Virus record (IMG/VR): IMGVR_UViG_3300037862_000091
Coordinates: 1 to 31,290 of that record
Origin: a virus
Direction: 5' to 3' (one strand)
DNA length: 31,290 nt
In this document: one piece after another, positions 1 through 31,290 of the stretch
Layout: the number at the start of each line of letters is the position of its first letter
Position numbering within the stretch: the stretch's first letter is position 1
Notes under the pieces: model-generated
The model's input: the letters and a program-made list of their open reading frames with translations, nothing else
Told to the model about the DNA's origin: nothing
The model's database searches: none
Translations under genes and position numbers: made by a program

Positions 1-58
1 GCAAAGCAGACGGATCAGGCGCAGGGCCACTACTAGAACGAGCACCACCACTAGGCAT
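1..58 (-). CDS. Small terminase subunit, 5' fragment (duplicate of the right end)
   Basis: This is the first 19 codons of the small terminase gene, repeated here because the contig overlaps itself. The ATG is the complement of 56-58, preceded by a G-rich ribosome binding site. The full gene is at 30769-31221. It is not a separate gene. Confidence 0.85.
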   Translation of the reverse strand, partial: MPSGGARSSSGPAPDPSAL

Positions 59-127
59 AACAACCCCCACCCGACATTGCGCCGAGCATCAAAAGAAAGA
101 ACGGATTACCCGCCCATGAACACTTCG
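1..127. repeat. Terminal direct repeat, left copy (circular assembly overlap)
   Basis: Bases 1-127 are identical to 31164-31290. An exact overlap of 127 bases equals a common maximum assembler k-mer, so this is best read as the join of a circular contig rather than a biological terminal repeat. It contains the 5' end of the small terminase gene and part of the region upstream of it. Confidence 0.95.
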
Positions 128-269
128 GAAACGTCTTGAACCCGGCGCGCGTTTTTTTCACCTCCCCGGCGCGTCCCTTTGCGCGGCTTTTTGTGGCCCC
201 TCCCCCACCCTTTGAGGGGGTCGAGAGGGTCGGGTGTCGCCTGCGGGTGTCATGCCCTTAGCGGGGCGT
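71..269. other. Intergenic region upstream of terminase; candidate cos region
   Basis: After circularisation this is the roughly 200-bp gap between the HNH endonuclease gene and the small terminase gene, the usual place for cos in actinophages. It has no convincing ORF. It holds the GC-rich motif CCCGGCGCG twice (about 141-149 and 163-171) separated by a T-rich and pyrimidine tract, and a CCCCTC/GAGGGG stem-loop near 197-220. The cleavage position cannot be read from sequence alone. Calling it cos rests on position and composition only. Confidence 0.4.
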
Positions 270-614
270 TCACCGTTGGTTCCAGCCTCCGGGTTGATGG
301 TGTGCTGTTTCCCTGTCGTGGCAGGGTTTGCACAGGCCGCGTCCGTATTGGGGTGCGTCGGGGTTGAGGTGTAGGGCTATGAGGTCGTTGCGTGATTTGG
401 GGTGGTGGTCGGCCACGTTTGATTCTCGGAGGCCGCAGAGGTTGCAGATTGGGTGGGCGCGTAAGACTGCGGCCCTGAATGTGCGGTGGCTTTTGGTGTT
501 GTAGGCGCGTGTTTTGGCCCAGTGTGTTTGTTTGGCGGTGTGTAGGTGTGTGGGGCATCGTGAGTCTGTGCCGTTGTGGATGGTGGCGCAGCCGGGTGTG
601 GAGCAGACGCGCAT
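270..614 (-). CDS. HNH endonuclease next to terminase
   Basis: This is a 114-residue protein. Its N-terminus carries a Cys pair region (VCSTPGC, then RCPTH). The C-terminal half has a classical HNH zinc-finger nuclease core: CNLCG, then ADHH with the catalytic His, an Asn/His-containing middle (LHLNPDAPQYG) and LCKPCHDRETA. HNH proteins beside the terminase genes of cos phages assist the terminase in cleaving cos, as shown for HK97-type systems. In the circular genome this gene lies directly upstream of the small terminase across the candidate cos region, which fits that role. The ATG at 614 was chosen because it starts the Cys-rich domain and lies 3 nt after the stop of the upstream gene. 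The longer upstream extension of the frame overlaps two other genes. Confidence 0.85.
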   Translation of the reverse strand: MRVCSTPGCATIHNGTDSRCPTHLHTAKQTHWAKTRAYNTKSHRTFRAAVLRAHPICNLCGLRESNVADHHPKSRNDLIALHLNPDAPQYGRGLCKPCHDRETAHHQPGGWNQR

Positions 615-616
615 TG

Positions 617-799
617 TTATTCGGTGCCGCGGGTAATGGTTGGCTGGTCGTCGATGACGGTGCAACTTCCTGTGCGTGTGTCTGCCCAATGGTCGAGCAC
701 GTCGGTCATGTCGTCTAACCCGCCAACTGATGGGTAGGACGGTGACGGGGTTACCAGGATGGTTGACCCGGTTGGGACGTACACCCATTGGCCTGCCAT
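617..799 (-). CDS. Hypothetical protein, 60 aa
   Basis: This is a small protein of unknown function that starts MAGQWVYVPTGS. It has a Gly/Pro/Ser-rich N-terminal half and an acidic segment (GGLDDMTDVLDHW) in the middle. The ATG overlaps the TGA of the upstream 58-aa gene by one base (TGATG), so the two are probably translationally coupled. The gene is followed 3 nt later by the HNH gene. Its position between small genes just ahead of the packaging module suggests a head or packaging accessory, but nothing in the sequence shows this. Confidence 0.65.
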   Translation of the reverse strand: MAGQWVYVPTGSTILVTPSPSYPSVGGLDDMTDVLDHWADTRTGSCTVIDDQPTITRGTE

Positions 800-975
800 C
801 AGATGACCTTGCGGCCCATCTCTTTAAGGGCGGCAAGTGTTACACCGTCTAACCGTTCGGTGACCGTGAACCCGCGTGTGTCGTTTGGTAGCAGTTCGGC
901 AACATGATCGGCTGCCGCAATCACCACCAACGCGTTGTCGTCTAAACGTGGTTCAAACTGCGGCATGGGGATCAT
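799..975 (-). CDS. Hypothetical protein, 58 aa
   Basis: This is a 58-residue ORF starting MIPMPQFEPRLDD. It alternates hydrophobic and charged residues in a way that suggests a small folded alpha/beta domain (ALVVIAAADHVAELL, then FTVTERLDGVTLAALKEMG). It fills the space between the metallophosphoesterase and the 60-aa gene, and its stop overlaps the next start (TGATG). An alternative start three codons downstream (the ATG at 966) is possible. No family was recognised. A roughly 64-nt gap upstream (976-1039) shows nothing. Confidence 0.55.
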   Translation of the reverse strand: MIPMPQFEPRLDDNALVVIAAADHVAELLPNDTRGFTVTERLDGVTLAALKEMGRKVI

Positions 976-1039
976 CAGTGACCAAACACTTTCCTGTTAG
1001 GCAGGTCGGGGGCAAACGGTTAGGCAGTATCGGTGATCG

Positions 1040-2185
1040 TCAGAGGATCGTGAGTGAGCTGAGGTCGAACCCGTTCGAGGTCACGTCGAACACGAGCAAA
1101 CCGGGGTCGGAGTCGCGGCCTGCCGTAGTCCTGTACCAGTCGCTGCCATTGTCGAGTGTTGGTGCGCCGATTGACCATCGTTGCCGTTCGGAGACGGGGT
1201 TGCGGCCTGCCACGTTTGCAGAAAACGAATGATAATGCCCGGCAATGAGCACGTCCGCACCGGCAATGGCTTGAGCGCCAAACGTTTGCTTCTCCCACCA
1301 CGACACAGACTGACCCGGCCCGAACTGGTTGCCATGCACTAAACCAATGCTTGTACCAAGCAGGTTGACGGCCACTGATTCGTCATATGGGTTCGGTGCG
1401 GTGAAGGTGACGTTCATCCGTGCCGCCGTCGTGATCTTTTCCACTTGCTTATGTACGAACAAGCCGAGGTCGTCGGACGGTTTGCCCAAGTTTTGGCGTC
1501 CGTTTCGCCATGCAGTGTGATTGCTGGGCACTCCGGCGACGGTGACGGGTGCGTGACGGTGGCATTGTTCGATGAACAACCACAGCTCTGTCCCGTAAGC
1601 ATCCATCTGCTGTGCCAGGCTCAGGTCATTGGTGAACATGGGGTTGCCGCCGGACTCAAAGCCTTCGAAGCCGTCGCCCGCATCAGCCAACAGGATTTGT
1701 GACGGCTTACGCAATTTCAGCAGCGGCTCAAGTAGTGCCCGCTTCGCCGCTATCCGGTCAATCAGTTCAGGTGTGCCACCGCGCCGCCCCGTCTTACCAA
1801 TCTGCGGGTCAGCGAACACAACCACGGTTGCCCGGTCACCGGTCGCACGTGGGAGGGCTTTGCGTGGTCGGCGTGCCGTTGCGTAGAGGGCTGGCAAGTC
1901 GATTGCGTCGGCACCGGCGGTGATGCGTTCGAACTGGAAGAAGAAACTGTAGGTGTCGGGCTTGTCGTGATGCGTTTTTGTCCACTGTGATACGCGTCCG
2001 ATGATGCGCCAAGCGTTAGGGTCTAACCCGGCAAGGCGGAGCAGTTGCCCATGATCGGACACGATCTCACGTACAGGCCCAGTAGCGCCCTGCCCGCCCT
2101 CGTCATCCCACTCAGCACCTTTACGGAACTTTGCAGGTACAACGTCGGGTTGGTCTAGGCGTGCCGCGTCAATACGATCGGCCAT
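1040..2185 (-). CDS. Calcineurin-like metallophosphoesterase
   Basis: This is a 381-residue protein with the conserved metal-binding motifs of the metallophosphoesterase superfamily in order: VVFADPQIGKTG (D-x-Q/H), LLADAGDGFEGFE (GD), GVPSNHTAWR (NH), LVHGNQFG and a C-terminal IAGHYHSF (GHxH). Enzymes of this fold hydrolyse phosphodiester or phosphomonoester bonds, and phage members are often compared to SbcD/Mre11-type nucleases. The N-terminal 80 or so residues are a family-specific region rich in Trp and Asp. The substrate cannot be read from the sequence. The start is uncertain: the ATG at 2185 gives a 17-nt overlap with the upstream HTH gene, and an in-frame ATG at 2245 would add 20 residues but overlap more. 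The gene sits in the leftward early/middle operon. Confidence 0.8.
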   Translation of the reverse strand: MADRIDAARLDQPDVVPAKFRKGAEWDDEGGQGATGPVREIVSDHGQLLRLAGLDPNAWRIIGRVSQWTKTHHDKPDTYSFFFQFERITAGADAIDLPALYATARRPRKALPRATGDRATVVVFADPQIGKTGRRGGTPELIDRIAAKRALLEPLLKLRKPSQILLADAGDGFEGFESGGNPMFTNDLSLAQQMDAYGTELWLFIEQCHRHAPVTVAGVPSNHTAWRNGRQNLGKPSDDLGLFVHKQVEKITTAARMNVTFTAPNPYDESVAVNLLGTSIGLVHGNQFGPGQSVSWWEKQTFGAQAIAGADVLIAGHYHSFSANVAGRNPVSERQRWSIGAPTLDNGSDWYRTTAGRDSDPGLLVFDVTSNGFDLSSLTIL

Positions 2186-2408
2186 TGAAGCCAACGCTTC
2201 GTCTCCACTTCGCCACAGTATCTTTGCCGATTGGTATGCCCTCATCGGCTAGGAACCGTTGAATTGCAAGGTGTGACCAGTCAGGGTCGAGCAGCATGCC
2301 CATTACGGCGTCACGGTCAGCCGTGGTGAGGCCGGCGTACCACTTGTACACGTCGGCGCGGGTGCGTACCGGTTTCGCGGCGGTAATACGATCGGAAAGC
2401 GTGCTCAT
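2169..2408 (-). CDS. Helix-turn-helix protein, 79 aa
   Basis: The C-terminal half has a clear helix-turn-helix pattern (AIQRFLADEGIPIGKDTVAKWRR, residues about 48-70). The recognition helix carries Lys and Arg residues and ends in KWRR. The N-terminal half (DRITAAKPVRTRADVYKWYAGL) is helical and basic. The ATG at 2408 is chosen because it follows a strong site, GGAGG, five bases upstream. The longer frame upstream has no such site. It probably binds DNA and may regulate genes or assist packaging; no operator was identified. It overlaps the metallophosphoesterase start. Confidence 0.75.
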   Translation of the reverse strand: MSTLSDRITAAKPVRTRADVYKWYAGLTTADRDAVMGMLLDPDWSHLAIQRFLADEGIPIGKDTVAKWRRSVGFNGRSY

Positions 2409-2513
2409 GACGCCTCCAATGTCGAGGGGGGCAGAGTTGACCCGTGCTGCCCCACACGTCCAGTGCGCTCCCACGATGGGGCTGGTCAGGCGTCACCAGG
2501 AGTGCGCCCTTTG

Positions 2514-2687
2514 TCATCTAATGCCCGCAACATCAAAGCCCCAGTGCCTGAATCGGCTAATAAGTGGTGAGCTGTGTGCGGGCAAAACAAAACCCCACCA
2601 ATCCGACCGGATGATGGGGAGCAATTTGACACGGTAAACCCATGCACCGTCAGGGTACACGAAACGAATGACAACGGTGTAATTCAT
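2514..2687 (-). CDS. Hypothetical protein, 57 aa (frame uncertain)
   Basis: The 296-base stretch 2409-2704 holds two overlapping leftward frames. This one starts MNYTVVIRFVYPDGAWVYRV, a convincing beta-strand-rich N-terminus, and ends at 2514. A second frame (2486-2674, TTG start) has the more protein-like C-terminal half, with LFCPHTAHHLLAD and an acidic end. The two would join only by a +1 shift. Either one frame is the gene, both are, or a frameshift mutation or sequencing error split one gene. No ribosome binding site supports either start. No function was recognised. Confidence 0.35.
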   Translation of the reverse strand: MNYTVVIRFVYPDGAWVYRVKLLPIIRSDWWGFVLPAHSSPLISRFRHWGFDVAGIR

Positions 2688-2704
2688 TTTAGTCGGCGTG
2701 TCGC

Positions 2705-3352
2705 TTATGCAACGGCGGCGGCTTCTGCCAACTCGATAAGCCACCGCAGTTCCCGCAAAGCGGAGCGGCCTTTCCACACGACACCGCACGCACGACACGA
2801 ACCGGATGCTTGGTCGAGAGTGTCAGCACCGATTTCTAAATACTCCACAACGACGGCTGTGACTTGGTTACCGGTGCCGGGATCTACTGACACGCGGGCG
2901 TTGCACAGTGGGCATGGGGCGGTGATTTCTAATCGGGTGGGCGGGTCGAACATGTTGGTAATTTGTTGATTCCAGCCGGTGAGGATGCGTTCGTATTGCA
3001 GGTCGGTGTGCTCCGTGCGCACCGTGCCAATGTAGGCGGCATACCAGGCCCGTAGTTGCCCCGCCACCGTGTCAAATTTGACCGACTTTGACAACCGCAA
3101 CTGCCAACTCATGACCGTTGACGAAATGCTGCCTTTCAGCTCTAACGCGCCGGGGTCGATGGGTATACGTTCCAACGTTTTAGATGATCCTTCGTGCGAT
3201 CCCGTGTTTCCGGCAACCGCCGCCTCCAGTTGTGTTAGTAGCGGTTCGTGCTTGATAACAGTTGGCTTCCCCGGCCCCTGGATCACTTTGACCGTGGTCG
3301 GTAGGGTCAACGCGTCTACAGCGTCGAGCAGTGTGGTCATCCGTTCACTCAT
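2705..3352 (-). CDS. Zinc-ribbon protein, 215 aa
   Basis: The C-terminal 70 residues carry two Cys pairs typical of a zinc ribbon: CPLC (in APCPLCNARVSVD) and CRAC (in GSCRACGVVWKG), followed by a helix (ALRELRWLIELAEAAA). The N-terminal part is mostly helical, with a Gly/Pro-rich loop (QGPGKP). Proteins with this layout (helical region, CxxC-x(n)-CxxC ribbon, C-terminal helix) are common and uncharacterised in early operons of actinophages. The ATG at 3352 is preceded by a purine-rich GGGGAAGAAG stretch and overlaps the stop of the upstream acidic ORF by 8 nt. DNA or RNA binding is likely but inferred. Confidence 0.75.
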   Translation of the reverse strand: MSERMTTLLDAVDALTLPTTVKVIQGPGKPTVIKHEPLLTQLEAAVAGNTGSHEGSSKTLERIPIDPGALELKGSISSTVMSWQLRLSKSVKFDTVAGQLRAWYAAYIGTVRTEHTDLQYERILTGWNQQITNMFDPPTRLEITAPCPLCNARVSVDPGTGNQVTAVVVEYLEIGADTLDQASGSCRACGVVWKGRSALRELRWLIELAEAAAVA

Positions 3353-3473
3353 CAGAATCTTCTTCCCCGTAAAAGTTGGCATCGTTCGCGGCCATGTCAT
3401 CGTCCAACCACTCCAGGTCGAGGTCGGTGAGTTCATCACGCCAGTTCGGAGCGGTCGGCAGGTGGTCACTCAT
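3345..3473 (-). CDS. Small acidic protein, 42 aa
   Basis: This short ORF (starting MSDHLPTAPNWRDELTD) is very acidic, with about a third of its residues Asp or Glu, ending GEEDSDE. A strong ribosome binding site (GGAGGG) lies six bases before the ATG at 3473, and the stop overlaps the next gene in an ATGAGTGA junction. That same junction type recurs between other genes of this operon (4108-4218). No family was recognised. Highly acidic phage miniproteins can act as DNA mimics or host-protein inhibitors, but nothing here proves that. Confidence 0.65.
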   Translation of the reverse strand: MSDHLPTAPNWRDELTDLDLEWLDDDMAANDANFYGEEDSDE

Positions 3474-3487
3474 GTCAGCCCTCCCCC

Positions 3488-3682
3488 TCAAAGCCCAAGA
3501 TGGTGGGCAAAGTCATCAACCGCATCATGGGCTACCTGCCGGTCATGCTCAGCAAGCCAACGGTCGAACAACTCATACCGTTCTGGCACGCGTTCGCTCC
3601 ACCCGTGGAAATCGCCAAACGCAAAGTATTCGCGCACATCTTCGGTGGAGGGCGTCGATACCCGCGTGTAGTCGTCACTCAT
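3488..3682 (-). CDS. Hypothetical acidic protein, 64 aa
   Basis: This protein of unknown function starts MSDDYTRVSTPSTEDVREYF. It is rich in Asp, Glu, His and aromatic residues (FAFGDFHGW, ERYELFDRWLAEHDRQ). The ATG at 3682 has a good GGAGG site seven bases upstream. The longer in-frame extension to 3727 lacks one and overlaps the upstream gene far more. It overlaps the 146-aa gene by 8 nt and ends 14 nt before the 42-aa acidic ORF. Confidence 0.65.
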   Translation of the reverse strand: MSDDYTRVSTPSTEDVREYFAFGDFHGWSERVPERYELFDRWLAEHDRQVAHDAVDDFAHHLGL

Positions 3683-4115
3683 GGGGTGCCTCCGACCAGA
3701 TACGCCGACCGGCGATGATGCTCTCATCGTGCGGTGACGGGCACATTACGCCGACGAAAACCCCGCGCGAATTCATAACGTAGGCGTGTGGAATCAGGTC
3801 GTCTGAATACCTGAGCACCCACACCTCACCCGTTCGCGCGTCTTGCCACGGTCTCGGTTCGGGATGCGTGTCGAAGTACTCCCGCGCGGCTTCGTGAACC
3901 CCCGGATAATTACCAAACCACGGCTTGTCTACGTTGCCCTTTGACACCTCGTAGCTTCGTCCGTCTGCTTCGTGAAACAGATTGACGCGCGTTCCCTTTG
4001 TCCCGACCGCGTAGCCAACAATGTCGGGGTGTTGCAGTGAACGCCAACGCCCAACCTGTGCGTCACGATCCGCGATTGTGTCCGAAATGTCGCGGTCGGT
4101 CTCCACGTCACTCAT
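3675..4115 (-). CDS. Hypothetical protein, 146 aa
   Basis: This is a soluble protein of unknown function. The N-terminus is acidic and probably flexible (MSDVETDRDISDTIADRDAQ). The rest looks like a folded domain with many aromatics (KPWFGNYPGVHEAAREYFDTHPEPRPW, then EVWVLRYSDDLIPHAYVMN and GVFVGVMCPSPHDE). There are no membrane segments and no recognised catalytic motif. The ATG at 4115 overlaps the end of the 36-aa upstream ORF (ATGAGTGA), indicating coupling. It is one of a run of small early genes between the SSB and the metallophosphoesterase. Confidence 0.65.
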   Translation of the reverse strand: MSDVETDRDISDTIADRDAQVGRWRSLQHPDIVGYAVGTKGTRVNLFHEADGRSYEVSKGNVDKPWFGNYPGVHEAAREYFDTHPEPRPWQDARTGEVWVLRYSDDLIPHAYVMNSRGVFVGVMCPSPHDESIIAGRRIWSEAPHE

Positions 4116-4218
4116 CCTTTGCCTCTGTTTCTTTCGCCAACTTCGCCATTTCGGTCATCGCCTTCAACGTGTCCATGAGGCTAAGCACTTCCCCTTTGTC
4201 CGGGTCGGCGTCAGTCAT
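4108..4218 (-). CDS. Small helical protein, 36 aa
   Basis: This ORF falls below usual length cutoffs. It starts MTDADPDKGEVLSLMDTL, and its second half is a Met/Lys/Ala-rich amphipathic helix (KAMTEMAKLAKETEAKDE) suited to a coiled coil. The ATG at 4218 overlaps the stop of the upstream 49-aa gene (ATGACTGA), and its own stop overlaps the next ATG (ATGAGTGA). The two flanking overlaps and the lack of any other frame in the gap are the main support for it. Its function is unknown. Confidence 0.55.
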   Translation of the reverse strand: MTDADPDKGEVLSLMDTLKAMTEMAKLAKETEAKDE

Positions 4219-4360
4219 GCGACACCGACACGTTGTTGGGGCACGCAATCGTGCTGACACCCCACGGTGTAACGCAGCGCCCGCACCGATGGGGTGCCGG
4301 TTCGCGTAGTTGCGTGGATGGTTGGTATGCGGTCGAGTAGCCGCCAGTCATGTAACGCAT
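4211..4360 (-). CDS. Small Cys-containing protein, 49 aa
   Basis: This protein starts MRYMTGGYSTAYQPS and contains HRCGRC followed 13 residues later by a third Cys (STIACPNN). With a His beside the first Cys, this resembles a small zinc knuckle or an incomplete zinc ribbon. It begins one base after the SSB stop, and an alternative ATG lies three codons in (4351). No ribosome binding site is evident, so it probably depends on termination-reinitiation after the SSB gene. Its role is unknown. Confidence 0.55.
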   Translation of the reverse strand: MRYMTGGYSTAYQPSTQLREPAPHRCGRCVTPWGVSTIACPNNVSVSHD

Positions 4361-4361
4361 C

Positions 4362-4757
4362 TCAAAAAGGAGTTTCGTTAGAATCCCAGTTCGACTGTGC
4401 GCCCGTTTGCGGGGGTGCAACTGTCGAACGGGTGTCTGTAGCGGAGGGCGCGGAAACTGGCTGAGAATCGCTTACAGCGTCTCCCGTAGCCACCTCAACG
4501 CGCGACTGGTTGATTGACCGCTTCACCACATGCACCGTGTTGCCGTCACGCCCCACAAAATTGTCAACCTGATCGCCATGCAAACCCGACACTTTCACCA
4601 CGGCACCCTCAGACAGTCCATGCTCCGTGTCAAACCAGCACGCCCACCGCGTTTCACCCTCACCCCCATCACGCTTCTTGAACTTCTCCGTAACCTCCGC
4701 ACCCAACCCTTTGTAAAACGTGCGGGTGACGGTGCCCTTGATGTTTACGATTGCCAT
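4362..4757 (-). CDS. ssb: Single-stranded DNA-binding protein-like
   Basis: This 131-residue protein begins MAIVNIKGTVTRTFYKG. The first 80 or so residues look like an OB fold, with alternating beta strands (ACWFDTEHGLSEGAVVKVSGLHGDQV). A Ser/Thr/Pro/Gln-rich disordered linker follows, ending in NWDSNETPF. That acidic tip ending in Pro-Phe matches the C-terminal peptide of bacterial SSBs that recruits partner proteins. It would coat single-stranded DNA during phage replication and recombination. A GGAAGG site precedes the ATG. It lies directly downstream of the helicase-loader-like gene, within the replication cluster. The OB-fold assignment is by pattern, not alignment. Confidence 0.75.
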   Translation of the reverse strand: MAIVNIKGTVTRTFYKGLGAEVTEKFKKRDGGEGETRWACWFDTEHGLSEGAVVKVSGLHGDQVDNFVGRDGNTVHVVKRSINQSRVEVATGDAVSDSQPVSAPSATDTRSTVAPPQTGAQSNWDSNETPF

Positions 4758-4815
4758 TATTTGCAGCCTTCCTAAGCCCAGACGGGCGGTTGAGTGTTGG
4801 ATGTTTCGGTGAAAG

Positions 4816-5232
4816 TCATGCCGCCCACCGTGCTTCGGTCGGCGCGAACCCTGCCGCGATCAGTTGCGCGTTGTACACGGCCACCTCACGAGCGAACGCA
4901 GCCGGGTCGTTCCACGCCGCACACATCGAATCCCAGTTCTCAGGCTTGGGCGCTGACGGGATCACGCCCGCCTCCAACTGCTTGAACCTTTCCGGTGTCG
5001 TGTCATTCGACGGTGTACGCGCCGCCCTCACACGCTTCACATTGGTACGCACGTGGGCGGGTGTCAGATAGTCGGTTGTTTCCCGCCGGTGCATTCGCAC
5101 AGCCTCAACCGCATCATCAAAATCAAGATCACCAATCGAATCAACCCACTCGAGAATCACCTCACGGCTTGTCTCCCGGTTATCGCCCAAACGAATCTTT
5201 GCCACCACTGCGGCAACCTGTGCGGCGTTCAC
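4816..5232 (-). CDS. Putative helicase-loader-like replication protein
   Basis: This 138-residue protein starts MNAAQVAAVVAKIRLGDNRETS. The N-terminal 65 residues are a helical domain of the kind seen in phage replicative helicase loaders such as SPP1 G39P. It has a short helix, then VILEWVDSIGDLDFDDAVEAVRMHRRETTDYLTPAHVR. The C-terminal half is Pro/Thr/Asn-rich and less ordered, with a final helix. It overlaps the replication initiator gene by 4 nt (ATGA) and precedes the SSB gene, which is the expected setting for a factor that loads the host DnaB helicase at the phage origin. The assignment is by helical pattern and context. It has no Walker motif, so it is not a DnaC-type ATPase. Confidence 0.6.
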   Translation of the reverse strand: MNAAQVAAVVAKIRLGDNRETSREVILEWVDSIGDLDFDDAVEAVRMHRRETTDYLTPAHVRTNVKRVRAARTPSNDTTPERFKQLEAGVIPSAPKPENWDSMCAAWNDPAAFAREVAVYNAQLIAAGFAPTEARWAA

Positions 5233-6035
5233 GCGATTGCCCGCATGTCTGCTGCCCGGTCGAGTTCTGCCTGCAACTCAAGGCCCATCTGCAATGTTTC
5301 GTGGAACCGGTCAGACTGCGTGGGTTTGGCTGTGCTCGAGCGGGCTACCGGTGGCCCGTCGTTCCACCGTTCACCGTTCAACCACGTTGCCGCGTGCGGG
5401 ATGAACTCGAGCGCGGGCCGGTTGGGGTGTTGCGTGTACGTGTCCACGAATGCCAGCAAATCCAGGGCGGCAATCTTCGTCGTAGCTTTTGCCCACGCTT
5501 TGGCTGCTGCTGCTTTGCCCTCACTTCGCGGCCAGAGAGTCCAGAACTCCGTGAACAAACGATCGTCAGAAACGGACAAGTCTTTTGATCTTGTTAACTC
5601 TGTCTCTGTCTCTGTCTCTGCCATACCTTTGCCATCGGTTTGCCATTCGTTTGCCATAGCACTTGCCATCGGTTTGCCATTCCACCGCTTGTTTGCGCCC
5701 AACTTTCCCGACACTGAACGCTTCGCGGACATCTCTTCACGGTCAGCAGTCGTCTGCTGGTGGGCTGCATAGTCTCGAATCACGTACTCATCCGCCGCTT
5801 CGTCGTGGAACATGAGAGGCCGGTCAGCGTGAGACGCACACAGCTCCACCACAACTTCAGACGCCCACATGCGGTGCATCATCACAGCCGGGATGCGCCC
5901 GTCCAGGTCTTGCATTCTTGAGTAACCGTTCATCTCCACGAACGCCCACTTCGCCTCCACGGTGAGCGGTGCAATTTTCGGGTGCATCCAAAAGTCGTTC
6001 GGGAACGTCATATACAGACGCTTGTCCTTTGCCAT
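5229..6035 (-). CDS. Replication initiator / replisome organiser
   Basis: This 268-residue protein has the architecture of phage replication initiators. The N-terminal winged-helix-like domain (KDKRLYMTFPNDFWMHPKIAPLTVEAKWAF) is found in many phage 'replisome organiser' proteins. A low-complexity middle (KPMASAMANEW, then the repeat ETETETEL) follows. The C-terminal domain (FTEFWTLWPRSEGKAAAAKAWAKA, HAATWLNGERWND) is typical of DnaT/helicase-partner regions. The DNA for the middle carries five iterons, so the protein probably binds the origin inside its own gene, as lambda O does. It starts at the last base of the HNH stop and overlaps the loader gene by 4 nt. Confidence 0.75.
   Translation of the reverse strand: MAKDKRLYMTFPNDFWMHPKIAPLTVEAKWAFVEMNGYSRMQDLDGRIPAVMMHRMWASEVVVELCASHADRPLMFHDEAADEYVIRDYAAHQQTTADREEMSAKRSVSGKLGANKRWNGKPMASAMANEWQTDGKGMAETETETELTRSKDLSVSDDRLFTEFWTLWPRSEGKAAAAKAWAKATTKIAALDLLAFVDTYTQHPNRPALEFIPHAATWLNGERWNDGPPVARSSTAKPTQSDRFHETLQMGLELQAELDRAADMRAIA
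5597..5680. repeat. Iteron array, candidate origin of replication
   Basis: Inside the initiator gene, five copies of TTTGCCAT (one copy CTTGCCAT) start at 5628, 5639, 5650, 5662 and 5673. That is one every 11 bp, so all lie on the same face of the helix. They adjoin a CTCTGT hexamer repeat (about 5597-5620) and an AT-rich stretch (about 5576-5598, TCTTTTGATCTTGTTAACTC) that could melt. Lambda and related phages place their origin iterons in the same position within the initiator gene. The repeats also encode a plausible peptide, so some of the pattern could be coding. Confidence 0.6.
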
Positions 6036-6418
6036 TACGCTGCTACTCCTATTCCTAAGTCGTGCATGATTTCGTGCGCCTCCGCAACGGTGAGTGCGGT
6101 CACTTCACCGGCATCACCGAGCAACACCCACCCGTGTACGGCGTGCTCAACCGGAACCCGTGTCGGGTCGGCGTGCAACGAGACTTTGATTCCCCTACGC
6201 CGCGCCTCACCCTGCAAAACGGGATCGGACTCAATCAGCCCGTTGAGAAGTGAGTCCAACCAAACGACGTTGGACAGTCGGTGTTTGCTTTTGCGGCCAC
6301 CCATGCCGCCCTGACGGTGTTGGGGTACTAGCCGTCCCAGGTCGGTGCCTGTCCACGCGCACAGGTAACCGTCGCGCTGTTTGAGGGCTTTGAGGGTTGC
6401 TTTCGGTGTGGCGGTCAT
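6035..6418 (-). CDS. HNH-type endonuclease
   Basis: This 127-residue protein has the reduced HNH core found in many actinophage genomes. It runs QRDGYLCAWTG, then LVPQHRQGGMGGRKSKHRLSNVV with the catalytic His in PQHR, then NGLIESDP with the distal Asn. The second Cys pair of classical HNH fingers is missing, which is usual for this subgroup. C-terminally the conserved LHADPTRVPV segment is followed by a predicted beta domain. The ATG at 6418 has an AGGAAGG site eight bases upstream. It begins the leftward replication block and diverges from the rightward 75-aa gene across the shared regulatory region 6419-6471. Its role is nicking or cutting DNA, perhaps in replication or as a selfish nuclease. 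Confidence 0.7.
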   Translation of the reverse strand: MTATPKATLKALKQRDGYLCAWTGTDLGRLVPQHRQGGMGGRKSKHRLSNVVWLDSLLNGLIESDPVLQGEARRRGIKVSLHADPTRVPVEHAVHGWVLLGDAGEVTALTVAEAHEIMHDLGIGVAA

Positions 6419-6436
6419 GGTGTTAGCCTTCCTGTA

Positions 6437-6471
6437 TTGACAAGGTGTAATACACCCCGTACTGTGAAGCC
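6437..6471 (+). promoter_or_regulatory. Near-consensus promoter with palindromic operator, leaderless start
   Basis: A perfect -35 box TTGACA (6437-6442) is separated by exactly 17 bp from a -10 box TACTGT (6460-6465). The ATG of the rightward gene begins six bases after the -10 box, so the transcript should start at the A of the ATG (leaderless). The spacer contains the palindrome GGTGTAATACACC (6445-6457), an obvious operator. The downstream ribbon-helix-helix protein is the natural candidate to bind it. The same sites lie in front of the divergent HNH gene and may control both directions. Confidence 0.8.
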
Positions 6472-6699
6472 ATGACAAACCACACCGTTCCCCCAGTCCC
6501 CACCAAAGTCCGCGCCACATACGAAAACCACGGAGTCAACGTGGATGCCGTCACCGCACAAGCCACCGCCGACCAGCAAGCAGGCATCACAATCAACGCG
6601 GGCCGCACCGCACACCCCGGACGCGCATCCGTCCTCTACATGGAGGCGTGGTTGGCTTCCATGAAGGTCAACGGCGTACCCGCCCGGTTCGCCCGCTGA
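6472..6699 (+). CDS. Hypothetical protein, 75 aa, first gene of rightward operon
   Basis: This protein of unknown function starts MTNHTVPPVPTKVRATYE. It is Ala/Thr-rich (VDAVTAQATADQQAGITINAGRTA) with a helical C-terminus (ASVLYMEAWLASMKVNG). There is no membrane segment. The ATG lies six bases after a near-perfect promoter and has no ribosome binding site, consistent with leaderless translation. One base after its stop begins a ribbon-helix-helix gene. A small protein followed by a DNA-binding protein under a palindromic operator is the usual shape of an autoregulated pair, including toxin-antitoxin modules, but no toxin family was recognised. Confidence 0.7.
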   Translation: MTNHTVPPVPTKVRATYENHGVNVDAVTAQATADQQAGITINAGRTAHPGRASVLYMEAWLASMKVNGVPARFAR

Positions 6700-6700
6700 C

Positions 6701-6850
6701 ATGCCCAACCAACCAAAGACACCTGCCCGCACTGTCCGCATCCCAGAGGACGTGTGGGCGGCTGTGCGCGCTCGAGCGGTCGCTGACGGAGTGACGGCAA
6801 CGGCGGTCATGCTGAACGCCCTACGGTCATTCCTGCATTTACCGAAGTGA
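6701..6850 (+). CDS. Ribbon-helix-helix DNA-binding protein, 49 aa
   Basis: This 49-residue protein has the Arc/MetJ/CopG pattern. A short basic tail (NQPKTPAR) leads to a beta strand (TVRIPEDVWAAV), a helix (RARAVADG), the Gly-Val-Thr turn and a second helix (ATAVMLNALRSFL). Such proteins dimerise through the strand and bind palindromic operators. The ATG follows the stop of the 75-aa gene by one base. The last 44 bases are antisense to the end of the methyltransferase gene. It most likely represses its own promoter by binding the palindrome at 6445-6457, which is an inference from context. Confidence 0.75.
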   Translation: MPNQPKTPARTVRIPEDVWAAVRARAVADGVTATAVMLNALRSFLHLPK

Positions 6851-7970
6851 GCAGGTAACGCACTGCCGCCGCCGCCTGCAAAGGCACAACACCATTGCCC
6901 AACGCCCGCAACTGTTCGTTGCGCGTCAGTCCCGCATCAGTGACATGACCTGCATTGAGGCCCATCATCCATTCAACGAAAAGTGCTGAGAGTCGGTGAT
7001 TGCCCTCCCGCCCATCGGGAACGGTGGGCGGTGGGGCTATGCGGCTGGTGGTTGCTTCCCAACGTCGGACTGCGGGTGCGTATTGTCCCCAATCGGTGTC
7101 GGCAACAACTGTTTGATTTCCCGCAGTTGCGGTGCGAACAATGCCCCGTTCAGATTCTTCGGCCCGCCCGTCCCATCCGACACAATCGGCGTGGAAAGCA
7201 GATGCTCCACCTCGTCGGCCAATGTCGGCCCGTGCCCGCCCGCCTTTCGCTTGTCCGGGTGTTGCGACCCGCCGTTGACCGCCAGCTGCGAGGTCGGCGT
7301 TTTCAACAGGTAGTAACCGACTGTCTCGGTGAGCGACCCGAACCCCGACTCCACATGCCTCATGGCTGCCGGTGCCTCCAGACTGAACCCCGCTTCGACC
7401 GCTTGAGGTGTCGGCAAGTTGCGCAAGGACAAAGACTCGGAATCGTCCGTGAGGGGCACCCACGTCGGCAGCCCGTAAACCGCACCAGCTCGCGTCATAC
7501 CCGAGATCGGCCAAGTCTCCAAGAACGGCTCCAAGTGCCCGCAAAGTAGGCTCACCTGATTTTTCTCCCACACACCACGTACACGGTTCCATGTCGCTGT
7601 TCGCTGTTGCACTGAGCAACCCCCTCACGTTTTCAATGACCACAAGTTGCGGACGCAACACGTCAATGGCGCGGGCAAACTCTGACCACAACCCCGACCG
7701 TGTGCCCTCAGACATTCCCGCCCGCCGGCCAGCCAACGACACGTCCTGACACGGAAAGCCGCCCGTCAGAATGTCCACCGGTTCAACCGCCGACCAATCA
7801 ACCGCCGTCACGTCGCCATAGTTCGGCACGTCCGGCCAGTGATAATCAAGAATCTTCGACGGTGCTTTGTCCCACTCAACATGCCAGGCAACGTCTGCAT
7901 CCAGGACACTCACCACGCCCATGTCCAAACCGCCGTAGCCGCTGAACAGTGAACCAATACGGGCCGTCAT
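6807..7970 (-). CDS. DNA cytosine-5 methyltransferase
   Basis: This 387-residue protein has the motif order of C5-cytosine methyltransferases. Motif I is GSLFSGYGGLDMG (residues 6-18), the S-adenosylmethionine site. Motif IV is GGFPCQDVS with catalytic Cys74. Motif VI is ENVRG (113-117), and motif VIII lies around GAPHGRFRVF (171-180). After a variable target-recognition region come motif IX-like LSALFVEWMMG and motif X LGNGVVPLQAA near the C-terminus. It would methylate cytosines in a short site to protect phage DNA from host restriction. No partner endonuclease lies beside it, so it is probably an orphan. Its start overlaps the upstream 89-aa gene by 4 nt. The variable region is also open in a second frame (7037-7612). 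Confidence 0.93.
   Translation of the reverse strand: MTARIGSLFSGYGGLDMGVVSVLDADVAWHVEWDKAPSKILDYHWPDVPNYGDVTAVDWSAVEPVDILTGGFPCQDVSLAGRRAGMSEGTRSGLWSEFARAIDVLRPQLVVIENVRGLLSATANSDMEPCTWCVGEKSGEPTLRALGAVLGDLADLGYDASWCGLRAADVGAPHGRFRVFVLAQLADTSSGRSGVQSGGTGSHEACGVGVRVAHRDSRLLPVENADLAAGGQRRVATPGQAKGGRARADIGRRGGASAFHADCVGWDGRAEESERGIVRTATAGNQTVVADTDWGQYAPAVRRWEATTSRIAPPPTVPDGREGNHRLSALFVEWMMGLNAGHVTDAGLTRNEQLRALGNGVVPLQAAAAVRYLLTSVNAGMTVGRSA
7037..7612 (-). other. Long overprinted +1 reading frame inside the methyltransferase gene
   Basis: This 191-codon GTG-started frame lies in the +1 frame of the methyltransferase, over its target-recognition region. Its translation is not random. It contains EPFLETWPISGMTRAGAVYG, then LPTWVPLT and repeated L-P-T-P units, phrases that occur as genuine sequence in many C5-methyltransferases. 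Both frames therefore look methyltransferase-like over the same DNA. It may be a second product, a relic of an ancestral frame switch, or a by-product of conserved sequence. No ribosome binding site was seen. Confidence 0.35.
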
Positions 7971-8236
7971 GCGGCCACCTCAGAAAACGCGACCCGCTGA
8001 AACGACTGCGAGCGGCGAAACTCCACCAACCGCGCCTCATGGTTACGGCGCATGCTCCGATCAGCCCACCCGCCCGGCCTCTCACGATCCAACCGGCGCA
8101 CCACACTGTCCAACGTGACCGCCGACTGCACGCACCGCTCGAACTGCAATAGGTCAACGTCAATACCGTTGACGAAGTTTGCCCACGCCGCCGAATGCGC
8201 ATCCACGACGTCGGGAGTTGGCTGGTCGGCGTTCAT
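7967..8236 (-). CDS. Hypothetical protein, 89 aa
   Basis: This small charged protein starts MNADQPTPDVVDAHSAAW. It is mostly helical, with many Arg and Asp residues in the second half (RRLDRERPGGWADRSMRRNHEARLVEFRRSQ). It has no recognised domain. It overlaps the recombination-partner gene upstream and the methyltransferase downstream by 4 nt each, so all three are probably co-translated. Its position suggests a recombination or modification accessory role. Confidence 0.65.
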   Translation of the reverse strand: MNADQPTPDVVDAHSAAWANFVNGIDVDLLQFERCVQSAVTLDSVVRRLDRERPGGWADRSMRRNHEARLVEFRRSQSFQRVAFSEVAA

Positions 8237-8844
8237 TCGCCAACCGCCGCAACAAAGTCAGGGTGCGCCTCATCGACGATTGCAGCGGGTTGCTTTGCCC
8301 GCACATACTCGGCACGGATCACACCCAACACAACCGCGCCCGCGTGAGCTGCCTTAGCCTCCCCACCCAACGCACCGATCAGGTCAACGTCGCCGTCAGC
8401 CGCCGCCAACTCTTTCAACCAGTCGCGCCCCGACGTGTCTTTGGGCGGTTCAACCGGGGTGAGCGGTTGCACGGTGAACGGCAGCCGACGGCCACGGGTG
8501 ACGGTGAGGGACACTTTGTGCGGTGCGTCAATGTGTGACATGTGCGAAATTTGAATACCGCCAACCTCATCCTTCCCAAACCGGATCGTCGGGTTGCGGA
8601 ACAACGTCAACTGGTGTCCAACATGATCTGCCGACTCAACACCCCACGCCGACACCATCACCCGACGCATCGACTTTGACGGTTTGTAGGGTCGCTCCGG
8701 CCCGAACTCGGCGGTGACTACGTTCACCGGCTGTTCAGCGTTACCCGTGATCACGTCAACGATGGTGACCGTGACAGGCCCGCCAATAAGGTCATCCGCG
8801 TTGAGTTGATCCGACTTCGGGGCAATGCTTTCGGTGAGGTTCAT
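8233..8844 (-). CDS. RecE-associated actinophage protein of unknown function
   Basis: This 203-residue protein starts MNLTESIAPKSDQLNADDL. That conserved opening, and the later segments YKPSKSMRRVMVSAWG and RFGKDEVGGIQISHMSHID, mark a family that routinely lies directly after the RecE-like exonuclease in actinophage genomes. The predicted fold is rich in beta strands (VTVTIVDVI, HKVSLTVTRGRRLPFTV) with a helical C-terminus. The pairing with an exonuclease suggests a role in homologous recombination or single-strand annealing, but it does not resemble RecT in sequence and no function is established. The ATG at 8844 overlaps the exonuclease stop by 4 nt. A longer frame upstream is unsupported. 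Confidence 0.7.
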   Translation of the reverse strand: MNLTESIAPKSDQLNADDLIGGPVTVTIVDVITGNAEQPVNVVTAEFGPERPYKPSKSMRRVMVSAWGVESADHVGHQLTLFRNPTIRFGKDEVGGIQISHMSHIDAPHKVSLTVTRGRRLPFTVQPLTPVEPPKDTSGRDWLKELAAADGDVDLIGALGGEAKAAHAGAVVLGVIRAEYVRAKQPAAIVDEAHPDFVAAVGE

Positions 8845-9689
8845 GCGTATTCTTCCTCTGCGTAAATGGCCCACATGGGCGGCTGTAAGGGGTCGCCGGT
8901 TGTTGCATATCCGGGCCACGAATTGGTTCGGGCACACTCGGCGTGTAATGCGCGAGCGCGGGCGGCGGCTGATGCACCGATTTCCCGGAATTGGTCGGAC
9001 AGTTCATGCACGGCCACCAGGTAGGGCGCTGCTGTTTCGACCACCACAAACTTCATGCCGAGATCTGCCAGCCCGGTCGTGAACGCGTACGTGTCCAAAT
9101 ACCATTCCTGTTGGATGTGGTATCCGTAGTTGGCAACCGTTTTGACGAACTCATGCGGTGCGGCCGACTTGCCCGTTGTTTTGAGGTCAACGCTGTACGG
9201 GTTGCTCACGGTGAAGTCGGGCAGGTAATCAAACCGGGCACGCATCTCCACACCCGTTGTGGGGTCGGTTGCGAACACGGACGCCTCAGCCATTCCCGAC
9301 TGTTCAAACAATGACCGTGCCTGCGGGTGCGCCAAAACACTCTCGGCCATACCGTTGACGTGCCTCAGCTGAGTTGCGGTGAGCAAGATTTGCCCTGCTG
9401 CCCGTTGCCCTGCCACCCATTCGACGGTTGCCGCTTTTGTGGACACCGCCCCGGATGGGGTCAAGTGTTCGTCCGGGTAGGCGACGGCTAAAGTGCCGGT
9501 GCCGAGCACGCGACTGTGAACTGCCGTGCCCAGGTCGTAAGCGTCTTTGTGTGGTTGTGGGTTGTGTTGTGCGTGGTGGAATCGGGCGGGTGAGTCGAGA
9601 AGCAGCCGTGCGCCTGTCGATGACAGGGCGTGGTGTGCGTGGTAGGTGGTTTCGTCGAGGTCTTTGACGACACCCTGCAAGTCGGTCAT
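8841..9689 (-). CDS. RecE-like PD-(D/E)XK exonuclease
   Basis: This 282-residue nuclease has the pattern of the RecE / exonuclease VIII C-terminal domain group. The N-terminal LSSTGARLLLDSPARFHH segment is the usual 'S-x-S-x-L' entry. A conserved His follows in DLGTAVHSRVLG. The catalytic core is MRARFDYLPDF with its Asp and then VDLKTTGKSA (D-x-K). A helix with YHIQQEWYLDTY (Q-x3-Y motif) completes the active site. It should digest double-stranded DNA 5' to 3', leaving 3' tails for annealing. It overlaps its neighbours on both sides by 4 nt and sits upstream of the partner protein at 8233-8844. Confidence 0.85.
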   Translation of the reverse strand: MTDLQGVVKDLDETTYHAHHALSSTGARLLLDSPARFHHAQHNPQPHKDAYDLGTAVHSRVLGTGTLAVAYPDEHLTPSGAVSTKAATVEWVAGQRAAGQILLTATQLRHVNGMAESVLAHPQARSLFEQSGMAEASVFATDPTTGVEMRARFDYLPDFTVSNPYSVDLKTTGKSAAPHEFVKTVANYGYHIQQEWYLDTYAFTTGLADLGMKFVVVETAAPYLVAVHELSDQFREIGASAAARARALHAECARTNSWPGYATTGDPLQPPMWAIYAEEEYA

Positions 9690-10096
9690 GATGCGTCCTT
9701 CGTCATCGGGTCGAGCACAATCACTGGGCGTTCGTCAGCGCCACCCTCAAGCAGTTGCACGAACGTTTCCAACGTCATCGACACGTACTGATCGGCGGGC
9801 TTGTTCGAGCCGTGCCGTTTATGCACGACCACGCCAATGGCGGCGTCATCGTTGCCGCGTTCAATCTCGGCCTGACGAATCCACAACGGCAGGTTGTCGC
9901 GCGACACGTTTTTGACCTCAATGACCACGCGCCCGCCGCGAATCGTGCGCACCCCGCCAACGTCGCCGCGATCCTTAGCACCGTTCTTCACACGCCGGTC
10001 AATGCGGTCGTCATGCAACGCAAACTTGAGGTAGTCGGCTACGAGCCGTTCGAACGAGCTGCCCGCCTTCTTCGCGGTCGCACGACTGCGCACCAT
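9686..10096 (-). CDS. Holliday-junction-resolvase-like nuclease
   Basis: This 136-residue protein has the archaeal Hjc/Hje type of PD-(D/E)XK motif. There is a Glu in the first helix (SSFERLVADYL, E16), an Asp after a turn (RGDVGG, D45) and the E-V-K triad (VVIEVKN, E60 and K62). A helix with a conserved Gln (WIRQAEIE) follows. The basic N-terminus (MVRSRATAKK) suits DNA binding. It should cleave branched DNA and resolve recombination or replication intermediates, consistent with its place just upstream of the RecE-like gene (4-nt overlap). The start overlaps the zinc-ribbon stop by one base (TGATG). Confidence 0.8.
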   Translation of the reverse strand: MVRSRATAKKAGSSFERLVADYLKFALHDDRIDRRVKNGAKDRGDVGGVRTIRGGRVVIEVKNVSRDNLPLWIRQAEIERGNDDAAIGVVVHKRHGSNKPADQYVSMTLETFVQLLEGGADERPVIVLDPMTKDAS

Positions 10097-10254
10097 CAGT
10101 GGCCCCTCAAGTGGTCGGTGTTACAGGTAGGGCACTGCCAACCGCTCGACCGCGTTTCCGGGTCGTACCAAACATCAGCACGCGACTCGTACAGGCACGC
10201 ATTGCAGGTACGCCACGCCTTGAACTCGGCCACGTTCACGCCCGACGAGTTCAC
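10096..10254 (-). CDS. Zinc-ribbon protein, 52 aa
   Basis: This small protein starts with GTG, read MNSSGVNVAEFKAWRTC. It has two Cys pairs 21 residues apart (CNAC at 17-20 and CPTC at 41-44), the spacing of a zinc ribbon or finger. The segment between them is rich in Tyr, Trp and Arg (LYESRADVWYDPETRSSGW). The GTG overlaps the upstream stop in a GTGA junction. It likely binds DNA, RNA or a protein partner. It precedes the nuclease and may assist it. The exact role is unknown. Confidence 0.7.
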   Translation of the reverse strand: MNSSGVNVAEFKAWRTCNACLYESRADVWYDPETRSSGWQCPTCNTDHLRGH

Positions 10255-10430
10255 AACCTCACACCCATAACGGACGCCGCCGCACCGTAACCAGCCGCAT
10301 ACGATGACGCAGCGGTTGCCGCGAGCAACGCCCGCAACGTCGCAAGGTCACCGTCGAGTGCCGCCATGACAAGGGGTGCGTAGTTGTCCATGATCTGGTC
10401 GGCAGCAATGTCACCGTATGAGGGGGTCAT
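10251..10430 (-). CDS. Hypothetical helical protein, 59 aa
   Basis: This protein starts MTPSYGDIAADQIMDNYAPL. It is rich in Ala and Leu (VMAALDGDLATLRALLAATAASSYAAGYGAA), most likely one or two amphipathic helices rather than a membrane segment, because acidic residues interrupt the hydrophobic runs. The ATG at 10430 overlaps the stop of the winged-helix gene by 4 nt. A longer start at 10445 is not needed. Function unknown. Confidence 0.6.
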   Translation of the reverse strand: MTPSYGDIAADQIMDNYAPLVMAALDGDLATLRALLAATAASSYAAGYGAAASVMGVRL

Positions 10431-10750
10431 GAGGTCACCGTCCACACGCGAGCGTTACGCCCCGATGGGGTGCGCTTCAACGCGCCGTCCACAATTTGCA
10501 CGCGGCCCTGCTCTTGCAGTTCCTTCAACGCGGTTCGAACGCGGGAGCTGGAGAAGAACCCAGCCAACGCCGCCTCAATTTCGAACGCGGCCAACTGGTG
10601 CCGTTTGTCGAAACAACGCAACACCCACATTTGCGAATCGCACACGTTGTTGCTGTCGGCGGCTTGGTGGGAGGTGAGTGGATCGGTTTTGCGGGTGCGT
10701 GCCGTGTCGTCCGGGAGGATCATCGGCGGTAAGGTGTTGAGTACGGGCAT
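10427..10750 (-). CDS. Winged-helix DNA-binding protein
   Basis: This 107-residue protein starts MPVLNTLPPMILPDDTAR. It contains the actinophage signature RKTDPLTSHQAADSNN followed by a winged-helix domain: helix (SQMWVLRCFDKRHQ), helix, recognition helix (SSSRVRTALKELQEQGRV) and wing (VQIVDGALKRTPSGRNARVWTV). Such proteins are common next to phage early genes and are presumed regulators or replication accessory proteins. The ATG at 10750 is preferred because AAAGG lies seven bases upstream. An in-frame ATG at 10801, which overlaps the previous stop by 4 nt, would add 17 residues and place the hairpin at 10774-10795 inside the coding sequence. Confidence 0.7.
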   Translation of the reverse strand: MPVLNTLPPMILPDDTARTRKTDPLTSHQAADSNNVCDSQMWVLRCFDKRHQLAAFEIEAALAGFFSSSRVRTALKELQEQGRVQIVDGALKRTPSGRNARVWTVTS

Positions 10751-10773
10751 TGGCTTGCCTTTCATTTCGGAGA

Positions 10774-10795
10774 CCCCCGCGGATACGGGGGTTTT
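10774..10795. other. GC-rich stem-loop before the winged-helix gene
   Basis: CCCCCG and CGGGGG (10774-10779 and 10786-10791) form a strong stem with a 6-base loop. On the plus strand it is followed by TTTT, like a rightward terminator, but no rightward gene lies upstream. On the leftward transcript it lies just ahead of the ribosome binding site of the 107-aa gene and might affect mRNA stability or translation. It could also terminate antisense transcripts. Confidence 0.5.
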
Positions 10796-10797
10796 CG

Positions 10798-10980
10798 TCA
10801 TTTGTGGAGAAGGTTGGGGAACGGTGTGGACTCCACCTCTAGAGCGGGCGGTACGTCGGCTAGTTCCTCGACGGGCGGCAACACGACCGGCAGTGACCGG
10901 ATAAGCCCCCACGCGGCCACGTAAATACCGGCCAGCGCAGTGAGCACGAACACCCACAACACGACCGTCAGGCCCGTCAC
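10798..10980 (-). CDS. Small membrane protein, 60 aa
   Basis: This protein starts with GTG (MTGLTVVLWVFVLTALAG) and has one hydrophobic span of about 22 residues (LTVVLWVFVLTALAGIYVAAWGL), followed by a Pro/Glu-rich tail (VVLPPVEELADVPPALEVE). The membrane span near the N-terminus and the acidic tail suggest a single-pass inner membrane protein. The GTG overlaps the stop of the 31-aa gene in a GTGA junction. Small membrane proteins right after cro in temperate phages often act in superinfection exclusion or as host-takeover factors. That role is only a possibility here. Confidence 0.65.
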   Translation of the reverse strand: MTGLTVVLWVFVLTALAGIYVAAWGLIRSLPVVLPPVEELADVPPALEVESTPFPNLLHK

Positions 10981-11072
10981 TTGCCGCTCCGAGATTGCAC
11001 GGCGCAAACAATGAAGTAGAGACTCCATGCGATCACCGCGACCACGATCAGCAAGATCGGATCGGCAGCCAT
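10977..11072 (-). CDS. Very small membrane protein, 31 aa
   Basis: This 31-residue ORF (MAADPILLIVVAVIAWSLYF, then IVCAVQSRSGK) is essentially one hydrophobic helix with a positively charged C-terminal end, typical of an N-out, C-in single-span miniprotein. The ATG is eight bases after the Cro stop. Its own stop overlaps the start of the next membrane protein (GTGA), so the two are probably made together and may form a complex. The overlap and complete hydrophobic span are the main support, because ORFs this short arise by chance. Confidence 0.55.
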   Translation of the reverse strand: MAADPILLIVVAVIAWSLYFIVCAVQSRSGK

Positions 11073-11080
11073 ATCGCCGG

Positions 11081-11302
11081 TCACGCGGCACGCTCACCAA
11101 AGAACACGCCCACCGGAGTGTTCAACACACGCGAGACGGCCAGCAGCTCGTCATACTTGAACTGCACCGACCCGTTCATCCGTCTGCTCATAGACATGCG
11201 GGTGATGCCGATTAGTTCGGCTAGGTGGCTGTGGGAAATGTTTTGCCGGGCGGATACCGCGCGGACTTCGGCTGCGACATCGCAGGGAGTTTGTTTCGCC
11301 AT
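11081..11302 (-). CDS. cro: Cro-like helix-turn-helix regulator
   Basis: This 73-residue protein starts MAKQTPCDVAAEVRAVSARQ. It is a single XRE-type helix-turn-helix domain, with helices around SHSHLAELIGI and TRMSMSRRMNGS (recognition helix) and a C-terminal LAVSRVLNTPVGVFFGE. It diverges from the repressor and opens the leftward early operon, the position of cro in lambdoid and BPs-type switches. The last segment (LNTPVGVFF) parallels the repressor's LNIPVTRFF, so the two regulators share a fold and perhaps operators. The ATG at 11302 is used. A GTG at 11311 would add three residues. No ribosome binding site was seen, and translation may be leaderless or start from the GTG. Confidence 0.75.
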   Translation of the reverse strand: MAKQTPCDVAAEVRAVSARQNISHSHLAELIGITRMSMSRRMNGSVQFKYDELLAVSRVLNTPVGVFFGERAA

Positions 11303-11330
11303 GCGTGACACGTTGCCATACAGCGCGGGA

Positions 11331-11349
11331 GTGTTACGTACTGCGTTAC
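11331..11349. promoter_or_regulatory. Operator half-sites upstream of cro
   Basis: Two direct copies of G(T/C)GTTAC lie at 11331-11337 and 11343-11349, 12 bp apart. They match the half-site of the perfect palindrome at 11406-11424. Their position just upstream of the Cro-like gene makes them candidate binding sites for the repressor and/or Cro at the leftward early promoter. Confidence 0.5.
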
Positions 11350-11405
11350 GGCGTGTCGCAAGCGGATGTTCGCTGTTGCGAATGTCGACGCGCCTCTAGC
11401 CATGC

Positions 11406-11432
11406 AGTAACGCTATGCGTTACTATTTGGGC
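11406..11432 (+). promoter_or_regulatory. Repressor promoter -10 box overlapped by palindromic operator
   Basis: AGTAACGCTATGCGTTACT (11406-11424) is a perfect 8-bp inverted repeat with a 3-bp centre. It overlaps a -10 box, TACTAT (11421-11426), which lies exactly six bases before the ATG at 11433. A transcript would therefore start at the ATG (leaderless). A protein on the palindrome would block the promoter, so the repressor gene is probably autoregulated or shut off by Cro. Confidence 0.7.
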
Positions 11433-11798
11433 ATGACAAACATCGAATCGACACCCGCAGAACTCGCAACCCGCGAAACAATCGCCGCCAACCTCGACGC
11501 CGAACTATCCCGCAAGCGATACACCAAACGCCGCGCCGCCCTCGCAATGGGACTAAGCCACGTTTACGTCACACGGCGCGCCAAAGGGCAAGTAGAACTG
11601 TCCGGCTCAGATATGGTCATGTTCGCCAAATTCTTGAACATTCCCGTGACCCGGTTTTTTGTAGGGCTCCCCGACTTGGACTCGAACCAAGAACCTGCCG
11701 GTTACACGCTTGACCACTCCGCCCACACCCGCATCCATAGTCAAAACCACTCTGCGAACGTTTTACATTTTCGCCCGCGCGCCAGCCAAAACTCTTAG
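11433..11798 (+). CDS. Immunity repressor with attP inside its coding region
   Basis: This 121-residue protein starts MTNIESTPAELATRETIAAN. It carries one helix-turn-helix domain (KRRAALAMGLSHVYVTRRAKGQVEL) and ends its folded part at about LNIPVTRFFVGLP, residue 80. From residue 78 on the coding sequence runs antisense through a tRNA-derived attP core, giving the peptide GLPDLDSNQEPAG, which is characteristic of translated tRNA. Residues 91-121 (YTLDHSAH to RASQNS) are a disordered tail encoded beyond the core. After recombination with a tRNA-Asn(GTT) gene, the TAC codon for Tyr91 becomes TAA, leaving 90 residues. This matches the integration-dependent immunity design of phages BPs, Brujita and Charlie. 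The viral tail has no clear ssrA-like ending. The ATG at 11433 is chosen over 11415 because of the leaderless promoter spacing. Confidence 0.8.
   Translation: MTNIESTPAELATRETIAANLDAELSRKRYTKRRAALAMGLSHVYVTRRAKGQVELSGSDMVMFAKFLNIPVTRFFVGLPDLDSNQEPAGYTLDHSAHTRIHSQNHSANVLHFRPRASQNS
11664..11704 (-). other. attP: attP core: 3' half of a tRNA-Asn(GTT) gene
   Basis: Read leftward, the sequence gives the end of a tRNA: TAACCGGC (end of anticodon loop and 3' anticodon stem), AGGTT (variable loop) and the T-arm CTTGG-TTCGAGT-CCAAG. It then has the acceptor strand TCGGGGA and discriminator G (11667). TCGGGGA would pair with a 5' TCCCCGA, and with the G discriminator and the TAA after the anticodon this points to tRNA-Asn(GTT). 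The 5' half is absent, so it is not a functional tRNA. It lies between repressor codons and next to the integrase, as expected of attP. Phages commonly carry the 3' half of the target tRNA so that the gene is restored on integration. Confidence 0.85.
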
Positions 11799-11878
11799 CG
11801 CGAAAACTAAAACGCGCGCGTGATGTGGCAGCCGCGCTTAAATCAAACTTCCACTCAGAGTAGAGAAACGGAACCGCC

Positions 11879-12697
11879 ATGATCGACGAATATGCCCAAC
11901 ACTTAGCCGCAGCGGGTCGAGCCGCGGGCACCATCAAACTACGCACCACCCACCTCACACACTTGAGCCGCCATTACAACCTCACCACAGTCACCACCGG
12001 GCAGCTTGAGCAAATGCTTGCCGCCCGACGTGACACGCACTCGGCAGAGTCCAGAAAATCGTTGCGCTCAAGCTACCGATCTTTTTACCGTTGGGCCGAC
12101 CGTACCGGCAACGTGACATCCAACCCCGCCGCAGACCTCACACCAATCACGGTACCGGTGAAGGTTGCGCGCGTTGCCGCCGACGACGTACTACAAAACG
12201 CGCTCATCGTTGCCGACCAATGGCAGACGGCCATGATTTACCTAGCCCGATTTGCCTGCCTGCGCCTGACCGAACTGACCACCTTGCACACAAGCCAGCG
12301 CACCAATGACGAGTTGCGCATCGTTGGCAAAGGCGACAAGGAACGGGTCGTGTACTGCAACGAAGACCTCATGCATGCACTGCTCACACTAGAACGCATT
12401 CAGGGTCGCGGCTACTACTTCCCCGGACGCATCAGCGGGCACATGCACTCCGCAAGTGTCAACAAAATTATGACCCGCCTGACCGGATGCAACCCGCACT
12501 CACTCAGGCACGCCGGCGCAACCGCCGCTTACAAAGCCACCGGCGATCTGCGCAGCGTTCAGCTCATGCTCGGCCATTCGAGTATGGCAACCACGCAACG
12601 CTATTTGCATCCAGGGGTAAACGAATTGCGTGCAGTCGCGGCAGGTACCGCGTTCGTGTCAAAAGACACCCGTTTTCGGGTGAGTGTTGCCGCGTAA
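11879..12697 (+). CDS. int: Tyrosine-family integrase
   Basis: This 272-residue protein has a SAM-like core-binding domain (residues 1-90) and a catalytic domain with the full set of active-site residues. These are Arg129 in ACLRLTEL, Lys154 in GKGDKERVV, His207 and Arg210 in HSLRH, His233 in LGHSS and the nucleophile Tyr242 in RYLH. It would recombine attP (11664-11704) with a host tRNA gene. There is no separate arm-binding domain before the core-binding domain, so it is a short, XerC/D-like integrase. A GGAACC motif precedes the ATG. The protein ends SVAA, loosely like the Leu-Ala-Ala tags that target proteins to ClpXP. In BPs-type phages integrase turnover decides lysogeny, so this ending deserves attention. 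After integration the gene is separated from the repressor by the prophage length. Confidence 0.93.
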   Translation: MIDEYAQHLAAAGRAAGTIKLRTTHLTHLSRHYNLTTVTTGQLEQMLAARRDTHSAESRKSLRSSYRSFYRWADRTGNVTSNPAADLTPITVPVKVARVAADDVLQNALIVADQWQTAMIYLARFACLRLTELTTLHTSQRTNDELRIVGKGDKERVVYCNEDLMHALLTLERIQGRGYYFPGRISGHMHSASVNKIMTRLTGCNPHSLRHAGATAAYKATGDLRSVQLMLGHSSMATTQRYLHPGVNELRAVAAGTAFVSKDTRFRVSVAA

Positions 12698-12714
12698 CCT
12701 TCCGGGCACGCAAA

Positions 12715-12765
12715 AAACGGCCCCGACCCACAACCCTGTGAAGGGAAGTGAGGCCGGGGCCGTTT
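12715..12765. terminator. Bidirectional terminator between integrase and lysis genes
   Basis: AAACGGCCCCG (12715-12725) and CGGGGCCGTTT (12755-12765) form a perfect 11-bp stem with a 29-nt loop. It has A-rich and T-rich sequence on its outer sides, so it can work in both directions. It lies between two convergent transcripts, the rightward integrase and the leftward lysis cassette. Confidence 0.8.
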
Positions 12766-12778
12766 CGTGTGGAGTTAC

Positions 12779-12856
12779 TTACTGGCAGCTGTCGCACTGC
12801 GTCAGGTCTGCCGGATCGATAGGGCAGGTGTATTCGCCCACCTTGTCGCCGCTCAC
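12779..12856 (-). CDS. 25-residue Cys-containing miniprotein
   Basis: This ORF reads MSGDKVGEYTCPIDPADLTQ followed by CDSCQ. Its three Cys residues (11, 21 and 24), the 'CPIDP' phrase and a CDSC end look designed rather than random, and similar tiny Cys proteins occur near lysis genes in actinophages. The GTG start overlaps the holin stop by 4 nt (GTGA). It is the last gene before the terminator at 12715-12765. It could bind a metal or form a disulfide. Function unknown. Confidence 0.55.
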   Translation of the reverse strand: MSGDKVGEYTCPIDPADLTQCDSCQ

Positions 12857-13020
12857 TCGGACACCTGCGGGCGGTTGGGGATGACCAACACGGAGATAGC
12901 AGCGGCCAACGCGATGACGGCTTGAATCCACGGTGCATACGCTTCCGGGATCAACCCGGCAAACGACACGGCGACCGCACCGAGTAGGGCAGACACAAAC
13001 TTCGCATATTCCTGAATCAT
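12853..13020 (-). CDS. Holin-like protein, 55 aa
   Basis: This protein starts MIQEYAKFVSALLGAVAVSF and has two membrane spans (residues about 8-25 and 31-48, the second being IQAVIALAAAISVLVIP) joined by a short Pro/Tyr/Trp loop. A short polar C-terminus (NRPQVSE) follows. This is the layout of small phage holins, which make the membrane lesion for lysis. AAAGG lies six bases before the ATG at 13020. It lies in the lysis cassette downstream of the M23 lysin. Small size and two spans fit a class II holin, but the activity is inferred. Confidence 0.75.
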   Translation of the reverse strand: MIQEYAKFVSALLGAVAVSFAGLIPEAYAPWIQAVIALAAAISVLVIPNRPQVSE

Positions 13021-13030
13021 GGGTGCCTTT

Positions 13031-13336
13031 CTAAACAACGGGAAACAACGTGCGAATGGACAAAATGAGTGCACCGACAGCGGCGAACCCGGTGACGAGT
13101 TGCGGCCACGTCATGCGGGGGACGGCGTGAGCTTTCAACACGGCAAGAAGTTCCCCGTGTTCCTCAATGCGTGTGCGCAATGCGGCAATGTCAGCCGACG
13201 TGGACGCGTTGATGGATGCTTGACGTGAATTGCCAGCCTCCACACTTGCGTGGAGTGATTTCACTTCCCCCTGGATTTGACCGAGCAGGTAGATGATTTG
13301 GTCTTGCGGTTTCATGGTCGCCGTAATGTCGGTCAT
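13031..13336 (-). CDS. Coiled-coil membrane protein, putative second holin
   Basis: This 101-residue protein starts MTDITATMKPQDQIIYLLGQ. The first 70 residues are a long amphipathic helix suited to a coiled coil (IQGEVKSLHASVEAGNSRQA, then IAALRTRIEEHGELLAVLK). The last 25 residues contain one membrane span (LVTGFAAVGALILSI) before RTLFPVV. A soluble coiled coil with a C-terminal anchor is typical of one class of actinophage holin or antiholin-like proteins. The ATG at 13336 overlaps the lysin stop by 4 nt (ATGA). The longer upstream frame is a low-complexity Arg/Pro shadow of the lysin linker and is rejected. Confidence 0.7.
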   Translation of the reverse strand: MTDITATMKPQDQIIYLLGQIQGEVKSLHASVEAGNSRQASINASTSADIAALRTRIEEHGELLAVLKAHAVPRMTWPQLVTGFAAVGALILSIRTLFPVV

Positions 13337-14340
13337 GCGGGTGGCCCTTGTTGGAAGAAGGCTAGGAGGGCGGCTAGGAGGGCGACGAGGGCGGCAATGA
13401 TGATGGCGGCGGGGTTGGGTTTGCCTGCTGGTGTTTCGTCGCCTTGCGCCGTTTCGGTCGGCGTTTCTAGTTTTGTGGGCACTTCGACCGGTACGAGAAT
13501 TGGGGTGACCGGTTCGGGTTCGGTGGGCGGTTCGACCGGCTCGGGTATCACGGGGGGCGCGGGCGGGTCGGGTTCGACCACCGGCGGTTGGACCTCCGGG
13601 GGTGATACGACCACGGGGGGTGATACGACCGCGGGGGGTGTCGGCACGAACGGCACCGGTGTTGCGTCCGTCAATCCTAAAACGGATTGACTGGTGAACC
13701 CACCCGACCAATACCAAAGACCGTTCACGCCCTGAAACCACAGTCGGTTGCCTTCCACAGACGCACCGGCAGTGGTGAACGCTTGCATGGTCACAGCAGT
13801 GTTGCGAAACGCAAGAGTGGCGGTGCCGCCAGCTTGTGGCACTGTGCGCCCGTTGGCACCATTCACGCCGGTCAAGCGATCGCGCACGCCGAGCGCGGGG
13901 GTGGGGGCCGGTGGTGCCGCAATGACCGAAACGCCTGGAAGGTCTTGAGTGAAGTATGGGCGTGGGTCAACCCGGTTGCCGTCGATGTACAACTCGAAGT
14001 GCAGGTGGATGCCGTTTGCGGTGCCCGTGTCACCCATCACTTGCACTTGCGTTGACGCGTCCACGATCTGCCCGACGCTTACCCGGATGCCGTTGTTGGG
14101 GGCGTGGTTGTACGTGGTGAAAGCTCGCGTGGTGTGTGCAATGGCAACCCGGTTGCCCCAACCACGATTGAAGCCAGCATTGTTCGCCACTTCAATGACA
14201 CGCCCTGGTGCGGCGGCGACGACACGACGGGTGCCTGCTGGGTCACGGTTGAACCATCCCCAGTCGATGCCGTTGTGGACGCCGCCCGGTTTAAAGGGTT
14301 GCGATTCCCAACCCCACGGTGCCGGTGTTGTGAGTTTCAC
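13333..14340 (-). CDS. M23 endopeptidase lysin with C-terminal membrane anchor
   Basis: This 335-residue protein starts with GTG, with GGAGG five bases upstream, and is read MKLTTPAPWGWESQPF. The N-terminal 130 residues form a LytM/M23 zinc peptidase: VHNGIDWG (His22, Asp26), YNHA (His79) and GIHLHFE (His112, His114). It should cut peptide cross-links of peptidoglycan. A middle region of about 75 residues (LTGVNGANGRTVPQ, LWFQGVNGLWYWSG) looks like an SH3-type wall-binding domain. It is followed by a Pro/Val/Glu-rich linker of about 90 residues and a last hydrophobic segment (AAIIIAALVALLAALLAFF, about 311-329). There is no N-terminal signal peptide. The C-terminal anchor is unusual for a lysin. 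The protein heads the lysis cassette; virion-associated use is an alternative. Confidence 0.8.
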   Translation of the reverse strand: MKLTTPAPWGWESQPFKPGGVHNGIDWGWFNRDPAGTRRVVAAAPGRVIEVANNAGFNRGWGNRVAIAHTTRAFTTYNHAPNNGIRVSVGQIVDASTQVQVMGDTGTANGIHLHFELYIDGNRVDPRPYFTQDLPGVSVIAAPPAPTPALGVRDRLTGVNGANGRTVPQAGGTATLAFRNTAVTMQAFTTAGASVEGNRLWFQGVNGLWYWSGGFTSQSVLGLTDATPVPFVPTPPAVVSPPVVVSPPEVQPPVVEPDPPAPPVIPEPVEPPTEPEPVTPILVPVEVPTKLETPTETAQGDETPAGKPNPAAIIIAALVALLAALLAFFQQGPPA

Positions 14341-14365
14341 GCGAACCTCCAAAATGGTGTGACAG

Positions 14366-14387
14366 AAAAACCCCACACAAGGCGGGG
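14366..14387 (-). terminator. Leftward intrinsic terminator between tail and lysis genes
   Basis: On the minus strand, CCCC and GGGG pair around a 9-nt loop (within GCCCCGCCTTGTGTGGGG) and are followed by TTTTTCTGTC, a standard intrinsic terminator. It lies 26 nt before the lysin start, so lysis genes are either reached by read-through or served by a promoter not obvious here. Confidence 0.6.
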
Positions 14388-14402
14388 CTGGTGGATGGCG
14401 GG

Positions 14403-14538
14403 CACCCCGCACTCAACCTGGAACGGTCAAGTGCGGGGTGCTGCTGCTACCGGGCTGGTGAGGACGACAGTTGTTCGGGCGAACCCGTAAGAGAAACCAT
14501 CTCGACTGTCTCCCGGCGCTACTCCCATGAGTGGGAGC
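14403..14538 (-). ncRNA. Highly structured intergenic RNA region
   Basis: This region of the roughly 200-nt gap between the collar fibre and the lysin is packed with inverted repeats. They are CACCCCGCACT/AGTGCGGGGTG (14403-14413 and 14430-14440) and GACAGT/ACTGTC (14466-14471 and 14505-14510). The second pair encloses two small hairpins: a CGGG-UUCG-CCCG tetraloop on the transcript at 14476-14487 and GAGA/TCTC at 14491-14503. CTCCCA/TGGGAG follows at 14522-14537. On the leftward transcript the central part can fold as a three-way junction. A 17-codon ORF inside it is not convincing. It could be a regulatory leader, a processing site or a small RNA. It matches no family known to me. Confidence 0.45.
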
Positions 14539-14548
14539 GTTTATGGGG

Positions 14549-15334
14549 TCAAAGTTTTATGATGTAGTTCAGCACCAGGTAGGGCTGCAGATTGTTGTGG
14601 GCAGCGTTGCCGCCCGTGTTTTGGTTCGTGGCCGTCGTCTCGTTGTTCGATGCGGTAGCGGCTTGGTTCGTGGCCCTGGTGGCCTGAGCGCGCCCGCCGG
14701 GTAGGTTGTAGCCGAAGTCTCCGTTCGAGTTTGACGTGACGGACGGCCCTAGGTTTGCAGAGCCACCATTCGACCCAGCGAGGACGTGCGTGTGAACGTC
14801 CTGCGTGTGGTTGTGGCTGTTCTGCGAGTGATTGTGACTGTTCTGGGTGTGGGTGTGTGTAGGCATCTCGGCAGCGGTGAGCGTGTGAGTTTTGGCGCCC
14901 CCGGTTTCGCCGAGGGTGTCGAACTCGTTTTGGCCTGCATCCCGTCCAACCGGGGCGCGTCCGCGCATATCAGGAATGTTGAAAGTAGTTGACCCGTTGC
15001 CCGCACCGTAAGTTGTCCCAATCGCGCTGAAAAGTTGCGCAAAAGTGGAACGTGCTATTGCCGCACCGTCGCACATCAACCATCCCGAGGGGGCAGTGGC
15101 GCGAGCCGTCATTTCCACATTGCCGGACGGTGCTCCGCCCGACGCCGACCCCCCCGCCACGCCATGAATAACTAAACGCCGCTCCGACAGTTCACCCCGC
15201 ACACGCGCGCCCACGACCACAGATGCCGTGTCAATCAAACTGTCGGGCGTGAACGTCAACGCCGCCGTGTCACCATCCAAACGCACCCGCAAAGGACTTA
15301 CCGCAGTCACCGTCGCCCACACAAAAGCAGTCAC
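14549..15334 (-). CDS. Tail fibre with phage collar domain
   Basis: This 261-residue protein starts with GTG. Residues 1-65 form a small beta domain (FVWATVTAVSPLRVRLDGD) resembling an OB fold at the tail tip. Residues about 80-130 are a phage tail collar domain: APSGWLMCDGAAI, STFAQLFSAIGTTYG, TFNIPDMRGRAPVG. The C-terminal part carries repeated His pairs (HTHTQNSHNHSQNSHNHTQ and HTH), the metal-binding H-x-H pattern of trimeric fibre tips. It ends NNLQPYLVLNYIIKL, typical of this family. It should form the trimeric tip that contacts the host surface. It overlaps the hub gene by 4 nt (GTGA) and is the last structural gene. Confidence 0.85.
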   Translation of the reverse strand: MTAFVWATVTAVSPLRVRLDGDTAALTFTPDSLIDTASVVVGARVRGELSERRLVIHGVAGGSASGGAPSGNVEMTARATAPSGWLMCDGAAIARSTFAQLFSAIGTTYGAGNGSTTFNIPDMRGRAPVGRDAGQNEFDTLGETGGAKTHTLTAAEMPTHTHTQNSHNHSQNSHNHTQDVHTHVLAGSNGGSANLGPSVTSNSNGDFGYNLPGGRAQATRATNQAATASNNETTATNQNTGGNAAHNNLQPYLVLNYIIKL

Positions 15335-16548
15335 AACGATTGCACCTCCACCAAATCCAACTGCATCAACCCAGCAAAACTGAGCGCCAACGACACCCGC
15401 CGAACCGTATGCCGCGCATCAATACCAGCCGGAGCATGAGCAAACACAACCGCCTCCAAAAGGTCTACCGGGATCGGCAAACACTTCACCGACACACCCG
15501 CCTGCACCGACGAAGACGAAATCAACACCTCACTAGCCCGCGCCGTCAAAAACGCGACCGTCGCCGCAGCAGGATCAGGCGACCCCGTAAAGTCCGGCAC
15601 GTCCACCCCAGACACAACACGAACAATCGTCCGCCCACGCGCCACAATAGAAAACGGTGAACTGGCATCCGTATTTGACACAGTGCCCGACAGTGGAGCC
15701 TCATCACCCGAACCAACAGCGACCGCGATAACCTTGTTCGGTACGCCGTAAGCATCCCGGTCACGCGCCCACTCCGGCGAATAAATGGACTCCGCACCAT
15801 CCGACAGTTCCCTAACAAGCGTGTCACCCTCAACATCGTTCAACATCGTGTATCGAATGGAACGGTCAGCGGGTCGCACATACGGGGTGGCCTGGAAGTT
15901 GCCCAACCCGTCAATAGTGAGACTGTTGAAATTGAGTGCCGCCAACAAATCGTTGACGATGCGCAATTTTGACGTGCCCGCCTCCCACACCAACGGTGCC
16001 GTCAACGTGCGCACGTCCTGCCCGTCAACAGTGATCCGCTCCCCCGCCGACTGAACCAACCCAGCCAACACTGTCAGCACGGGCACGGACGCCGACGCCG
16101 TAAACGACACCTCCACCGCGTCCTGCTCCAACACCGTGCATTTGTCGTGCAACTCCAAAGCAAACGTGCGCCCCGTACCCGACCACGACTCAGGCGCAGC
16201 AGTCACCAAATAGACACCCAACGGAAACTCCGGCAAACCCTCAACAACCATCACCGGACGAATACGCGTGCGCAACAAATCAACGTCAGCAATCCGAGTC
16301 AAACCCGGCCCAGCCTCCAACAAATCAACCACCGACAACGCGCCGGACTTTTTGACCCCCGCACCCGACACCCACGACAACGACCCGTCCAACTGCACAC
16401 CATCAAGCAACCCCGCGAACGCCTCAATACCCGTCGCCGGATTGTGGGCCAGCAACTCGAAACGAAACGACGTAGACCGCGCCCCATACAACACCTCACG
16501 CGTGGTCGCATCCCTCACCGGGATGGCGCCAGACGGTAGGGAGATCAC
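15331..16548 (-). CDS. Minor tail protein, tail hub-like
   Basis: This 405-residue protein starts with GTG in a GTGA overlap with the fibronectin-type gene. It begins ISLPSGAIPVRDATTREVLY and is rich in beta strands. It has the layout of gp27-like tail hub proteins of siphoviruses: a first domain (GVQLDGSLSWVSGAGVKKSG, RTRIRPVMVV), a central domain with LRIVNDLLAALNFNSLTIDG, and a final domain (PIPVDLLEAVVFAHAPAGID, LALSFAGLMQLDLVEV). It lies after the tape measure and distal tail genes and before the collar fibre, the normal place for a hub. Identification is by position and general pattern. No catalytic motif is visible. Confidence 0.7.
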   Translation of the reverse strand: MISLPSGAIPVRDATTREVLYGARSTSFRFELLAHNPATGIEAFAGLLDGVQLDGSLSWVSGAGVKKSGALSVVDLLEAGPGLTRIADVDLLRTRIRPVMVVEGLPEFPLGVYLVTAAPESWSGTGRTFALELHDKCTVLEQDAVEVSFTASASVPVLTVLAGLVQSAGERITVDGQDVRTLTAPLVWEAGTSKLRIVNDLLAALNFNSLTIDGLGNFQATPYVRPADRSIRYTMLNDVEGDTLVRELSDGAESIYSPEWARDRDAYGVPNKVIAVAVGSGDEAPLSGTVSNTDASSPFSIVARGRTIVRVVSGVDVPDFTGSPDPAAATVAFLTARASEVLISSSSVQAGVSVKCLPIPVDLLEAVVFAHAPAGIDARHTVRRVSLALSFAGLMQLDLVEVQSL

Positions 16549-18782
16549 GTGGCCTCCGTCACCGTAAATTGCAGCTCTGATTGCCGCGCCGAGACCGTTT
16601 CAATGGAACCGGCAACAATGCCAAACATGCGCCGCCCCGTCCCATCCCGATAACAACACACACCCGCGGCACGAATGAATGCCTCAACGTCTTGCGGGGT
16701 GGACTCGTCACCGGCAAACAATGTTGCCGACCCGGAAACCTGCAAACTTTTCGCAGGCCCGAACAGGGCAATCGGTGACACGCGTCCGGCAGCTCTCACA
16801 AGTTCCTGCTCACGCGCGCCGGTCGCGGCAACGCGGAGGTTGCTTTGAAACTTCACGATCTCAGCGAAGCCCGGCCCCGACGAAAGGAAAGCCATATCCC
16901 CCTCGTTCGTGGTAACCGTCGCGGTTGCGTTAGCCGTTGCCTCATCGTCTGAAAATGTGCGCACCGTGTACCCGTTGACCCCGTTGATGGTCGGCGTGGT
17001 GTCCAAAATGGTGAGCGTGCCACCCGTGATCGGGAAACGACTTGTCACCGTTTCACGGACACCCGCAATGGTACGAAACACGGTCACCGTCGCAGCGGCC
17101 ACCAGCCCGCCACTAGCGGCAGGGAACGTCAAACCCACCTGCACGATGCCAGAATCCGGAAGATACTCCACCGTGACACCAGCGGCCACCGGCAGGGTGT
17201 ACACGACGTTGAACGAGCGTGTCACCAGTGTCGAAGTGAGCCCGTTCGAATCGGTGACAGTAACGCGCACAGAATACGACTCACCGTTGTCAACAGACGT
17301 GTCCAACACCGTTGAGGCAAGCGTTGTCGAAACAGCCGATTCCAAAACGGTTGCACCCTGCAACAGGTCAATTTGAGCCGAAACGAACGTGGCCCCCTCC
17401 GCCTGCGCAAAGTTCAACTGCACGTCCAACGTTGACACCACGTAATTGACGGCGGCAGCGGGCGCAACAATGGTCACCGTCGGCAAAGTTTTGAACGTCA
17501 CCGTGTTCGACGTGGAATATGCAGACGCACCCGTACCGTCAGACCCGCCCGATGTTGCCGCACCCCACGTGCGCACACGCACAGTTACCGCTTGGTTCGC
17601 CGTGTACGTGTTCGCCGTGATCGTGCGAGACGACACAGTAGAGGTCACTTTGCCGGTGCTCGACCACGTGCTTCCGCCGTTGAGTGAAAAGTTCACCTCG
17701 AACGCGGTTTGTGCCGTCGTGTCCACGGGGTTGTGCGCCCACGTGACAACGAGTGCCGCTTGACGGTTTGCGTTTGCGGGCAACGCGGCCAACGTGGGGG
17801 CGTTCGGAGCGGTCAACAGCTGAACACTGTTCGACACAGACTCCGACGACTGCAACGCACCCGTTGACGTATTCCGTGCCGACACCGCATACACGTGAAC
17901 CTGCGACAAGTTCGGGCTCGTGTGCGTGATCGTGGAAACGCCAGCAGCGACAACACCTAGCGGGGTGCTTTCGTAAGTGATGACGCCATTCGAGACGGTG
18001 CCACGTCGCACAACATGCTGATGTTCAACAAACGCAACGTTTGGCACCCACGAAACAACAACGTTCGACCCAGCGGTTTTCACCGCGGACGCATTTGTGG
18101 GCGCGGCAGGTGTTGTGTAAATCGCCGCCGACGTTGCCGAATATCCGGAGGTACCCGCCGCATTATCGGCGCGCACTCCAAACTCAATTTTCTGATTCGC
18201 CGCGGCGGACAGAGACGCCGACGTTGAAACACCAATCGTCACAACGTCAGCAAACGCACCCCCGTTGATTCGCCTACGAATCGTGTTCGAGGTGGGTTGC
18301 CCATTAGATGCCGACGACTGCGACCATGCAACAGAAACCGACGAATCAGAAACACGTGTGCCAACAACAGACGACGGCACGCCCGGCAAAACCTTCAACG
18401 TCGGCAAACCGACGCCCTGAGTGACCGACACTCCACGCCCGGCAGCATCAGAACCGGTGTCACCCACCGAACCGGTGACATTGCCAAGACCCGACGCGGG
18501 CACACCGTCCGAGTTGTGGAAAACGCGAGTCGTGCCCGACGCTAACTGTTGGCTTTGAAAACCAGACGGACGCCAGTCAAAGGTGAAGGTTCCAGACGCA
18601 ACAGTGCCAATGCCACCAACAACGACCGAAAATGAAACACCAAAGTTGTTGAACGCCGTTGTTAGGCTCCGCTCAACCCACTGCACATTCCACGACACGT
18701 CCGAAAAGTTGCCCGCAGCGTTCGATATTGCCGACGCGTTAACATCAAGCCGACCCCTAGTACCCGAATTTACTGACGCCAT
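16545..18782 (-). CDS. Minor tail protein with fibronectin type III-like repeats
   Basis: This 745-residue protein begins with a beta-rich domain of about 125 residues (MASVNSGTRGRLDVNAS). Four or five immunoglobulin/fibronectin III-like repeats follow, each opening with a Pro-rich strand. They are PGVPSSVVGTRVSDSSVSVAW (about 133-225), TPAAPTNASAVKTAGSNVVV (225-320), APNAPTLAALPAN (325-430) and PTVTIVAPAAAVNYVV (435-530). A C-terminal domain of about 110 residues (EGDMAFLSSGPGFAEIVKF, CCYRDGTGRRMFGIVAG) resembles the end of distal tail proteins. It is probably the distal tail or an adhesion-supporting protein. It starts at the last base of the tape measure stop (TAATG). Confidence 0.75.
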   Translation of the reverse strand: MASVNSGTRGRLDVNASAISNAAGNFSDVSWNVQWVERSLTTAFNNFGVSFSVVVGGIGTVASGTFTFDWRPSGFQSQQLASGTTRVFHNSDGVPASGLGNVTGSVGDTGSDAAGRGVSVTQGVGLPTLKVLPGVPSSVVGTRVSDSSVSVAWSQSSASNGQPTSNTIRRRINGGAFADVVTIGVSTSASLSAAANQKIEFGVRADNAAGTSGYSATSAAIYTTPAAPTNASAVKTAGSNVVVSWVPNVAFVEHQHVVRRGTVSNGVITYESTPLGVVAAGVSTITHTSPNLSQVHVYAVSARNTSTGALQSSESVSNSVQLLTAPNAPTLAALPANANRQAALVVTWAHNPVDTTAQTAFEVNFSLNGGSTWSSTGKVTSTVSSRTITANTYTANQAVTVRVRTWGAATSGGSDGTGASAYSTSNTVTFKTLPTVTIVAPAAAVNYVVSTLDVQLNFAQAEGATFVSAQIDLLQGATVLESAVSTTLASTVLDTSVDNGESYSVRVTVTDSNGLTSTLVTRSFNVVYTLPVAAGVTVEYLPDSGIVQVGLTFPAASGGLVAAATVTVFRTIAGVRETVTSRFPITGGTLTILDTTPTINGVNGYTVRTFSDDEATANATATVTTNEGDMAFLSSGPGFAEIVKFQSNLRVAATGAREQELVRAAGRVSPIALFGPAKSLQVSGSATLFAGDESTPQDVEAFIRAAGVCCYRDGTGRRMFGIVAGSIETVSARQSELQFTVTEAT

Positions 18783-21436
18783 TATGCAACCCCCGTCCGA
18801 CTTTGCGTTCGATCAATCCGAGAAACAGCACGCGCCAAAGCATCAACCGACGACTGCGCTAAAACCGTTGGCCCCTCATCGGGACGCGCTAATTTAGACA
18901 CCGCCGCCACAAGACGATCCATTTGCGGGCCAACCTGCTGCCGCATCTGTCCACCCATTGAAGCTGATGCGGGTACGAGCATCCCCAACCGTTGCCCAGC
19001 GTCAATCAGGATGCGACGGTTGCGGGCCTCCTGCCCTGGCTTGCCAGAAATGAACGCTTCCCACCGCGTGTTTTCCTCAGCAAACTTGATGATCCCGCCC
19101 GGCCTGCCACGGTAAACGCCTTCTCGCATTCCCCCGTTTTCGTATTCTTCAAGACCGCCGTTTTCGCGGGCACGCAGGTTGTTGTTGTCGCCAACGCCCG
19201 CAGAGCCGCGGGCGATAATCGCGCCCCGGTTTCTGAACAACTGTGTCAGTGCCGCCTCTACAGTTTCCGCACCGGTCAAAGTCACTGAGGTTGACACGTT
19301 CCCCGGGATGAGGCCCAGATTGTCAGCGTAAAGCTCCGCCGCTTCCCCCGTGATGCCGTACTGCGCAAGTTGCAAAATCAAAGCGGCCCGGCCGGCCTCA
19401 ACCGCAACCGTCGCATCCTTCTCGCTTTTGGTTTTCTCAAAAATGGACGCCGCCGCCTCTAAAGCTGAGCTTGCGATTGCGTCGAGCGACGCTTCGTTAG
19501 CACGGCCCGCCTCCGTGCCCCTATCAAGAGTCACCCCGTTTTCGACAACGGCGGCGGTCGCGTCGTCAATGGCCGACTCAAACTGCCGTTGCGCATCTCG
19601 CACGTTGAGGGTTGTCGAACCGAACCCGCGAATTGCCGCGGCCAGTGCATCAATCTCGTCAGTGCTTGCGGCGGCTTGACCTTGAAGGGTTGCTAGTGCC
19701 TCCACGTTTTCGTCCGTCGCCTCCGTTGCGGCTAACGTCGCGCGCCGGTTTTCCTTTGCGCTGTCCTCAGCCTTTTGCAGTTGCCCGGCAACGGTGTCCA
19801 ACTCGACACCAAGCCCCTGATAGAGCAAACGCGCTTCGGAGTTTGTTGAGTTGGAATCTTGTTGTTCTTTCACAAACGCACTGATTGCGTCCGTTCCGTC
19901 CATCGTCAAATCTGTAAGTTCTTTAGTGGTCAACCCAAGCATGTCGCCAATTTTGCCCGCGTCGCCGGACTCCAACTGTTGCTGCACAAGTTCGCGCGTG
20001 TACTTAGTCGTTGCGCCCGTCAACGTGTCAAGTGAGTTGGTGAACGAGTCCACCGTTTGCGCTCGATCAGCCATAGCCTGAAACACTGCGCCAACCGCCA
20101 AAGTGACCACAGCCAACGCAACCGTTGCCGCACCGAGTGTCACCGAAACCGCCTTACCCGAAACGTTCAACGCGTCAAGACTCAACTTGAACGCGGTAAC
20201 TTTCGGCACCGCTATAAGCGCCCCACCGCCAACCAACAGCACCGCCGCGGCAACCGTGCCGATAGCCAAACCCGCGTCCAAAACCGGGGTCGGCAAATCA
20301 CCAAACGAGTTCACAAGAAACGTCGCCGTTTGCACCATCTCCCGCAACACCTCGTTTGCGCCCGAACCGGCCTGAATCAACGCCGTCTCAAACGACCCCT
20401 GCAAAATGCGCAAGTCACCGTTGAGGTTGTCCAACTTGAGAGCTGCCGTGCGTGCGGCGTTGCCGGAATCATCAACGCCAGCAATCCAAGCAGCAATACC
20501 CGGCGCACCCTGCTCATACAAAATGTTTGATGCGCGCACAGCATCAGTGCCAAAAATGATTGCCTGAGATGCGGCCCGCTGCTCCGGCGTCAACTTGACC
20601 ATTGACTCGCGCAGGTTTCCCGCGAAAGCCTCTAGCCCAATGAACTCACCTTGAGCGTCAAACGCACTAATCCCCAGCCTGTCCATTTCCCTTTTTGATT
20701 CAGCGGAAACGGGAGTGAGCCTTTGCAACATCGACTTGAACGACGTTCCAGCGTCGGAACCCAACAGGCCCGCCGACGCAAAGGCCGCAAGCCCTCCCAC
20801 GGTTTCCTCAAGAGACAAACCCGCGGCGGCGGACACTAGACCGGCCTGATTCAACGCCTGCGACAGTTCCTCAACGCCACCCTGAGCCTTGTTCGCACCC
20901 GCGGAAAGCAAGTCGGCAATGTGGGGAACCTTAGACCCCGCAATACCAAACTGAGTCATGGCCGTTGCGGAAATTTCCGCCGCACGCGCTACAGAAATTT
21001 GACCCGCCGCGGCCAAGTCGAGCGCCCCCGACAACGCACCGCCGAGAATGTCAGCGGTGGAAACGCCAGCCTTAGCCAACTCGGTGATGGCGTCAGCCGC
21101 CTCACCAGCTCCAAACGCTGTAACCCGGCCCGCCTCAATCGCGGCGGCACCAAGCAAGTCAATGTTTTCCGTTGTCTCGTTGGTTGCCGCCTTGATCTCC
21201 GACAATTTCGCGTCAAAGTTTGAAAACGAGCGCACGGCCAAACCGACGGCGGCGGCGGCAACAACACCCACAGCTACCGCCGCAACACCAAGTGACTGAA
21301 ACGCTTGGCTTTGCTGGGCAAGTTTCTGCTGCGAGTCGGACGCCATGTTGGAAGTTGATTGGCGGGCACGCTCCATGCCGGAAACGTAACCGTTGACCTC
21401 CGCAATGAGAGTGACCTTTGTTGTTCTATCCGCCAC
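18782..21436 (-). CDS. Tail tape measure protein
   Basis: At 884 residues this is the longest gene. The N-terminus (ADRTTKVTLIAEVNGYVSGM, RARQSTSNMASD) is the conserved start of TP901-type tape measure proteins, followed by a coiled coil and a hydrophobic stretch (LGVAAVAVGVVAAAAVGLAV, about 48-68). The core of the family is recognisable in SNFDAKLSEIKAATNET, AITELAKAGVSTADILGGAL and ISATAMTQFGI. Further hydrophobic segments lie near residues 390-470 (GTVAAAVLLVGGGALIAV, TVALAVVTLAVGAVF). The protein sets tail length and helps DNA ejection. By the usual ratio it predicts a tail of roughly 130 nm. It starts with GTG after GAGG and follows the G/GT chaperone genes. Confidence 0.92.
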   Translation of the reverse strand: MADRTTKVTLIAEVNGYVSGMERARQSTSNMASDSQQKLAQQSQAFQSLGVAAVAVGVVAAAAVGLAVRSFSNFDAKLSEIKAATNETTENIDLLGAAAIEAGRVTAFGAGEAADAITELAKAGVSTADILGGALSGALDLAAAGQISVARAAEISATAMTQFGIAGSKVPHIADLLSAGANKAQGGVEELSQALNQAGLVSAAAGLSLEETVGGLAAFASAGLLGSDAGTSFKSMLQRLTPVSAESKREMDRLGISAFDAQGEFIGLEAFAGNLRESMVKLTPEQRAASQAIIFGTDAVRASNILYEQGAPGIAAWIAGVDDSGNAARTAALKLDNLNGDLRILQGSFETALIQAGSGANEVLREMVQTATFLVNSFGDLPTPVLDAGLAIGTVAAAVLLVGGGALIAVPKVTAFKLSLDALNVSGKAVSVTLGAATVALAVVTLAVGAVFQAMADRAQTVDSFTNSLDTLTGATTKYTRELVQQQLESGDAGKIGDMLGLTTKELTDLTMDGTDAISAFVKEQQDSNSTNSEARLLYQGLGVELDTVAGQLQKAEDSAKENRRATLAATEATDENVEALATLQGQAAASTDEIDALAAAIRGFGSTTLNVRDAQRQFESAIDDATAAVVENGVTLDRGTEAGRANEASLDAIASSALEAAASIFEKTKSEKDATVAVEAGRAALILQLAQYGITGEAAELYADNLGLIPGNVSTSVTLTGAETVEAALTQLFRNRGAIIARGSAGVGDNNNLRARENGGLEEYENGGMREGVYRGRPGGIIKFAEENTRWEAFISGKPGQEARNRRILIDAGQRLGMLVPASASMGGQMRQQVGPQMDRLVAAVSKLARPDEGPTVLAQSSVDALARAVSRIDRTQSRTGVA

Positions 21437-21453
21437 GGTCGCCTCTATTCAGG

Positions 21454-21465
21454 TAGTTTTTCGGT
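21454..21465 (+). promoter_or_regulatory. Putative leaderless -10 box for the reverse gene
   Basis: TAGTTT (21454-21459) lies exactly six bases before the ATG at 21466, the same arrangement as at 6460 and 11421. No good -35 box is seen. AGGT at 21451-21454 is too far from the ATG to be a convincing ribosome binding site. Confidence 0.45.
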
Positions 21466-21657
21466 ATGGAATACCAATTCGTCAGGCTCCCGACCAACGG
21501 CAAAGAAACCAGAAGCGAACAGGTTGAACAGTTCGCCTCAGCCGAGCTGAACCGTGAATGGATTGCGCACGGGTGGGAAGCAATCTCGGCAACTCAGCCG
21601 ACAGGCATTGGGCGGGTTGGGTTTCTACTCCGTAGGGAGATCCGGCAAAATGACTGA
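21466..21657 (+). CDS. Small DUF4177-like protein, opposite strand to tail operon
   Basis: This 63-residue protein starts MEYQFVRLPTNGKETRSEQV. The pattern 'tyrosine-x-hydrophobic-Val-Arg-Leu-Pro ... LN ... HGWEAIS ... GFLLRRE' matches small bacterial proteins of the DUF4177 type (strand, helix, 'GWE' turn, strand, final 'L-x-R' strand). It occupies the only sizeable leftward gap in the tail operon, between the GT chaperone and the tape measure gene. Its last 33 bases are antisense to the end of GT. An inserted gene in reverse orientation with its own promoter is the mark of a 'moron', often expressed from the prophage. Function unknown. Confidence 0.7.
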   Translation: MEYQFVRLPTNGKETRSEQVEQFASAELNREWIAHGWEAISATQPTGIGRVGFLLRREIRQND

Positions 21658-22424
21658 CCATAAATGCCCGGCACGGTCGGCAGGCTCACCCGGCCTGTCG
21701 TACTTTGCGTAAAACGCTTTCTGCGTATCCGCCAACGCTTTTGCCGCATGGTCAACAGTTGGCACCGGCGAAACCTTGAACCGATACTGGTTCTCCGGTT
21801 TCACCGCGTCCGACATTGCGATCCCATGCGGGCCACGGTCGGCCTGCAATCGTCGGTGAGCTAAAAGCAACGCAACCTGTCCAGCGTCAAACTCAGCCTC
21901 ACGCCGAGTTACCGAACCCACCAACTTTTCACCCTCATACAAATACTCCGTGAACTCGGCAGGCTCCCACCCAAATAGGCGACGGGGGGCAACGCCTAAA
22001 GATTCTGCTAACTCGATTTGGCGGCTGAAAGCCTGCGCGCTTTTTTTGCCGCCTCCACCGCCTGCTCAGGCGCATACTCGTTGATTCCCCACACTGCGTC
22101 ACAAATGCGGCCCACCGTGGCACCAGGCAACGCGGCGAACAGTTGCCGCCACTCATCCTCAGTCAACGCCAGCAACTCGTCACCCTCAACACGTGACCCC
22201 GTATCGGGAGCGACAGCGAGAACGAGGGAGCGCAAGTTGTAGCCGTATCGCCGGTCAATGGGAATGTCAGGGCGCGGCGGGTGCTTATCCGCTGCCGCCG
22301 CCCACGCAAGCCCGTTCATTTGCTTGAACCGCAACGTGTGCAAGTTCCCATTCAACGTCAAGTCAACATCGACCGACGGGGTGGGTGCCGTTGATTGTTC
22401 AGCCAAATCGTCAAGAAAACTCAT
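21625..22424 (-). CDS. Tail assembly chaperone GT (frameshift product)
   Basis: Ribosomes reading the G gene can slip -1 on A7 (complement of 22041-22047) and continue to the TAG at 21625. That gives about 266 residues: 128 from G plus 138 from the T frame. The T part reads SAQAFSRQIELAESLGVAPR, RLFGWEPAEFTEY, then VTRREAEFDAGQVALLLAHR, and ends VILPDLPTE. This matches the conserved T domain of siphovirus chaperones, including the 'A-E-F-D' phrase. The product binds the tape measure protein and keeps it soluble until the tail tube assembles. The T frame alone has only a weak TTG start, so frameshifting is the expected route. Confidence 0.85.
22008..22424 (-). CDS. Tail assembly chaperone G
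   Basis: This 138-residue protein starts MSFLDDLAEQSTAPTPSVDV. The ATG at 22424 follows GAAAGGT by six bases; the longer frame upstream is unsupported. It has the alpha-helical pattern of siphovirus G chaperones: FKQMNGLAWAAAADKHPP, NLRSLVLAVAP, LTEDEWRQLFAALPG and a final NEYAPEQAVEAAKKARRL. The stop is reached just after the slippery A7. G and the frameshifted GT act together on the tape measure protein. Its place between the major tail and tape measure genes is standard. Confidence 0.88.
   Translation of the reverse strand: MSFLDDLAEQSTAPTPSVDVDLTLNGNLHTLRFKQMNGLAWAAAADKHPPRPDIPIDRRYGYNLRSLVLAVAPDTGSRVEGDELLALTEDEWRQLFAALPGATVGRICDAVWGINEYAPEQAVEAAKKARRLSAAKSS
22041..22047 (-). promoter_or_regulatory. 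Slippery heptamer for programmed -1 frameshift (A7)
   Basis: On the transcript the codons GCG GCA AAA AAA GCG contain A-AAA-AAA. Slipping back one base re-pairs both tRNAs perfectly and enters the T frame, which is open for 139 codons. Conserved G/GT frameshifts at this spot occur in most long-tailed phages. Confidence 0.88.
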
Positions 22425-22510
22425 GGTTGTACCTTTCGCCGTCGCCGTCAACAGTGTTGAGGTGGGGCAGGCGTGACGGCGATCCGCCCACCCCACCAGT
22501 CAAAACGCGT

Positions 22511-22993
22511 CTAAGCGATAATCACCTGACGGGTCACAGGGCCAGTCACAAACAGTTTTTGCGACTTCGTGAACACACCGTTTGACACGGGCGCATCATC
22601 CATCTGCTCACCACAGGTGACCGGCCAAACAACAACCTTCTGAGCGGCGGCACCCGTCTCGCTGTTCGCAACCATTGAACGAACGGCAATGAAACCGGCT
22701 GTGCCCTCAATGAGAACGGCAACGGCCCCCGCCGCACCGTCCACATACTTGAGCATCAACGATTTGGTTTTCTTGCCCGGACGCTCCAACGCCTGATCCA
22801 GTGTCAGACGGTCGTCAGCGACAACGGCCTGATCCTGCGTAGGCGTCCACCCGTCGGGGGTGAGTGAGTAAGTGATGTCGGTTCCGTCAGTCCACTCGGA
22901 CGCCGCAAGAGCGGCCCCGGCGATTGTCGGCACAAACTTGATGCGGTAGTTGTCTTCTGTGGAAGTGCTCGCGGGCGTGGTTTCCAGGGCCAT
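22511..22993 (-). CDS. Major tail protein (tail tube)
   Basis: This 160-residue protein starts MALETTPASTSTEDNYRIKF. The pattern of strands (IKFVPTIAG, DITYSLTPDGWTP, DRLTLDQALERPGKKTKSLML, AVAVLIEGTAGFIAVRSM) and the C-terminal QKLFVTGPVTRQVIIA fit the small tail tube proteins of actinophages. These stack as hexamers to form the tube. A strong GAAAGGA site precedes the ATG. Two hairpins lie just upstream in the leader and may raise expression, as expected for an abundant protein. It sits between the connector genes and the chaperones. Confidence 0.85.
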   Translation of the reverse strand: MALETTPASTSTEDNYRIKFVPTIAGAALAASEWTDGTDITYSLTPDGWTPTQDQAVVADDRLTLDQALERPGKKTKSLMLKYVDGAAGAVAVLIEGTAGFIAVRSMVANSETGAAAQKVVVWPVTCGEQMDDAPVSNGVFTKSQKLFVTGPVTRQVIIA

Positions 22994-23011
22994 TGTGTTT
23001 CCTTTCGTGTG

Positions 23012-23048
23012 GCCCCGTGCGGGGCTTTACTCCGTAAGACCTACGGAG
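23012..23048 (-). promoter_or_regulatory. Two stem-loops in the leader of the major tail gene
   Basis: CTCCGTA/TACGGAG (23030-23036 and 23042-23048) and GCCCC/GGGGC (23012-23016 and 23021-23025) form two adjacent hairpins on the leftward transcript, ending 19 bases before the major tail ATG. Neither is followed by a long T run, so they are more likely stabilising or processing elements than a terminator. Confidence 0.5.
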
Positions 23049-23053
23049 GGTTT

Positions 23054-23287
23054 TCAGTTCCCCGCAGGGGCTGAGCTTTGAGAGAACCGGGGCACCGTTT
23101 GCACGGTTACTGGTTCAACTTTTGGAGGTAAGGGATTTACCTTGAACGGTTTGCCGTGCTTAGGAGGGCGGGCCACGGCAACCGGAGTGGCGTCCACAAC
23201 ATGCCAGTCGGGGCGTGTGGTTGCGTGCTCCGCGGTTACGTCGAACTCATGGCCGGTTATTGGGCTTTTGACTCTGATGTAGGGCAT
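23054..23287 (-). CDS. Small protein between tail terminator and tail tube, 77 aa
   Basis: This protein starts MPYIRVKSPITGHEFDVTAE. The N-terminal 40 residues (with PDWHVVDATPVAV) form a small domain common in actinophages at exactly this position, and the Pro/Lys-rich C-terminus is probably disordered. The role is not known. Its constant place next to the tail tube gene suggests a tail assembly accessory. Confidence 0.75.
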   Translation of the reverse strand: MPYIRVKSPITGHEFDVTAEHATTRPDWHVVDATPVAVARPPKHGKPFKVNPLPPKVEPVTVQTVPRFSQSSAPAGN

Positions 23288-23327
23288 GACTATGAACCCC
23301 TTTCAAGGGCTGTCTGAATGGGACAGG

Positions 23328-23759
23328 TCAAGCGGGTTGCGAACGCCAACCCACACGAAACACGTGATAGTGCAAGGGCGGGGTCACCGACTGGTCAATT
23401 TGTGCGGCCACCGGCGATTCAAAAAATACGCGGTCGTTCAACCGTCCCGCAACGCTCACACGCAAACCTGACCCGTTGACAACCAGTTTGGCCTTCAACA
23501 AATCGAGCACAATGCCCGCCTGCTCAGCACTCGCGCCAACAACCCACCCCGTGAACTCAGGATGCGTGACGCTACGCGGGGAGGTGGCACGCTCCGACTC
23601 GTCAACACCCTGCGCGGGGAACAACACCGCGTAAGGCACTGACACTTTCACATGCTCATTTGGGGGCGGATTTTTCGCCTCAACAATGAACGTTTTCGAC
23701 GCAAGCGCGGGCACCGATTGAACGAGGGCACGCAATGCCGTCGTGTCATCCCAGCTCAC
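23328..23759 (-). CDS. Tail terminator protein
   Basis: This 143-residue protein starts MSWDDTTALRALVQSVPALA. A helix followed by a strand (KTFIVEAKNPPPNEHVKV), a middle strand pair (FTGWVVGASAEQAGIVLDLLKAKLVV), and a C-terminal Y-H-V-F-R-V-G-W strand match the tail terminator fold of lambda gpU / HK97 gp10-region neighbours. It caps the tail tube and joins it to the head. It overlaps the preceding gene by 4 nt. The call rests on its gene order (fourth connector) and predicted fold. Confidence 0.75.
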   Translation of the reverse strand: MSWDDTTALRALVQSVPALASKTFIVEAKNPPPNEHVKVSVPYAVLFPAQGVDESERATSPRSVTHPEFTGWVVGASAEQAGIVLDLLKAKLVVNGSGLRVSVAGRLNDRVFFESPVAAQIDQSVTPPLHYHVFRVGWRSQPA

Positions 23760-24157
23760 AGCAAAATCTCCGCAGCAACCTCAAGCCCATGCACAAAGTC
23801 TTTTTCGTTGTCGGCTAGAGCACCGTTGCCGTAACCACGGGGGGGCAAGTTGTTACCCGGCGCACCAAACTCCAACACTGTCACAATGGCGGCCTGCAAA
23901 CGTCCACGTTCCGAACCAATCTCGGCCTCAATTTTCGACACCACGCCGGGGTTTGCGGTTATGTCGTAAGTGATTGAGCGGGGCGCGTGCGGCACGCCAT
24001 TTTCACCCTCAAGTTTTTGCTTCCACGCATCTTTCACATTTCGCGCGGTCACCTCAACGGCTTGCCGCAACTTCCTACCCGTCAACGCGGGCTGTTCACC
24101 AAGCTGAGCCGACAGTTGCCCAATCTCGGCAAAGTCAAATTTGATTGCATCAGTCAT
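23756..24157 (-). CDS. HK97 gp10-like neck / tail completion protein
   Basis: This 133-residue protein starts MTDAIKFDFAEIGQLSAQLG. It has the helix-strand layout of the gp10-like family: a long first helix (QPALTGRKLRQAVEVTARNVKDAW), a strand pair around SITYDITANPGVVSKIEAEIG, then VTVLEFGAPGNN and the final helix (HGLEVAAEILL). The 'VLEFGAPGNN' phrase is typical. It contributes to joining head and tail. It overlaps genes on both sides by 4 nt. Confidence 0.8.
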   Translation of the reverse strand: MTDAIKFDFAEIGQLSAQLGEQPALTGRKLRQAVEVTARNVKDAWKQKLEGENGVPHAPRSITYDITANPGVVSKIEAEIGSERGRLQAAIVTVLEFGAPGNNLPPRGYGNGALADNEKDFVHGLEVAAEILL

Positions 24158-24552
24158 GACAACACCTCCACCTGTAACCGTCGCGCCGTCGAGTGCGTTT
24201 GAAACTGCACACCCTTGACGCGGAAAACAAAGCCAATAAGTGACGTGTCCAAAGGGTTTGCGGTGATGGTCAAAAGCATGTCGGGCAACACCAACCCGGA
24301 ACCGTCAATGGGTAGGGACACGGTGGGCGTTTGCACGGCCAAAATTTGGCCCGCGCTGTCCACCTCATTTGCATTGCCCGACGCCCAACGGACGCGACAC
24401 TTGCCCGAGTAAACAACCGTTGTGGTTGTTGTCGGCAATCCCGTTGACTGGTCAATGGAACCCGTAGCAACCTGCGTGACCGTACACGTCGACCCCATCA
24501 ACGCCTCAGCCTGATTGCGGCCCATACGCGTTGCACCGTTGGCAATGCTCAC
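24154..24552 (-). CDS. Head-tail stopper / head closure protein
   Basis: This 132-residue protein starts MSIANGATRMGRNQAEALMG. Beta-rich segments (STCTVTQVATGSIDQ, VVYSGKCRVRW, PTVSLPIDGSGLVLPDMLLTI, VFRVKGVQF) fit the small beta-barrel head closure proteins, here of the actinophage group annotated as DUF6093. It closes the portal channel after DNA packaging and offers the site for tail attachment. It overlaps its neighbours by 4 nt. Confidence 0.75.
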   Translation of the reverse strand: MSIANGATRMGRNQAEALMGSTCTVTQVATGSIDQSTGLPTTTTTVVYSGKCRVRWASGNANEVDSAGQILAVQTPTVSLPIDGSGLVLPDMLLTITANPLDTSLIGFVFRVKGVQFQTHSTARRLQVEVLS

Positions 24553-25154
24553 CGTGTGCCGACCACGTAAGACTGTTTGACCCCAAACTGTTCCCGCAAC
24601 AAAGCAACGTTGCGGTCAGACAATGCAATGCCGGACATTTCGCCCGCATCCGCAAACGCCACTTTGAAATCGTCAACCGCAACAGAGCTAAGCCCGCCCA
24701 CGGTAAGCCCCAAGTTTTGCTCCAACGGAAGCAGGGCTTGCGAGACGAGCACGCACGCCCACCGCTTCAACGACTCCGGCGCAAGCGCGTAACCATAAGT
24801 GAAGGTCACCAAGATTGGGGTTTCAACGTAGCCGCCCAAACCCACCGATTCGGGCACATATTCAACGGGCACGTACACGGTGTTGTGGCGTCGCACATAG
24901 TCAACCGGTGATCCGCTACGCGTCACCGCACCGATGGAGATGAGAGGCGGGTTTGGAATATCAACCCGCCCCCCATCGGGGAACATTTCAACCGTTGACG
25001 TGGCTTGCGGGTAAACCTGCAACCCTAAAACGTCATCACGGAGGTAGGTGGACGCATCCTCAAGCAGAACCGTGATCCACGACCGCTCAGCTTCCGTGAA
25101 CTCACGGTTGAGCCGGGCTTGTAAATCTTGAAACGTTGCGAATGCGTCCACCAT
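24549..25154 (-). CDS. Head-tail adaptor (gp6-like connector)
   Basis: This 201-residue protein starts MVDAFATFQDLQARLNREFT. The N-terminal helices (AERSWITVLLEDASTYLRDDV), the beta hairpin with PNPPLISIGAVTRSG and YVRRHNTVYVPVEYV, and the helix SLKRWACVLVSQALL are the pattern of HK97 gp6 / SPP1 gp15 adaptors. These form the ring under the portal. It lies directly after the major capsid gene, the standard position. The ATG lies 19 bases after the capsid stop. Confidence 0.82.
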   Translation of the reverse strand: MVDAFATFQDLQARLNREFTEAERSWITVLLEDASTYLRDDVLGLQVYPQATSTVEMFPDGGRVDIPNPPLISIGAVTRSGSPVDYVRRHNTVYVPVEYVPESVGLGGYVETPILVTFTYGYALAPESLKRWACVLVSQALLPLEQNLGLTVGGLSSVAVDDFKVAFADAGEMSGIALSDRNVALLREQFGVKQSYVVGTR

Positions 25155-25173
25155 GAACTCCTAGATTGTTTGC

Positions 25174-25992
25174 TTACGCGGCGGGCAAGAACGTCTGAAC
25201 ACCGGTCGGGCGCAGAACCTTTGCACCAAACACGTTCAACACGCGGATGTAGTCGGCAAAAGATGCCTCCATACGTCCACCCTCAACCTTTGCAATCTGT
25301 CCGACGTATCCAACAGACGGCCCGTGGTAGCCGATAGCGGCGGGGCGGTTGGCGGTGTGGGTGAGCTGCGGGTGCTCGTACACGGTGAACCCCATGAGGT
25401 TTCCGAGAACGCCGTTGCGCAGTTCTCCATCAGCGCCAGCCGAGTCAACCGAAGTCAGCTTGGAACCCTCAGCAAGCAGCAGAGACGCGAACTCAGGCGA
25501 CACGGCAAGGTAACGCTGTGAGGCAGGAATTTTGGCTTTGCTCAGTGCCTGACGGAGTGACACGACCGCGGCAAACGCGTTCGCGGGCGTGGTGATTGCC
25601 GTGGTGCCAGCCGCGGTGCCGTTGGCCTTGAGCTGTGCAATCACGTAGTCCTCAGCGTCCTCAGCCAGCGCGCGGCCAGCGTCGAGGGTGACCGGCTCGA
25701 ACGAGCCAGCGGCCTGCACGCGGTCGATATCGTCAACCTTGAACGAAATTGCCTTTTCCTGGTTGATGAGTAGCGACTGAGTTGAGTCGGACAGTTCGCT
25801 GATGGTCAGGGTGCGAGTGGTCGCGTAGTTCTGAACCGTCGGCGTGGTGATGCCTGTAATTTTGACACTGTTGCCGGAGGCAAGTTCGCCTTCATACTGA
25901 CGGTTCAGGGTCGGGATGATGACGTTTGACTGCTTGAAAGCCTCAAGCAACGCCGCCGACCAAATGGCGGGAATAAAGTTTGTTACGGCCAT
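25174..25992 (-). CDS. Major capsid protein
   Basis: This 272-residue protein starts MAVTNFIPAIWSAALLEAFK. The N-terminal FIPAIWSA phrase, the AEDAEDYVIAQLKANG spine helix region and the C-terminal VYEHPQLTHTANRPAAIGYH and EGGRMEASFADYIRVLNVFG are typical of the HK97-fold capsid proteins of small actinophages, the group near P22 coat-like proteins. There is no long N-terminal scaffolding domain, because a separate scaffold gene lies just upstream. A strong AAAGGG site precedes the ATG. It forms the icosahedral shell. Confidence 0.92.
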   Translation of the reverse strand: MAVTNFIPAIWSAALLEAFKQSNVIIPTLNRQYEGELASGNSVKITGITTPTVQNYATTRTLTISELSDSTQSLLINQEKAISFKVDDIDRVQAAGSFEPVTLDAGRALAEDAEDYVIAQLKANGTAAGTTAITTPANAFAAVVSLRQALSKAKIPASQRYLAVSPEFASLLLAEGSKLTSVDSAGADGELRNGVLGNLMGFTVYEHPQLTHTANRPAAIGYHGPSVGYVGQIAKVEGGRMEASFADYIRVLNVFGAKVLRPTGVQTFLPAA

Positions 25993-26013
25993 GATTTAGC
26001 CCTTTCGTTGTAG

Positions 26014-26622
26014 TTACTGGTTAAGCAATGACTTGAGGCGACCGTCGCGGCGTGCCGCGTTGATTTCCTGCGGGGTCATGCTTTGAAGTTGGAGTGCTGT
26101 GAGCTGAGACGGTGCGTTGACTCGGTTGGCCCCCTGGTCGGCGGTGCCCTCAAATCGCTTTGCGGGTGCCGCGCTCAAATGGGGTTTGCGGGTCAACAGT
26201 TCGTCTATGGCGTCATCGAGCGCGGCGGAATCAACTTCCCCGTCATCGTTCACATGAAAATCGGCAAGATTGATGAAGGCCAAAGCGTCAGCGGGATCGG
26301 CTAGTTTGCCTTTCGCTGCCGCCCTCAGTTCCACCTTCACAAGACGTGCGTTTGAGGTTGCCGTTGCTTCGGCGCGAGCCTGAACGCGTGCGGCCTCTAA
26401 CGCTTGCTCTTCTGCGGGCTTGTCCTTGAGCGCGGCTGCGGCGTCGCGTTCTGCGCTTGCCGCAGTCGCTTCCCGGTATTTGCGTTCCAGGTCGCGGTTG
26501 ACTTTCCGCTGCCCCTCAAACTTGTTTTGCCAATCAACGGGTGCCTCATCTATTTCAGAGTCGGCGGTGTCCGTGTCAGGCGTGATTTCGTCAATGACTT
26601 TTTCGGGTAGGTCAGTTTCCAC
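26014..26622 (-). CDS. Scaffolding protein
   Basis: This 202-residue protein starts with GTG, eight bases after AAAAGGAG, and is read METDLPEKVIDEITPDTD. The earlier in-frame start is unsupported. It is very acidic at the N-terminus. It has a long coiled coil in the middle (WQNKFEGQRKVNRDLERKYR, EATAASAERDAAAALKD, EEQALEAARVQARAEA) and a basic C-terminal helix (EINAARRDGRLKSLLNQ) that probably contacts the capsid protein. This is the usual design of phage scaffolds, which guide shell assembly and then leave. It lies immediately upstream of the capsid gene. Confidence 0.85.
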   Translation of the reverse strand: METDLPEKVIDEITPDTDTADSEIDEAPVDWQNKFEGQRKVNRDLERKYREATAASAERDAAAALKDKPAEEQALEAARVQARAEATATSNARLVKVELRAAAKGKLADPADALAFINLADFHVNDDGEVDSAALDDAIDELLTRKPHLSAAPAKRFEGTADQGANRVNAPSQLTALQLQSMTPQEINAARRDGRLKSLLNQ

Positions 26623-26646
26623 AGGAATTGCTCCTTTTGGGTTGGC

Positions 26647-26683
26647 GCACCGTTGCGGTGCTTTTTCTCCCGCTATGGAGCGG
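26647..26683. other. Paired stem-loops upstream of the scaffold gene
   Basis: GCACCG/CGGTGC (26647-26661) and CCGC/GCGG (26670-26683) form two adjacent stems with a T5 tract between them on the plus strand. On the leftward transcript they sit between the MuF-like and scaffold genes, just ahead of the scaffold ribosome binding site. They may act in mRNA processing; on the plus strand the first could stop antisense transcripts. Confidence 0.4.
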
Positions 26684-26695
26684 AAATCTTTGCGG

Positions 26696-27715
26696 CTAGT
26701 ACAAGTAGCCGTACCGCTGCAACAGCTCAACAAGCCGTTCACGGTTATCGCCAGCCATGCGCACGATTTGCTCAGGCATCAGGCGCAAGCTCGTTGTCCG
26801 TCGGTAGCGGCCCTGACGGGTTGCCTCAGCGCCCGCCCGCGTCTCCGCACGACCAAACGCACCACGAACCGTCGTGCCCTCACCGGTCGCAAACACGGTC
26901 AACGGTGACCCGTCAGGGCGCACACCGATTTGCACCGGCTGCAACCGCCGCACAGGAACACCGGCAGGTTTCGAACCGAAATAGCCGCGTCGAGCGTTCA
27001 CAACTTTTGACGGATCGGCCCCGTTACGGATTGCGTCAGCGCCCGCATTGGTAAACACACGGTTTTGCTCACCCGGCGACAACGACTCGAAATAGGCACC
27101 AGAGTTGCTGAACATGCCCTCCGGTGTTGCCCCGTCCGATTGCACAGGAAAGGAGGTACACCGGCAGCGGGGGTGCCTCAAAAATGGTGTGCGGTAATCC
27201 TCTTTGCCGGCCAAAATTGCGCACCGTGAACAGGCACCAGCGGACACAACACGCACATAAGAGGTGAACCCCTTAGCGGTTGCCAACGTCATATCGGCTT
27301 GCCGCCCCATGTCCTGCACCGCCGCACCCACCAGCACCGCCAGCGACATTGCGCCACGTAAAAACGCATCCCCGGAACGCACACCCTGAGAAATCAAACC
27401 CTTAGTAGTTGCCACCGCGCCAAACGCTTCCGCCGTCACATCTCGGCCCGCCAACGTGACCCCACCAAACGACTCAACAGCCAAATCCACGCCCGGAAAA
27501 CGTGTCGGCGTTATCCGCTCAACACCCTGCATGAACGTGGCCGTTTGCCGTGCCGCCTCAACCTGCCCAAACGTCACCACACGCCCAATAGCGGGGCCAA
27601 TAGTGTTCCAGGAAGCATCCAGTTCCACGATGTCCATTCGCCGCCACAGGGCCAACGAGTCGCGCGTAACACGGTCAGCAAGCGCCGCCCGCGCCGCCCG
27701 GTGTTGATCGGCCAC
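26696..27715 (-). CDS. MuF-like minor head protein
   Basis: The protein is about 339 residues if it begins at the GTG at 27715, read MADQHRAARAALADRVTRDS. Helices in the first half (RDSLALWRRMDIVELDAS, FGQVEAARQTATFMQGVERI) are followed by the conserved MuF region. That region has the Cys/His cluster CSRCAIL, then FLRHPRCRCTSFPV, which defines phage Mu gpF-like head morphogenesis proteins. A few copies sit inside the capsid and may be injected. An alternative ATG at 27751 would overlap the portal gene by 32 nt. I chose the GTG because related proteins begin with the same QHRA-like helix. It follows portal directly, as usual. Confidence 0.85.
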   Translation of the reverse strand: MADQHRAARAALADRVTRDSLALWRRMDIVELDASWNTIGPAIGRVVTFGQVEAARQTATFMQGVERITPTRFPGVDLAVESFGGVTLAGRDVTAEAFGAVATTKGLISQGVRSGDAFLRGAMSLAVLVGAAVQDMGRQADMTLATAKGFTSYVRVVSAGACSRCAILAGKEDYRTPFLRHPRCRCTSFPVQSDGATPEGMFSNSGAYFESLSPGEQNRVFTNAGADAIRNGADPSKVVNARRGYFGSKPAGVPVRRLQPVQIGVRPDGSPLTVFATGEGTTVRGAFGRAETRAGAEATRQGRYRRTTSLRLMPEQIVRMAGDNRERLVELLQRYGYLY

Positions 27716-27719
27716 CTGT

Positions 27720-29162
27720 TTAGGTTGCAACCTCAACACCGTCCACGGCATCCTGCACGGCAAAGTCCATCAGCACGCGATCCTCACGTTCTTTCATATC
27801 CAGAACGCGTGAAATTTCCGACGGACTCAACCCGTACTGCTCCATGATGTATTCCAGCGGGAACCCAATGCCACGCAGCTTTGTCAGCGCGTCCGCAAGT
27901 TGAGCATCCGACCGAATTTCAGGGTCAGCCCATTTAATAGTCGAAAGGCCAGTCAGACGGGCTAGGCCGGAGTCTCCACGCGCCAACGCAATCAGCCGGT
28001 ACACCTCACGAATCGGCGGAGTTGCAAACGTTTGGAACTCCAACGTCTTTTTGACCAAACCAATCTCGGACGCCTTCAACCCCTCACCGTTCACGTTCGA
28101 CATTCCCGAACGGGTCACGAGGTAGGTGGGTGGGGTGCGAGTTTGAGCAGCAATATGACCCACGGCAACCTCAATGGTTTCCGTGAACACGTCAAGTTTC
28201 GCGGCCTCCCACGAATCAATGCGCGCGTCCCCACCGCTCATGTACAACAAACGCTTCTCGGCTAGGTCTTTCAAATCAACGGGACGCTCACTCACCCGTT
28301 TGCCGTCAACGTCCAACACCGGAACCATTGGCGGGGATGCACCCAACACGACGCGGGCAGGCATGGACGCGAAGTCGGCGGAAAGGAACAGGTACGCCCA
28401 CAACAGGTTGATTGCATCCTGCATAGGCATGACACCCTGGATCTCGGAAACCGGGTCACCGCCCAGCAAAGGCCGGTTCGGAATCTCCACAACCGGCACA
28501 GCGCCGATTGGGTTTCGGATCGGCCACGGCTCCCCCGGAACCTCACGCACAGTCCAACCGCCCTCATTGGCGAACCGCACCTTTGCCTGTTCAGCCTGAG
28601 ACAAGCGTTCATCGTGCGGCAGTGAGCGTGCCCGCTCATACTTGTAAACCTCATCAGGGCTGTACAAGGTCGCGTATTCGTGTGTTTCGTCAACCCACGT
28701 TTTCAACGCCGCCTTGCGAACCATCGGGTTCTCAAAGTCGTACTCAATTTCCACACTCGACGGGTGCTCCCACGTCAAACGCGGTTCACCATCAGCGCCG
28801 CCCCACACGATCACAAACGAACGGCCAGTCGTCAGCGAGGTAACAAACCCCTGAGACGACTGCATTTCCATTTCGTTCCGCAACCACGACTCCCACAACA
28901 ATTTCGCCGCAGCAGCATTGTCATCACCAAAACGCAAACCGGTGTGGTTGATCCGCTCCGCCTCAGCATCCACAACAGGACGCGTCCAGTTGTCAGAAAA
29001 GCCGGAGTAGCGGGCAGCATTCGCGGCCTGCCATTCCTTCGTAGCAAACGACAACGGCTGCTTGCCCTGGTAATAATCCTCACGCTTTTCAATAATGGGA
29101 CGACGCCCGTTCAAGCGTGCATACATCCGATTCACCAACCGCAGGGCTTCGGTCGAGTCCAT
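27720..29162 (-). CDS. Portal protein
   Basis: This 480-residue protein starts MDSTEALRLVNRMYARLNGR. The SPP1 gp6-like family is seen in IIEKREDYYQGKQPLSFAT, then NWTRPVVDAEAERINHTGLRF, the central PLLGGDPVSEIQGVMPMQDAINLLWAYLF, SWEAAKLDVFTETIEVAVGHI and TPPTYLVTRSGMSNVNGEGLKASEIGL. It forms the dodecameric ring through which DNA is packaged and ejected. A run of six Gs lies five bases before the ATG. It follows the large terminase by 17 nt and precedes the MuF-like gene. Confidence 0.93.
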   Translation of the reverse strand: MDSTEALRLVNRMYARLNGRRPIIEKREDYYQGKQPLSFATKEWQAANAARYSGFSDNWTRPVVDAEAERINHTGLRFGDDNAAAAKLLWESWLRNEMEMQSSQGFVTSLTTGRSFVIVWGGADGEPRLTWEHPSSVEIEYDFENPMVRKAALKTWVDETHEYATLYSPDEVYKYERARSLPHDERLSQAEQAKVRFANEGGWTVREVPGEPWPIRNPIGAVPVVEIPNRPLLGGDPVSEIQGVMPMQDAINLLWAYLFLSADFASMPARVVLGASPPMVPVLDVDGKRVSERPVDLKDLAEKRLLYMSGGDARIDSWEAAKLDVFTETIEVAVGHIAAQTRTPPTYLVTRSGMSNVNGEGLKASEIGLVKKTLEFQTFATPPIREVYRLIALARGDSGLARLTGLSTIKWADPEIRSDAQLADALTKLRGIGFPLEYIMEQYGLSPSEISRVLDMKEREDRVLMDFAVQDAVDGVEVAT

Positions 29163-29179
29163 AACAGCCCCCCTACGGG

Positions 29180-30772
29180 TTAGTAGTACACAAAGTTAGA
29201 TTCGGTTTCGACAAATTCGCCAGCCGACAACGCATCCAATGTCGCCTCATGCGCTAACGCTGACGACATTGCCTGATCAATTTTTTGGTGCTCCGACGGT
29301 TTGCCGAGAATATATTTATCGCCAGGCCGGGCACGCATCACCGCATTGTTGACATGCAGTGAGGTCACCTTGTCGCCGTCGTGCGAAAAGTTAGATTCGC
29401 GATTGGTAACGTCAGTTTTCAGACGCTCCAACGCGGGATACATGCGGCCCACCTGATTAGTCGGCCATTTCAAATACTTCTTGACCCCATACTTTTCACC
29501 CAGCATGTCAATTTCGGTTTCCCAAAATTGGGGGTCGAGGTAAAAACGGATCACGTTGTAATGCGTTTCGATGAAATCAAAAGCGGCCAACACTTCACTG
29601 CGCGGAATACGCCCGCCCCAATCAACCGGATTCCACACGGTAGGCCGGTCATCATCACCAACCCGATAGGTGGGCGTGAATTGGTATTGGCCGACAGTTT
29701 CCAACCGAATACCCGTCCAGTCGTTATTGTCCGACCCGTCAAACCCACCACACACCATTGCGCGCGAATCAACGTCAACGGGGTTTGCCCGCGAATCCCA
29801 ATCGTTAAGTTGGAACCAAGTGCCCGTACCGGCAACAACTCGGTTGCCAAAGAAGCGTTCCGCATCCGCAGGGTCTTTCAACATCAGTTCCGCAGCCTCA
29901 GCCTCAATCGCATCCGCCGACACCCACGGTGCGCCCTCATAGTTGAAGGCAATGATTTTGCGCCGTTGCCGCTTATCCCGAAAAGACAAGTTCGCGGGCG
30001 GTTGCCGGAAATCTTTGTACACGTCCAACGCGGGACTCTCAAAAGTTTGCTGAGCAACCGAATCCTGCGCCGGATCCCACGCGTTCGTTGTTTCAATCGA
30101 CCGGCCACCCATACCGGCAAGACCGCGGCGTTGAGTAGCAGACAGTTTGTAGCCACCGTTCGCCTTCACCCACAGGCCCGTTTCATCCTGCACGGCAAAC
30201 GTGATCCGCTGCCCAAGTCGAGAGTTTGCTTTGGAGGTCACCGCGTCAATGCGGCCACCGCGCGGCAACCGAATGAACTCTTCACCCGTCCGCGGGATGA
30301 TCTCGGCAAGCGGCCCCAACTCAATCATGGGACGCAAAGCGTCATACGTGTTGTCTGTCTGATCCTCAGACGTTGCCGTGATTTGAATTAGCGGAGTCGC
30401 CCACGCGCGGCCCATCGGCTCACCCGCCCGATACTCATGCGTGAACCCGCACCCGCACCCAACATTGCGACAATCAAACAATTCACCGCCCAACGCCCAC
30501 CCGTCGAACAACACCGGGCCAACACCCTCAGCACACACAAACGCCGACACAAAAGGACTCTTGCCCCACTTTTGCGCCCGCACCAGTTGAGACCGGCGAA
30601 ACGTAAACGCCGACGACTTATCGCCCAACTGCGCCGACGCCTTCACCCGGTAATGCTCAACCATAAACTTCGCCTGCTCACTACCCAACAGGAAAGGCAA
30701 CCCGCGCGAATCCCCATCAGGGATCATGCAATGCGCCTGAACCCAACGGGGCACAACACGCAACACGCTCAC
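29180..30772 (-). CDS. terL: Terminase large subunit
   Basis: This 530-residue protein starts with GTG in a GTGA overlap with the small subunit. The ATPase domain has a Walker A-like loop (RRSQLVRAQKWGKSPF, around residues 59-74) and a Walker B with catalytic Glu (FAVQDE, residues 192-197). The nuclease domain has its metal-binding Asp residues in GGFDGSDNNDWTG (D345) and FYLDPQFWETE (D413). It cuts phage DNA and pumps it into the head. A Cys-rich insertion (CRNVGCGCGFTHEYRAG, 101-117) between the Walker motifs may bind metal and is not part of the basic fold. Together with the small subunit and nearby HNH protein it forms the packaging module. Confidence 0.95.
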   Translation of the reverse strand: MSVLRVVPRWVQAHCMIPDGDSRGLPFLLGSEQAKFMVEHYRVKASAQLGDKSSAFTFRRSQLVRAQKWGKSPFVSAFVCAEGVGPVLFDGWALGGELFDCRNVGCGCGFTHEYRAGEPMGRAWATPLIQITATSEDQTDNTYDALRPMIELGPLAEIIPRTGEEFIRLPRGGRIDAVTSKANSRLGQRITFAVQDETGLWVKANGGYKLSATQRRGLAGMGGRSIETTNAWDPAQDSVAQQTFESPALDVYKDFRQPPANLSFRDKRQRRKIIAFNYEGAPWVSADAIEAEAAELMLKDPADAERFFGNRVVAGTGTWFQLNDWDSRANPVDVDSRAMVCGGFDGSDNNDWTGIRLETVGQYQFTPTYRVGDDDRPTVWNPVDWGGRIPRSEVLAAFDFIETHYNVIRFYLDPQFWETEIDMLGEKYGVKKYLKWPTNQVGRMYPALERLKTDVTNRESNFSHDGDKVTSLHVNNAVMRARPGDKYILGKPSEHQKIDQAMSSALAHEATLDALSAGEFVETESNFVYY

Positions 30773-31221
30773 CCCTGAGCATCCAAAACATCATCCAAAG
30801 CAGTACGCGGCACAGCCACAGGCCGACCACGTTTCGCCGCCACCTCATCCTCAGCAAACTTCCACCGCAAAGAATGCATCCCCGGCAAGCTCAAACCCAG
30901 CTCACCCTCCATACGCAGCACAGCCGTCTTCAAACCCGCCGACGCCTCACGCTCCGTGGACTCCACAAACGCGCGAACATACGCCGCCAACTGACGCCCC
31001 ATACCGAGACGCGCCCACATGACCGCCTGCGGCTTGCACCACAGCTCAGCCCAATACACCGACTCAACATCATCCGCACCACTCAACGGCCACAACGGAA
31101 CCGGCCCGTCAAACCCGCCCAACGGCAAAGTCGTCCACCCCGCATCGCCCACACGATCACGCCGCAAAGCAGACGGATCAGGCGCAGGGCCACTACTAGA
31201 ACGAGCACCACCACTAGGCAT
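30769..31221 (-). CDS. terS: Terminase small subunit
   Basis: This 150-residue protein starts MPSGGARSSSGPAPDPSALR. The opening 'GGARxxSGPAPDPxALRRDR' and the 'LPLGGFDGPVPLWPL' segment are the signature of P27-type small terminases of actinophages. Helices follow (ESVYWAELWCKPQAVMWARL, LAAYVRAFVESTEREASAGL) and then the LGLSLPGMHSLRWKFAED segment that ends the family. It binds the packaging site and stimulates the large subunit. The ATG at 31221 is preferred over the GTG at 31233 because GGGGG lies five bases upstream and related proteins start this way. Confidence 0.9.
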   Translation of the reverse strand: MPSGGARSSSGPAPDPSALRRDRVGDAGWTTLPLGGFDGPVPLWPLSGADDVESVYWAELWCKPQAVMWARLGMGRQLAAYVRAFVESTEREASAGLKTAVLRMEGELGLSLPGMHSLRWKFAEDEVAAKRGRPVAVPRTALDDVLDAQG

Positions 31222-31290
31222 AACAACCCCCACCCGACATTGCGCCGAGCATCAAAAGAAAGAACGGATTACCCGCCCATGAACACTTCG
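31164..31290. repeat. Terminal direct repeat, right copy (circular assembly overlap)
   Basis: This segment is identical to bases 1-127. It carries the start of the small terminase gene and the leader upstream of it. It supports a complete circular or circularly permuted assembly of about 31,163 unique bases. Confidence 0.95.

What the first reader, a model, noticed from the sequence alone, without database searches (positions are those of the whole stretch)
5576..5680. Lambda-like replication origin inside the initiator gene
Five TTTGCCAT-type iterons repeat every 11 bp, in phase with the helix, next to a CTCTGT repeat and an AT-rich stretch, all inside the gene for the likely initiator. The helicase-loader-like and SSB genes follow. 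This mirrors lambda ori within gene O.
Basis: partly seen in the sequence, partly recalled or inferred. Interest (0 to 1): 0.65.

Follow-up and report, generated by a model that had tools for sequence, protein, structure and literature searches.

The report
Phage origin hidden in initiator gene
The repeats are very probably the virus's replication start site written inside the gene for its own starter protein, and the neighbouring CTCTGT repeat belongs to a DNA-level signal (AGA every six bases) that recurs, apparently undescribed, in such genes of viruses of several bacterial groups.

Summary
The repeats are real: five exact TTGCCAT (spacings 11, 11, 12, 11), a degenerate sixth, a CTCTGT tract and a 73% A+T stretch, inside a 268-aa phage replication initiator gene on the minus strand. 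No other 7-mer in the window clusters like this. Helicase loading by the next gene is weakly supported; the SSB call is not.

Relatives keep iterons about 11-12 bp apart while the protein there changes, as expected of an origin. The region encodes mostly a predicted disordered linker.

The less expected result is the CTCTGT tract: one case of a DNA-level element, AGA at exact 6-base period on the sense strand just 3' of the iterons. It occurs in 62 of 101 initiator ORFs (actinophage-type, Bacilli, Clostridia) and 1 of 529 other ORFs of the same loci. Codons are nearly fixed (Thr ACA 55/56 against 24% elsewhere; Ile ATA 62/64 against 35%), a few genes read it in another frame, and synonymous control sequences are not, or hardly, initiator-linked. 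Lambda, TP901-1 and r1t lack it. I read it as a strand-specific opening or helicase-loading element; that role is inferred. Nothing here was shown by experiment.

The parts
5229..6035 (-). replication initiator gene, 268 aa
   Evidence: PHROG 270 and 9474, E 1e-17; relatives in actinophages; IMG/VR relatives
5757..6035 (-). part coding the N-terminal winged-helix-like domain (about residues 1-93)
   Evidence: AlphaFold2 model, pLDDT above 90 for most of it; VIA-align top rows are plasmid Rep N-terminal domains, Z 6.3-6.8
5586..5657 (-). part coding the predicted disordered linker (residues 127-150)
   Evidence: pLDDT below 50
5618..5680 (-). iteron array: five exact ATGGCAA (5674-5680, 5663-5669, 5651-5657, 5640-5646, 5629-5635) and a degenerate sixth (5618-5624)
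5598..5620 (-). AGA-hexad tract, (GAGACA)n on the sense strand, CTCTGT on the plus strand; codes ETETETE
   Evidence: statistics
5576..5597 (.). A+T-rich stretch, 73% A+T; candidate opening region
4816..5232 (-). next gene, possible helicase-loader-like protein, 138 aa
   Evidence: 31% identity over 70 aa to a gene annotated helicase loader in phage MenE; PHROGs of unknown function
4362..4757 (-).
   Evidence: no Pfam or PHROG match

Best explanation
This is the phage's replication origin, embedded in its own initiator gene, in two parts. (1) The winged-helix-like domain of the initiator binds the 11-12-bp iterons cooperatively on one DNA face; this is inferred from phasing, position and fold, not shown. 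(2) Immediately 3' lies the AGA-hexad tract, (CAGAGA)n here, followed by an A+T-rich stretch. Iteron binding strains this segment open, and the tract then serves as a strand-specific single-stranded site, with AGA on the sense strand or TCT on the other every 6 nt, that the initiator or a helicase loader grips to hold the bubble and place the host helicase; that step is inferred. That the tract is selected as nucleic acid rather than as protein is shown statistically: nearly fixed codons, occasional different reading frames, synonymous controls. Iterons and tract fall largely in a predicted disordered linker, where sequence can be fixed at little cost to the protein. I give the origin claim about 0.8 and the specific single-strand role of the tract about 0.4.
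For: Initiator identity. Iterons are far beyond chance and the only such cluster in the window. A 50% identical relative keeps repeats while the peptide changes. In 64 tract-bearing initiator regions, 5-mers recur upstream of the tract at lag 11 (43.6 per 1000) and lag 12 (24.4), against about 0.9 in the 5' part of the same genes. Tract: exact (CAGAGA)n 20-mers in IMG/VR fall mostly in initiator genes; 50 of 72 N-terminal parts, cut before the tract, match one replication-protein PHROG and others match further initiator families, whereas for the synonymous (GAGACC)n no replication family is among the 25 families listed. AGA/6 ranks first of 768 trinucleotide-period combinations in Bacilli, Clostridia and actinophage-type initiators separately; synonymous-shuffle combined p 3e-10, 4e-11 and 9e-11. 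Codons in protein-defined stretches: Thr ACA 55/56, Ile ATA 62/64. Present in 62/101 initiator ORFs and 1/529 neighbouring ORFs. Some initiator-like ORFs read the tract in another frame (L037, L039, L041: RDRDRD; also RDRD in ATAGAN hits). A+T-rich stretch. Linker.
Against: No replication or binding data. GC skew shows no switch near 5.6 kb, though one-strand gene order would mask it. Lambda, TP901-1 rep and r1t ORF11 lack the AGA/6 tract, and none was enriched in the Gamma/Alpha sets with the families used, so the tract is not needed by every such origin. About 40% of the initiator ORFs tested lack a run of 4. Upstream iterons are individually significant in only a minority of genes; the pooled signal is strong.
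Confidence: 0.75

Rival explanations
1. The tract is an array of start sites for the host DnaG primase: the strand opposite CAGAGA carries CTG every 6 nt, and the strand opposite TAGA carries CTA, the template trinucleotides of the E. coli and Firmicutes enzymes. The origin would then carry its own first-primer sites matched to the host.
For: E. coli DnaG starts on CTG; S. aureus, B. subtilis, B. anthracis and G. stearothermophilus DnaG on CTA (PMC5429622). CAGA dominates in actinophage-type tracts and TAGA is the commonest in Firmicutes; the prediction that (ATAGAN)n would be found in initiators was borne out.
Against: In Firmicutes AAGA is nearly as common as TAGA (76 against 95) and GAGA occurs, so the constant part is AGA, not YAG. 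The C/T difference may be only base composition. I found no primase specificity for Actinobacteria.
Confidence: 0.12
2. The purine-rich sense strand makes the transcript form a stable RNA-DNA hybrid (R-loop) over the tract, so transcription of the initiator gene opens the origin and perhaps supplies a primer.
For: The tract is purine-rich on the sense strand (A+G 81-83%) and always 3' of the iterons in transcription direction; lambda ori needs transcription (PMC5043065).
Against: Purine content alone does not explain an exact 6-base AGA period or why ACA and ATA are kept; in lambda the transcription effect is ascribed to supercoiling, and a promoter downstream of ori suffices.
Confidence: 0.15
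3. The tract is only a flexible acidic protein linker (ETETETE, IDIDIE) that grows by slippage of a 6-bp unit, with codon uniformity as a by-product; the iterons may still be real.
For: The region is predicted disordered; L001 has one more GAGACA unit than the window, so slippage happens.
Against: The same codons hold across lineages at 25-40% protein identity; the protein-defined codon test gives p to 6e-31; Firmicutes tracts are not simple repeats (mixed ATA, AAA, TTA codons with AGA kept); synonymous repeats are not linked to initiators; other frames occur.
Confidence: 0.1
4. The repeats are an operator for autoregulation of the initiator or an RNA-level signal, not the origin.
For: Initiator-binding repeats can serve in autoregulation in plasmids (general knowledge).
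Against: They lie 350-440 bp inside the gene rather than at its promoter, with an adjacent A+T-rich stretch, and recur at this place across families.
Confidence: 0.08

Closest known systems
Phage lambda ori within gene O
   Same: Layout: several initiator sites inside the initiator gene, followed on the 3' side by an A+T-rich stretch; a possible loader gene follows.
   Different: Lambda has four annotated 18-bp iterons (near-perfect inverted repeats of 19 bp) at 20-24-bp spacing, here direct repeats at 11-12 bp; no AGA/6 tract in lambda; this initiator is not matched to the O-like PHROGs.
Iteron plasmids (RK2, pSC101 and relatives)
   Same: Direct repeats for the initiator next to an opening region; winged-helix-like initiators.
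   Different: Plasmid iteron origins usually lie outside the rep gene (general knowledge); here all elements are coding sequence.
Bacterial oriC unwinding system (DnaA-boxes plus DnaA-trios) and the B. subtilis DnaD Recognition Element
   Same: Double-strand initiator sites followed on one side by a periodic single-strand motif used for opening and strand-specific helicase loading (PMC8287927, PMC10201434); many Firmicutes-type initiators with the tract match DnaD-like PHROGs.
   Different: Period 6 with AGA rather than 3-base DnaA-trios; the strand opposite (CAGAGA)n has T at every second base and so no TnnT; no DnaA-box search was made.
RepA-dependent mycobacteriophage prophage origins
   Same: The authors suspected an origin just upstream of or within repA by analogy with lambda (PMC7157519).
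   Different: They identified no repeated motifs there; whether that RepA is related to this initiator was not tested.

Membership tests
Lambda-type origin | Iteron array inside the initiator coding sequence | tested here: met
Lambda-type origin | Adjacent A+T-rich stretch on the 3' side of the array | tested here: met
   5576-5597, 73% A+T
Lambda-type origin | About 19-bp inverted-repeat iterons for O dimers | tested here: not met
   7-bp cores as direct repeats at 11-12 bp; lambda per PMC5043065
Lambda-type origin | Initiator homologous to lambda O | tested here: inconclusive
   PHROG matches are initiator families 270, 9474, 3926, 2447, none named O-like; fold search weak
Lambda-type origin | P-like helicase loader in the next gene | tested here: inconclusive
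   weak similarity to a gene annotated helicase loader
Lambda-type origin | Initiator binding opens the A+T-rich region | not testable with these tools
   needs protein and supercoiled DNA
AGA-hexad tract of phage initiator genes (described here) | Run of at least 4 AGA at period 6 on the sense strand, 3' of iterons, inside the initiator gene | tested here: met
   run of 4 in the window gene, iterons directly upstream
AGA-hexad tract of phage initiator genes (described here) | Codon choice fixed beyond what the peptide requires | tested here: met
   shown for the group, not for this gene alone:
Basal unwinding system (DnaA-trios) | Trinucleotide motif repeated every 3 nt next to DnaA-boxes | tested here: not met
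   period is 6, read directly from the sequence; DnaA-boxes were not searched
DnaD Recognition Element | At least two TnnT on one strand | tested here: not met
   read directly for the window tract: T only at every second base of the CTCTGT strand; other tracts not checked
Iteron plasmid origin | Initiator of a known plasmid Rep family | tested here: inconclusive
   VIA-align top rows are plasmid Rep N-terminal domains at Z 6.3-6.8, only suggestive; no sequence match in the PDB

The most novel reading that the evidence does not exclude
A nucleic-acid element, AGA (or TCT on the other strand) at exact 6-nt period, is a shared opening or helicase-loading signal of phage origins embedded in initiator genes, spread over phages of Actinobacteria and Firmicutes and probably others. 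It would be a phage counterpart of the DnaA-trio/DRE pair of bacterial chromosomes, kept across protein families and sometimes in different reading frames.
Probability: 0.4. Interest if true: 0.85.

Novelty: new variant of a known kind. Interest (0 to 1): 0.66.

Why it matters
Origins of most phages are unmapped. An iteron array plus an AGA-hexad tract is a signature that can be read from sequence alone and would locate candidate origins in many temperate phages of Actinobacteria and Firmicutes. If the tract is a strand-specific loading site, it would give a simple system, with a two-codon unit that can be recoded without changing the peptide, to ask how helicases are placed on one strand. It also shows how a disordered linker can serve as storage for cis-acting DNA.

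Tried and rejected
T-free tract as the invariant: dropped, because Firmicutes tracts contain T (15%). YAG/primase array as the invariant: predicted, tested by the ATAGAN scan and partly supported, then weakened because AAGA and GAGA are common. A generic YAGANN scan of genome contigs was swamped by ordinary EP/EA-type repeats and used only to obtain centres for the genome search. The genome search with phrog_678 and phrog_270 gave many weak matches; only the stronger hits were used. The search for related loci with A1 on genome contigs failed for lack of conserved stretches. AACCAG repeats are enriched for primosomal proteins but mixed with structural EPEPEP proteins; left as a lead. The (ATTGAN)n control is not perfectly clean: a few of 50 ORFs match replication families, at most 2 per family. 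GC skew was uninformative. Foldseek found no match at E below 0.001, and the VIA rows have middling Z. SPP1 record X97918 is not held. Ten literature searches found no description of such a tract; the library covers only open-licence papers, so the absence is weak evidence.

Full report
What is there. On the minus strand, gene 5229-6035 encodes a 268-aa protein whose best PHROG matches are replication initiation proteins (1.2e-17, 2.7e-17); Pfam gives nothing. Its relatives in Gordonia, Mycobacterium, Brevibacterium and other actinophages are about 24-40% identical over the matched stretch, some are annotated as initiators, and in several the next gene is a DnaB-like helicase. Inside the initiator gene lie five exact TTGCCAT (minus-strand ATGGCAA) at 5629, 5640, 5651, 5663 and 5674, a degenerate sixth, a CTCTGT tract at 5598-5620 and a 73% A+T stretch at 5576-5597.

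Chance. The largest 7-mer cluster within 60 bp is 5 copies; 200 Markov resamples never exceeded 3. Most spacings are 11, which shifts the reading frame from copy to copy, so the repeat is not a peptide repeat.

Iterons are kept when the protein changes. In L002, about 50% identical, GGCAA-type repeats remain 9-12 bp apart and end in the same GGCAGAGACAGAG while the peptide differs. L001 (99% identical) differs at 11 bases, none between gene positions 322 and 461, where iterons, tract and A+T-rich stretch lie, but it has one extra GAGACA unit (11 substitutions are too few for a strong test). Over 64 tract-bearing initiator regions, mostly from actinophage-type and Firmicutes sets, 5-mers recur upstream of the tract at lags 11 and 12 (43.6 and 24.4 per 1000) and at 24 and 34, against about 1 at lags 11 and 12 in the 5' part of the same genes. 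Gene by gene, only a minority reach p below 0.05.

The tract. To exclude matches caused by the tract itself, 72 N-terminal parts cut before it were scanned: 50 match one replication-protein PHROG, others match further initiator families. The synonymous (GAGACC)n gave 97 stretches, and none of the 25 PHROG families listed for its ORFs is a replication family. In 55 relatives found by an N-terminal protein motif the tract varies: CAGAGA, CAGAGT (ESES), CAGATA (TDTD). This led to the prediction that Firmicutes-type initiators would carry (ATAGAN)n; the scan found it, with 22-24 of 75 ORFs matching replisome-organizer or DnaD-like families, while the synonymous (ATTGAN)n gave 54 stretches with at most 2 of 50 ORFs per replication family.

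General form. Prophage initiators found by PHROG profile in Bacilli and Clostridia genomes show that the constant part is AGA at period 6, with T, A, G or C before it. Among 64 trinucleotides and periods 4-15, AGA/6 is the most frequent run of 4 or more in Bacilli (14/24), Clostridia (15/20) and actinophage-type genes (25/45) separately. Synonymous shuffles within genes give combined p of 3e-10, 4e-11 and 9e-11; the Gamma/Alpha set shows nothing. In stretches defined by protein alone ([X][D/E] four or more times), Thr is ACA in 55/56 (24% elsewhere in the same genes) for the actinophage type and Ile is ATA in 62/64 (35% elsewhere) for Firmicutes. Runs of 4 or more occur in 62 of 101 initiator ORFs and 1 of 529 other ORFs of the same loci (these counts are not reduced for redundancy). 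In a few initiator-like ORFs the tract is read as RDRDRD. Selection on nucleic acid is therefore well supported; selection on mRNA is not excluded.

Protein context. The AlphaFold2 model (mean pLDDT 85) has a winged-helix-like N-terminal domain, a disordered linker at residues 127-150 and a helical C-terminal part; iterons and tract are coded largely by that linker. The four top structural matches are plasmid Rep N-terminal domains, Z 6.3-6.8, which is only suggestive.

Mechanism. I take the segment to be the origin: initiator on the iterons, opening at the tract and A+T-rich stretch, helicase placed with the help of the next gene. Shown: repeats, conservation, codon fixation. Inferred: binding, opening, loading, and which strand is read. 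In lambda, O binding opens the neighbouring 40-bp A+T-rich region and O and P contact the opened strands (PMC5043065). In B. subtilis, DnaD reads one strand of the opened origin (PMC10201434). The tract could be an analogue of such a site, but it is neither a DnaA-trio array nor a TnnT element. Primase start sites (CTG/CTA), an R-loop, and a mere protein linker are kept as rivals.

Limits. Lambda, TP901-1 and r1t lack the tract; the element is common, not universal. Host names are unknown for most viral loci. The AGA/6 form was recognised on part of the data on which it was then tested (share the Bacilli and Clostridia genes), although the synonymous-shuffle and neighbouring-ORF controls do not depend on that choice. 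No experiment was done.

Noticed in passing
L003, about 1890-2290: A relative sharing the C-terminal part (82% identical over residues 160-268) has a different upstream part and carries GGAACAGG repeats at 8-bp period where the CAGAGA tract would be; possibly a recombined initiator with another tract type.
   Followed up: partly
L273, L276, L278, L293, L299, L302 and Octadecabacter virus DB2 (L015:2036-2848): Initiator-like genes with AACCAG repeats read as NQNQNQ or PEPEPE; about 21 of 76 ORFs with this repeat match one primosomal PHROG. May be the equivalent tract in phages of Proteobacteria.
   Followed up: partly
L802 (alphaproteobacterial prophage initiator): AATGAN repeats (NDNENEND) at period 6, with TGA rather than AGA constant, at the tract position.
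   Followed up: no
L009 (Arthrobacter phage Cupello), initiator gene 2114-2881: GAACCGTC repeats at 11, 11 and 13 bp inside the initiator gene, without an AGA tract.
   Followed up: no
L010 (Pontimonas phage phiPsal1), RepO gene 2096-2902: TTCCACTG repeated four times at exactly 15 bp, in frame, inside the RepO gene.
   Followed up: no
window 6035-6520 and 6807-7970, minus strand: HNH endonuclease-like gene (PHROG 740, 2.7e-22) directly before the initiator, and a DNA methyltransferase (PHROG 363, 4.2e-72) near it.
   Followed up: no
window 10481-10573, minus strand: tRNA-Ser (anticodon CGA) predicted.
   Followed up: no
window 13360-13384, 13598-13640, 14801-14857: Short tandem repeats (12-, 18- and 21-bp units).
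   Followed up: no

Follow-up and report, generated by a model that had tools for sequence, protein, structure and literature searches.

Predicted integration-dependent immunity switch at a host tRNA-Asn(GTT) gene in a tailed-phage sequence

The window, that is, the whole stretch of DNA analysed here, is a 31,290-base IMG/VR record that is classed as linear and has a GC content of 58.9%; its minus strand carries tailed-phage genes for terminase, portal, head and tail, as found in a scan of 10 of its ORFs. Its repressor–integrase region comprises the following features.

11081..11311, minus strand: divergent Cro-like/excise-like HTH gene, upstream of the repressor
11406..11424: candidate repressor operator, a perfect inverted repeat AGTAACGC-TAT-GCGTTACT that covers the ATG at 11415
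11433..11798, plus strand: repressor gene, viral form of 121 aa; match to phrog_4583 (repressor) at 2.5e-07; N-terminal part with an XRE/lambda-repressor-like fold
11433-11702, plus strand, then TAA: predicted prophage-form repressor, residues 1-90
11666..11704: attP common core, 39 bp, antisense 3′ half of tRNA-Asn(GTT), exact match to hosts
11703..11705, plus strand: codon 91, TAC (Tyr) in attP, predicted to become TAA at attL
11703..11795, plus strand: viral-only C-terminal tail of 31 residues, YTLDHSAHTRIHSQNHSANVLHFRPRASQNS
11879..12697, plus strand: tyrosine integrase of 272 aa, without an arm-binding domain, C-terminus -SVAA

A sequence-only reading had proposed this layout, with the repressor running antisense over the 3′ half of a tRNA gene, the integrase following it and a divergent HTH gene on its upstream side, and the layout was confirmed except that the core, at 39 bp, is slightly shorter than the 11664-11704 given there. 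The integrase was judged armless from the protein rather than from DNA arm sites, its Pfam core-binding match beginning at residue 15. The inverted repeat occurs at 1 site in the window when up to 3 mismatches are allowed, against 0.10 expected. The ATG inside this repeat is in frame with the repressor (MRYYLG, 11415-11432) and would give alternative repressor forms of 127 and 96 residues. Near the switch lie genes for a DNA methyltransferase (6807-7970, minus), an exonuclease VIII-like protein (8841-9689, minus) and a RusA-like resolvase (9686-10096, minus), the last being the sole stretch within 9000-14000 with DNA similarity to known phages among the best 20 of 47 matches. ARAGORN placed a tRNA-Ser(CGA) at 10481-10573 (minus), within a leftward ORF (10427-11011) having PHROG matches; this is likely a false call.

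The repressor reads ...FVGLPDLDSNQEPAG followed by YTLDHSAHTRIHSQNHSANVLHFRPRASQNS, where LPDLDSNQEPAG is the antisense reading of the tRNA-Asn 3′ half. As previously stated, the last core codon in attP is GGT (codon 90, 11700-11702) and the next is TAC. The genome collection was searched with a 37-bp core (11667-11703) that ended at CCGGTT, because the anticodon was not to be presupposed; the flanking G before it and A after it proved to be shared too, giving the 39 bp. This search returned 113 sites with the exact 37-bp core, by title largely from Microbacteriaceae genera (no count made). Past the core, 112 of the 113 continue AACAGCCG, the remaining one (L019) being cut at the core, and ARAGORN called tRNA-Asn(GTT) at the site in all nine of the 113 loci that were submitted. 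The proposed host site, tRNA-Asn(GTT) with GGT-TAA, was thus borne out. Hosts read GCC GGT TAA and the phage GCC GGT TAC, so that a single base decides between stop and Tyr, and from the host sequence at 112/113 sites the repressor is predicted to shorten from 121 to 90 residues at an in-frame TAA, a loss of 31 residues as foreseen. The further idea that the host anticodon loop itself supplies the stop stands for the third base only (C to A), opposite anticodon base U35, the first two bases belonging to the common core. In tRNA numbering, the TAA lies opposite A37, U36 and U35. The second frame of the host tRNA antisense stretch is stop-free, and the third has only a later stop. The tRNA-Asn gene pattern occurs once in each of nine host genomes. 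Integration would rebuild the 3′ end of the attB tRNA, and a rebuilt tRNA-Asn is visible in relatives, namely at six prophage junctions and in contig L003.

When known phage records were compared with a 58-base query, none of the matches listed spanned the core region in full; 2 of the 352 matching records cover at least 80% of the query, and many of the best 60 of these 352 matches are phage tRNA genes. No integrated copy of the window's own phage was found in the sequences searched. Several candidates were set aside: L023 (Naasia aerilata), whose tblastn match has no HTH repressor, was rejected as a prophage; at bacterial tRNA-Asn sites elsewhere, the long open frames on the antisense strand (up to 821 aa, L033) look by eye like chance frames of GC-rich DNA; L136 and L137 lie inside called tRNA genes and L135 in a region rich in tRNAs, none of them called at its own position; and attP was not seen in L132-L134, which start inside the integrase.

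The prophage junctions that the sequence-only reading had suggested searching for were found in relatives. On the 41,662-base contig L003, an intact tRNA-Asn(GTT) at 57-130 is overlapped antisense by a 103-aa repressor that ends ...SNQEPAG-TAA and is 48.5% identical to the window's over the aligned part, and the other end of the contig carries an integrase 59% identical to the window's. Contig L005 breaks off exactly where the core and a following AA end, and hence shows this stop as well; its record yielded no integrase. Of 398 genomes sampled from the family to which the Leifsonia genome G006 (carrying L007) belongs, 37 gave an integrase match at E≤1e-25. Six of the seven strongest (E≤1e-77) have a tRNA-Asn-type core and an in-frame tail upstream of the integrase, the seventh (G086) having no tRNA-like core there. 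All six prophages (G074, G052, G068, G377, G283 and G201), assigned to the Leifsonia family by this sampling, have both junctions on the same contig, separated by 16.9-45.9 kb and sharing exact cores of 35-70 bp, and one tRNA-Asn pattern per genome. One end holds an intact tRNA-Asn(GTT) overlapping convergently with a truncated repressor, which stops immediately after the core in 6/6, and the other end holds the core, an in-frame tail of 31-41 residues and the integrase. PHROG transcription-regulator families match the repressors of 8/9 relatives at E≤0.01, and the repressor of the ninth, G074, is 73% identical to that of G283. At the level of sequence, these data establish the site, the frame and the stop, and the relatives additionally show both junctions, with the tRNA rebuilt and the tail remaining at the far one. 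When a further 396 genomes were sampled across the order, 3 integrase matches passed E≤1e-45 (best 8.6e-47), which suggests that the close integrase clade is concentrated in the Leifsonia family. G086, G025 and G407 have related integrases, yet their tRNA-Asn has no overlapping repressor. By eye, the common cores of 70 and 65 bp at L189 and L192 (G052 and G068) include a hairpin that resembles a tRNA terminator and is read as repressor codons.

The reading frame across the core was then assessed in viral contigs. A scan with a looser tRNA-Asn pattern gave at least 130 hits on at least 120 stretches, most of them without a repressor; 69 of the 130 matches listed, a sample that may be biased, are intact tRNA genes by the bases following the core. 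Using ten repressor bodies, cut before the core, as queries (E≤1e-4), repressor homology in the window's frame was found for 32 of the 130 matches listed and in the other two frames for 0 and 0. These 32 include L002, L003 and L004, which gave or nearly equal query repressors, and one duplicate (L307), and since all queries come from the same family, unrelated repressors in other frames would be missed. In thirteen of the 32, a TAA follows the core directly; the other 19 (18 unique) stay open for another 13-63 residues. Of the former, seven go on into tRNA-Asn sequence (AACAGCC or AACAGTC) and six reach the end of their contig with the TAA; with L005, at least 14 viral contigs thus have TAA right after the core, and no tRNA is visible in the seven ending there. 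The two classes are defined by the stop, and integrase proximity therefore provides an independent check: an integrase match lies within 2.5 kb downstream in 18 of the 19 read-on hits and in none of the 13 stop hits, six of which have no downstream sequence. In the 19, the codon after the core is TAC in 7 and TAT in 4, each one base from TAA. One further hit, L259, also has TAA after the core; its weaker repressor homology (8e-4) falls outside the cut-off. Openness alone is no evidence for the frame, since after the core the +1 frame stays open longer (39-45 codons) than the repressor frame (27-30 codons) in G000/G003/G004 (window, G003, G004).

Next, the tail was considered. An AlphaFold2 model of the repressor (five-sequence alignment, mean pLDDT 74.8) shows a five-helix HTH domain, with ten-residue block means of 86-96 for residues 11-80 and 41-51 for residues 81-121, so that both the core-encoded segment and the tail are low. 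Foldseek matched it to C-protein, ClgR, XRE and lambda repressor domains (best E 1.3e-04). As the confident fold spans residues 11-80, the 90-residue form is predicted to retain the whole DNA-binding domain. The 31-residue tail is likely a degron, and it looks like a disordered, exchangeable one. The two closest relatives end -RAS (...TADVLHFRPRAS and ...TANVLHFRPRAS), and the window adds QNS, ending RASQNS with no canonical tag; because its tail runs three residues past the relatives' end, its degron may be weakened or lost. Over the last eleven shared tail codons (ANVLHFRPRAS), the window and G003 have 3 silent and 0 replacing differences, while the amino acid differs at 12 of 28 aligned tail codons; against G004 this stretch has one replacement, N to D. 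Of the 18 unique attP tails among the matches listed, 8 end -AA, as does 1 of the 6 in the genome prophages; the rest end -AS, -FA, -AI, -NR, -RQ and more. The relatives' ends include -RAA and -KDAA. Host tmRNA tags end FALAA in 11/11 tmRNAs above the cut-off (13 genomes searched). Integrases end -AA in 8/10 cases (three of the ten being one lineage), compared with 2/479 long open frames in host loci. A C-terminal integrase tag such as the window's -SVAA is typical of BPs-type systems, although some published members have none. The tails share a [DNE]AV[VI]-like 6-residue motif, which was noticed before it was tested and whose score was reached by 0/150 shuffles (329 against 317 for the best shuffle, or 228 against 227 once the two known phages are removed), the shuffles having 25 starts against 60 for the real set, which slightly favours the latter. 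It is driven mainly by G074, G052, G068, G377, G283 and Angel and is weak in the window lineage and G201. For the G001 tail no certain reading was obtained, the contig ending near it.

Among known systems, the mycobacteriophages BPs and Angel (cluster G; Brujita and Charlie have this kind of immunity too) resemble the window in the repressor–integrase order, the divergent Cro-like gene, the core inside the repressor, the tRNA attB and the host base beside the core that completes a stop at the third codon position. The tail has 31 residues in the window and 33 in these phages, and the integrases of Angel and the window are 33% identical. They differ from the window in that attB is tRNA-Arg instead of tRNA-Asn, TGA arises from a Cys codon instead of TAA from a Tyr codon, the antisense frame reads GFEPPTFC instead of DSNQEPAG, and the stop falls at about positions 38-40 (as inferred from Angel's sequence) instead of opposite the anticodon; the window's host is of Microbacteriaceae type. 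The Gordonia phages GMA5 and Emperor share the antisense frame (DSNPEPAD), and integrases of Gordonia CW/Emperor are among the closest (35-37%), whereas the tails of GMA5 and Emperor end -AA (Emperor ...DLVPLRPVAA). A tRNA-Lys anticodon loop should presumably also give TAA. Unlike the window, cluster CW (GMA5, GRU3, Jeanie, McGonagall) uses a tRNA-Lys attB (available part of PMC5559632), and the accessible portion of PMC9262239 describes how, for BPs at tRNA-Arg, the host base beside the core makes the third-position stop. The sequence-only reading had argued from the missing Leu-Ala-Ala end that the mechanism would differ. This does not follow by itself, because the repressor of Angel (136 aa, ...NADVLPGPWSTLDKAS) has -KAS at its end and those of the window's two closest relatives have -RAS, and because, as far as the available text of PMC4557955 goes, the 136-residue BPs gp33-136 is stabilised by A135E; A135 would be the Ala of -KAS, assuming that BPs and Angel agree there.

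Integration-dependent immunity has also been described in the available parts of PMC9934374, PMC5559632 and PMC6109161. Of the Mycobacterium abscessus prophages MabB, C, H, K, N and O, MabC, K, N and O have a stop at the first host base at attL, and the repressors of MabC, N, O and H carry no ssrA-like tags, members without such tags being accepted there (PMC8092301, available part). Unlike the window, they use other attB sites, and 'tRNAasn' does not occur in the available main text of that paper. The M. abscessus prophage records MW584153, MW584173, MW584189, MW584157 and MW584209 contain, at their ends or close by, sequence that matches the window core at 82-89%; the same available part assigns at least four of these prophages, which it names almost identically, to attB-4, a site that it does not list as integration-dependent. 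The Bifidobacterium Bb423phi2 / 689b-1 system differs by its tRNA-Met site and 18-residue tail (PMC6109161, available part). According to the accessible sections of the respective papers, attP/attB cores commonly overlap anticodon loops in mycobacteriophages (PMC10865867), and Arthrobacter phage Galaxy has a similar layout with attP not in the repressor (PMC5513430).

On this evidence, the locus is very probably an integration-dependent immunity switch of the BPs type. On infection, the repressor would be made with the 31-residue unstructured tail, which probably marks it for proteolysis, so that it could not hold lysogeny; the long form would hence be unstable or inactive, as we infer. The integrase would recombine the core inside the repressor gene with the host tRNA-Asn(GTT), the tRNA being rebuilt with a phage-derived 3′ half and the tail left at the other junction beside the integrase. 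The repressor would then end at the TAA read opposite A37-U36-U35, and the 90-residue protein would be stable and active, repressing the divergent early operon, presumably through the candidate operator.

The rival explanations were weighed against the same data. The core might lie in the repressor by accident of a compact layout, with both forms repressing equally and integration switching no immunity. The window tail has no canonical tag, and DNA binding in vitro is similar for the long and the short BPs repressor (available part of PMC4557955), as such an accident would allow; but the use of one frame of three in all 32 repressor-homology hits among the matches listed, the stop right after the core in 6/6 genome prophages and the conservation of the tail C-terminus within an otherwise diverged region argue against it, and we regard it as improbable. 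That the tail instead inactivates the viral form sterically, by blocking oligomer formation or DNA binding, is unlikely rather than improbable: many tails, the window's included, do not end -AA, whereas the host tmRNA tags end FALAA (11/11), yet the tail is predicted to be disordered, and the BPs long form, which binds DNA like the short one, is inactive through degradation according to the accessible text of PMC4557955. Most improbable is a mainly transcriptional effect, in which transcription of the tRNA-Asn runs towards the repressor 3′ end and the repressor level is set by the antisense overlap, truncation being secondary. It is consistent with the convergent overlap in the six genome prophages and with the terminator-like hairpin seen by eye in the G052 and G068 cores, but would leave the strict frame and the immediate stop unexplained.

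The core also marks a boundary between differently related sequences. G003 and the window are 96.2% identical over 320 bases left of the core and 64.0% over 175 bases right of it; for G003 and G004 the corresponding values are 30.8% and 94.3%. The integrase DNA is 94-95% identical among all three, farther upstream the identity is again mosaic (52-70%), and the G004 repressor head gave no blastp match to the window's at 1e-3, though the integrase is 96% identical. Since two anticodon bases plus A37 read TAA antisense and the gene pattern occurs once per genome (nine genomes), the host would hardly be able to mutate the stop away. We hold the chances to be even that tRNA-Asn is a preferred, evolutionarily locked stop donor, and that a large group of phages, apparently not reported before and differing in their partly unrelated repressor heads, shares the core in one frame as an exchange joint for heads and degron tails. 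The joint idea is not wholly new, diverged repressors with shared cores having been noted for Gordonia phages (PMC4929511; available part of PMC5559632). In the window, the tail plus spacer (11703-11878) is the stretch that is 64% identical to G003, and the +1 frame is open here too.

A literature search returned no report of integration-dependent immunity at tRNA-Asn or in Microbacteriaceae, although an isolate paper or a supplementary table may still contain one. The mechanism is already known; the tRNA-Asn site, for which no report was found, is apparently new. A switch in which integration edits the immunity protein, so far described for mycobacterial, Gordonia and bifidobacterial phages, is thereby extended to Microbacteriaceae and tRNA-Asn, and the data suggest that such a switch is common in uncultured viruses. 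The use of one frame across diverse repressors offers a natural tail series for degron mapping, and because TAC and TAA differ by one base, the switch can be tested directly.

Within the 398-genome sample, related integrases were also observed beside antisense T-arm-like stretches of other tRNAs in L166, L168-L171, L174, L175, L177 and L181, which are possibly further integration-dependent systems at other tRNAs; L177 has an open frame ending RLAA.
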